A stretch of 64,000 nucleotides of DNA from Mya arenaria (lineage: Eukaryota; Mollusca; Bivalvia; Myida; Myidae). Made by a program: the position numbers and the translations under genes. The notes beneath the pieces are model-generated. The model did not search any database and was not told the origin of the DNA. It worked only from the letters and a program-made list of their open reading frames with translations. How positions within the stretch are numbered: the stretch's first letter is position 1; each line of letters opens with the position of its first letter. This document shows positions 1 to 64,000 of this stretch, in pieces. The DNA lies in NCBI RefSeq assembly GCF_026914265.1, contig NC_069131.1:448001-512000 (forward strand), written 5' to 3'.

Positions 1-103
1 ATTTAAGACAGAATGATGGACCTCGCTGTATATGTGCGTTTTGTCTCGTGCAACTTGTGTATCAAGTTTCATTGGAATTTGTTCACTGGTTTCTGTGTTA
101 AAG

Positions 104-400
104 CTGCACTCTAACAGATTTACCGTTTTTACAACTTTTTTGTCAGGGAATGCGCAAATGTTTGCGTAAATAAATGCAAACCAGTGGTACAAGACTGCTG
201 ACAAAAGATTAGATCGCAGATATTCATATTTAACTTAAAAAAATATGTTTTATGCATTTTTCGAACAGAAATGTGAAATTCTGTGATCTGATCTTTTGTC
301 AGCAGTATAATATTACTGGTTTGCAGATAGTTACGCAAAAATTTGCTCTTTCCAAGACAAAAAAAATAAAAATAAAAATGTCAAATCTGTGAGAGTGCAG
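104..400. mobile_element. MITE with long imperfect terminal inverted repeats
   Basis: The left arm starts CTGCACTCTAACAGATTT and the right end, reversed, starts CTGCACTCTCACAGATTT. The arms pair over about 130-140 bp with scattered mismatches and an AT-rich centre near 240-260. No ORF of transposase type is present. The flanks GTTAAAG and GTTTAAGG may be a degenerate target duplication. It lies in the intron after exon 3 of the IgGFc-binding-like gene. The superfamily is not clear from the sequence. Confidence 0.8.
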
Positions 401-591
401 GTTTAAGGCCTAGGGTAACGTTCTTGCACATCGACAATAGTGCTACAGAACTTGATAGAAAAGACGAGCTATAAGTCGAATAAAGCAGAATAATTAAAAT
501 ACCTGAGAATTGTTTTTCTTATAACAGACAATGAACATGAGATACGTTTAACGAATGCAAATAAACAAAAGGAATAAGGAATGTAACTTAC

Positions 592-3500
592 CTGTTCTGT
601 TTGTGTCCACGTTACCCCAAAAGGTGCAACAGCGGTATCCTCGTTATATATATAGGCAAACACGGCGTCTGTTTTTTCCTTCAAATTACTATCTAGTTTA
701 AAATCCTGTGTTCCAACTTTTGTTACAAAAATGTTTTCCTTTTTAATTTCACTATCCAATGAAAAATTCGAACGAGATGCAATGATTGCGAAACCTATAT
801 TTTGTCCGAAAAAGTCATCAGGCACAGATAATGTTAAATTTTCAGTCAACGGTGAAACTAAAAGCATCATGGGATAGCGAGGGACATCACGTGGTAAGTT
901 ATAAAGTCCAACAAACATGACCTGAAGCACGAGTATGGGTAGGCTGCTTCGAATAACGCTGTTCATCCCGCGATCAATCCGGCGCTCCACTCCAAGACCA
1001 GCCTTGGGAATGATAAAGGGCGAGTGCCCTGTGATGTATACCCGGGTGCTGTCATATTTCGGTACAATCTTCACTATATCTCCCTGGTCGTTGTCAGGGT
1101 TTGGTAAAATGACAAACTCGCTACCCCATGATATGGTAGGAGGGATCTGTTGCACGAGCAGACCTGTGTTTTCTGATGAATAATATTTCGACCCGACAAT
1201 AACGGAAACAGTATTGTTTGACACAATGAATGTACCACTGAGGTCACGGTTGCCCTGGTAATGGAACACCTCAAACTCATGTAGTACAAAACGGAAACCC
1301 TTTCCGTGAACATAATCATAAACTGGAGAGCCTATCTGGCAGGTAAACGATTCATCTAAGCCGTCCGGGAGGAATATTGTAACGAGGGTATCACTCTGGG
1401 TAGGTGTGACGGCAAGCTGGCACACCCCACCTTGTAAGTAATATGTGCCGATGTAATATTCCGTGCCGAGCTGTGAGTCAGGAATGGCAACGAAACTGTC
1501 TCGCCCACCTCTGGCTGCCTTCTGGACAACTTGTAATGACGCATCGCTGCGGACAACGAATTTAATTCCACTTCTGCTTACACCCTTGCTCTCGGGATTC
1601 AAGCTCGGACAATCTGTCATATTAACCAAATATTTCAAGTTCTTTAATTCTGTAACAGAGTTGTTTGGAAGTTTATTGCATGGCGTTGATGTTTCGGATT
1701 TTAAACTGTCAGTCGACGATGACAGCACAAACTGTACCTCATCCGTTACGTCACGTGAGTGCATGAGCGCCAGGTGGTACGTTTGATCCACAACCGGCAC
1801 TTGGCCTAATGTAAAACATACTTGTTGTAACAGTTAAAAGTACATCCTTATGCCATAAACAAACCTAATGTGTATATCGATATTTTGATCCGTGGAAGGG
1901 AATGGGTGGGGGGGGGTTGGGCGGCACGCCAAGAATATCTAGATAAACTACACATTGATGAACTTAAACAAGATCTGCCGGTCATGAATCACCCGCTGTC
2001 TTAGATATTATATGTGCCCGTCGCCCCCATTCCTCCCAAATTCCTATTAGCAAAACAAATACATATAATATTTCAGGTACTCGCTCATGTTTTGTACAAT
2101 GCACTCCTTTTATCACGATATAGATTGTGGACAATCATTAGGAGTGTTAAAACTGAGATCTTGACGGCTGGAACTCTTCAACAAATGTTACCGATACATG
2201 CTCAACTGTTGTCTTTGGAATCCACTATTTTGAAAAGCATTAGTTACGCTTTTTAAACAAAAGGTTTGTGTTATGTTGTGGAGGTATACATAAGAACGAC
2301 CCTAAATATGCTCTAACTATTGTATTGTACGACATCTAAACTAGAACTGATAAGCATCTGGCTGTGCCTAGGTATTTAACTCACTAGGGCAGATAACCCT
2401 TAGATGATAAAGCTATCATGTAACAGTTTGAAATGTCCCGCAGCTTATGTAAGAGTCCTTGTGGGCGACCGGTTTTGGTGTCAGTTTTTTTACTGACTGT
2501 ACCGGATTGGGTTCGTTCCCCACTCAAACCAGGGTTTTATACTTCAATTGTAATTATAATATCAGATGCATTACCGTGGAAAAAGGTTGGCCCAACACAA
2601 GAGTTCCTTTAGGTTTCCAAGTTATGCTTTTAAAGTTTTGATTAAAATCAATTAAGGTACATTTATTTTATGTGGCCATTAATCCATGGGGCACGAGATA
2701 GGTTAATGCAGTTTTACTTTATTTTTTTATGTAATGCAATATTATGTTTAAATCATATGACTTTAATGATCAAAACAAAACAAAAGGCATATGATTTGTG
2801 TACAGGTAAAATATATATTTATAATCAATATATAGCTACGCAGCAACAGTCCCGAGTTAAAACTGCGCCAAACTATCGCAAATATTTCATTTTTGTACAC
2901 AAATGATATGCTTTTTGTTTTTGTTGTGGTCATTAAGTCAAATCATCGGAGTGATAATAATGCTTTAAAGTAAAACATAAAGCATGTTTTTGCATCCACC
3001 TAGAGTGTGCCCGTTTAAAATTCAGGCCATAACTTTTGTCAATTATTTATTTAAAATTAAAAATTGAAATAATATTTGAGACATTGTAGTTATTTATATT
3101 GCTTTAAACAACAAGAAACTTTCTGTCTGTCAGATAGGTTTCCCCTGATTGCCCGTTTGAGTCAGATGCCTCCGTATTTACCACTCGCCAATAAACGTCC
3201 CTTGGATAAATCGTACAAGGAACGTTCGGAACTCCTCGGCCATTTCTATCGAAAACAACCTCGGATGTATGCCGCCGGTACACCAATAGAAGTGGTTCGT
3301 AAAAAAATTGAATGGTGTCATTAATTAAATGTAGAAGTTAAGCTAATATTTGATGATCTGAGTTTAAATTGATTGCCAGTGAAGTGTATCATTGCAAATA
3401 TAATTTAGATTACCAAGAGTTTAGTCATATCTTTAACTGCAAAATTAAATACTACGCGATCTACTTGCAGCGGACTAAAACATACCAATTTCTGTATGTA

Positions 3501-4167
3501 TCTGTATGTAAACCGTCCAAATTGTTTTAGGATAAAAATGGCAGAGGAGTTCCGAATGAAAATATATTCTTTGAATTGTGATGAATTCGGTCGTTTTAAG
3601 CATTTTAAACTATGGTCAGGGTAACGCTTTAAATGTCTGTTTTAGAGCATTTTATTCCTTCCTTCTTCCAATCAAGAGTAATTTCATTAACCAGTGCTGC
3701 TTATCATATGAATTTCCTTCAAGAGATTTTTGACATGTTTAAACGAAACTAAACGTTAGTCGTGTAGGCAAAAACTAACGTGCTATTTTTTTTTTCAAAT
3801 TTAGATATGTTGATGACAGCTCATTTAATACAAGGCATGCTCAAAACAACTTGAACAATTCGAGGTCACTTACATGCGGCTACACAAAGCAACGCCAAAG
3901 CCTGAAAAAGAAGAAATACATTCAATGTTACTGTAATTAAACATATTAACTTACACGATAAATGCGATTATGGCCATGATGATGATAATGGTGATGATAA
4001 TGATGATGTTGTTATTGCTGTTGCTTTTGATAATATAATAATCAATACTGTAATAATATTGATGACGATAATAAATATGTTGCTGTGATGATGATATTAC
4101 TATTGTTGTTGATGATGATGATGATTATGATGATGATGATGACGTCAACGGCGACGACGACGACGAC

Positions 4168-4224
<57 letters not shown>

Positions 4225-4343
4225 AACTGTGATACTATTGGTGATGATGGAGATTTAGAGAAGGAAGAAGATAATGATGAAAACAACAAATAAAAATAAC
4301 AATAAATTACCAGGAAAATGTTATCCGTCTTTATCCAATCCAT
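592..4343 (-). CDS. IgGFc-binding protein-like secreted protein, 5' part (exons 1-3)
   Basis: Three exons join in frame on the minus strand: 4343-4311 (33 nt, start ATG), 3901-3874 (28 nt) and 1805-592 (1214 nt), 425 codons together, all with GT donors and AG acceptors. Exons 1 and 2 together encode a signal peptide (MDWIKTDNIFLALALLCVAA), cleaved probably near the Ala-Ala-Cys that follows. Exon 3 encodes a roughly 400-residue domain that I recognise as the N-terminal IgGFc-binding domain of FCGBP-like proteins, with several N-glycosylation sequons and motifs such as GSEFVILPN and SRSNFSL. The family is secreted and mucus- or adhesion-related; ligand binding here is not shown. The donor at 590-591 leaves the frame at phase 0, so further exons should lie beyond the left edge. 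The split phase (T from exon 2, GC from exon 3, making Cys) strongly supports the join. Exon 3 read alone has no ATG at its 5' end, as expected for an internal exon. Confidence 0.85.
1806..3873. other. Intron 2 of the IgGFc-binding-like gene
   Basis: This 2.07 kb stretch holds a G-rich run near 1898-1923, a tRNA-like patch near 2455-2525 (GGGTTCGTTCCCC, B-box-like), and an inverted pair of coding-like fragments (3210-3300 and 3480-3570). Apart from these I see only AT-rich intronic sequence. Confidence 0.5.
3974..4225. repeat. GAT trinucleotide microsatellite
   Basis: An imperfect GAT/GAC run, purest from about 4168 to 4222, lies in intron 1 of the IgGFc-binding-like gene. It gives a spurious poly-serine ORF on the minus strand. 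Confidence 0.95.
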
Positions 4344-4398
4344 TTTAACGGAAAGCTACTAAAAGCGTGCCGTGAGGAGATTAAACTGGCTGGCAATG

Positions 4399-4510
4399 CA
4401 TTGTTGGCGAAACGACAGATGTGTTGTTTGATTGGCTGGTTGAACGATATATGCGATGTTTTATTGGCTGTTGAAACAATAGACGCAGCATTTGATTGGC
4501 CGGTGAAACG
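4399..4510 (-). promoter_or_regulatory. CCAAT-box repeat upstream of the IgGFc-binding-like gene
   Basis: ATTGG, which reads CCAAT on the minus strand, starts at 4431, 4463 and 4495, exactly 32 bp apart. A weaker related unit (GTTGGCGAAACG) lies near 4403. The surrounding 32 bp units share a TTGGCyGgTgAAACG-like core. The boxes are 88 to 152 bp upstream of the start codon of the minus-strand gene, where NF-Y sites commonly sit. A promoter role is inferred from position and motif. Confidence 0.5.
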
Positions 4511-4520
4511 TTCGTGCACG

Positions 4521-5090
4521 AGCATTGCAATTAAAAATTTATTTCAATGTTCATTTGAAAAGCATGTTGATAGCCTTCTGAATCAAAAACATGTATCAGG
4601 AAATAGTTGATTCATTTCAATTCGAACGTTTTCGCTTGCTTGTTTTATGAATTATGTATGGATTCTATTTTGTCGCCTTATGCCTGGATGGTTTAGCTGT
4701 GATATGTCAAAATGATATTAAGTGTTCAGGCTCCCGCCTCGGCCAATGTCAGCGAAGGGGAAGATTCACATTATATCTTTTAAAAGTGTTCTTAAAAACA
4801 GAACAAAAAATATTAAGCGTACTACAACCGCCATGCAGTAATGAAAACAACTGCCACGTGCCCATATGGTCATTAATTAGTTTTATTAATTGAGTTATTT
4901 AGAAGCTTGCGCTCAGCCTACCGACCTTATCGGTTAGAAGACCAAATATACACACTAACGTTTTCGTAAAACCTGATAAAATTACTCTGTGAACAAATGC
5001 TTGAGATGTGGTTTGATCTAACGTCCTTTTTGAATTTCAGTTCTGCATATTTTTCTTAAAAATATCGTACCTATGTTAAGAATATGCGTT
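4521..5090. other. Intergenic, no recognised feature
   Basis: This 570 bp stretch upstream of the IgGFc-binding-like gene contains only short, unconserved-looking ORFs and no repeat that I can see. Confidence 0.4.
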
Positions 5091-5945
5091 GGCTCCCGAT
5101 ACACGGGGCTCCCGACACATAGCGTTCCCGACAAACAAGGCTGCCAATACACAGGCCAACCGATAAATAGCGCTCCCGCCATATAGCGCTCCCGACAAAC
5201 AAGGCTGCCGATACACAGGCCAACCGATAAATAGGGCTCCCGACACATAGCGCTCCCGACAAACAAGGCTGCCGATACACAGACCTACCGATAAATAGCG
5301 CTCCCGACACATAGCGCTCCCGACAAATAAGGCTGCCGATACGCAGGCCTACCGATAAATAGCGCTCCCGACACATAGCGCTCCCGACAAACAAGGCTGC
5401 CGATACACAGGCCTACCGATAAATAGCGCTCCCGACACATAGCGCTCCCGACAAACAAGGCTGCCGATACACAGGCCTATTGATAAATAGCGCTCCCGAC
5501 ACATAGCGCTCCCGACAAACAAGGCTGCCGATACACAGGCCTATTGATAAATAGCGCTCCCGACACATAGCGCTCCCGACAAACAAGGCTGCCGATACAC
5601 AGGCCTATTGATAAATAGCGCTCCCGACACATAGCGCTCCCGACACACACAACTTCCCGCATACAGATATACCGACACAACGAGCTAGCGACAAACAGTG
5701 CTCCCAACACACATGGATACCGACACACACACATAACCCCATACCGCGCTCCCGAAAAACAGGTCAGCCGACACACTGGCATTCCGACAGACAGGGCTCC
5801 CGACAAACAGGAAACCCGACACACTGGCCTCCCGACAGGCTCTCGATATACAGGGTTCTTGACACACACAGCTAGCCTCATACAAATATACCGACACATT
5901 GGCTGCTTGGAATAGAGCTCTTGACACACAGGGCTCCCAACACAT
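5091..5945. repeat. 16 bp satellite organised as a 64 bp higher-order repeat
   Basis: The basic unit is about 16 bp (for example CGCTCCCGACACATAG). Four diverged units (CGCTCCCGACACATAG, CGCTCCCGACAAACAA, GGCTGCCGATACACAG, GCCTACCGATAAATAG) form a 64 bp block repeated about eight or nine times up to about 5645. From there to 5945 the 16 bp units are degenerate and not in blocks. ORFs on the minus strand here are repeat by-products. Confidence 0.93.
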
Positions 5946-6587
5946 AAAAATAGTCGCGGGCTGATTAATCAGACCCTCAGTATATCGTTAACGATATCGG
6001 CCAAAACTATTTGTTTACGAAAATTTCAATCCATAATAAATAAATAATTGTACCATAGTGACTTCACCTTAGTTTAAAACAACTATAAGTTACGTGCTAT
6101 CTGATTGGGCAACAACATTCGCTCGGCCATTTAATGGCCTCTACTCAAATTACGTTCTGTCGAGCCAGTTTAAGACATAACTTAGTCGATATGATTGTTT
6201 TTGCTCAATAAGAATAAGAAGTTCTATTGTTGATAGCATCTGAATCTCAATAAATTAAGTCAGTAAATTTGTGACCTCTGAAAATAAGTTAAAAGTAATT
6301 TTGAGTAATTTGTTAAAACATGATGGGTATATTGTCGAAGTTTTAACAGTCTATTATTGAAAATTAAAATGTTTGAAGACAAGTAAGACTTGTATCCAGT
6401 GGTTTTGTCACGGTGTTGTTGTAAGCCTTGTACGAATACTTTTCTGTAGGATGGTGGAATTTGACAAGTTGTGCAGCTCTAAATAAATTAATAATAAATT
6501 GTGGGTTCTGATTTTACTTAGAATCAAGTTTTATGTAATCTTTTCATTTCTTGTGTAGATTTCAGAAGTTCAATAGGATAATTTCAT
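5946..6587. other. Spacer between the two 16 bp satellite islands
   Basis: AT-rich sequence with no gene, repeat or RNA feature that I can recognise. Confidence 0.4.
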
Positions 6588-6742
6588 AATAGAGCTACCG
6601 ACACATAAAGCTGCCAACACATAGAGCGGCATACACATAGAGCTGCCAACACATAGAGCTGCCTACACATAGAACTGCCAACACATATAGCTGCCGACAC
6701 ATAGAACTGCCGACACAAAGAGCTGCCGACACATAGAGCTGC
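6588..6742. repeat. Second island of the 16 bp satellite
   Basis: About nine units of 16 bp (AGAGCTGCCGACACAT and variants) recur 640 bp beyond the first array. The core GCYRCCGACACATAG is shared with the 5.1-5.9 kb array, so both are one family. Confidence 0.88.
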
Positions 6743-7282
6743 AGTATATGAACTCGTTGAATTGCTCTCGTATAAACGTGCCAACTTTGTTTAAATCATA
6801 AAATGTATCTTATATTTTATTTTGTAACAATGTCAAACTCAGATATTCAGATCAAAGTACGTGACTTGTTGTCGTTATTGTACCCTGCATTATGAATAAA
6901 ACATTGTAGTCTGGGGAGTGTTCCACTGGATGATGGTTTGCATATAATGTTCTAGACTATGCATATTAATAAAGTTCAAACAATGTGCATTTGTGACAGT
7001 AATTAAATCCTTTATGTATTTTTTATCGACTTCATGCAAGCGTCCTGCAGCTGTTTTAAGTACGTGCTTCAAATCATACTGAATTAATAACTATTTGATC
7101 TATAGAGCGATTTAGAATTATAAACCGATGTAAACCAATAGCTGGCTGATATTGTGAAATACTTTCAGGGGCTTTGATAAATTAAGTATGTTTTTGTTGT
7201 TGTATTGCAGGGTGCAAATGGAGAAAGATCTGCAAATAAAACAGTCAGAAACCCGAATAATGACATTGCATAGCACATGGCA

Positions 7283-9390
7283 ATCAGCTATCAATGTTCC
7301 ATTGATGGTAGAGCACATTGCAACCAACTGTCAATGTTCCGCTGATGGTAGAACACATTGCAACCAACTGCCAATGTTCCGCTGATGGTAGAACACATTG
7401 CAACCAACTGCCAATGTTCCGCTGATGGTAGAACACATTGCAACCAACTGCCAATGTTCCGCTGATGGTAGAACACATTGCAACCAACTGCCAATGTTCC
7501 ATTGATGGTAGAGCACTTTGCAATTAACTATTACTGATCCGTTGATGGTAGAGCACTTTGTAATTAACTACCAATGGTCTGTTGATTGTAGACTACATTG
7601 AAATCAGCTATTAATGTTTCATTGATTGTAGCTAGAACACATGACATTCAGCAATAAATGTTCCGTTGATGGTAGAACACTTTGCAATTAGCTATCAATG
7701 ATCCGTTGATGCTAGAGCACACGACGACCAAATTTCCATGTTCCGTTGATGGAAGAGCACATGACGACCAGCATTCCATGTTCCGTTGATGGAAGAGTAC
7801 ATGCCGACCAGCTTTCCACGTTCCGTTGATGGAAGAGCACATGCCGACCAGCTTTCCATGTTCCGTTGATGGAAGAGCACATAACGACCAACTTTCCACG
7901 TTCCGTTGATGGTAGAGCACATAACGAACAGCTTTCCACGTTCCGTTGATGGTAGAGCACATAACGAACAGCTTTCCACGTTCCGTTGATGGAAGAGCAC
8001 ATAACGGACAGCTTTCCACGTTCCGTTGATGGAAGAGCACATGCCGACCAGTTCCGTTGATGGAAGAGCACATAACGAACAGCTTTCCGTGTTCCGTTGA
8101 TAGGCACATAACGAACAGCTTTCCATGTTCCGTTGATGGTAGAGCACATGCCGACCAGCTTTCCATGTTCCGTTGATGGTAGAGCACATAACGAACAGCT
8201 TACCATGTTCCGTTGATGGTAGAGCACATAACAAACAGTTTACCATGTTCCGTTGATGGAAGAGCACATAACGAACAGCTTACCATGTTCCGTTGATGGA
8301 AGAGCACATATCGAACAGCTTACCATGTTCCGTTGATGGAAGAGCACATAACGAACAGCTTACCATGTTCCGTTGATGGTAGAGCACATAACGAACAGCT
8401 TACCATGTTCCGTTGATGGAAGAGCACATAACGACCAGCTTTCCATGTTCCGTTGATGGTAGAGCACATATCGAACAGCTTTCCATGTTCCGTTGATGGT
8501 GGAGCACATGCCGACCAGCTTTCCATGTTCCGTTGATGGTAGAGCACATGCCGACCAGCTTTCCATGTTCCGTTGATGGTAGAGCACATGACGACCAGCT
8601 TTCCATGTTCCGTTGATGGAAGAGTACATGACGACCAGCTTTCCATGTTCCGTTGATGGTAGAGCACATGACGACCAGCTTTCCATGTTCCGTTGATGGA
8701 AGAGCACATGACGACCAGCTTTCCATGTTCCGTTGATGGTAGAGCACATAACGACCAGCTTTCCATGTTTCGTTGATAACAGACCACATATCGAACAGCT
8801 TTCCATGTTCCGTTGATGGAAGAGCACATGACGAACAGCTTTCCATGTTCCGTTGATGGTAGAGCACATAACGAACAGCTTTCCATGTTCCGTTGATGGT
8901 GGAGCACATGCCGACCAGCTTTCCATGTTCCGTTGATGGTAGAGCACATGCCGACCAGCTTTCCATGTTCCGTTGATGGTAGAGCACATGCCGACCAGCT
9001 TTCTATGTTCCGTTGATGGAAGAGCACATGCCGACCAGCTTTCCATGTTCCGTTGATAACAGACCACATATCGAACAGCTTTCTATGTTCCGTTGATAAC
9101 AGACCACATATCGAACAGCTTACCATATTTCATTGATAACAGACCACATATCGAACAGCTTTCCATGTTCCGTTGATAACAGACCACATATCGAACAGCT
9201 TTCCATGTTCCGTTGGTGGTAGAGCACATGACGACCAGCTTTCCATGTTCTGTTGATGGTAGAGTACATAACGACAAGCTTTCCATGTTCCGTTGATGAT
9301 TAAGCACATAACGACAAGATTCCATGTTCCGTCGATGGTAGAGCACAAAAGGACACTTTCCATGTTCTGTTGATTGTTTATCACATGCCG
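7283..9390. repeat. 40 bp minisatellite, about 50 copies, two subfamilies
   Basis: The 40 bp unit contains TTCCGTTGATGGTAGAGCAC. From 7283 to 7530 the other half reads CATTGCAACCAACTGCCAATG. From about 7690 to 9390 it reads like ATAACGACCAGCTTTCCATG, with sub-variants (ATGCCGACC, ATAACGAAC, and GATAACAGACCACAT from 8776 on). The 7530-7690 part is degenerate. Three ORFs of up to 268 codons on the minus strand arise from the repeats and are not genes. Confidence 0.96.
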
Positions 9391-10100
9391 ACCACAGCTA
9401 GAAGGAATATACTGTATAGCTAGAACGAATAAACAGTACAGCTAGAAGGAATATACAGTACAGCTAGAAGGAATATACGGTACAGCTAGAAGGAATATAC
9501 AGTACAGCTAGAAGGAATTTACGGTACAGCTAGAAGGAAAATATGGTATAGTATGGAGAAATATACGGTACAGCTAGAAGGAATATACAGTACAGCTAGA
9601 AGGAATATACGGTACAGCTAGAAGGAATATACAGTACAGCTAGAAGGAATATACGGTACAGCTAGAAGGAATATACAGTACAGCTATAAGGAATATACAG
9701 TACAGCTAGAAGGAAAATACGGTATAGTATGGAGAAATATACGGTACAGCTAGAAGGAATATTCGGTACCGTATGGAAGAATATACGGTACAGTATGAAG
9801 AAATATACAGTTCAGCTATAGGATATACTGTTCAGCTGGAAGGAATATACTGTACAGCTGGAAGGAATATACTGTACAGTTAGAAGGAATATACTGTTCA
9901 GCCATAAGGAATATATACTGTACAGCTAGAAGGAATATACAGTACAGTTAGAAGGAATATACTGTTCAGCCATAAGGAATATATACTGTACAGCCAGAAG
10001 GAATATACTGTACAGCTAGAAGGAATTTACGCCACAGCTTCAAAAAATGTACATCACAGCTTTAATGAAATAACGGTATAGCTTGAGGGAATATACGGTA
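9391..10100. repeat. 22 bp minisatellite, about 30 copies
   Basis: The unit AGCTAGAAGGAATATACRGT plus AC repeats directly after the 40 bp array. Degenerate variants such as GTATGGAGAAATATACGGTA and CAGCCATAAGGAATATATAC appear toward the right end. Confidence 0.95.
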
Positions 10101-11563
<1,463 letters not shown>

Positions 11564-14500
11564 TCTTTATTTAGAGAAGGTATAAACACATTTAGACATA
11601 ATTACAGGTTCAACCATAACAACATCATATTTACAATGTGGCCTTCTATGAAGAAAAACAAACAAACAAAAACAAAATGCATTTATTAATTCATATGCAT
11701 ATTTAAAACCACTGATATAAATGAGTAATCTGTTCATTTTGTGACATGGGTTAAGGATATTATTAAGATACATGTACATCAAACATACAGGGAATAAATA
11801 GTATTCGGGTGATTCGAACCAGAGGTATGTGTCGTTGTAGAAGGATCCCTTACACATAAACCTAACTAATATGTTCAATGCATTTTTTGGGATGCAGTCA
11901 AGTTTGAATTAAAGAGTAGATTTTACTAAAATATCCTAAATGCTTTATTTATAAAAACCAATGCTCCAGATAAGGTTTTATATGATATTTAGAATTACTC
12001 CATACCTTATACGTAACTATTTGGCGTATTCCACATTTCAAATGACTTATACTACATGATCCAATTGCGAATCCACATAAATCTAAAAATTTTGCGAAGG
12101 AAATTATGAGCGAGCATATACTATATTTAGATTTTTATGTTAATAATTATTTTTTACAATTACATTACTATACTCACATAACATTGCAGGCCGAAGGTCA
12201 TTCAACGCTTTAAGCGCTTTGATTTGTCTTGTCTACCTATCCCTTCCCACGTGCCGTCGTTTAATTATTTCGAATATGGCGAATAAAATTTTGACCGACT
12301 CTAATAAGATCTGTATTTTATGTGATCGATCCAAGAATCCACACTCTCATTAGCCTGATCATCTGATTCGCTTTACGGTTAAACATAACAACTGTTTATA
12401 AGCAACTTAACAAATCGTTTTCACTCCTGCATTCTACTTAAATTAACAGGTGAAGAATGTCAATGAAAAGCTACGTATCTTCGTTATTAGGGCATATTAC
12501 ACAACTTTGTAAGTGCTTACACATTGTTGCATGTGTTTTTTTTTTATAAAAAAAGATAAATGAGAGTAGTCTTTGAAAACTGTTGTGTCAATTGCAGACA
12601 TACTGTAGTACATTATTTAAGCCCTCATTACGTTGAAGTTCTTCTCATTAAAAAAATATATACCTGAAAATTCATGGGACTACTTGAATTTACAAAGTAG
12701 TTACACGGAAACCGAATCATCTATTAGTGCGCAAAAATGGCAGCCTTCATGGAAATAAACAGGGAGTGTCTTTGTTTGAAATTTACTTTATTACAAAATA
12801 CAGTGTACGTTACTTTAAACCTGCTTTAAATTAAAGTACTTGTTTCAAGCTTGCTGGCTATGTATGGCGTTCGGGCTCGTGAAACGCTAGAAGGGGGAGT
12901 ATTGGCTATGTGAACTTTATGTTCTTATATTGAAATAGGTGATAATATTTTTTAAGAACTATAACTTTTAAGCACTTCCTGACATCTGCATTATTTGTCG
13001 TTTAGTAAGGCAACTGAATAAAATGCAATGCTTCAAAACATCTATGTCAACTGCTTTAAGGGCCCAGCTTAAGGCTATCTCGAACTAAAGTATGTTAAAT
13101 TAGGGCCAAATGTCTAGCAGTTGCCTTGTCCAAGATGCCTTAAAATCACCAGCTGGGGTAGCAGTTTGAAAATGACACAGAACTCAGAATTAAGTAACTT
13201 TTAAGCTAATTTCATTTCACCATTGTCTTTATATTGATCAATTATTCTGACCCTAAATGTATGTTTTTCTTTCATGTTTTTTTAAAGCAGATTGTATGCA
13301 AGCTTATCTCCGTTCAGCAAGGTCAAAGCTTTTTATATTCAAACTCGTAACTTATTTCGGCGAAATAAACAAATTTTAAAAATAAACGCATATGAGACAA
13401 TTGCTTGTATATTCTCATCCTTGTGAACAAAGGTCAACTATTTCGTTGAATTCTGGGAAAAATATCCGTTTGCTTCAAATGAAACTTTGTGATGACGTCC
13501 CGTTGAAGGTGTCATTTAAACATGTGTTTGTTTAAACTATGTCAAAGATGTCTTGTGTTTAATAAATTATAATCCATTTACAAACGTTCGTTCTTTTTTC
13601 ACGGGTTTGTAAATCATTTAACAGCGTATTGGTTAATCAGCCATTGATAATGGGCAACATGTAAATGGGCGGCAAGAAACGTAACAATGTAAGATATAAG
13701 CATTGATGTCACGTGATATACGCGGTATCAGTCGTCTTGGTTTAGTGGGATAAAATTATTCTGGATATATTAAACAAAAAAATTATAAAAAGTTATACCA
13801 TATATTTGTATATGTTGTTTGTACGAGTTGACGTAATGTATGATCAAGGTATGTTTCATTGACGATGTATGTTGTACAAGTCTTAATAAAGTGTCTTTTC
13901 TGTTCTGTTCTGTTCTGTTCTGTTCTATAATTCATAGCAAAAAATCCGTCGAAAATGGCAAAAAACCCAAATTCTGTTGATCCTTACTCTGTGACATTCA
14001 TTCTTTTCTTAGTGGTATTAGCTTCCCACCCTGGACGCAGTGATGAGTCATTAGCGCCTCGTCACATCTTGAAGACAGCTTCGTTGGCGTGCTAATACTC
14101 TCCCACTGGCTGCAGCCTAAGGACTATGTAGAGGCGTTGTAGAACCAGCTAATATTTGGTCTTGAAATAAAACAATGACTATTTTGTTATTTACTATTTT
14201 ATTATTATTTGTGATTCTTTTAGTTACTTTTTTATATATTTTTTGGGGTGGGGGTGGGGGTGGGGTTGGGGGAGGCGTATGGTGGCATAACCATACGGTG
14301 GGTCGATGTAACTGCCGCCTGTGAATAATCATCGCAAAATGCCACATGTTATCTCTATTCATGGGAGTTTATTCACAAAGTTGGGGTAACGTCATTTATT
14401 TCGAAAAAATGGAGAAGAAACGCGCCTTTCATTCACATCACGAAACTGCAGGCGCCAAGGCTCACCTTAAACACCCTCAATCAACAAACATTAGATGGTA

Positions 14501-16489
14501 TTGACGTTTTGGTACGGAACCGGGCAGTAAAATAGTACCCGGGTTATAACCACCAAAACGTTTCCGGCCCGCGGCAATCCGGGTACCCGTCCATACCCTA
14601 CTTCTTGTACCATTTGGGAGAGTGTTTTATCGTTTCATCTATGCATTAACCCGAAGGTCGCAAAACGGAACGCCGGGAACCAAGTACGCGCGTGTGGAGA
14701 TTAACCGTGTAATAAATAGCTTGCGGATAAAATTTCTTATTCAATTATAAGCAAGCTAGCTATTGGGCGTTGTCTTTGACAACATAGTAAGGGATAGTGA
14801 ATTGTGAGATTGTAATAGTTTATGCTGAAAGCAAGGTCCGACATCGCCCGTGCAGCACTTTCAGCGCTTTGATTTGATTTTGGTACTGTGTCATCTGAAA
14901 TTTCTACTAAAAGCTATTCGTGACCTGTGGTTTGTCCGATAATTAAAATTTGGTCAGTATCCGCTGTTCCGCAAACTTCCAACCAAACCATGAGACAACT
15001 TCTGACCGTGTATTATAAAATAAGATCACCAGCGGGGGTTCACCTTCTATGTGTGATATTATTTTTTTAAACTCATCTTAAAATTCATTTAGCATCTGTA
15101 TTGATAATTTAAAAATGTGCAAATTTAATAGTTATAGTTTTAATCTGTATGAAAGAGATCTAAAATTAGCTGCGATATCGACCAAGACAATATATCGTTC
15201 AGTGGGTCGTGCCGATACACAATCCCCCGTCAGTGTACATGTATGTTTACTACTACTGTCTATCGTGGAAGGAAATACGGCGTTCTCAAAGACGCATTGA
15301 TCTTTAAATGACCACTGTGTGCATCAGACTGTTATTATTACCAACTGTTAAGGATATTGAGACCAGGAATTATTGAACCAAGCTTAACCCAAGGTAAACG
15401 TTTAATTAATTTATTGTGTTATGCTGATATAATGTTGTCCTGTATTTTGTTGGTGTTTTTAAGGTATTGTACTTTCTGCTCTAATAACATTAACTAAGTG
15501 TAGTAATTCTGAATATTTCCTGACTTGAAATAACCTTTTATGCACAACATTATGTCGTTAGTTTTCAAAATGATCAGGATAAATGTACAGACATACATGT
15601 ATATCAGAATGACCTCGGAGATCGATATCATGCACTAACAAATCCCACGATGAATGTATGGACAGCACATTAATTTGCATTTATTAAAGTTTCATTAAAA
15701 TGATGGATATCTTTTTAATTTTCCACAGAACTAAAATTACAAAGTTATGATATAAATAAAATGTCGACTTCAATAACGTGCCAGACAAAATTTGATAACG
15801 AGACATTCCATGAAACTGAGTGTTATATACTGAAATATTCCAATTATTCTTTAAAATGTTCTCAAGTCTAACATTTATCAGTTCAGTGATTGTATTTCTA
15901 GCGCCTAGATTCACTGAACAGGTATCTTACAACACAGGAATCCCGGCGCCAGGTACGATGAAGGCTTGAGACAAATGAATCATGTATAGATACACGAGTA
16001 CACCCAGGTTAATCATCTAGCAGAGACGAACATTCATGAATACATCAGTATACACAGTTGCACCCTGTATCCGCCATTCCACGACAAGGTACGCGGTTAA
16101 GTCGTGTATATCTCGAGTATTGTCGTCTGTTTTTTAATGTCAGCTTGTTTTTTGCCGCCAGACGAGGTAAATTACGACAGGTTTTCAAAGCATGTCGACT
16201 TGTTTGCTTAAGGATATTTAGAGTTGTGTGTCGACAAAACTGGCTGATCACATCCGCCTCAGTATTTACGGTGTATATACGCGCGTCCATTGTTTATTGA
16301 CCGTCTGCCCTTGCCTGCCATTCCTAGCTGCCGAATGTCACGGTCACCCTCACTCATTGACACTCAGAGGACACTTATCCTATATATAGAATTGTAAGTT
16401 ACAAGAACGAACTACGGTTGTCATGGTTGACGGAGTACTGGTTTAAGAAGTCTCAGTAAACGGCTGTAAATATTTGAGTCAGATGTTGA
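11564..16489. other. Intergenic stretch upstream of ADA
   Basis: No protein-coding exon can be supported. It holds a short (TTCTG)n run at about 13896-13925 just after an AATAAA, a G-run cluster at 14245-14274, and a short hairpin near 14498-14566 (GACGTTTTGGT pairing with ACCAAAACG). The rest is AT-rich with only short ORFs. Confidence 0.4.
14245..14274 (+). other. Potential G-quadruplex tract
   Basis: Runs of four or five G separated by single T or TT (GGGGTGGGGGTGGGGG, then TGGGGTTGGGGG) fit the usual four-run quadruplex pattern. No adjacent gene start is recognised. Confidence 0.6.
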
Positions 16490-16842
16490 AGATGCACTAT
16501 CACTCCCTAATAAGATTTACCACATTTAATACAATTGTTTTTTTATACTAAATTAGGACGAATGAATGAAGAAAACAATGGTTCTTATGAAGGATACCGA
16601 GTTTTATTGAAAACAAAGGTGCAGGAAACACGGTATTTCTACCTTATGTAGATATTAGTAGATCGCACTAAATATTTTAGCACTCACCAATCATTTACTA
16701 TTCTTGCGCTTTCTTCTATTAAATACACGGTTACAATCTTGATATCAGCAATAATATTTTCTATAAATGCGTTATTTAGTAAGTAGTTAAAGGGTTTTCA
16801 CTCAAAATTATGTTTGTTATACACGAGTATGTATTGATTTGA
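16490..16842 (+). repeat. Interspersed repeat family A, copy 1
   Basis: This block matches the reverse complement of about 61940-62277 over 300 bp. Shared blocks include AATAAGATTTACCAC, TTCTTATGAAGGAT, ACACGGTATTTCTACCTTAT, AAATACACGGTTACAATCTT and GTATGTATTGATTT. It has no coding capacity and no clear inverted ends, so it is left unclassified. Confidence 0.8.
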
Positions 16843-17410
16843 AAAAGACGGTGTCACTTACAAGTTGTTACCTTGCTGATATTGCGTGACAATAATGACA
16901 ATTTACAGCTCATTCAAGTGTCCATATCAAGTACTGTAAACGTTTCCTTTTACAATCAGAAAAAGGAAAGCAATTTATATTCTTCCCGTTTAGAGAAAAC
17001 TTGTGCATGTAGGATACTTTCAACTGAATTGTGGTTTACCGGTGAGGATAACACGTAATTTAAACGTAAGTGGAAATACAGATGATCGAATTCAACAGTA
17101 TTTAATGTTTTAAATGTCGTATACGTGCAGTCTTGTTCATTTCAAACGAAGATCTCAAAATTGGCTTGTGCTTCAACGAATCATAAATTCTGCGGTCATT
17201 AGGTAACAATATTTGGTGTGTGTTTTTTACTAAAATGTAAACTAAACACAGAAAAATACAATAAGATTTAAAACGAAATTTTATAAAGCAATACATTTGG
17301 ATTTTAATCGTTTAGTTATTCAATATTAAATCATAATTAAATATCCTAGTTGAAACTTGATGTCCTGTTCCCAGGTTCCGGTGTGTGAGTGAAAGCAGAC
17401 GACTGTTAAC

Positions 17411-20400
17411 ATGGAGTTTATGAACCCAGAGGAAGAGAGGAAGTTGATAGTGGAGTACAACACGCGCTTCCCTATGAAGGTAAAGGACAAAACCATGAAT
17501 CATTTTCTAACTATCGATTACTAGCATTATATACATCACAGTTAACTTCCTTATGTTTACCCGACATATACAAGCTGTGTACGACATTTCTATAAGGTTC
17601 TCTTATATATTGATCTGACAACAGTAATTAATACATGATACTTGCATTTTAATATCATAACAGTCTTCAATGCCACTGTTTAGTTTGATAATTCATATAT
17701 TATGGTATTAAGCCCATGTGCGTCGCGTAGCCAAAACTACAAACACTCGATGGAGAAGGGTGCGTGGGCGGTTGCCCCCTCCCGGTAGGCGGAACGCCCT
17801 TGCGTTTTCAACTTAGAAAAATTGTAAACCTAGATCGCAAAGAGTGACTTCTAATGAACTTGAATGTATTCGATGTACGTGTTTCGGTCGAAGTTTTATC
17901 ATTCGAAAGTGTCATGCTTAATATTGCTTTCGGGAGTGCCATGTTATATCTCGAGGTCGGGAGTGCTATGTTATATCTCGAGGTCGGGAGAGCCATGTTA
18001 TATCTCGAGGTCTCGAGTGCCATGTTATATCTCGAGGTCGGGAGTGCCATGCTATATATCGAGGTCTCGAGTGCCATGTTATATCTCGAGGTTGGGAGTG
18101 CTATGCTATATATATCGAGGTCGGGAGTGCCATGTTATATCTCGAGGTCGGGAGTGCTATGTTATATCTCGAGGTCGGGAGTGCCATGTTGTATCTCGAG
18201 GTCGGGAGTGCTATGTTATATCTCGAGGTCGGGAGTGCTGTGTTATATCTCGAGGTCGGGTGTGCCATGTTATATCTCGAGGTCGGGAGTGCTATGTTAT
18301 ATCTCGAGGTCGGGAGTGCTATGTTAAATCTCGAGGTCGGGAGTGCTATGTTATATCTCGAGGTTGGGAGTGCTATGTTAAATCTCGAGGTCGGAATTGC
18401 CATGTTATATCTCGAGGTCGGGAGTGCTATGTTATATCTCGAGGTCGGGATTGCCATGTTATATCTGGAGGTCGGGAGTGCCATGTTATATCTCGAGGTC
18501 GCTATATCTCGGGGTCGGGAGTGCTATGTTATATCTCGAGGTCGGGAGTGCTGTGCTATATCTCGAGGTTGGGAGTGCTATGTTATATCTCGAGGTCGGG
18601 AGTGCTGTGCTATATCTCGGGGTCGGGAGTGCTATGTTATATCTCGAGGTCGGGATTGCCATGTTATATCTCGAGATCGGGAGTGCTGTGCTATATCTCG
18701 GGGTCGGGAGTGCTATGTTATATCTCGGGGTCGGGAGTGCTATGTTATATCTCGAGGTCGGGATTGCCATGTTATATCTCGAGGTCGGGAGTGCTGTGCT
18801 ATATCTCGGGGTCGGGAGTGCTATGTTATATCTCGGGGTCGGGAGTGCTATGTTATATCTCGAGGTCGGGAGTGCTGTGCTATATCTCGAGGTCGGGAGT
18901 GCTATGTTATATCTCGAGGTCGGGAGTGCTGTGCTATATCTCGGGGTCGGGAGTGCTATGTTATATCTCGAGGTCGGGAGTGCTGTGCTATATCTCGAGG
19001 TCGGGAGTGCTATGTTATATCTCGAGGTCGGGATTGCCATGTTATATCTGGAGGTTGGGAGTGCCATGTTATATCTCGAGGGCGCTATATCTCGAGGTCG
19101 GGAGTGCTATGTTATATCTCGAGGTCGGGAGTGCTGTGCTATATCTCGAGGTTGGGAGTGCTATGTTATATCTCGAGGTCGGGAGTGCTGTGCTATATGT
19201 CGAGGTCGGGAGTGCTGTGCTATATCTCGAGGTCGGGAGTGCTATGTTATATCTCGAGGTCGGGAGTGCTGTGCTATATCTCGAGGTTGGGAGTGCTATG
19301 TTATATCTCGAGGTCGGGAGTGCTGTGCTATATCTCGAGGTTGGGAGTGCTATGTTATATCTCGAGGTCGGGAGTGCTGTGCTATATCTCGAGGTCGGGA
19401 GTGCTGTGCTATATCTCGAGGTCGGGAGTGCTGTGCTATATCTCGAGGTCGGGAGTGCTATGTTATATCTCGAGGTCGGGAGTGCTGTGCTATATCTCGA
19501 GGTCGGGAGTGCTATGTTATATCTCGAGGTCGGGAGTGCTGTGCTATATCTCGAGGTTGGGAGTGCTATGTTATATCTCGAGGTTGGGAGTGCCATGTTA
19601 TATCTCGAGGGCGCTATATCTCGAGGTCGGGAGTGCTATGTTTTATGGATTATCTGCCTCTTGTTTCCGTGTCAAAGTGACCGAAACGACCTAATTAACG
19701 ATGTCTTGAGAGTTATTGATGGTATCTTTTTCAAATAAAAAAGTTATTTAAAAACCCTGGTAACAATAACTTACATATCTTTTTACGAAAAACCGCAGTC
19801 ACCACAAAGCCTCAAGACAATGTTGGTTGGGTGGTAGTTCTGATAAATTTAATTCAAACGTATTCAGTTTGTATTAAGACATTTTCGGGAAAACGAAAGC
19901 AATAAGAATTATGCTTGCTTAATTATTAACCTTTAAACTAAATAAAACTTGATCTGTTTTAAACATTTGAAATTTTGGTCCTTCAAACGATGTTTGCAAT
20001 GTGGCCGGCCCTTAATATAATTATTATTTAAGAATGGATTAAGTTCAGTCCACCGTGTTAGGAGGCATACTAATTAATGACAAGACATGTACAACAAATT
20101 GCTGTATTGTAATATATTTGCACACTATCGATCAACTGAATTAAGTTCATTGTGACGACGTGGTGGTCAACTTCCATTAGCATTTATCTCACGTGACTCG
20201 GCGGTCAACTTCTATTGGCATTCATCTCACGTGCCTCGGCGGTCAACTTCCACTGGCATTCATCTCACGTGCCTCGGCGGTCAACTTCCACTGGCATTCA
20301 TCTCACGTGCCTCGGCGGTCAACTTCCACTGGCATTCATCTCACGTGACTCGGCGGTCAACTTCCACTGGAATTTATCTCACGTGCCTCGGCGGTCAACT

Positions 20401-23400
20401 TCCATTGGCATTCATCTCACGTGCCTCGGCGGTCAACTTCCACTGGCATTCATCTCACGTGCCTCGGCGGTCAAGTTCCACTGGCATTTATCTCACGTTA
20501 CTCGGCGGTCAACTTCCATTGGCATTTATCTCACGTGACTCGGCGGTCAACTTCCATTGGCATTTATCTCACGTGACTCGGCGGTCAACTTCCATTGGCA
20601 TTTATCTCACGTGACTCGGCGGTCAACTTCCATTGGCATTTATCTCACGTGACTCGGCGGTCAACTTCCATTGGCATTTATCTCACGTGACTCGGCGGTC
20701 AACTTCCATTGGCATTCATCTCACGTGACTCGGCGGTTGAACTGAAGATCTCCAATTTCACTTATAATTTCCAAATCCATGTCCCTGATCTTCTGATTCT
20801 TTCAGGTCGAGTTACACGTGCATTTGGACGGGTCAGTTCGTCCAGAGACGGTGCTGGACATCGCCAAGTAAGTGGGCACTGTCTTTCTTCGTACTAGTTG
20901 CTGTTTCTTAATATTCTTTACATTATAAAATGAAACTCGATTTGAAACTGTTGGATCGTTAGACACAATTTCATAAAGTTGAAATTTTGGCGAAGGATTG
21001 CATCATTAAAATGCGAGCAAATCTAAAATAGTTCACTCTTTTAGAAGCAGATAATAGCATACGGTGTTATTCTGGCTAAGGAATGTTTTTATATCTTTCT
21101 GTCAAAAAAAGTTATATTTAGAAATTAAGGTAACTTACAGGTTTGTTTACATCAGTTGTGACCCGTGATGACCCATGTGAAAACCCCTTTAAGTCACGTG
21201 ATCAGAGGTTAATGATTGGAGAAATAATATGTAAAATACATACAGTCGAACCCCGTTGGCTCGAACTCGCTTGGCTCGATTTCTTTGTTGGCTCGAACTG
21301 GATATAAAGGACCATTCTTTCAACTGAAGGTAAGCATTCCCGCTTGGCTCGAATTTTTGGAAGGTCGATGTATTTTTGCCGGTTCCTTGGAGTTGGAGCC
21401 AACGGGGCTCGACTGTACAAGTTATTAGCCAATAAGCCCTTCACATAGGAAAACATAGAATCCTAGAATCGTATTTTATGTACCTTGACACATAAATCAC
21501 AACTATAAAATGTATACTATAAATACATAAAGCACTGACAAAACATGCATCTTGATTAAGACCCAAATCACCTGAAGAGCTAGTGAATTCATTATACAAG
21601 CCGAGTTGAATATGTTATACATGTATATGATATTTTTATGCTTCAAGGGGGTGCTTGTTTGCAAACGATAATTTAGTAATATTAAAGTTGTTTTAACTAT
21701 CTGGTCCGAAGTCTTATTTTGATGCGTGCCTTTTTCCCTGTAGAGAGCGAGATATGCTGAGCAGTCTTCCACACAAGACTGTAGAGGAACTGAACCGTGA
21801 CGTCATCCTCGTGGAGCCCTCCAGCCTCGACAGGCTGCTACAGTCGTTCTCCTACTTTATGCCCATAATAAGGTATCCCAAAACGCCTGGCTAAATATGT
21901 GAAGTACCGATACTCTCCATAATGTGTCTGGCTTATTATGTGCAGCGGTGATTCCCCCAAAAAATGTGTCCGGCTAATGCACCAGTCAATTGTAACCACG
22001 CCCCCAAGGTCCGGAGGTATACCGGGGATAGCCGGGGAAATGGACCGTGTTTTTACCTTTCAGGTGTCCCCGCAGTGCCGGGTGAATGCGGTGGTTTTGT
22101 CTTCGCGCAAAATATAGCGGGGAACGGGCCTTACCTAGGGTTCCTGGGGTGCAGGGGCATTTGGCCGGGATTTTACCATCAGTTCGTGCCCGCAGGGCGG
22201 GGATTTTACCCGGGGTTGGCTGGACCGAAAGTCAAAGTCCCCGCTATTCACCGGACCTGGGGGCCGTGGTTACAATTGACTGGTGCATAAATATGTGTAG
22301 CACTGATATTCATAAATATGTGTCCGGCTATGTGTCAGGTTATAAACGAAACACCCACCTGGAAAGGTCAGTACAACGGTCTACCTAATGGAACGTTTCG
22401 TTCCACTTCATTCTTCGAGTATTAAATATGTGTAACGCAAACTATCAGCGTCTGCTTTTCGGCCTGGTTTCACCAGTAGTGGGTCTGCTTGTGCTGTTCC
22501 ATCTACATGTATTTATAGAATTTATAAATTTATTAATTTTATACATACAGTATATCTTGAAATATAACAGGCTGCTGTTTGTACTTATACAAAACATTAC
22601 AATAACGCGAGTTAACGAGCAAGTTGTGTTTTGCACATGTATATTTACAGCGGTTACAAGAACGCCGTGTCCCGGATCGCGTACGAGCTCTGTGAGGACT
22701 GCGCCAAACACCGGATCCGCTACATGGAGGTCCGCTACTGTCCACAGCTTTTCGCAAACTCTGACGTCACCAACGAGTACGTGGGCGAACCCGGCACGTT
22801 CACCCCGCGTGACGTCGTGGTTACGGTAAATGAGGCGCTCGCACGCGGTATGAAGGACTATGACGTCACCGTGAAGACAATTCTGTGCTGTATGACGCAC
22901 AAACCAGGTGTTTAGAATATCAGACTATTCATAATGATAACGGTATTTGATGGCGCTTTGTAAGATTTTTCAGAAAGGAATGTATACTGATTGCCTTTTT
23001 CACTCTAAGTACTTAAATTGCAAATCAATTACAAAACAAAACATCCACATGTTGGGTAAGGGCTTTCATAACTTGTTGACCATCTTCCAGTCAAATCCAA
23101 TTATTTGATACTGTATATGTAACCTTGCATACTTGTATGTGTCTTTCAATATGAAATTCATACACAGACCAAAATGATAAGGTTGGCAATATAGGACCCT
23201 GCAGGTGATCGGAAAGAGCGTCCCTCCTCTCTTGCGAAGTTTAGACACTATGCCAACGTAACTCTAACTATCATTATAAACGTTCGTGTTGATATGTTGA
23301 TTAAGAAAGTGATGCGCCCCGTATAGCGATTTCCTTTTTTCCTTCCTCTATAACAGGCCATTCTGTTGGAACATACTGTGATCAAAACCCTTACTCAATT

Positions 23401-26400
23401 TTCAGACTGGGCACCGGAAGTGCTGTCACTCTGTAAGGAGTTCCGGGACAAGGGCGTGGTCGGTATCGACCTGGCAGGGCTAGAGTTCCAACCAGGAACG
23501 CCCGCGGAGGAGTGTGCACTAAAGAAAGTCTTTCAAGTAAGGAACGTGCCGTATTGAGGTTCCATTCTTGGTCAGAAACAGACAGGTTTGGAGCAATGAA
23601 CATGAGGCAGCAATAGAAATAACAACGGATAAACGAAAAACGCAATTAATAATTTCATCAACGGTTTCTTTCGCTTGTTTGCCACTAGGAATTTTAACTG
23701 CTCGGATTTTATTCAATCTCAAATACATGCATGCGGACACTACCTGACACATCCACGTACAATGCCAGAAACATCTACGCACACTACACCACGTAAACTA
23801 TCCGGTACTTCCACGTACACTATCCGGTACTTCCACGTACACTATCCGGTACTTCCATCTACACTATCCATTTCCTACCCTGGAATGATAAAAGAAGATC
23901 ATGTAAATGTAGTTAACGTTTTAAACATACCAGCTCTCAACAATGCACATACAACGTATATATAAATATGTATGTATACATGTAAATCTATTGTAGGAGG
24001 CGGCGGCGTGCGGAATACACAGGACAGTACACGCGGGGGAGATCGGCACCGCCAGGGCCGTCAGGGAGGTACATCGACTGGATTTAGATACTTATAACTG
24101 ATACAAATGATTTTTTTTATAAGGTCCCCTCATTGGTTTATCCAGTGCTCGTTTCTTAAAAGTAGTTAGTAAATAATAGCGGACACGACATGGACAAACG
24201 TTATGGACAAACGTTGACACGAAATGGACAAACGTTATGGACAAATGTTGACACGACATGGACAAACGTTGACACGACATGGACAAACGTTGCGGACAAA
24301 CGTTGACACGACATAGACAAACGTTATGGACAAACGTTGTCACGACATGGACAAACGTTATGGACAAACGTTGACACGACATGGACAAACGTTATGGACA
24401 AACGTTGACACGACATGGACAAACGTTGACACGACATGGACAAACGCTATGGGCAAACGTTGACACGACATGGACAAACGTTGACACGACATGGACAAAC
24501 GTTATGGACAAACGTTGACACGACATGGACAAACGTTATGGACAAACGTTGACACGACATGGACAAACGTTACGGACAAACGTTGACACGACATGGACAA
24601 ACGTTATGGACAAACGTTGACACGACATGGACAAACGTTGACACAACATGGACAAACGTTATGGACAAACGTTGACACGACATGGACAAACGTTGACACA
24701 ACATGGACAAACGTTATGGACACACGTTGACACGACATGGACAAACGTTGACACGACATGGACAAACGTTACGGACAAACGTTGACACGACATGGACAAA
24801 CGTTACGGACAAACGTTGACACGACATGGACAAACATTATGGACAAACGTTGACACGACATGGACAAACGTTGACACGACATGGACAAACGTTGGATTTA
24901 TATTGACACTGATTTTCTGATATTCCCGATTACATAGTGTTAGTTGTATGCTTTAATAAATAAAGATGTACATGTGTGAGTATGATTTATTTACTTGTAT
25001 TGTTGGCATTGGCCAGTCGGTTTGTGTTTGGTGATGAGCGGTACGTTCACCCCGTTAAATCACACTTATACGGCATACGAGGTGCATGAATTAGTCATTA
25101 TAAATGTTCGTAAGAGTTTGCGTTACTTGCTTATTTTTGCCACCATGCCCATATCGTGACGTTAGCTTCGTTTCATTGAGCTATGTTTGCCATTAGACGT
25201 AGCGTAACGTCGTGGTGTAGCGTCATGGTTTTACGTCGTGGCGTAACGTCGTGGCGTAACGTCGTGTCGTGGTGTTACGTCGTGGCGTAGCGTCGTGAAC
25301 CGATTATTGGGGATCTTAATAAGATTTACATATTTGCTACGTATAATTAAGCTTGGCTTTACTTGAATATCTGCAGGCTATAGACGAGATGAAGGCAGAG
25401 CGTATCGGACACGGGTACCACGCGTACGATGACCCGGAAGTTTACAAGAAGGTGATCAATGAACACATCCACCTGGAGACATGCCCCATCTCCTCCATCC
25501 TCACCAAGGCCTGCGACAGTGACGTCACTAAACATCCCCTCAGAAAGTCAGTAAAGCGGCTAAAATCGTACGTTTATCTTGTCCAACAGATAGGGTGAAG
25601 GGCTTATGACAAGCAACCCAATATTCTCTTTAATAGAAAGGTTGTAAATCATAAAGTGAGCGTGTACATGTTATGGAAGCTGCACGTTGATGTAGGGTAA
25701 TACTCGCAAAAATCACTTTCCTCGTGATTCTGTGCCTGTCATTGTATACCTGTAGAATCTACTAGGTTTCTGTAGTAAGGACACTTACGTCCTTTGACCC
25801 CCCCACCCCCTGTCTGTAGAAACTGAGTATGGCATAAATTTCTGTTGCAGTTGTGGTATGTTTCAGAAGTATGGTGAGGTGATACGGAGTGTTTGGCCAT
25901 GTAACACTCGCTCTTATCAGTACATAATTTTATTTCAGTCTAATAAATCCATGTTTGGACAAAATTCGAAAGGACCCTGTGCTTTAATTTGAACCAGTTT
26001 AGGGTACTTGTGAATTGTGTCAAGTCTCAGTTACTGTTTAAGGCAATGCATTATATTAATGACATACGTGTTCAAGTATGTGTAGAATTCTATGTTTGCT
26101 AGTTGAACTTATCGAATGTGGCTAGATGCACTAATATTACCTCCTGTCATCAAGCAACTGTGGTTTTCTTGGTTCGTTTTCTATGATGCGTTTCTCTCGC
26201 TCTGGCGAAGTTTGTGGGGGACGGGGTGAGCTTCTTACTCAGCATCGGTTACCCAACGGCTCAAACTCAGCCTACTCTAAGCGTACCTCAATACGAAGAA
26301 CTAATACAATGTAGAATGGTTGTTGAGTTGTACCCCTCTGTGTATGTCCAGATTTGTGAAGGACGGGGTAAGCTACTCGCTCAACACCGACGACCCTGTT

Positions 26401-27514
26401 GTCCTGGGTAACACACTCACCGACGACTACAAGTTCGCCTCCGACATGGGCATCACCGACGAGGAGATTATACGAGGGGTCAGTCTGAGTAATTTTCTAA
26501 GTTTGAATGCAATGAATTAGTAGAAGATTGATTTCCCTTTGTATCGATGAATATCTCCGTCAGGTGTCGCACGTTAAATAGATGCACGAGGTTTTCGTGC
26601 AAATCTCAGTTTAAGCTCATTCAGCTTTGGGCAGCCGATGAACACGAACGTAAATTTTAAGATTTTGTTGTGCATTTTGAAACGGTTGAACATGATAAAA
26701 CGAAGGTACAGAAAGTAAATGATATGATGTGTTTTCATGTTAAGCCTTATAATAATACATGCAGTGTTTATATGAAATATATATGATAAATATTTTTGTT
26801 ACATGTACATATCAGTCGGTTGCCCGAGTGCTAAATACTAATTACAATTTAGAAATTGAATTTGTTTTTTGCCATTATTTTGGAGAATGGACTGGAAAGG
26901 GAAATGCATTGCCAAGCAGTATTTAAAACTAACATAATTATGAATTAATATTTCATGACAAACACACTTTGTTGTTATGTTACAGGGTAGTTTTAATTCA
27001 TGTTTGGTCCGCCGAGATTAATGAATAATTCATGTTTGCCAGTGTTTGCACTTCTAATCAATAGTTTTAATCTCATAGCTTAATGTATCGCTTTCATAAT
27101 GTATTTGCTCAGCATTAATTGGATCCTATTTTTTTATCTGCGTGAAACATTGTTGAAATATTGTTGAATAATTTGATACACTGCATTCATTAAATGCATG
27201 ACACACGGTAATTGATATAGGCAGTCATGACACACGGTAATTGATATAGGCAGTCATGACACACGGTAATTGATATAGGCAGTCATGACACACGGTAATT
27301 GATATAGGCAGTCATGACACACGGTAATTGATATAGGCAGTCTTGGAAATAACAATAATGCCGTTATAACAACGAATGATTTCTTGTATTACAGATTTTC
27401 AACGCAGCCCGGTGCTGTTTCTCGGACGTGGAGGAGCGGAAGTCCCTGGTCCGCCAGCTGAAGGAAGTGTATGGTCCCAAGTACGACTACCAGAGTATAC
27501 ATCCACACAAATAA
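17411..27514 (+). CDS. ADA: Adenosine deaminase, complete, nine coding exons
   Basis: Deaminates adenosine and deoxyadenosine to inosine in purine salvage. Coding exons: 17411-17479, 20806-20867, 21744-21872, 22651-22907, 23406-23536, 23997-24068, 25377-25546, 26352-26478, 27395-27514; 1137 nt, 378 residues (human ADA1 has 363). All junctions are GT-AG and the frame is continuous. Catalytic parts are intact: HVHLDG (zinc His27 and His29), TVHAGE (zinc His228 and Glu231), IGHGYH (His252) and NTDDP (Asp310, Asp311). The 62 nt and 72 nt exons match the sizes of human ADA exons 2 and 7, whereas the 257 and 170 nt exons each correspond to two human exons fused. An AG at 17373-17374 before the start codon suggests a 5'UTR intron upstream. 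The absence of a signal peptide argues for cytosolic ADA1 and against the secreted ADGF/ADA2 group. Confidence 0.97.
17932..19640. repeat. 27 bp minisatellite in ADA intron 1, about 63 copies
   Basis: The unit contains TATATCTCGAGGTCGGGAGT followed by GCTATGT or GCTGTGC. A truncated unit, CTCGAGGkCGCTATATCTCG, recurs near 18495, 19077 and 19608, marking large internal duplications. The 27 bp length keeps several frames open, which explains ORFs of up to 624 codons. Confidence 0.97.
20157..20737. repeat. 38 bp minisatellite in ADA intron 1 carrying CACGTG boxes
   Basis: About fifteen 38 bp units share CGGCGGTCAACTTCC and end TCTCACGTG. Fourteen units contain CACGTG and eight contain TCACGTGA. 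The array ends about 70 bp before ADA exon 2. Confidence 0.95.
21243..21415. mobile_element. pogo/Tigger-type MITE in ADA intron 2
   Basis: Terminal inverted repeats of about 20 bp (CAGTCGAACCCCGTTGGCTC and, reversed from the right end, CAGTCGAGCCCCGTTGGCTC), flanked by TA on both sides. The interior repeats the CTTGGCTCGAA motif. The CAGT...ACTG ends with TA duplications fit the Tigger/pogo group. It is 173 bp long and non-coding. Confidence 0.85.
21977..22288. mobile_element. 312 bp MITE with GC-rich interior in ADA intron 3
   Basis: The ends are inverted repeats of about 38 bp: ATGCACCAGTCAATTGTAAC at the left, and the reverse complement ending at 22288 on the right, extending into CCACGSCCCCMAGGTCCGG. 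The interior is rich in GGGG and CCGGGG runs. Opposed ORFs across it are by-products of the inverted ends. The superfamily is not determined. Confidence 0.82.
23767..23875. repeat. Short 22 bp tandem repeat in ADA intron 5
   Basis: About four units containing CACTATCCGGTACTTCCACG lie in the intron after the exon ending at 23536. Confidence 0.85.
24174..24893. repeat. Two-module minisatellite (21 and 13 bp) in ADA intron 6
   Basis: Modules GGACAAACGTTGACACGACA(T) of 21 bp and GGACAAACGTTAT of 13 bp alternate irregularly, often as a 34 bp pair. About 42 occurrences of ACAAACGTT are present. Confidence 0.93.
25194..25300. repeat. Degenerate short tandem repeat in ADA intron 6
   Basis: Loose repeats of ACGTCGTGGCGTA-like units of 11 to 16 bp. 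Confidence 0.75.
26208..26251 (+). pseudogene. Decayed partial duplicate of the ADA NTDDP-exon start
   Basis: The sequence TTTGTGGGGGACGGGGTGAG and its continuation read as a diverged copy of the first 44 bases of the true exon at 26352, with roughly three-quarters identity and no indel. It lies about 140 bp upstream of that exon and translates as KFVGDGVSFLLS against KFVKDGVSYSLN. The catalytic NTDDP is not preserved (it reads SIGYP), so it cannot replace the exon. Confidence 0.6.
27190..27345. repeat. 29 bp tandem repeat in ADA intron 8
   Basis: Five near-identical units containing CAGTCATGACACACGGTAAT lie shortly before the last ADA exon. Confidence 0.95.
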
Positions 27515-28450
27515 CACACCGTCTAGTTATAGGACTCAGATTTATTCATTATTGGATTGTGTTATATACGAAATGTCACAAATATTTCGCGTTACTTATT
27601 AAGCTTTTTAATAATTTCTAATACAAAAGTTTATGGAACTCATTGTGGCAAAAATATGAAGCTCGCCACTAGCTCGCTTTCAAACTTTTCCTACACTCGT
27701 TCTATATTTTTGGTGTATTAAGTTGCCATCTTTATCTAGAATTGTCGCAGATAATAATACAGCCTTAATAACGTTACCAAAACATGAAACAAGCATGGTA
27801 CAAAGTGAATTGTTATTGAAAACTTGCTGTTCGACATGACAGTGTACATCCGAATAACTAACATATAAGGGCGCTAATTGAAGATGAGTATTGTATCGCT
27901 ATGAAGTATTTGTATGTGAATGTGCCCATGTTTATGCGCTTTATGTGGAATAGAAAAATTGAGCCCGGACGTTCATACCGAATGTAACGCCCACATAATA
28001 GGAATCAATCCTTTAATATTGTTGGGATTAATATGAATGTTAGTAGTGTTTGTGTTGATGTGAACTACTTTTGAGTGCGACGCCATAAAATTGCATATAA
28101 TGAGCTTATATGATATCCTACACAGCATTATTGTGATCTTGTTGAGTGTGATGAACGCACTCGAGTAAACTACTTGTAGTGATGCTTCTAGCGTAAGCTT
28201 CAAATCACATCATAAAACACTATCATGAGTTTTCTTCGTACTTTCTGTTTTCTGTTTCAATAAGGACGTATAATGACGAGTTACCAAACAGCTGTAAATG
28301 TTGATTTCGTTTTGTATATTATACCATTAACCTCAAACAATTAATGACTTGATTTAACACTTTGTTACATATAACTTGTCCTTTAAAGAAATGATGTGCT
28401 ATTGCTTACATCATGTTAACGCATGCACGTCAATTCACCTGTTCTGTTTC
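27515..28450. other. ADA 3' flank
   Basis: It presumably contains the ADA 3'UTR. I find no convincing AATAAA close to the stop codon and no other feature. Confidence 0.4.
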
Positions 28451-29372
28451 AGTACAGGCTGTGTTCCATGTACACTGATTGAGTACAGGCTGTGTTCCAT
28501 GTACACTGATTGAGTACAGGCTGTGTTCCATGTACACTGATTGAGTACAGGCTGTGTTCCATGTACACTGATTGAGTACAGGCTGTGTTCCATGTACACT
28601 GATTGAGTACAGGCTGTGTTCCATGTACACTGATTGAGTACAGGCTGTGTTCCATGTACACTGATTGTGTACAGGCTGTTTTCCATGTACACTGATTCAG
28701 TACAGGCTGTGTTCCATGAACACTGATTGAGTACAGGCTGTGTTCCATGTACACTGATTGAGTACAGGCTGTGTTCCATGTACACTGATTGAGTACAGGC
28801 TGTGTTCCATGTACACTGATTGAGTACAGGCGGTTTTCCATGTACACTGATTGAGTACAGGCTGTGTTCCATGTACACTGATTCAGTACAGGCTGTGTTC
28901 CATGTACACTGATTGAGTACAGGCTGTTTTCCATGTACACTGATTGAGTACAGGCTGTGTTCCATGTACACTGATTCAGTACAGGCTGTGTTCAATGTAC
29001 ACTGATTGAGTACAGGCTGTGTTCCATGTACACTGATTAAGTACAGGCTGTGTTCCATGTACACTGATTGAGTACAGGCTGTTTTCCATGTACACTGATT
29101 GAGTACAGGCTGTTTTCCATGTACACTGTTTGAGTACAGGCTGTTTTCCATGTACACTGATTGAGTACAGGCTATTTTCCATGTACACTGATTCAGTACA
29201 GGCTGTATTCCATGTACACTGATTCAGTACAGGCTGTATTCCATGTACACTGATTCAGTACAGGCTGTATTCCATGTACACTGATTCAGTACAGGCTGTA
29301 TTCAATGTACACTGATTCAGTACAGGCTGTATGCCATGTACACTGATTCAGTACAGGCTGTATGCCACGTAC
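28451..29372. repeat. 31 bp minisatellite, about 30 copies
   Basis: Units contain GAGTACAGGCTGTGTTCCAT followed by GTACACTGATT. Variants GATTGAG, GATTCAG, CTGTTTTCC and CTGTATTCC cluster, with the CAG/TATT form filling the right end. Minus-strand ORFs of up to 240 codons are by-products. Confidence 0.96.
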
Positions 29373-32339
29373 GTAATCGTGTGATCTGATGATTAATAAT
29401 TTTATTTTTTATATTTTATATTTTTTTATTGTTTACATTTTGTTTCTTTGTATTATCGGACTTTGCATCCGACTTTGCAGTTTTATATCTCCATCCGTAA
29501 TGAAATGCATAATTACATTTTTACTTAAATCATCATAACATTTTACATCTTGCTACAATTAACTTTTAGGTCACATTCTGTGAGATCAGAAACTTGTCTA
29601 TTAATGATACACGCTTTGTCATTTTACACATGCCCAAATGTCTGTTCCCTTTTAATTCGACCTTTTCATCCGCTGAAATATTGGTGTCAAGTCGCGCTTA
29701 ACGCGAGGAATTAGCTTTAAGTTCAGAAGCAGTCAATTGTGTAAAACTGGATAAGTTATCCACTGGTTATGTTTTGGCTAGTTTGCACAATAAGCAATTT
29801 GATTGGACAGCAGTTGCTTTGGATAACTATTGACCAATCAACAAACAAAGTTTTGGCCAGTGTTCTACAATTGGCTTCAGCTAATGGTCTGACAGAATGT
29901 GGTTTAAAAGGTGCTAACACAAGCTGCCATGTTGTCCTCGACTGTAGATTGTTTCAATTTCATGAGGTTTAGAATTCGCCACACTCTGAAGTCATCAACT
30001 GAAAGCAGTGACAGCAAGGTTGTATTTCACGAAAATTAAACCGTCACGAAACTTTACCAGTCTACAGTATTTGGGTTTTGTGAAGCCAGTACAGTGTTGT
30101 TACTGTTAACCCTGTGAGTTATATAATAAATGTTGAACAAATGAAAGGCGTTATTACAGTTCCTACACAGAACGGTGGTCTCAGTCCCACCACCAGCCAT
30201 GATTATAATCATGGTCATTTTAAACGTTTTGTCTTCCGGGAGATACGTTGAATAGCGGTCCCGTGTGACAGTGTTATGCACTTGTGCATGTTAAAAAAAT
30301 CAGGGTAGCTCTAACCAGGGTTACATTCTGTCTGTGCACTATGCTCCAAGAAACATAAAATGACTAATAATCTTATCGGAGCACTCGCCGATTGGGCAAG
30401 GGCCGAGTGCGAGTATAAATAAGCTTAGACAACACCAGGTTTTGTTCAAAGAGCGGCTCACCGCGAGTGCTTCGGTGGCCGCCGCCCCGTTAAAAAAGTT
30501 GGACCACTCTATATGTCATTCATCGAAGAGCCCGTGGCATTTGGGGCTCAAAATTACTCATTTGGAGAATATCCCACAAAACGGTGGGAATAAAACTCCC
30601 CTTTGGCATCAAAAATATGTTTCAGTCACACTTGGGGATGTGACGGGGTCAAGCCATAATGCAGCCATATGGCGCGGGCAGATCTTTAGAACTGACTCAA
30701 CAACAACAACAACAACAACAACAACGGGTTTTGTAACCACACGTGTATGATATACATGTACATGTCAGTGATAGAGCATTTGCTAAGGATGAGGAACGTC
30801 GCATGTCTAAACATCGACAGCGTCAAGTGGAAGAACTGCGAATCTCTAATTCATTGTCATTTTTCTTTTACTGAGTATGGATGATGAAATTTGCTGCCAT
30901 TAGATAAAATATAAAAATACTGTTGAAAGAAATAATTGGAAATATTTTTGAAGGCTTTTTAAGATTTGCAAATTTTAGTTTTATTATATAACCGACACTC
31001 GCATTTGATTCAAAATTATGAGTTTACGATATTTTGTCACACGCGTGTTGATACCGGGCCAATGCAAAGATAATTGTTTCAAACGATACCGACACGGGTT
31101 TATTTTAAATTTAATGCATAATTCTCTTCACTTAATTGTGAAGTACAAACAGTATAGCCGCAACGTGAAATTTACGCCACGGTAACGTATTTTTGTGTAT
31201 TACAATTTCTTTTGTACGAGAGGTTCGAGCACTAAATATAATAATACATTGATACAATGTTACACATTTGCTTTGTTACTTCGTAAATGTTTTACTTCGT
31301 GACTATACCTTATCATTATTATATATTATGCTGGTTATTACACATTTAGAATGTTTCTAAGGGAGGTAATAAACAGTGATGGAAATATAGCTCAAATTGT
31401 TTTGCATCCATAAGTTCCTCAAAATTCGGCCTACACGTGCCAGACCCGATCTCCCTTCAAACAGACTTACATTAAACGTTTCAAAAACATTATTGGTTAA
31501 AAAAAGGAATTCGAATGTGTTTTTTTATAAAGCAATACCTTTTTAATCCTTTCTACAGTTTGAACATTTTATTTAAAACATAAAACAATGAAAATGTCTC
31601 CAAAGAGGGACATTTAAATTAAATGTCTTCAACCTTAACATGTTGCATTTCAAAGCAAACAAACCAATGTTCATTTTTCTCAAATTATGACTTTACACAC
31701 CATTTCTAAATATTCAAGTTTCAGCATTGAAATTTAATGACCGACATATGAAGTTGCCAGCATTTTTAAACTTCATGAGGACTTTTGTGCCCTCGTGTTT
31801 TATTCGTTTTATAAACACGAGTAAGAATGTTCATGATTTAAGGGGTCTCGGAATTAGACTGACTTGTAATCGGAATATGTAAATGCTACTCCACCCATAA
31901 GGCATAAAAACACGTTTGGTTCGGGTTACCCAACCCTACCTACGAATAGGCGCCGACCCTAAAAAAAGCCTACATACCCTTCCTATTCCTGAAAAAGCAT
32001 GTTACCCTAACCAAACCATTTTTGGCTTAACCAAGTTTATTGAAATTATACAACCATGTTATAATGAACAACGTTCAATGAATGGCGTGCGGTTGAAGTG
32101 ATAAGCGTTGTAATTTATCCGCACACAACTTACTGAACGCTTATACTATGCATTCTTGTTACTATTCCGATATTTGGGGGTGATGTTTAGCCTACAACAA
32201 AGGAACCACACTCAGACATGGTGCGGTGTGCGTTTCTTACCTCGTGTAAAATGTTTTTTACAATTCCTGCATTCAGAAAACATTTGTTTCCAAGTCAACT
32301 TATGTCCGTGCAATTGAATGAATTTGACGGGATCTTGGT
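29373..32339. other. Intergenic between ADA and UQCC1
   Basis: Mostly AT-rich without recognisable exons. A compositionally distinct GC-richer block at about 30375-30730 ends in a (CAA)n run. It includes TCACCGCGAGTGCTTCGGTG and may be an interspersed element of unknown class. The ORF across it (30442-30750) has no family that I recognise. Confidence 0.4.
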
Positions 32340-33100
32340 ACTTGTAACCATCATCATTCAAGGGGCAATTATTAAAGCCAGTTATGGGCCTTGGAAGTTT
32401 TAACTCTCATTTAAGGGTCATAATTTGACAATCATTTAAGCCAGTTATAGGCCTTGAAAGTTCTAACTCTCATCATTAAAGGGACAACACTTGGCAATTA
32501 TTAAAGCCAGTTATGGGCCTCGAAATGTCTAACTCTGATCATTAAAGGGACAACACTTGGCAATTATTAAAGCCAGTTATGGGCATTGAAAGTTCTAACT
32601 CTCGTCATTATAGGGACAACACTTGGCAATTATTAAAGCCAGTTATGGGCCTCGAAAGTTCTAACTCTCATCATTAAAGGGACAACACTTGGCAATTATT
32701 AAAGCCAGTTATGGGCCTCGAAAGTTTTAACTCTCATCATTATAGGGACAACACTTGGCAATTATTAAAGCCAGTTATGGGCCTCGAAAGTTTTAACTCT
32801 CACCATTAAAGGGACAACACTTGGCAATTATTAAAGCCAGTTATGGGCCTTGAAAGTTCTAACTCTCATCATTAAAGGGACAACACTTGGCAATTTTTAA
32901 AGCCAGTTATGGGCCTTGAAAGTTTTAACTCTCGTCATTAAAGGGACAACACTTCGCAATTATTAAAGCCAGTTATGGGCCTTGAAAGTTCTAACCCTCG
33001 TCATTAAAGGGACAACACTTGGCAATTATTAAAGCCAGTTATGGGCCTTGAAAGTTCTAACTCTCGTCATTAAAGAGACAACACTTGGCAATTATTAAAA
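32340..33100. repeat. 66 bp tandem repeat, about 11 copies
   Basis: Units contain ATTATTAAAGCCAGTTATGG, then GAAAGTTCTAACTCTC and AAAGGGACAACACTTGGCA. The first unit and the last are diverged. Confidence 0.95.
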
Positions 33101-34225
33101 CCAGAGTTATGTGTCCTGGTACCATGGCAACATGTGTACCATCAGTTACATGGATGTGACCACGGTCAGAGAGTTTACAAACAACAATGCCGACCATACA
33201 AATGGTAAGACAATACAGTACATAAACTAAAGAATATGTTGCTGATGACACACTGAATATATTGACCTGTACTGATAAGAAAATAGACTCTGTTATTAAT
33301 AGTTATCTGCACAGAGGACAGCTGCAGTTTGCTTCCTAGCCCATATACTACATTGTATACATCATTTATATATTGATTCAATGTAACCAGACTTTTTTTA
33401 GGAAAAAAACAACTCAACTATGGCAATAACCCTTTCAAAGCATCAAGTACTGACTGTTTTCAATAATAACAGGCATTTATATACAGTTAAAATGAAAAAT
33501 AAAACAAAATACTGTAGATATTTACATTTCATTGTAACACAAAAATACTAGTCATCATAAGGAAACAGATTTTGTGCAATGTGAAAACATGCATTTTTAA
33601 TAAATTAATAAACAAAACACAAAACCTATAACAAAAATGTATCAGTCTGCAAGTTTTTTCTTACCAGGAAACTATAACTGCCCTACAAAAAGCATGTTAA
33701 TTGCAGGGAAATAAACAACAGAAGTTTGAAAACTTAAGTTTAAATGAGGATAATAACATTTCATTGATAAATTTATCCATGCATGCTTTTATCCATACTA
33801 GAACAATAGCTCAGGCATCGCAAGTAAGTCTTTTAATCAAAGATTCCAAAGTGAATTTGCAAAAAACTCCACCAGCTACTTTGGTAAAACTGCTCAGGAT
33901 ATGACCTGTGGTTTTACTTTCCACCGGCTTTGACCCCGCTGATAACGTTGTTGTTGTTTACATTATACCGCCTTATAGACACATCTTTCATAAATCCATT
34001 CATTCTATTTAATGTATGCTGATATGCTCATATGATCTATTGTTGTCATGACACCAAACTTTCCAACAGATCCCTGTCGTGTCAGTTTCACCTGGACAGC
34101 AGTTCTTTACTGTTTCTGCCACTTCTTGTATCCCATTTCCAGAGTAGTGTAACAATGATGGTTTGATTCTCACAAGAACTCTTGTTACACTTGCAATGTT
34201 TTGTATGATTTCCCACAAGACCCAG
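33101..34225. other. 3' flank of UQCC1
   Basis: Downstream of the UQCC1 stop codon on the minus strand. It probably includes its 3'UTR; no polyadenylation signal stands out and I see no other gene. Confidence 0.4.
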
Positions 34226-37200
34226 TCAGAGTCCCTTGAACAGGAGTTCCTTCTTCCCCGCCTCCTCCAGTATCCGGTATGTCTCTGGAGGTATCTTGGT
34301 TCCCTGTAGTGGTAATAATGTAATATTTTACAGGTTGTATTTATTACATGATAGATACATCTTTGGCAAATTTTTGGTTTTAGCAAATTTTACAAATTTA
34401 GAAATTGTGACATCATTTTTACAGCTATAAGAGTGCAACAGTGACTGTAACATTTGGCCAAGGTTTTAAATGCCACCTGAGAAATTCATAAACTACTGTG
34501 ACAATTAGATGCTCAAAATTTTAGCTTCAAAAATCATTGATGTACTTTAAAATTCTTCAAATTTGATGCAATATGTTTTTGAAATGACTTCAAATTCCAT
34601 TACTATTCAAAACGTTCATGATATTTTTGTTTTAAAATCTGATGTGGGTCTCTCATCAATTGGTACGAAAACGTATTATCCATTCAATAAATATTTAAAA
34701 AAAAACCTTAAAAATAGAATGCTTTTGTTTTGATAGAAAACTGATGTCTCACCGTATAAGATTTACAAGGGAAGATTACTGGGGAAACAAGTTCCCAGAG
34801 ATATAAATACCACGCTGTACAACACTTCACATTGCCATCCATGATTGTTCTAACGTTTCATTCAATTCCTACCTTTAGTTTCCAAGTTATAGTTCAAGGA
34901 GAGATCTTGGGCAAAATATACCAACATTCCAGCAAACCTAATAAAGCTTGAATGGGAACCTCATTCACATGCAAGCACCAGCCGACTAGTAATGCCAGGA
35001 ATGGAATAGTCATGTATATACAGTTATTTTTGCTCTCTGTTTTTACCCCGATCACCTTACCATTGCAGTTCCAAGTTAATTACTTCAAAGACAAAATTTG
35101 ATCATTTTTCAAAACTTCCTGAAACATGCAAGCTTTCAGTTACCTTCCATCAATATTTTGCAATTCTTAAATTTATGCCATAAAAACATTTCACATAAAT
35201 GTTGCTTTTTGCCAGTCTAAAAAGGAGTCCCTCCTTTAAGAGAGAAAAATCTATTAGCTTTAACCACACAAATACCTTGAGAGGGTAGAATGGTATTAGC
35301 CCTTTCACCAGTAGGTCTTGACTAGGTATGAGCTGGAGGCCGCGCACCTGAAAGGCAGAACAAACCAATCTGAAATACATTCCATCAAACATATTGATCA
35401 CCAAACAACAACACAATCATTTATTTTTTTTGATAATTGTAACAGACCACTCACGCTGCTCTTTGTCTAAGTGTGGTGCAGGTGAGAACTCGGAACACCT
35501 CAAAACAAAGCCAGCTCAACATCAAGCATCCCCTACAAACCTGTTTCCGTATATAGTGGACCATAATCTCCAGATGTACGGGGTCTATGTCAGGTTGGTG
35601 GTGGTAAAGAGCCCTCCATATTGCAGCCGCCAGGTGACGGTCATCACCAAGGATACCCTGGAATGTATATCACATGGAACATGTACATGTATATCTGTCT
35701 GCAGTAATGAGCTATCTTCCTGCACGAACATTGGAACATTGAGATTCTATCTTGCAAATCAATTGAGCATGCACCAACGTAGGAACCAATCCTGATATTT
35801 ACATTCTTCTTGGCCTATTCTAATAGTTTGGAATGTAAGTTGTAGAAATATCTGAGGTAATTTAAAAGAAAAACAAGAGCTGTCACAGAGACAGCGCTTG
35901 ACTATTCCACCACTTTTCAGTGTAAGGATTGAAAAGTATTGGCGAAACATGCATGGATCACTGTTAGATGAGATTTCAATGCAATACATGATGTGCGGAG
36001 ATATTAACATAAATGTGGTTACATGCAAAATTTTAACCAGAATTTTTAAGTGTAATAGTAAAGGGCCATTATTTGCAAAACACAGTTATCTAACTTGATT
36101 ATTCAATTAGGTTGGGTGGTTAAATACCATTGTATAAAGTCTCAATGCAATACATCAAGTAGTTGCTGAGATATTATCCTATGTGTGCTAACATGCAAGA
36201 CCTTAACCGAATTTCTAAGTCGCATCATAAAGGGGCAAAAATTATATAATATGAAAGATAGAGTTATCTTACTTGATTAAATAAGAAGGTTAAATGGTTG
36301 GGAGCCTGTGTGTAAAGTTTCAATGCAATACATGATGTATTTGCTGAAGCATTAACTTAAAAGTGGTTACATGCAAAACCTTAACCAGAATTTCTATGTT
36401 GAATAAAAAAGGGGCCATTATTTGAATTTAATGCAAACTAGAGTTATCTTACTTGGTTATTTAAGTAGATTGGATGATTGAGTAACATTTTATAAAGTCT
36501 CAATGCAATTCATCCAGTAGTTGCTGAGATATTTACCTATGTGTGTGCTTACATGCAAAACCTTAACCAGAATTTCTGAGTCGAATAATAAAGGGCAATT
36601 ATTTGCATTAAATGCAAACTAGAGTTATCTAACTTGGTAAATTAAGTAGGTTGGGTGGTTGAGTACCATTGTATCAAGTCTCAATGCAATAACTCAAGCA
36701 GTTGCTGAGATATTAACCTATGTGTGCTTGCATGCAAAACCTTAACCAGAATTTCTAAGTCAAATAATAAAGGCCTATTATTGGCATTAAATGCAAAGTA
36801 GAGTTATCAAAACTTAGTTAATTAAGTAGGTTGGATGGTTGAATACCATTGTATCAAGTCTCAATGCAATACCTCAAGTAGTTGCTGAGATATTAACATA
36901 TGTGTGCTTGCACGCAAAACCTTAACCAGAATTTCTAAGTTAAATAATAAAGACCTATTATTGGCATTAAATGCAAACTAGAGTTATCAAAACTTGGTTA
37001 ATTAAGTAGGTTGGATGGTTGAGTACCATTGTATAAAGTCTCAATGCAATACCTCAAGTAGTTCCTGAGATATTAACCTATGTGTGCTTGCACGCAAAAC
37101 CTTAACCAAGAGGTGACGCCGACGCCGACGCAGACGCTTGGATGAGTAGTATAGCTCTCCTTATTCTTTGTCTAGTCAAGCTAAAATTGAATATGTTTGA

Positions 37201-40200
37201 AACTTCTTTGCCAATGGGTAAATAATGTTGTGCCTGTCCAATCAGAACACAGAGGTATATAAAAAATAATTATGTAATAATTAGTGATGTTCCGATGATC
37301 GATTATAATTGAAAATCGATTGGTTAGGCCTGAAATCGGCGACAATCGATTGTATTTGGTTATAATTGATCATCGAAAAAAAAATTGAAAAAAATATAAG
37401 TAAGTGTTGAGACGTTATCTTAAACAAAATGGCAGATGAAAGCCACAATGAGCAAGTAAAAATGAACTATTTTTTAAATAACACTTAATTACTTCAATCA
37501 TAGACATAACGTATATATGCATATAATGATTAAGAGTTTAATAATGTGCATGAATAAAACTTCACTTTAAGTTTTATCTAGTATTTTAAAAAACTGATTG
37601 TACTATCAATAATCGGTTAATTCCCAACACTAGTTATAATGCTGCGAAATTCATGCACATTATCATCATTTTCTTTGTAGAGAAGTCTACGGCAATGTAA
37701 TTATTACCACCATAATTTATGTATAAAATGAATGGAATATACATTCTAGTATCTGGGTGTGTTCATGATACCCATAACTTCTAGTCACTATTCAAGCCAA
37801 TTTTCAACCCTATATATTCAAATTGCCCGAGGCCATACCTCATCGTAGTTCATACAGCCGGTGAGGAACTGTTCGTGGAGGATCTCCAGATCGTCTTTCT
37901 GCACCTTCAGGTTAACCTCTTTCTGCAAAATAGAAGATTAGAATGTGGCAAACTGTTGCGTGCGGCTGGATATGCATGCCAGGTTTCCCTGCATGGTCAA
38001 ACTTTTCTCTATTTTAAACTAACTAGAGGGCTATTGAAGACAATATGATTTTATAGAATGTTTTCCTTATTCTGTGAAACTCTTCGCCAGTTGTCTGCCT
38101 TATGCAGCATACATGTAGCAGGTACCTCCATATTAAAGCCACTTATTATAGAACTGAAGACTGAGTAGTTTTTCATATCCTGGAATAAGATGTCTTTATG
38201 ATGACAGACAATCGTACAAGTGACTTAATTTTGTATCAAAAATAAAAATTGGCTCCTTTTTTCACACTGATAAAACAATGCGAGATCTTACTGCAACAGC
38301 GTCTGTTTTTGTCTTGACATCGTCCAACAACCCTTTCACCATCCAAAATCGGGCCAACTTCCCCTCCTGACCTTCAAGCCGTAGACGAGTACATACCATC
38401 CTGAAAGGAAAATAACTTTTAGTTCAAAGAGTGACAAACTATAGCCTCATACTGATCAATCTGGGCCAATTATGGGCAGATGGAGGTTAAAGGGAGACAA
38501 ACAATATAAATCCATATATTAGGACCCTCAGGGAAAATCCTAGTATTTCAATGTTATAGATCATACTTAAATATATCAAAAGAAACTAAATTCAGCTTCT
38601 TTATGCCCATTTTTAAAATTTGCTTTGTCAGTCATCAAATTAAATATATAAATATTTGAAAAATAAAATAAATAAAATTAGGAGCCCCGGGTCAATTTGG
38701 GAATGGGGGTTTACACTTATTTTGGTCATTATTTTCAGAGTGAAGTCAGACTTTAGACTCTTCATTAATACGGACTCTGGCCACTGGGACTTGTTGTACT
38801 CACCAGAGATGTAAACTGGTCATCTTGTGCCAGGTCTGGAAGGAGTCTGGCATGTTCACATCTACAACATACAGTCAGGTAAACAATTCTTACATTGCAT
38901 TTTTTTTTACACATTGCTGTCATTGAGACAGTATATATGCAATGCGTATAATAGCCATTTAACAAGCTTTGAAAAAAGTATATAATAACATTCTACACAA
39001 ATTTCCACTTCTGGATTTAAACAAATAAGTGCAAGTTTAATAATGTTGCCTTAGTTCGCAATTATTAATATTGCTTGGTTGTTAGTAGAAATACTTGCAT
39101 ACGCTTAACAACATGGGTAGAATGTCCAAGATTTGAAGAGTGAAATGTTATTTTATTATTCAACGTAAAGATTAAGCTAGTGTCTAACGATATTCTACAA
39201 AAATAATAAAGAAAAATATCTGAGAAAGCACCTAGCAGATCTACAACTCTACCTAGGCATGTATTTAAACAATTGTAACATGTCACAAGGGTGTGCTTAT
39301 AGTCGGTCTTAATACTGGTGTAATTGTAGGAGATGGTACCATGGTTATCAAAATCATTAAGTACCTTTCCAGATATTGTTGTACATGACTGCCTCTGCCA
39401 CCGACAGGTAAAGTCTGTAACCAGCTAGCTGGATAATCTGCGATGACAAATGTCAAAATTAAGGATACAAAACTAGCAGTATAGAGATGAGAATATATCA
39501 TTAAAGGCTTAAAACAACACATTCAATCTTTCCCCTTCCATAACTGACCAAAAAAACATCAGCTCAATCCGAATAATTTGAATGCTGAAAGTGTGATGAT
39601 AAAATATCTTTGAAATTGAACCATTTTATCTTCAATTTCAAAAGCATTTATATCAAGAGAAGAAAGCCCTGACGCGCCATACCAAACCAGTTTCGAAATG
39701 CCTGAGGCCATGCTGTGTGCTGTGAAGAGCCGAGAACAATTAAGACCAGATATTTTACAAAAGTCAAGAAGTTTGTTATTTGTCACAGGGTAGGAAAAAT
39801 GTGCAGCCAGACCTCGACTCGAACCCAGGACCCCTCCCTAACTGACAGGGCGAGTGCTCTACTGTCTGAGCTACCAGATCGCTTACACACCAGCTCAACA
39901 CCTATATAGGTATCGTATTGTTTAGAGGAAGTGAATTTAGATTGTTCGGTGCTAATATTTGAACATTTATAATGAGTTCCCTACAAATATGTTCTTAAAA
40001 ACCCATTTATTAATATTCTTATTCTTATAGCAATATGTAGTATATAAAGTCTTTATGATGAATACATGTCCCAAACCTGATTGAAACTAATTTGGGCTGC
40101 TTTAGTGTATGTTTATTACATCTAACAAATGCTTTTATATTCAATATTAAATCAAGTCTAATGAAGGTTGTTAGTACATTCAAATTTTCATTATAAGCAT

Positions 40201-41703
40201 TCTTAGCAGTATTTATTTCTATCAATTGTTAGACCTAGTCTTAAAAAACTATGTTCACATTCCAAATAAACACTGACCTATGCATGATTAACTTGTAACT
40301 TATATTTCTATTCTATTTTTTTATAAACACGTTAATATGTATCTACAGACTACATGCAACAGACACTCAATCTACACACTCAATCAATTTCAAAATTATG
40401 CAACATTTTATAAATGCTGCAAAGAGAATATCTGATCCTTAAAGAGATTTCATATAGGACTGGTTGAACATTCCTCAATCTTTATTGTTCAGGTTTTTTA
40501 GAGGTCCTGATTTCATTTTCTTGTGGCCACTTCAGCAGTGGAAAGCAGTTGTTATTCATGTATGTGCTGACCAAGTGTGTAACTGTAAAGGTTATATGTC
40601 TTATCAAACAACAAAGTAAAAACAAATGTTTCTTAGCAGTTCAAAAGCTGACTCACCTCGGGGTAGTACCTCATGCCACCCTTAAAGCCAATTCTCTGTA
40701 ACATCTGGTTCACGTAACTCACATGTTCCTCTTCTTGTATTTCCTGCCTCTGGGCAACCACTGTGCTCATAGTCCTCTAAAATGTGGATAAATTAAATAA
40801 CAATGCAAAACCTGGGACTGATTACTAATCCTACTCCCAGAACAAACATATAACACAATACATACGCTACATTTTTAACTCGACTGTTAAACTGTTATTT
40901 TGTGTGCATTTACACTTGCTTAATAAATAAACTTAATTGCATTAGTAATTTAAATACTATATATTCACATTGTCTACTATTTTAATTCCACCTGGTAGCT
41001 TACATGGTTAGCTACAATAATGAGCGATCAGGGATACAGTTTTTATTATTTTGACATTTCTTATGTATCCCTGTAACGCTACAACTCTCTACCATTTAAC
41101 ACTGAGCGAAATAATACATAGTAATATTATGCATCGATGTTGAATAATAACGACAAAATTGTTCAATATATACCTGACAGTGATCTAAACTGGATTGAAT
41201 TTGTCATTAGAGTCATTATTTTCACATAAATTATATATTCTGGGTCATGAATACCCTTTTAAACATGTACACAACCTGTCAGAATTGTCCCAGATTTACA
41301 GATATCGGAATACTTGATAAAAAATCAACATATATTTAGAAGTGTTTTATGATATCTGAATATGTTTTTTGGCATAATGACAAAAATAAATATGTGTTTA
41401 ATAGTAGGCAATAATATTTTCGTAGAAATTTGAATTTATAACGGAGATATTTTCAAAATTGTGGCCATGAGGATTCTCTGCGCAAGGAACGTTCGCTACT
41501 TTTTGCTGGGATGGTGGACGTCACAAGTCTGCCAAAGTCAAAAAAATTGTCAAAAGACTTGTTGACGGTCATTTAGGCGGACAACTTACATGGTCAGCAT
41601 GTTCAGTTGCCATAAGGACTGGTGAAGTTCGTAGCCATGATTTTGCTGCATAGAGCCTCAAGCCTTGAGACCGCAGAGCACGATAAACTGACATCTTCAT
41701 CAT
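34226..41703 (-). CDS. UQCC1: Ubiquinol-cytochrome c reductase complex assembly factor 1, complete
   Basis: Chaperone of cytochrome b needed to assemble respiratory complex III in mitochondria. Minus-strand coding exons: 41703-41590, 40776-40657, 39437-39365, 38861-38804, 38400-38292, 37922-37839, 35657-35541, 35347-35276, 34303-34226; 825 nt, 274 residues, all GT-AG with matching phases. Exon 1 encodes an Arg/Lys-rich, acid-free stretch typical of a mitochondrial presequence. The ubiquinol-cytochrome c chaperone domain follows, with IIQLAGYRLYLSVAEA, NMPDSFQTWHKMTSLHLW, MNYDEGILGDDRHLAAAIW and EIMVHYIRKQ, all close to animal UQCC1. The acceptor of exon 2 has two AGs; 40776 is chosen because 40774 would break the frame. 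The C-terminal tail is less conserved. Intron 6 carries two mobile elements and intron 2 a SINE. Confidence 0.94.
35872..37190 (+). mobile_element. Non-autonomous element with internal 180 bp tandem core (pearl-like)
   Basis: It starts near AACAAGAGCTGTCACAGAGA, contains about six copies of a roughly 180 bp unit (marked by TCTCAATGCAATACcTCAAG and AACCTTAACCAGAATTTCTA), then a GACGCCGACGC run and a terminal GAGTAGTATAGCTCTCCTTA...CTAGTCAAGCTAAAA. An internal tandem core of 160-180 bp recalls the bivalve pearl elements; that assignment is an inference. It is inserted in UQCC1 intron 6. Confidence 0.7.
37282..37632. mobile_element. hAT-type MITE with 8 bp target duplication
   Basis: The ends TAGTGATGTTCCGATGATCG and, reversed, TAGTGTTGGGAATTAACCGA have the TAGTG hAT signature. 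The flanks GTAATAAT (37274-37281) and GTTATAAT (37633-37640) form an 8 bp duplication with one mismatch. It is 351 bp, with no transposase beyond a short ATG-starting reading frame (MADESHNEQVKMN near 37430). Located in UQCC1 intron 6. Confidence 0.85.
39715..39885 (-). mobile_element. tRNA-derived SINE in UQCC1 intron 2
   Basis: The minus strand carries CTGGTAGCTCAGACAGTAGA (A-box region) and CCTGGGTTCGAGTC (B-box) about 35 nt apart, as in a tRNA-derived SINE head, followed by an AT-rich body. The lower boundary is uncertain. Confidence 0.7.
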
Positions 41704-42605
41704 TTGTGTTGCCTTGTTATCACAAAGTCTCTCACTTGTCTTTGTTTATAATTTCTCACAGCACTCAATGTCTGAAACTGTGTAAGTTTGAAACATAAAT
41801 CATTCATGAACATTTAAATAAAAATATTATCCGAATTATTTTCCTTCTATAACACAACAGTATGTATTGCTATTACACAGAATGGTAAAACAACCTTTTC
41901 GGATTAATCATTTCATAACACCAAATTTTGCATTTACATAACCATGTACCCCACCCACAATTTTAGCATTGTCATTGATTCAACTTTACTTTACAGTTCA
42001 GTAAGTTCATCGAACAGATAATGATATTAAAGAAAACAAGTATAAGCTTCTTTTTACATGAATTTCATTACATTAAAGAAGCTTGTTTCTCTGAGTTCTC
42101 ATACGAAATATTTCACATTGCGTTTGACGTTTGAGTAAGCACAAGTGGCCCACTTACATCATTGACAAATGATAATGTAAAAGTCTATGTAGTAGCAAAT
42201 ACAAAGTTTATGAATCTGTATTTTTTGTATGCATCAACTAATTTTCAGGAGAAACTGTTTTTTTTATTTCAATCACAAAATAATTTACATTTTGTCATTG
42301 ACATAAGCGATGGTACAAAGTTCGTACCTATACACTTTCACCCCAGTACGTTGGGATCTAAGAAGGTAAGTTTGTTTAATAAAAAACTTATGCATACAAA
42401 AACAATTACTTAAATAGATCGACAGATTTTTACGATTGTTTATTTGTCAGATCCTTCAGCGGTTAGGGGTTATGGGGTCAGATTTTGAATGTCTATTATT
42501 TTAGTCTTAACTTATCCTCCTAATCCTAAATTCGCTCTGTTTATTACCAGCGGTGTAGAGAGAATTATTAACTGTTTGTCATGTTCATTTAATTACATGT
42601 AAATC

Positions 42606-42670
42606 AGTGGAAATGGTCGAGGGATTAATACATCAGAAGGTCTGCTGGGGGTTCAATCACCACTGGGAGT
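42606..42670 (+). repeat. tRNA-like sequence (SINE fragment)
   Basis: AATGGTCGAGGGATTAAT resembles the A-box of a Ser/Leu-type tRNA, and GGGGGTTCAATCACCAC resembles a B-box. There is no acceptor-stem pairing, so it is a SINE head or tRNA relic and is not called as a gene. Confidence 0.55.
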
Positions 42671-42718
42671 TTCTTTGATGATTTAAGTGTTGGTTATTAA
42701 CCAGGTATGGTCACAGGG

Positions 42719-42815
42719 GCAGGTTGCGTTGTTTTGACACATCACGCCCCCGTCCGTTCAAATGATAAAAAAAAAACCGGACGGGGGTGTGATGTGTCAA
42801 AACAACGCAACCTGC
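42719..42815. repeat. Near-perfect foldback, 38 bp arms
   Basis: The left arm 42719-42756 (starting GCAGGTTGCGTTGTTTTGAC) pairs with 42778-42815 with one mismatch in 38, around a 21 nt loop containing an A-run. Confidence 0.95.
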
Positions 42816-43137
42816 TCATGTGGGTATGGTTAATCATGGTTCTTATTGTCAATTGTTTATCAGTCCAAAACCGAGAAATATGATCTTAATGGATTATACC
42901 CACTGTAGTTTTACAGTATTACTATTAGCTATTGTAGTATAAACCTAGATTGGATAAGAAACAGCGGAGCAACTGGCAATTAGTCATGAATAATTGCATG
43001 TACATAGCAGATAATAAAACTAAATAAATAGGTTACCATTATTAATAGGATTAATTTGCCAGTATAATTATAAACTTGACATACAACAAATTTTACCTTT
43101 ATCTTAATGTACAATGCAAGTGTGTACTTGTTCACAG

Positions 43138-45461
43138 ATGGCTGCCAGTCGCAATCGCTGGATGGAATTTCAACCCATACTGGGAATGCCAACATGCCTC
43201 CTCAAGTACGGGAAAGTCCAGTCAGACACACAGACAGTTATACTTGTTATTCCAGGTGGGTGTTTATCATATCTGGTATTTATAATCTTGAAATAACATG
43301 TGGGTGGGTGTTTTCTAAATTTTATCTTGTTATTTCAGGCAAGTGAAAGTTTTCTAAATCTTGTCATTCAAGGCGAGTGTGTTTTCTAAATCTAATTTTG
43401 CTATTCCTGGCGAGTGTATTTACTAAATCATATCTTGTTATTCCAGGCGAGTGTGTATTCCAAATCTTATCTTATTATTCGAGGCGAGTGTGTTTCTAAA
43501 TCATATCTTGTTATTCCAGGCGAGTGTGTATTCCAAATCTTATCTTATTATTCGAGGCGAGTGTGTTTCTAAATCTTATCTTTTTCTTCCAGGTGAGTGT
43601 GTTTTCTCGTATCTTGTTATTCCAGGTGTGTGTATTTTCCAAATCTTATCTTGTTATTCCAGGTGAGTGTGTTTTCTAAATCGTATCTTTAATTATTCCA
43701 GGCGAGTTTGTTCTCTAAATTGTATCTTGTTATCCCAGTCGAGTGTATTTTCCAAATCATATCTTATTATTCCAGGCGAATGTATTTTCTTAATCGTATC
43801 TTGTTATTCCAGACGAGCCTGTTCTCTTATTCGTATCTTATTATTCCAGGCGAATGTATTTTCTTATTCGTATCTTGTTATTCCAGTCGAGTGTGTTTTC
43901 TGTTATATCTTGTTATTCCAGTCGAGTGTGTTTTCTGTTATATCTTGTTGTTCCAGTCGAGTGTGTTTTATTCATCCTATCTTGTTGTTCAAGGCGAGTG
44001 TGTAATCTTAACCTTCTGCAACCGAATGTATAAAACCGTGATAAGTTGTCCAGAGGCTATCATTTAGTTGCACATTGGATTGGTTAATAGTAATTGTTGG
44101 ATGAATATTGACAAGTCAATTTTTTCTTTGGCTTACTTGGACCAAACCAAGGAACTTACCTGTTTTATAGAAATGTCCAGGTAAATAAATGTTTTGTTCT
44201 GTTCATAATCAAGTACATTAATTTTGTATGTAAAAATCCTGAATGATAAATACAAATACTTTCAGGTACACTGTACGTCATGCTGTTTTTGTTTACCAGG
44301 CAACCCGGGAGTGATAGAGTATTATGACTGTTTTATGGAGGAGCTGTACAGGCGACTAGAAGGCCGGGTACCAGTGTGGGGGGTGTCTCATGCTGGCCAT
44401 GTTCAACCCCCAGACGGGAACCAACAGCTATATGGTATATGAATAACTTATATTTATGTTAAAGATTCTAATAGCATTTCTATGGCATACTGGTGATGAA
44501 GCTTATAACTGAAACATTTCTCTCCCAAATATAATGTCAGACCATGGACATTCATTATGAAGATAGTAATCTGTTATAAACGAGTCCTGTACAAATAAAG
44601 TTTTATAATTAATTTGATGGGACAAAAAAATATGTAAATTGAAAGTTATTGATCTTTTACTAAGGCCCTCTGGTTAAATAAGTGCTGAAGGTGAAGTTCT
44701 GAAACAGAATGTTCATAGTTTTGCAGGATAACTTGTAAACTTATCACTTTCAAGATGTGGTAAATACATTCAGAATATGATTTTTGTATCACATTTCAGA
44801 CAAACTCAGCTATGAAGTATGCACGCTAGAAGGGCAGATCAGACACAAAGTGACCTTCATCAAGGAGAACATTCCAGCAAATGTAAAACTCATTTTCATT
44901 GGTCATTCCATAGGCTGCTACATCATTTTGAAAATACTTGACCAATTAGATCACAAGATAAAAAGATGCTTTATGTTGTTTCCCACTATAGAACGAATGG
45001 CAGCATCACCAAATGGGCGTGTTTACACGCCAGCCTTAAAATACCTCCGATGGCTAGCCCCATTTCTAGTCAAAGGTGTCTCATATCTACCAGAAAACAC
45101 AAAACGTTGGTTGATAGAGTGCCACTTCAAGAATGAGGACATACCATCTTGTACACAGTCTGCAACCCTCAGCTTCATCTCACCGTTTAGCGTGAGTAAC
45201 TCCCTGTACATGGCCCACCAGGAGATGCAGGCGGTTGACAAGCTGGACGTTCCCCTTCTCACCAGACACATGCCCATCCTCAGTTTCTACTTTGGTTCCT
45301 GTGACGGCTGGTGCCCGCTGGCGTACGGAGAGGAACTGAGGAGTAGGTTCCCCACTGGAGATATCCGCACATGTGATCAGGGATACAGTCATGCCTATGT
45401 GATAGACGCTAGCCCACAAATGGCGGACATTGTCAGTGACTGGGCACAACCCTTCTTGTGA
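43138..45461 (+). CDS. LDAH: Lipid droplet-associated hydrolase, complete
   Basis: An alpha/beta hydrolase of lipid droplets proposed to act in sterol ester or neutral-lipid turnover. Coding exons 43138-43255, 44300-44434 and 44800-45461; 915 nt, 304 residues (human 325), with GT-AG introns and matching phases. Motifs: VIPGNPG (oxyanion region, residues 37-43, split by intron 1), VWGVSHAGH, the nucleophile elbow GHSIG with Ser121, FPTIERMAASPNGR, an acid at SCDGW (Asp253) and the base at SHAYV (His282). The order and spacing fit the family. There is no signal peptide, as expected of a droplet-targeted protein. The start is the ATG directly after an AG, with the upstream exon presumably non-coding. 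Confidence 0.96.
43248..44012 (+). repeat. About 37 bp minisatellite built from the LDAH exon 1/intron 1 junction
   Basis: About 20 units of 36-38 bp contain TTCTAAATCTTATCTTG, TTATTCCAG and GCGAGTGTG. The last bases of exon 1 and the start of intron 1 (ATACTTGTTATTCCAG, GTGGGTGTT) are homologous to the unit. Three units have CAG followed by a GT donor (43593, 43626, 43663); most have CAG followed by GCGAGT. Confidence 0.9.
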
Positions 45462-46497
45462 TAGAACTATTTATGTAAATAAGTGTTACTTATAAAAGTG
45501 TCTGTGTAACTTTCATATTCTTTACTTTTATACTATTGCAAAATATGTACCAAGCTCTAAAGGCCATTTCATCAAGAATTCTAGGAGCCAATTTTAATTA
45601 AGAATTTTACATCAGTACAGTTATGCTGTCGGGAATCCCTTCATTGTATGAAACAGCACCTAAGCTTCTTGATGAAATGCCTTTCAAGACAAACAAATGT
45701 ATACAGATTTTGATTCAACAACTTGAGTAATTCTGTAGTTACCAGGGCCAGACTTTAGCTGAGTTGTGGTCAAGTATTCCTGCAGATTGCTAGTGTCATT
45801 GACAGGGTAACACCTCTAGTTTCATAGTGCAAGGTGTAATTGTAAAGGTGTTGGTCTTTCTACTAACATCAACAACATATATACGTCAAAGTTGCTTTGA
45901 CTCGCTTGCTCTTTGAAGCTCAACATATTTATTTTGGACACTGGCAATTTAAGTATGTAGCTTATTTTTTTTTATTAAAAACACCAGTCCTTAAATACAT
46001 AAACAACCTATGGACATGCAGTGCAATTTCCATCAATAACCTTTCACTCTGGTAGCCATTTAAATCTCTTACATGAATACATGTAGTTTGATAAGTGATG
46101 CACCTGTGTAATAAATAGGGAACAAAAGCATAAAAAGCCATTATTGCCATGACTACCATGATAAAGTAATTTGATCCGAATTTGTTCTTGAAAGGTCAAG
46201 GTCATTGGTCGAAGAGATATTTTTCATAGCTTGGCACAAATGTTCACCACATCAACATTATGTAGCAGAGTAAATGTTATCTAATAATTATACAATGTAC
46301 AACTGTATGCTTGTTATTATTGAGATCAGACTATTTTAATGAGAATAATTCATGAAGGATAGTACTATACTACCAGTGAGTACATGTATGTACATTGTTC
46401 AGTACAGTGAATTATTGCTATGAAGGTGAAGTTGTAAACATGTGTTCATCGTGCCTTTTATTTTCGGCTGACATTTTGCTCAAGTACCGGTACTTTT
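45462..46497. other. LDAH 3' flank
   Basis: It presumably begins with the LDAH 3'UTR. An AATAAA lies near 46111, but its use is unproven. No gene or repeat is recognised. Confidence 0.4.
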
Positions 46498-47297
46498 TAG
46501 CTTGACTAGGAGTATAAGGAGAGCTATCCTAGTCACCCGAGCGTCGGCGTAACCACTTATGTTAAAGTTTTTGTAAGCGTTTGTGTTCCACCTCAAATAT
46601 TGACATATGGCTTTGAAACTTTGCACACTTGTTCAACATCATGCCCCCACCCTGTACACTGGAGGAGGTAACTCTATGAAGCATTTTGACAAATTAAGCC
46701 CCTTTTTCAACTTAGATTTTACGTTAAAGTTTGCGTACCACCTCAAATATTTTCAAAGTCCATTGACATCTGGCTTTGAAACTTTGCACACTTGTTCAAC
46801 ATCATGCCCCAACCTGTACACAGGAGGAGATAACTCTATCAAGCATTTTGACAAAATTATGCCCCTTTTTCAACTTAGAATTTACGTTAAAGTTTGCGTA
46901 CCACCTCAAATATTTTCAAAGTCCACTGACATCTGGCTTTGAAACTTTGGGCACTTGTTCACCATCATGCCCCCAACCTGTACACAGGAGGAGGTAACTC
47001 TATCAAGCATTTTGACAAAATTATGCCCCTTCTTCTACTTAGAATTTATGTAAAAGTTTGCGTACCACCTCAAATATTTTCAAAGTCCACTGACATCTGG
47101 CTTGGAAACTGTGCACGCTTGTTCACCATCATACCCCCTACCTGTACACAGGAGGAGGTAACTCTATCAAGCATTTTGACAAAATTATGCCCCTTTTTCG
47201 ACTTAGAATTTACGTTAAAGTTTGCGTACCACCTCAAATATTTTCCATTCAATTTATGTAAATATCTCAGCACATTATGTATTGCATTGAAATCTAA
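46498..47297 (-). mobile_element. Second pearl-like element, 164 bp tandem core
   Basis: Read on the minus strand, it begins with a 50 bp stretch like the head of the 35.9 kb element (GATTTCAATGCAATACATAA), continues with about four 164 bp units (plus-strand marker TTTGCGTACCACCTCAAATA at 46729, 46893, 47056 and 47221) and ends TAGGATAGCTCTCCTTATAC...CTAGTCAAGCTAAAA, matching the other element's terminus. It is bordered at 47298 by an unrelated 28 bp array. Confidence 0.72.
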
Positions 47298-47672
47298 TTG
47301 CCGCCAATGTTAAAGATGACTGTTCAGGCCGCAAATGTTAAAGATGACTGTTCAGGCCGCCAATGTTAAAGATGACTGTTCAGGCCGCCAATGTTAATGA
47401 TGACTGTTCAGGCCGCCAATGTTAAAGATGACTGTTCAGGCCGCCAATGTTAATGATGACTGTTCAGGCCGCCAATGTTAATGATGACTGTTCAGGCCGC
47501 CAATGTTAAAGATGACTGTTCAGGCCGCCAATGTTAAAGATGACTGTTCAGGCCACCAATGTTAATGATGACTGTTCAGGCCGCCAATGTTAATGATGAC
47601 TGTTCAGGCCGCCAATGTTAAAGATGACTGTTCAGGCCGCCAATGTTAAAGATGACTGTTCAGGCCGCCATT
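47298..47672. repeat. 28 bp minisatellite, about 13 copies
   Basis: Units GCCGCCAATGTTAAAGATGA plus CTGTTCAG, varying only at AAAG/AATG and a few other positions. Confidence 0.96.
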
Positions 47673-48164
47673 CCTGGGACAATCTGAAGCACCTTAGAGC
47701 AGGATTATTTTTGCTTAGCTCATTTATTTTGTTTGGGTAAAAAAAATTAATGTTCCAACTTCAAAAGTTATGATAATTTTAAAGGAAATTATTAAGCTTA
47801 TAATTCAACATAATTTTGGTGTCAAAACAAGTTATTTGGCTATTAAAATGAAATACAAGTATGATAAATAAAGATGTTCTGCTTATTAAGACTTTACAAG
47901 AAAGTCGGGCCAGGAAATTAACAAAATACACTTGCAGCCATCTGTTATGGTCCTACAAATTTCAGACTTAGTTACAACCAAGGTCCTTTAATGAAAGAGG
48001 CCCGATGTATGTCTATATGCATTGTAAAGTTTGGAAGAGAATTCTCAAGATACAGAGCATTCAAGAGGGTCTTATGGTACAGACAGGCCAGGACATGATA
48101 CAAAGACAACATAAACATCTAATCAGACTTGGTCAATGTGGAAATGGGTTATACTTTGGCTACA

Positions 48165-50125
48165 TCTTGACAGGCAGTAATGGGCTACATCTTGACAGGC
48201 AGTAATGGGCTACATCTTGACAGGCAGTAATGGGCTACATCTTGACAGGCAGTAATGGGCTACATCTTGACAGGCAGTAATGGGCTACATCTTGACAGGC
48301 AGTAATGGGCTACATCTTGACAGGCAGTAATGGGCTACATCTTGACAGGCAGTAATGGGCTACATCTTGACAGGCAGTAATGGGCTACATCTTGACAGGC
48401 AGTAATGGGCTACATCTTGACAGGCAGTAATGGGCTACATCTTGACAGGCAGTAATGGGCTACATCTTGACAGGCAGTAATGGGCTACATCTTGACAGGC
48501 AGTAATGGGCTACATCTTGACAGGCAGTAATGGGCTACATCTTGACAGGCAGTAATGGGCTACATCTTGACAGGCAGTAATGGGCTACATCTTGACAGGC
48601 AGTAATGGGCTACATCTTGACAGGCAGTAATGGGCTATATCTTGACAGGCAGTAATGGGCTACATCTTGACAGGCAGTAATGGGCTATATCTTGACAGGC
48701 AGTAATGGGCTACATCTTGACAGGTAGTAATGGGCTACATCTTGACAGGCAGTAATGGGCTGCATCTTGACAGGCAGTAGTGGGCTGCATCTTGACAGGC
48801 AGTAATGGGCTACATCTTGACAGGCAGTAATGGGCCACATCTTGACAGTAATGGGCTACATCTTGACAGTAATGGGCTACATACTGACAGGCAGTAATGG
48901 GCTACATACTGACAGGCAGTAATGGGCTACATCTTGACAGGCAGTAATGGGCTGCATCTTGACAGGCAGTAATGGGCTACATCTTGACAGGCAGTAATGG
49001 GCTACATATTGACAAGCAGTAATGGGCTACATATTGACAGGCAGTAATGGGCTGCATCTTGACAGGCAGTAATGGGCTATATCTTGACAGGCAGTAATGG
49101 GCTACATCTTGACAGGCAGTAATGGGCTACATCTTGACAGGCAGTAATGGGCTACATCTTGACAGGCAGTAATGGGCTACATCTTGACAGGCAGAAATGG
49201 GCTACATCTTGACAGGCAGTAATGGGCTATATCTTGACAGGCAGTAATGGGCTACATCTTGACAGGCAGTAATGGGCTACATCTTGACAGGCAGTAATGG
49301 GCTACATCTTGACAGGCAGTAATGGGCTACATCTTGACAGGCAGTAATGGGCTACATCTTGACAGGCAGTAATGGGCTACATCTTGACAGGCAGTAATGG
49401 GCTACATCTTGACAGGCAGTAATGGGCTACATCTTGACAGGCAGTAATGGGCTATATCTTGACAGGCAGTAATGGGCTACATCTTGACAGTAATGGGCTA
49501 CATCTTGACAGGCAGTAATGGGCTACATCTTGACAGGCAGTAATGGGCTACATCTTGACAGGCAGTAATGGGCTACATCTTGACAGGCAGTAATGGGCTA
49601 CATCTTGACAGGCAGTAATGGGCTACATCTTGACAGGCAGTAATGGGCTATATCTTGACAGGCAGTAATGGGCTACATCTTGACAGGCAGTAATGGGCTA
49701 CATCTTGACAGGCAGTAATGGGCTACATCTTGACAGGCAGTAATGGGCTACATCTTGACAGGCAGTAATGGGCTACATCTTGACAGGCAGAAATGGGCTA
49801 CATCTTGACAGGCAGTAATGGGCTACATCTTGACAGGCAGTAATGGGCTATATCTTGACAGGCAGTAATGGGCTACATCTTGACAGTAATGGGCTACATC
49901 TTGACAGGCAGTAATGGGCTACATCTTGACAGGCAGTAATGGGCTACATCTTGACAGGCAGTAATGGGCTACATCTTGACAGGCAGTAATGGGCTACATC
50001 TTGACAGGCAGTAATGGGCTATATCTTGACAGGCAGTAATGGGCTACATCTTGACAGGCAGTAATGGGCTACATCTTGACAGGCAGTAATGGGCTACATC
50101 TTGACAGGCAGAAATGGGCTATATC
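48165..50125. repeat. 25 bp minisatellite, about 78 copies, very homogeneous
   Basis: The unit TAATGGGCTACATCTTGACA plus GGCAG is repeated with long runs of identical copies in the first 500 bp. Rare variants are TATATC, TGCATC, AAATGG and a shortened unit in which GACAG runs directly into TAATGG. From 50126 to about 50570 only degenerate units remain. Confidence 0.97.
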
Positions 50126-50570
50126 GTTTTTAAGATAGAAGTATTAACATTCAATATTTGGGCAGCAGTAGGCTATATTTTGGCAGCAACTACCAATATC
50201 TTAGCAGGTATGGGCTATATCTTTTTGGTAGAAGTAGTAAAATTCTGAATATTTTGGCAGCAACTACCAATATCTTGGCTGTTATGGGCTATATAATGAG
50301 ATATTTTTTATGTATTTCAATTTAGCAGTTATTGGATATATCTTGGAAGTAATAGATTATATCTTGGGAACAATGGGATATGTTTAGGCAGTTAAGGGCT
50401 TTATACATTTTGGTAGCAATGGGATACATCCTGGAAGCAGCAGACTATCTTGGCAGTAATGGGCTATATTTTGGATGTATAGTGAGATCAATCTTGGCAG
50501 TAATGGGATATATAAAAGCATATGACTGTAACTCGGCATTGATAGTAAATATATTGGCAGTAATATACTA

Positions 50571-53500
50571 GGTCATTGCAGCAATTGGGAAGATCTTTGC
50601 AAAGTAGAATAGCCAGCTAGGATTACATCCAAAGGATTGGGTTATTGACAGTTATGTGAAACTGTGACTGGCTGCCTTGAACTATATAATACATCACCCA
50701 CAATTTGGGATTTAACCCACACACACCCATCTAATAACTACAGTAGGGGCAACAGCCCATCAATTGTTTTACATTTATTAAAACAGGAATAAAATGTCAT
50801 ATTAAAATCATTGACTAACAAGTTTACAGTACAAGAACGTTGGTCACAAAATGCAGAACTATTTCAAACATCGTTTATTTCAGCCCTTATCTGGAAGTAC
50901 AGTGTATTAGATCATCGATAATCATCCCATTATTTAAACATTAACAATAAGATCCATTTTTGCAGTTGTAGTTCATACATACAGAGTCAAATGTTACATT
51001 CCCAAGAACATGTAATCTTCTCATAACGTCAAAGTGTAAATAAGATTTTAAAAATATGGTAAAACAACACAATATATCATGTCCGTCGGGGAGGACTACG
51101 GTCCGCATGTTATCATTGAAGGAATAATTATCTTACATTGCAATGCAGTATTCAGTGAATATCAACATGCTATAGCAAAAGTGGAAGTGATCTCTCATGT
51201 AATTATGCCCATACATAAACAAGTATAATAAATAATCTAATCTACATTATAATATAAAAATGGACTTCAAAGTTTCTTTGTACCCAACAGTTTTTCAAAA
51301 ATTGCCAAATAAAATGTGAAACAATAAAGACGCTCATCAATCAATCAAGATTTATATTTTTCTAAGAGTGTTTGTATTCATGGCCACGTTCTATAATGTC
51401 ACAATTACAATAATTAGAAGATTACATGGAGCTGTGTAGGAGCTAAATAGAAAATAACTGTAAAAGCAGATCTGTCCACTATAACGTGGACTTCATACGG
51501 ATGTCTTGATTATACATGATGATGTTTGGATGAAATGTAATCGCAAGTCAGGGATATCCATAATGATAAATGTGATTGTAAAGAAATAGTTTCCTCCAAA
51601 AAGATTATTGGCAAAATAAGCTTATGCTCACCACAAATTAAAATGATTGCTTGGAATTATTGATGATTTTCTAAAAGCATTCATTGTAACACACTGAAAT
51701 TTGTAAAAAATAAGTTCTTAAACTAAACTAAAAAAAATATCATAATTTGACAAAGATTAATGAAGTAAAAAAAGAACACTTCAAGACCCAATTTTTATTT
51801 AATTTATCGATGGCCAGATTGTTCAGAACAACGTTATCAACAAGTACTGGTAGAACAGTTGTCTCAAATCTTGCTAGATTGGACTGCATGAGGTGTTTTT
51901 TTGTGGATCATAAGTGTATCGTAAAACTTCCAAAGTTTCAAACATGAAATTAAACAACAATGGTGTTTAAACAACGTTATTTATTTTAACGAGGCTCTGA
52001 ACAATCAGCCCATTATGTCTGTCAAAGTTGATAAGATGCTACTAATATTGTGTACTCAGTTAATTACCAAAATAAGAAGTAAGTCAAAATTGGCACCAAA
52101 TAAACATGAAATAACTTTGTTAAAATGGCAAGTTGGACTACCTAATGTTTACTAACACTGAACACATTAAACATACAATCACTCTTACCTGCTACGGAAG
52201 GCTATAACTACCTTTGATGTGTAAATTAAAGGTGTTTAATTGAAATATCCTAGTTATTTGAATGTGTATTTGTGGTCAAATCTGAGCTCAATCTAGTACT
52301 AAAGTAAAAAAAAACACACATAACAACAACAACAACTCTTGTCGCTGCTTAATGATTTTTCTTCAGATTTTTAAGTTTCCACTTACAACCAAACATGTCC
52401 CGGAGTTCCGGTACAACCTTGAAAATGAATAGATAAATTAAATTCATACAGCTTAGAATCTAAACCCTAAAAATTCACATTCCTGAGCAGGAGCCTCAAA
52501 CTAAGACTCAAGACATCAGTGAATATGGACTTGGTTTACTGGTAACCCTCTCTAAGCTTCGTCGATAACTAGAAGTCTGACAATAACCAAGAATGGAAAT
52601 TGGTTATTAAATCACCAGTGAGGCCGTATTCATAAAACAACTTCATGAATATATTCAAGTTAGTAGTTTTTTTTCTAATTATCGTAGTTGAAAGCAGACA
52701 AACACATTTCTGCATCCCAAGAATATGAAAACAAGTAAGAAAATTGTCCAATGAACATATGCATATGAATAACTTTGATGAAAAGTACAGTGTTTTGAAA
52801 TAAGCATTGTCAAATGTTAGATTTTCATGAAGTTAAACAGTCTCACTCAGATGATTTATGAATACGGGGTCTCTGACATACCGGGGATGAAGTAATTTTG
52901 AAAGCTGTATCTAATGAATCATGTTTGTTGCTGTAAAAATTGATCACTAGTATGACAAAAACCTTTACCTAACACGCTAGACACGCTAGAGTGATTGTTA
53001 CAACAATGGAAGATCATGCTTTAGAAGATCACAATAACATAATACTGGCTTTATATACATGTACAATCATGAAACTATAATAATAAATATTTATTTCTGT
53101 ATATTTTAAACCAATTCTTAATAATTATCACACGCTGATGAGTTACAGTATCTTTTCCACTGAAATTAATTCTAAATTTTCGGAAAAACATTTTTTTTTG
53201 AAACTAGTTAATTGTTGGTCAACTATTTTGGCAAATAATTTAGCAGTACATTGCCCAAGTGATTACCATAAGTAAATTACATCTATACTGAATAACCCCT
53301 AATTTGACGTGTGAAATCCGTAAATTATATTAAAAATACTTAATTGATATCCATTCAATTAAGATGCAATTATTATTAAAGCAACAATCATGTCAAAAAC
53401 ACAGACTGTTGTATGAACACCAACATGTACATTGTATGAATATTGCCTGTATCTAAGACTCTATATATGGACATCAGATCAGATCTGCACTGTACATGAA

Positions 53501-54935
53501 ATCTCCGACATGAAGTGAACACTTTCATACTACACACACACAATGTTGCCTTAAAAATGGTGAAGGGTACAAATCCTGCACACCTTATTACTAATCCTAA
53601 AATAGCAAAGTTAAGATAAGATATACAATATATCTCTTAAAAAAAGTGCAAACTAACTAATAGATATTCTGTGGATAACTTCTCCAGTTTTATACACTTG
53701 ACCCCCACTCAACAAATCAGCAAGTTAGCTTCTCTAAGAGCTCCATAAACCGTAAAGTTGAATGTTGATGCCTTGAGACCCCATACAATGTCAGTACCAT
53801 TTGAAAGAATCATTTGCTTGCTCCATCAGTTACTTGTTTAGGGTCTCTCACATATACACAATCACCAGGGAAGTGATTTATGCAAGTTTAAGGAGCCAAC
53901 AAGTACAAAATAAATTAAAAATTTCGAATAAAAACTGAATTTAACTGGAACATTTACATCCATGAGTAGGAACACATACAAGTATACATAAAAAATACAC
54001 ATACAAATAAAGAATAAGTAAACATACAAGTAGAAATATGCATACAAGTACACATACAATTTCACAAACAAGTACAAGCGATGTTGCGCAAACTCTCTAA
54101 AATCATCCTCAAAATCATGTACAATAAATACATACAAGCATTTGGCAAAACTGTTTAATCACATAATATCTTACAAGAATAACAAAAGCTTGATCCATTC
54201 AAAAGAGTAAAAATGTGACCACAAACACTTAGTCTAGAAAGTTCGCTTTTAAAATTAGAAATGCCTACACTGATCAAAACTATACAGTTGTCAATCCTAA
54301 AGCAACACATGAATTCTGGCTCCATGTTATCCATCACAGGCTCAGAAAAGTAAGTGACCTGTCCCTGAATCAAACTTATGACCCCAGCTTGCAAGTCTGA
54401 CACCCTGGGCTAACCAACCCAGATAGCTCACATATCCTCTGACCTGTATGAGACAGTGAGTCACCAAGACATTAATGTAAGAATTCATCATTATGTCTAA
54501 AATATAGATACTTGTAAACAATAATTGTGCAATAATTCATTATTATTTGTAAAGAAAAAGGACTCAATAATTAATTTTGATTCTCCATGATTCTATATGT
54601 AATTCTAAAAATGCAGATGTTTCTTCAGTGAAATGAGTTGCTTAATTATTGAGCATTTAATCCTTCTTTTGTGAACACGGAACAATATCTAAATGAACTA
54701 AATAAAGTTATTATGACTTACAAATTGTATCACACAACACATAACATGCAATAAAACATCAAAGCTATGCAGACAACGTGAACACTTTTAACAGAGAGAA
54801 GTCTTGAAATGTCCTAATCCTGTCACTATTTAGTTTATTCTTATTCCTTTTAGCTCAATAGAGATGATATCTTATAGAATTACGCTTGAGTCTGTTTCCT
54901 GGTTAGAAACCGGTACTTGTGGACATTTTGAGTGG
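50571..54935. other. Intergenic between LDAH and PTDSS1
   Basis: About 4.4 kb of AT-rich DNA with no exon that I can support. A tRNA-like patch lies on the minus strand at about 54350-54420 (GGTTAGCCCAGGG and AGTTTGATTC). It may include distal 3' sequence of PTDSS1. Confidence 0.4.
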
Positions 54936-55642
54936 CTTAGATAAAAGTACGCTTTATGGTGATAGAACCCACAAGCTCTTGGGTGAGAAGCAAGCACATA
55001 TACCACTAGACCACTCTCAACCTGGTGGGCATCAAACGCACAAGCTCGTGGGTGTAAGGCGGACACCTATACCACTCTCACCCTAGTAGGGATCGAACCT
55101 ACAAGCTCTTGGGTAGGAGGCGGATACCTATACTACAAGACCACTCTTACCCTGGTGAGGATCAAATGCCGAGCTTTTGGGTGTGAGACGGGCACCTATA
55201 CCACTCTCACCCTAGTGGGGATCAAACCTACAAGCTCTTGGGTAGGAGGCGGATACCTATCATACAAGACCACTCTAACCCTGGTGAGGATCAAATGCCG
55301 AGCTTTTGGGTGTGAGGCGGGCACCTATACCACTCTCACCCTAGTGGGGATCAAACCTACAAGCTGTTGGGTAGGAAGCGGATACCTATCATACAAGACC
55401 ACTCTAACCCTGGTGAGGATCAAATGCCGAGCTTTTGGGTGTGAGGCGGGCACCTATACCACTAGACCACTCTTACCCTAGTGGGTATAAAACCCACAAG
55501 CTGTTGGGTGTTAGGCGGGCACCTACACCACTAGCCCACTCTCACCCTAGTGGCAATGGAACCCACAAGTTCCAGGGTGACAGGCGAACACCTATACCAC
55601 TCTCACCCAGGCTGACACCAATACCACTAGCCCACTCTCACC
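54936..55642 (-). repeat. Tandem array of tRNA-like units (about 60 and 69 bp, 129 bp pairs)
   Basis: Minus-strand units contain TAGTATAGGTATCCGCCT (D-arm and A-box-like), then GAGCTTGTAGGTTCGATCCC (T-arm with a canonical B-box); the T-stem GTAGG pairs with CCTAC. Units alternate long and short with a 129 bp period (marker at 55191, 55320, 55449), in about 10-11 copies. The acceptor stems do not pair, so these are not functional tRNAs. Confidence 0.8.
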
Positions 55643-57040
55643 CTGGTGGGGAATATAATTCAAACACTAAGGAACAAGAATCAGCAATATGTCTGACATG
55701 TACATAATGATTATGTAAGTGAAGTATAAGAAAACATTTAATTATAAATTATAAAAAAAAAACTAAATGAAAAAAATCACACTACACAGATAATGAGATT
55801 ATATTCAAACAAATTCAGACAAATCTTATACATAGAAACTCCATCTTTGTAGGCCATAAAAAGTGTCCCAATGATTTATAACGCCGGTATATTTTCATGA
55901 TGATTTGTTCATTATTTACCACAACCAAATGGACCATTTTATTAAAAAAGACAAATAATGTTGTAAACCCTGTGATTGAGACAATTGACAAGAACAGGTA
56001 CATGCATGTAATCCCGTGGTCAAGGTCAGCTTACCGACTCAACAAACAAGAGCGCCACGGAGCCAACATCCACGCTCATCTAGTGGGGTTATTCCGCTGG
56101 ACAAGTGGACAAACGTCACAATTAGCATGATGTGAATGGGAGCCCGGTCACTTGTCTGAGGGCGTGGTGACAGAGGGGGTCAATATTATCCATTGGATTA
56201 TGCAAACAAGTGCTGTTATTCATTGACTGAATATAATGCCCTTATTGTTCATTTGAATATTTGAATGACAACCAGCGACGTGCTAATTATGAGACAGGGT
56301 TACGGCAAAGGTTAGATGTTTTTGCGAGACAACTGTGGCAACAACACCAATGGTCAAAAGACCTTGACTTTTTTCTTGAAATAAGCTAAAAAGAATGTAA
56401 GTGGAAAGTAAGTAACGTTACAAGTAACTACAAACCTACCCTGACCTTTGACTAGACCAGTATCTTGAGTAAAACTCCTCCCTTTGATTATATTTACCAA
56501 TTACACCTCAACATTTTTAATAGCACTATCAATTCAAATTGTATTACCTGATAGGTATTAACCTAACCTTTCTAGCACTGAAGATGTGAAGCAACATGTG
56601 TGCATTATGTAAAATGTACCAGTATGTTTAACATCGTATTTCCCACATTCTAATTTCATATGGGAAGAACTGACAGCTAGGCTTTATTGGTAATAAAATC
56701 ATACTATTAAAATCTCTCTCACACATTTAAAAAAAAACAAACAACCATGACAGTTTCAGCACGATATTACACTCCTTAAACCACACTATAGAGCAGATGT
56801 CTTCAACTATATACCAAGCAAAACCTTCAAACTTTGTAAAGTGCTATATTTTTTACATTTTTCGATTTCCTGGCTCGCTTATAATTGCAAAACTTTGCAC
56901 ACAAAATAATGACCATTGCCCATGTCAGCCGATGAGCTGGATGAAAGCTGATATTTTCTCACAGTTTATCGACATTGAGTTCAGGGTAATGACTATGTTC
57001 AAATGTGTGTTTAACAATCGGCAGTGTTTGAACACACTGC
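55643..57040. other. PTDSS1 3' flank
   Basis: It contains the likely PTDSS1 3'UTR on the minus strand. AATAAA on that strand (56688-56683), about 350 nt after the stop codon, is a reasonable polyadenylation signal. No other feature is recognised. Confidence 0.45.
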
Positions 57041-60000
57041 TCAGAGATGTCCGTTGGTTGCAACCTTCTGGCGATTGCGGAGTTTATACGACTTAGGTGA
57101 CCCTGCTGCTGTCTGTCTGGCGGCCTTCTGTACTCCGTTTCTCACCTACAAGTATAATGAAAATTGTATTATAAATAGGCCATACATGTATCTGTTCTGT
57201 TCTATTAATAGTCCACATATGTAGCTGTTCTGTTCTATAAATAGTCCATACATGTATCTTCTGTTTTATAAATAGTCCATACATGTATCTATTTTGTTCT
57301 GTGCTGTATCATTAAATCTAGTTTATATAGTGGGAAAGTAGTGTCTGCATTTGGAGTGAGCAGTTGTGGGTTCAATCCTCACCAGAGGCACATGGCAATA
57401 TCCGTAATCGATTATGATTGTGTCAAACTATACAATGGAAGACATGAAGGGTCAGTGTTTTCTCTCTTCCTAAAATGGGGCTTAAATCGGGATTCTATTC
57501 ACAATTTTGAATACATTTTTTCACAAAAAGTAGTAGCAGAATTCTCATCATTTTGTCAATGGAGTTTGTAAAATTCTTTTCTATAGATGTATTTTAGCAT
57601 AGAAGTTATAAATTAATTCTACATTTTATTTCATTTTAAATGATATTCAATAATTGTTGGATAAAAGGTCTCGTTTTTTTCACAACTTAGTGTTGCTTTA
57701 TTCACAATTCCAAAGACCATGGCCCCATTCAAAAACTGGTGTGAAAAATAACAAAATGCACAAGACAATACCTGGTGCACAGGGGTTGAAGGTTCCGAGG
57801 ACTCGTACTCACACTTCTCAGCTGTATCCTCAAATATCTGAAATACAGGACAGGGTTATGATAGACTGGCAGTGAGGGTTGAGGTTATTTAGTGATTGGT
57901 GTGATAAAATGTGAGCCTTAAAGTTAAAATGAAGGCTTCAAAATTAAAATTGGTCCTCAAAATCAGAACCAGTACTCTACTATTTGGCCATGAAAGTTGT
58001 CAGAAGTACAAATATATACAAAACAAGCCCAGCTACCATATTCTGAGTATAAGAGATTTGAGCCTAGATTATCAGTTGAAAGAGTAAGTACACAGTGAGA
58101 AAGGAAAGAATTATACTTCTATAAGCGCTATCTACATCACTACACACAAACAACAGTATACATTGTGTACATAATTGTGCTTGAGGTGCAGTAGTTGCCT
58201 GCCAGAACATTGAAGCCACAAAGCCATATGTATTTTGATTACCTTTCTTACTTAGTTGTAACAAACTCTGAATAAAAATAAAAACTTTGTTGACCAAAGT
58301 TGAACACAAACCTATGTCAACAAACAAGTCTATGTCATCATACAGGCCTGTGTCATCATACAAGCCTATGTCATCATACAAGCCTGTGTCATCATACAAG
58401 CCTGTGTCATCATACAAGCCTATGTCATCATACAGGCCTGTGTCATCATACAAGCCTGTGTCATCATACAAGCCTGTGTCAACATACAAGCCTATGTCAT
58501 CATACAAGCCTATGTCATCATACAAGCCTATGTCATCATACAAGCCTGTGTCATCATACAAGCCTATGTCATCATACAAGCCTGTGTCATCATACAAGCC
58601 TGTGTCATCATACAAGCCTATGTCATCATACAAGCCTGTGTCAACATACAAGCCTGTGTCATCATACAAGCCTATGTCATCATACAAGCCTATGTCATCA
58701 TACAAGCCTATGTCATCATACAAACCTATGTCATCATACAAGCCTGTGTCAACATACAAGCCTATGTCATCATACAAGCCTATGTCATCATACAAGCCTA
58801 TGTCATCATACAAGTCTGTGTCATCATACAAGCCTATGTCATCATACAAGCCTGTGTCATCATACAAGCCTATGTCATACAAGCCTATGTCATCATACAA
58901 GCCTATGTCATACAAGCCTATGTCATCATACAAGCCTATGTCATCATACAAGCCTATGTCATCATACAAGCCTATGTCATCATACAAGCCTGTGTCATCA
59001 TACAAGCCTATGTCATCATACAAGCCTATGTCATCATACAAGCCTGTGTCATCATACAGGCCTGTGTCATCATACAAGCCTGTGTCATACAAGCCTGTGT
59101 CAACATACAAGCCTGTGTCATCATACAAGCCTATGTCAACATACAAGCCTATGTCAACATACAAGCCTATGTCAACATACAAGCCTGTGTCAACATACAA
59201 GCCTATGTCAACATACAAGCCTATGTCAACATACAAGCCTATGTCATCATACACGCCTATGTCAACATACACGCCTATGTCAACATACAAGCCTATGTCA
59301 TCATACAAGCCTATGTCAACATACAAGCCTATGTCAACATACAAGCCTATGTCATCATACACGCCTATGTCAACATACAAGCCTATGTCAACATACAAGG
59401 CTATGTCAACATACAAGCCTATGTCAACATACAAGCCTATGTCAACATACAAGCCTGTGTCAACATACAAGGCTATGTCAACATACAAGCCTATGTCAAC
59501 ATACAAGCCTGTGTCAACATACAAGCCTATGTCAACATACAAGCCTGTGTCAACATACAAGCCTGTGTCAACATACAAGCCTATGTCATCATACAAGCCT
59601 ATGTCATCATACAAGCCTATGTCAACATACAAGTCTATGTCAACAAACAAGCCTATGTCATCATACAAGCCTATGTCATCATACAAGCCTATGTCAACAT
59701 ACAAGTCTATGTCAACATACAAGCCTATGTCAACATACAAGCCTATGTCATCATACAAGCCCGTGTCAACATACAAGCCTATGTCATCATCCAAGCCTAT
59801 GTCAACATACAAGCCTATGTCATCATACAAGCCCGTGTCAACATACAAGCCTATGTCATCATACAAGCCTATGTCATCATACAAGCCTATGTCATCATAC
59901 AAGCCTATGTCAACATACAAGCCTATGTCAACATACAAGCCTATGTTATCATACACGCCTATGTCAACATACAAGCCTGTGTCATCATACAAGCCTGTGT

Positions 60001-63000
60001 CAACATACAAGCCTATGTCAACATACAAGCCTATGTCAACATACAAGCCTATGTAATCATACAAGCCTGTGTCATCATACAAGCCTTTGTCCACAAAGCC
60101 TATGTCAACATACAAGCCTATGTCATCATACAAGCCTGTGTCATCATACAAGCCTTTGTCCACAAAGCCTATGTCAACATACAAGCCTGTGTCATCATAC
60201 AAGCCTTTGTCCACAAAGCCTATGTCAACATACAAGCCTATGTCACCATACAAGCCTGTGTCATCATACAAGCCTTTGTCCACAAAGCCTATGTCAACAT
60301 ACAAGCCTATGTCATCATACAAGCCTGTGTCATCATACAAGCCTATGTCAACATACAAGCCTGTGTCATCATACAAGCCTATGTCATCATACAAGCCTGT
60401 GTCATCATACAAGCCTGTGTCATCATACAAGCCTTTGTACACAAAGCCTATACATCAACTCTTATATATCTCTTCTTAGTCAATCATGCTCCATAAATAT
60501 CCAATATCAGTGAAGAAAATGCTTCCATCAATGTCACCAATGGTATGACAATACCTCACAATTATTGCCTTGAAAAACACTCGAGTCTAAATTGAAACCG
60601 TAAGTCACAGGTAAAATAAAGTGTGCAGTCATTTAAAGCCATTATTGTTGAGTAAACTTAAAAGTTCATAAAAGTTTAAGCTATGCTAGATGAAGAGACA
60701 GTGAACTACACATGCACATATTACCCTACCCACCTTCCAGCACTTCCTGGCGTAGACAACACACAGATACACACACAGGCAGCTGCTGAACATCTGAAAC
60801 ACGATATAAACATGTAGAAGCTGACAACAAAGGTGTTTAGATCACCAATGCGATCTGCATCAACTGCAGTGCCATAACAGGACATCTCAATTCATTTAAT
60901 TGAACATTTATAGCACACCTTCAAGACTTTTGAGTCAGATCTAGTATGCCTTGGCATTTCACCTATAAGAAAGTAATCTCACCTGAATAATAAGCCAGGA
61001 GAGCACGTACATCATCTCTGTCTGTTGAAACAACTCACGACCAAACTTCACACAGATTATAGCCTCAGTCAATGTTATTGCACTGAAAAATGTACATACT
61101 CTATAACTAATCTAATACTTATTACAGTAGCATTTAAGTCTAACTGTACCGTAAATTCATCAATTTTCATTACTGTTTTAATTCTTAGCTGGAGAAAATG
61201 TCTTCTCCCATCCCAGTTATGTCTGGTACATCCAAATATTTGGCCATGCTGGAAATCCTTGCCCGCAGGCAAAGATAAAATAGAAACTGTATGGAACTAC
61301 TTCTTTTTAGTCATCTTGCAGTTAATTACCTTGGATATCACGTTAAACGGTAATGGCTGCCATAACTTTTTGCAATTAAATTGTGTTTACATTAATGTCA
61401 ATGAAAACAATATAATGATGGACATACATCGTCTTGTGGCAATTATTAAAATCAAAATAAAACATTTCTCGCTTTAAACGCACCAAAAATTGTTTTTCAT
61501 GCTGCATTCAAGAAATAATGCTGTACTTTCCTCATAACTATTTAAAGAATGATTTGACTATTTACATATTTTAAATCACTACGTGGATCTATGACAACCA
61601 CCAATTATCTCATATCTATACATGAATTATTTTCACTTTTCACTAAGAGTTCCAGCAAAAAGATACATCTTTTATTATTATATTTTGTTTAACTGAGGCC
61701 TAAGAAAAGCATCTACCATGGCCGCTTGTGTAAGATAGGTACATCCCACGAGGTTTACAGAGTTTCCATAGCACCCTATGCGAGGGTTTTAATGAACCTA
61801 TTATGGAAAATACTGTTAATGCTAAATGTATATTCTACAATTGAATTATGGATACTTTTTTATCATGAAAACTCCATTTTTTAATCATTATTTTTTTTCC
61901 AAAAAGTAAAGCAGTTCAAAATTTTACACTTAAATCAATACATACAAATGTATAACAAAGATCATTTTTTACTGATAAACCTTTAACTACGTACTAAATA
62001 ATGCATTTATGGAAAATATTTAATACCGATAACAAGATTGTAACCGTGTATTTAAAAACAGAAAACGCAAAAATATTAAATGATTGGTGAATGCTGAAAG
62101 ATTTACTGTGATCTACTATAGTTCTATAAGGTAGAAATACCGTGTTTTATGCACATTTCTTTCAATTAAACTCGGCATCCTTCATAAGAATATTTTTTTC
62201 TACATTCATTTATCTATTTGGAATATAAAACAAAGTATTAATTGTGGTAAATCTTATTTGGGAGTTAGACTGCATCTTTAAAATATTTTGAAAGTTTGTT
62301 AAGTTACCTCCGTTATACCACCTGCGGTATTTAAAAATTTAGGACTTCAAGAAATATACCGGTAAGTGACACTGCCTTTTAAAAAAAAAAAGTAATCCCA
62401 TGTTCAATTCAGTAATCTCTAGCAACTGGGTAAGTATTGACCCTTACAAGGTGACTGAAAGGGTATCAAACATCATCAAACACTGATACCAGTTCAGTAC
62501 CTGACCTGGGAATACTGCTGCAATAATCATACGGATAATTTTGATATTCAAAAGCCAGTACTTAGGTACATGTATATTGATTAAGATGATCAACCATGAC
62601 TGTGCACTTACCAGAATACCCAGCATTGAGTCCCGACCCGCTTACACCTCGTGTCTGTCACATACACGTAAAACTGCCTGAAAATATTTTATAATAACAG
62701 TTTTAGTTCCCAAATTGATTAGTTCCCAAGTGATGGTAGGTGTAAGATATGGTTCATATTGGAATATTCATTCATCCCCCTGTCACTGCCTGGCAGGTGG
62801 AGAAGCACGCATGACATATTTCTGGAGATCTCCACTGTTTTTTTTTGTAAAGAAACCTCGAAGATTTTGACAATAGCCCAGTGAACTTTTACATGTCTAA
62901 AAATATGTGTCAATATCTCATATATGCCATTTTTCTGTTAAGCTTCCCAAGGATTCTGATAAGCAATTGTTCTAGTAATGTTCTACTTCTGAAAGCAATA

Positions 63001-63636
63001 TATTTTGAACTTTGCATTTCTTTTTAATAACTGAATAGCACTATACTGAGTATAATTATAAAATGTAAAAAAGAGTACTGAACAGAGAGATCTAGACTAC
63101 AATTTTCCCCAATCACACACAAAAAATATAAAAGTAAAAATAAATTCAGGGGGATCCTCAATTGAGAAACAAGGGGATATATCTAAATTCCCGGGTACCC
63201 CCCCCCCAACCAGGGGGATATGGCATGATTGGAGTAGGTATACCTTTGTTTTATTTACTGCATGTAGACATTGGTAACTATGGTAACAAAACAATGGCAC
63301 ACAACAAGGCTGTGACAATACCGGCGTGTCCATTTTATTTTTATGAGGCATATACTATAATCATAAAAGCCAGATATTTAATGTCCATGGTAACATCTAT
63401 AATACATTCCATATAGATGTTTCAACTGGACAAAGTTAAAAAATGTTCAGACTTTCTCATTTGGGATACAAAGGCTGAAACAATTTTTTCTTTCTTCAAA
63501 AACAGTCAAGCTTAAATGAATACCTGATGGTGGGGGCGGACACAGAACATATTAGTCCAAGCCGGAGCCAGTTGAGTGGGTGATGGGCATTGATCTCCAA
63601 GATGTGCTTCAGGAAAAACGTGTTCAACTCCGCAAG
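57041..63636 (-). CDS. PTDSS1: Phosphatidylserine synthase 1, C-terminal seven exons
   Basis: A multi-pass ER membrane enzyme that exchanges choline of phosphatidylcholine for serine. Minus-strand exons: 63636-63524, 62677-62612, 61082-60983, 60793-60734, 57837-57772 and 57145-57041, plus the exons to the right that are not seen; the six listed here give about 169 codons with a continuous frame and a TGA stop. Diagnostic PTDSS1 sequence includes ELNTFFLKHILE, HPLNWLRLGLI, TDTRCKRVGTQCWVF and EAIICVKFGRELF. Membrane segments fall in exons 1, 3 and 4 of this set, followed by an acidic stretch (IFEDTAEKCEYESSEP) and a basic cytosolic tail (SYKLRNRQKVATNGHL). The TDTRCKRVGTQCW motif argues for PTDSS1 over PTDSS2. 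The frame opens at phase 0 at 63636, so the gene continues past the right edge. (The summary's count of seven includes the 3'UTR-bearing terminal exon only once; six coding exons are visible.). Confidence 0.95.
57165..57300. repeat. Short tandem repeat, about 33 bp, in PTDSS1 intron
   Basis: About four imperfect units contain AATAGTCCATACATGTATCT and CTGTTCTRTT. It lies just upstream (minus strand) of the last PTDSS1 exon. Confidence 0.85.
57320..57395 (+). repeat. tRNA-like fragment
   Basis: GTGGGTTCAATCCTCACC has a B-box and a pairing T-stem, but there is no convincing A-box or acceptor stem. Probably a SINE relic in a PTDSS1 intron. Confidence 0.4.
58312..60450. repeat. 18 bp minisatellite in PTDSS1 intron, about 118 copies
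   Basis: The unit CATCATACAAGCCTATGT varies mainly at two sites (CATCAT/CAACAT and CTATG/CTGTG). Toward the right an insertion-type unit, CCTTTGTCCACAAAGCC, recurs at about 60085, 60155, 60205 and 60275. Being divisible by three, it leaves three long frames open (589, 737 and 792 codons). Confidence 0.97.
61940..62277 (-). repeat. Interspersed repeat family A, copy 2
   Basis: The reverse complement of this block matches 16490-16842. It lies in a PTDSS1 intron in the same orientation as the gene. It may extend further on its lower side, where copy 1 no longer matches. Confidence 0.8.
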
Positions 63637-64000
63637 CTTAAATGCATAGAAGTCATCAATGACAGAAATGTTAGGAGTTGTTTTTAGGTTTCAACAGACA
63701 AATATTTCAAGTTTGTATGAATTCATAGTCATATATAAGTTTTAATCAAAACAAAAGAAATATTTGACTCTCTTAAGCATAAAATTCTATACAGGTTGAA
63801 CATGCTGGTCTAAACGAGGGCAGAAAGGTGCTACTAAAAATAGATGGGGTGCAGCACCGCCCATAACTCTGATGCATAAATCCTCGAACCAAACCAAGGG
63901 CATTGGCTGTATTCAATAACCTCCAGAGTCTGAGTTCTGAGATTCGGACAAAGATAAGCAAAATTTTAATTCTGTTGTATAAATGCTATCACAGAAGCGA
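63637..64000. other. PTDSS1 intron at the window edge
   Basis: No further exon is visible before the right edge. Confidence 0.5.

What the first reader, a model, noticed from the sequence alone, without database searches (positions are those of the whole stretch)
43248..44012. Minisatellite made of copies of a gene's own 5' splice junction, resembling recursive-splice sites
The array in LDAH intron 1 begins at the exon 1/intron 1 boundary, and its unit is homologous to that boundary (TTGTTATTCCAG then a donor-like GYGAGTGTG). Each unit also carries CTAAAT about 19 nt before the CAG and a pyrimidine-rich stretch between them. So a unit is a branch-like, acceptor and donor signature with zero exon length, the pattern of ratchet (recursive) splice sites, about 20 times in a row. 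Three units have canonical GT donors (43593, 43626, 43663); the others have mostly GC. It may have arisen by slippage that captured a splice site. Whether the copies are used, act as decoys, or are neutral is unknown.
Basis: partly seen in the sequence, partly recalled or inferred. Interest (0 to 1): 0.75.

Follow-up and report, generated by a model that had tools for sequence, protein, structure and literature searches.

The report
Minisatellite grown from a splice junction
In what is probably the soft-shell clam, an intron of the LDAH gene carries about nineteen copies of the sequence at the gene's own exon end; it looks like a mostly neutral repeat that happened to copy a splice signal, and three other genes in the same genome appear to show the same thing.

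Summary
LDAH intron 1 (43256-44299) carries 19 units of about 37 bp whose core copies the exon 1 end plus its donor: 13 of 13 exon-side and 6 of 8 intron-side bases. The junction is the best match to the unit in the window outside the array. The copied exon sequence encodes LVIPG of the LDAH domain, so the exon is probably the source.

The ratchet reading is weak. The intron is 1,044 nt; fly recursive splicing is reported in very long introns. CTAAAT is in 8 of 19 units, GT in 3 of 19. Unit 43592 has the best acceptor-donor score in the window, but one of 20 control stretches of the genome holds a higher one.

New here: SUZ12, a coiled-coil gene and a prosaposin-like gene each have an array that begins exactly at a predicted exon's donor and copies the exon tail. 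Arrays showed no excess of donor motifs, so random birth of minisatellites suffices.

Most likely: a splice-donor minisatellite of the human IFI6 kind, near-neutral, with at most low cryptic donor use that would truncate the protein. No RNA data were available.

The parts
43138..43255 (+). LDAH coding exon 1; its last 13-16 nt (ATACTTGTTATTCCAG) are the exon-side source of the repeat unit; ends in phase 1
   Evidence: Open reading frame joined to exons 2 and 3; Pfam LIDHydrolase 5.6e-72 over residues 33-285
43243..43264 (+). Native exon 1 / intron 1 junction, CTTGTTATTCCAG|GTGGGTGTT; copy zero of the array
   Evidence: 19 of 22 identical to the array core; best of 2,524 tile-strand combinations
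43308..44003 (+). Minisatellite of 19 units, period about 37 bp (33-39)
   Evidence: TRF, unit table
43577..43601 (+). Unit with the highest juxtaposed acceptor|donor score in the window, TATCTTTTTCTTCCAG|GTGAGTGTG, junction after 43592
   Evidence: Rank 1 of 127,956 positions, 21.5; 21.7 occurs in 200 kb of control genome
43593..43625 (+). Hypothetical 33-nt in-frame micro-exon between the acceptor-like end at 43592 and the GT donor at 43626; would add 11 residues with no stop
   Evidence: Translation; use not tested
43626..43627 (+). GT donor of the second GT unit, CAG|GTGTGT
   Evidence: Donor score 10.4 (native 11.4), U1 duplex -9.6 kcal/mol
43663..43664 (+). GT donor of the third GT unit, CAG|GTGAGT
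   Evidence: Donor score 13.2 against 11.4 for the native donor; U1 duplex -14.1 against -13.3 kcal/mol
44300..44434 (+). LDAH coding exon 2 (native acceptor TGTTTTTGTTTACCAG|GCAACCC)
   Evidence: acceptor score 10.3
44800..45461 (+). LDAH coding exon 3 with stop codon
   Evidence: Pfam hit in the genome search

Best explanation
A segment of about 37 bp spanning the LDAH exon 1 / intron 1 junction (about 13-16 nt of exon and about 21-24 nt of intron) was duplicated in tandem and grew by slippage or unequal exchange into a 19-unit minisatellite inside intron 1. It is a splice-donor minisatellite. The spliceosome is expected to use mainly the exon-proximal native donor. The GT units (and perhaps the GC units) are competitors whose use extends exon 1 into a stop codon after residue 52, so such transcripts would be lost or non-functional. 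Near-neutral drift explains the array, including decay of most donors. Shown: homology, unit anatomy, two pairs of identical units, premature stop on extension, three sister arrays at predicted exon donors in the same genome. Inferred: direction exon to array, growth mechanism, preference for the native donor, near-neutrality.
For: Unit-junction homology far above chance (13 of 13 exon-side bases). The exon tail encodes the LVIPG part of the LDAH domain, so exon is the likely source. Local homogenisation: units 43446 = 43519 and 43483 = 43556 at edit distance 0. The donor core is not conserved as used donors should be: +1 and +2 diversity 0.41 and 0.27 against 0.10 at +3 and +4; GT in 3 of 19. 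Extension to 43592, 43625 or 43662 stops after 52 residues. Sister arrays in SUZ12, a coiled-coil gene and a prosaposin-like gene. The LDAH unit was found nowhere else in the genome, whose search skips simple repeats and very common words; LDAH is single-copy. Arrays are not enriched in donors: 4 of 59 units reach score 8 against 6.2 expected from shuffles.
Against: AG is kept in 18 of 19 units and the acceptor-like part is on average as strong as the mutation model predicts, which neither needs nor excludes function. Under that model a unit as ratchet-like as 43592 arises in 0 of 4,000 simulated arrays, or in 0.0015 of them with tenfold CpG mutation; this test was chosen after seeing the unit and treats units as independent. 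The array is not flush with the exon: 52 nt lie between. Two of the three GT units have donors scored stronger than the native one, so strong competition cannot be excluded. No RNA evidence for or against use.
Confidence: 0.72

Rival explanations
1. The units, above all 43592, are working ratchet points: exon 1 is first spliced to the unit's AG, which regenerates a GT donor that is then spliced to exon 2; the mRNA is unchanged.
For: Units 43592, 43662 and 43625 rank 1, 2 and 6 of 127,956 positions for a juxtaposed acceptor|donor matrix, and 43592 (21.5) lies above all 60 simulated 128-kb sequences (maximum 18.1). Downstream GT units could supply the donor of an RS-exon, which intronic recursive splicing needs (PMC8605326 abstract).
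Against: 1,044-nt intron, against recursion restricted to very long fly introns, common above 40 kb (PMC6110457 passages). In 200 kb of this genome one site scores 21.7 and another 19.4. 16 of 19 units lack GT. Two of three sister arrays have no acceptor-like tract. Matrices are recalled, not made for this species.
Confidence: 0.05
2. The array is a regulatory or decoy element: competing donors (mainly GT units) divert a share of transcripts into premature stop and decay, tuning LDAH level, with copy number as a dial.
For: Two of three GT units score above the native donor (13.2 against 11.4) and pair better with U1 (-14.1 against -13.3); the third scores 10.4. Extension stops after 52 residues. 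In human IFI6, two downstream repeat units are said to be used as donors (PMC4526556 passage).
Against: 16 of 19 units lack GT; the mean donor score is below the mutation-model expectation (about 8% of simulations as low, 0.4% with CpG effect). No expression data.
Confidence: 0.12
3. Intron 1 itself was born from the tandem duplication (Rogers model: duplicated AGGT segment supplies both splice sites), as reported for fission yeast genes with 24-nt AGGC repeats.
For: Unit has a GT or GC donor in 14 of 19 copies, 13 of them after AG; fission yeast precedent with AGGC repeats (PMC3629103 passages).
Against: The acceptor at 44299 lies 296 nt beyond the array end, and the exon 2 start does not continue the repeat. 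No orthologue was available to date the intron.
Confidence: 0.06
4. 5' splice sites are preferred birthplaces of minisatellites in this genome, through a transcription-linked mechanism.
For: One such array in the 64-kb window and one in 20 control stretches chosen without regard to content, plus two of ten arrays picked for CAGGTGAGT.
Against: Arrays are not enriched in donor motifs: 4 of 59 at score 8 or more against 6.2 expected, 1 against 0.6 at score 11. CAGGTGAGT triplets give 990 matches against 318, 394 and 79 for control motifs, but CAGGTAAGT triplets 211 against 377 for its control. CAGGTGAGT is itself often a true donor (inference), so two of ten is not surprising.
Confidence: 0.1

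Closest known systems
Human IFI6 (6-16, G1P3) splice-donor minisatellite (Turri, Cuin and Porter 1995, NAR 23:1854)
   Same: A minisatellite whose units carry splice donors; two downstream repeat units are said to be used as donors (passage and cited title in PMC4526556; the original was not held).
   Different: Human, 12-bp unit at the exon 2 donor (both recalled), donor use reported. LDAH unit is 37 bp, mostly GC, the array starts 52 nt past the junction, and the exon tail gives an acceptor-like stretch; use unknown.
Drosophila ratchet points / zero-nucleotide recursive splice sites
   Same: Juxtaposed acceptor-like and donor-like sequence around AG|GT in 3 of 19 units.
   Different: 1 kb intron instead of very long introns; origin by copying an exon end; no conservation or junction data.
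Intron gain by tandem duplication of AGGT/AGGC segments (Rogers model; fission yeast SPOG_01682/SOCG_00815; potato RdRp)
   Same: Tandem copies of a segment with cryptic splice sites (PMC3629103 passages; PMC4974935 first part of the text).
   Different: Here the intron's own acceptor is outside the repeat, so the intron need not have been created by it.
Internal tandem repeats that alter human gene structure (PMC2812944)
   Same: Minisatellites that may create introns when they lie at exon-intron boundaries (passages).
   Different: Those are repeats in recent human paralogues; no unit made of a donor junction is described in the passages seen.

Membership tests
Splice-donor minisatellite (IFI6 type) | Tandem array lies just downstream of an exon's 5' splice site | tested here: met
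   Array 43308-44003, junction at 43255; 52 nt between
Splice-donor minisatellite (IFI6 type) | Unit contains a copy of that donor | tested here: met
   GT in 3 and GC in 11 of 19 units; core copies the native junction
Splice-donor minisatellite (IFI6 type) | Units used as donors in mRNA | not testable with these tools
   No RNA reads held
Recursive splice sites (ratchet points) | Juxtaposed strong acceptor and donor around AG|GT | tested here: inconclusive
   3 of 19 units have AG|GT; ranks 1, 2, 6 in the window, but 43592 is exceeded once in a 200-kb control
Recursive splice sites (ratchet points) | Lies in a very long intron | tested here: not met
   Intron 1 is 1,044 nt; literature
Recursive splice sites (ratchet points) | Junction or lariat reads show two-step removal | not testable with these tools
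   No RNA reads held
Recursive splice sites (ratchet points) | Evolutionary conservation of the site | not testable with these tools
   No relatives of this genome are held
Intron gained by tandem duplication | Both splice sites of the intron come from repeat copies | tested here: not met
   Acceptor at 44299 lies 296 nt beyond the array end at 44003
Intron gained by tandem duplication | Intron absent from orthologues | not testable with these tools
   No related genomes held

The most novel reading that the evidence does not exclude
Exon ends are recurrent founding points of minisatellites in this clam genome, so that several introns open with runs of copied donors (8 to 28 GT donors, native included, in the parts held of the three sister arrays). 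These arrays are natural experiments on how the spliceosome picks the first of many equal donors, and where the exon tail is pyrimidine-rich (LDAH, prosaposin-like) the units double as acceptor|donor sites that could be spliced through with no trace in the mRNA.
Probability: 0.15. Interest if true: 0.65.

Novelty: new member of a known kind. Interest (0 to 1): 0.42.

Why it matters
Arrays of near-identical donors beside the true one let donor choice be studied with sequence held nearly constant: SUZ12, the coiled-coil gene and the prosaposin-like gene carry strong canonical copies, LDAH mostly GC copies. They also show a cheap route by which exon sequence and splice signals enter introns, raw material for new exons, as the 33-nt in-frame piece at 43593-43625 illustrates. 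If real RNA shows that only the first donor is used, that is a strong constraint on models of exon definition.

Tried and rejected
Ratchet score as proof: the Markov null made unit 43592 look unique, but other sequence of the genome gave 21.7, so it was dropped as evidence. Selection tests on the units are confounded by shared descent of neighbouring units. Excess of donor arrays genome-wide: not supported. LDAH paralogues that could date the intron: none found. Selection against GT as a general rule: not supported, since held parts of the SUZ12 array keep GT at 16 of 17 sites and of the coiled-coil array at 28 of 38, native junctions included; stretches of both arrays between the fetched pieces were not held. 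Original IFI6 paper: not held. That note also says that acceptor-likeness is LDAH-only; searches show it in the prosaposin-like array too. In one search, besides the prosaposin-like array, one further array (L012:5907-9998) had 3 sites just above the threshold (maximum 10.2); it was not tested for exons.

Full report
What was checked. The window is G000:C10:448001-512000 of a genome of 1,216,080,610 bases in 18 contigs. [quoted passage not shown] the species is an inference. LDAH was modelled from the sequence: coding exons 43138-43255, 44300-44434 and 44800-45461 give 304 residues ending in TGA, with Pfam LIDHydrolase at 5.6e-72 over residues 33-285. The family's only two matches in the genome are LDAH exons 2 and 3. 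Intron 1 is 43256-44299, 1,044 nt.

The array. TRF reports 43308-44003, period 37, 19.1 copies. Nineteen array junctions follow the native one at 43255, with spacings of 33-39 nt. The array consensus around the junction is ATATCTTGTTATTCCAG|GCGAGTGTG; the native junction reads TATACTTGTTATTCCAG|GTGGGTGTT. The match is 13 of 13 on the exon side and 6 of 8 on the intron side. Of 2,524 tile-strand combinations (100-nt tiles, both strands) outside the array, the one with the native junction scores 34 and the next best 23; 0 of 3,000 shuffles of the junction region reach 34 (maximum 24). The exon tail codes for LVIPG within the Pfam domain, which makes exon to array the likely direction; that step is inferred. 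The first 52 nt of the intron are not clear repeat.

Signals in the units. Donor dinucleotides: GT in 3, GC in 11, TC in 4, AC in 1 of 19. With recalled splice-site matrices, two GT units (43592, 43662) score 13.2 against 11.4 for the native donor and pair with U1 at -14.1 against -13.3 kcal/mol; the third (43625) scores 10.4; GC units score 2.8 to 7.3. CTAAAT is exact in 8 of 19 units (counted by eye). A joint acceptor|donor score puts units 43592 (21.5), 43662 (17.6) and 43625 (14.8) at ranks 1, 2 and 6 of 127,956 positions, and none of 60 simulated 128-kb sequences reaches 21.5 (maximum 18.1). Among 24 arrays of the window, this one has 7 sites at 10 or more; the next is 46601-47245, with 3 on the minus strand. 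Real sequence is a harder control: 20 stretches of 10 kb from contigs C1-C7, picked at round coordinates before reading them, hold one site at 21.7 and one at 19.4. The resemblance to ratchet points is therefore real but not exceptional.

Constraint. AG is kept in 18 of 19 units; the donor positions +1 and +2 are among the more variable of the core (diversity 0.41 and 0.27, against 0.10 at +3 and +4; -10 is 0.46 and -3 is 0.35). Mean donor score is lower than in 92% (no CpG effect) or 99.6% (tenfold CpG effect) of simulated arrays; the mean acceptor score is ordinary. Unit 43592 is more ratchet-like than the best unit of 4,000 simulated arrays without CpG effect, and than all but 0.0015 of them with it; the test is post hoc. 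Units share descent (two identical pairs), so none of these figures is a clean test. The array has CpG observed/expected 1.08 against 0.45 in the LDAH exons; a C to T change at the CpG of a GC unit makes GT, which could explain the three adjacent GT units (inference).

Consequences of use. Extending exon 1 to any of the three GT donors reads into a stop after residue 52. Splicing exon 1 to any of the 19 unit junctions (one, 43409, lacks AG) without re-splicing gives stops after 41 to 148 residues. Eight pairs of unit ends (GT or GC donors) would give stop-free in-frame micro-exons, one of them (43593-43625) with a strong acceptor-like end and a GT donor. None of these is known to occur.

Sister arrays in the same genome. 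A whole-genome scan for three CAGGTGAGT with gaps of 15-45 nt gave 990 matches (796 + 194), against 318 for the reversed pattern; only the first 100 were listed, from about ten arrays. I fetched the 5' flanks of ten. In two of ten the array starts exactly at the end of a predicted exon and its unit copies the exon tail; the other eight showed me no clear exon at the array start (read by eye). One is SUZ12: an exon downstream of the array matches Zn_SUZ12 at 4.2e-24 and solved SUZ12 chains at 6e-20. The exon at the array itself had no database match on its own; its reading frame continues in phase into the next predicted exon (by eye), so its place in SUZ12 is inferred. Exon tail and unit agree at 29 of 33 positions. 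The other is a coiled-coil gene (perhaps centlein, recalled; no Pfam match), 11 of 11 exon-tail bases, phase 0 into the next predicted exon. A third turned up in the 20 control stretches: in L015 an exon VDIQAKPLKAGDGCDICIIVVQRLEQLLANASQ (SapB_1 at 0.0058, below the family's cut-off), in a stretch with clear SapB_1 and SapB_2 exons (2e-06 and 4.8e-12), is followed at once by an array; eight donors, native included, were found with a pattern that requires GT. Acceptor-likeness: median score of the acceptor part 8.1 in LDAH, but about -1.3 and -2 to -3 in the SUZ12 and coiled-coil arrays; the prosaposin-like array has 4 sites at or above the joint threshold of 10. It thus follows the exon tail that happened to be copied.

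Is birth at donors preferred? I found no support. Of 59 arrays in the window and the 20 stretches, 4 have a unit with donor score 8 or more against 6.2 expected from shuffled units, and 1 against 0.6 at 11 or more; the LDAH unit, with GC, scores 7.3. A motif with the same dinucleotides as CAGGTGAGT gave 394 matches, its reverse 79; three CAGGTAAGT gave 211, its reverse 377. Match counts are dominated by a few long arrays. On contig C1, which both lists pass, there are 2 arrays with CAGGTGAGT and 3 with the control motif. Random births in a minisatellite-rich genome would be expected to hit an exon donor now and then; with an assumed exon every 6 kb I would expect a few tenths of such events in the 264 kb examined, and two were seen. 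That estimate is mine and rough.

Comparison with the known. The nearest relative is the human IFI6 (6-16) minisatellite, reported to provide multiple splice donors; a paper citing it says two downstream repeat units are used as donors (PMC4526556 passages; original not held). Fission yeast introns made of 24-nt repeats with AGGC (PMC3629103 passages), the potato boundary duplication (PMC4974935, first part of the text) and human boundary repeats (PMC2812944 passages) show that tandem copies of such segments can be spliced. Recursive sites in flies are described as restricted to very long introns (PMC6110457 passages) and as needing a cryptic RS-exon (PMC8605326 abstract). Searches on minisatellites with recursive splicing (one paper, unrelated by its title and abstract start), with splice site, bivalve and intron (none), and with splice donors and boundaries listed no report of this array by title; these cover only the held open-access library.

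Verdict. A real, well-supported splice-donor minisatellite, one of at least four likely cases in this genome; ratchet function unlikely; regulatory use possible but untested; the near-neutral reading is the best supported.

Noticed in passing
L015:2814-2992 (G000:C2 near 30002814-30002992, minus strand): Prosaposin-like gene with a 21-22 bp minisatellite that starts exactly at the donor of a predicted saposin exon; found in a control sample.
   Followed up: yes
L039/L044/L046 (G000:C2:48115000-48128600, minus strand; 48120001-48120599 not held): Intron of a SUZ12 gene that opens with a 40-bp minisatellite carrying many canonical CAG|GTGAGT donors; unit is about 33 nt of exon tail plus donor.
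   Followed up: yes
L041/L043/L045 (G000:C3:91855001-91870700, plus strand; 91863001-91865699 not held): Coiled-coil gene whose intron of about 4 kb starts with a 33-bp donor minisatellite at the exon end.
   Followed up: yes
L034 (G000:C1:26079200-26080500, minus strand): Array of 12-bp units AGCCTGGTGAGT, donor-like; the same unit length as recalled for human IFI6. No exon seen next to it by eye.
   Followed up: partly
window 46601-47245, minus strand: Another minisatellite of the window with 3 acceptor|donor-like sites above the threshold (maximum 15.5); not examined for exons.
   Followed up: no
window 43122-43140: The LDAH start codon follows an acceptor-like CTTGTTCACAG at 43137 (score in the top 1.4% of plus-strand AGs), so coding exon 1 may be the second transcript exon.
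   Followed up: no
window 42712-42822: Inverted repeat, 45-nt arms 93% complementary with 21 nt between, about 300 nt upstream of LDAH; looks like a small hairpin element.
   Followed up: no
window 44007-44100: Parts of the sequence just after the array recur elsewhere in the genome at 73-88% identity (eight other places), a dispersed repeat next to the minisatellite.
   Followed up: no
window 43308-44003: CpG observed/expected is 1.08 in the array and 0.45 in LDAH exons; most GC units are one CpG transition away from a canonical GT donor.
   Followed up: partly
window 58306-60438: 18-bp minisatellite of about 120 copies with long open frames in all three plus-strand frames (594, 739 and 730 aa) and one minus-strand frame (796 aa).
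   Followed up: no
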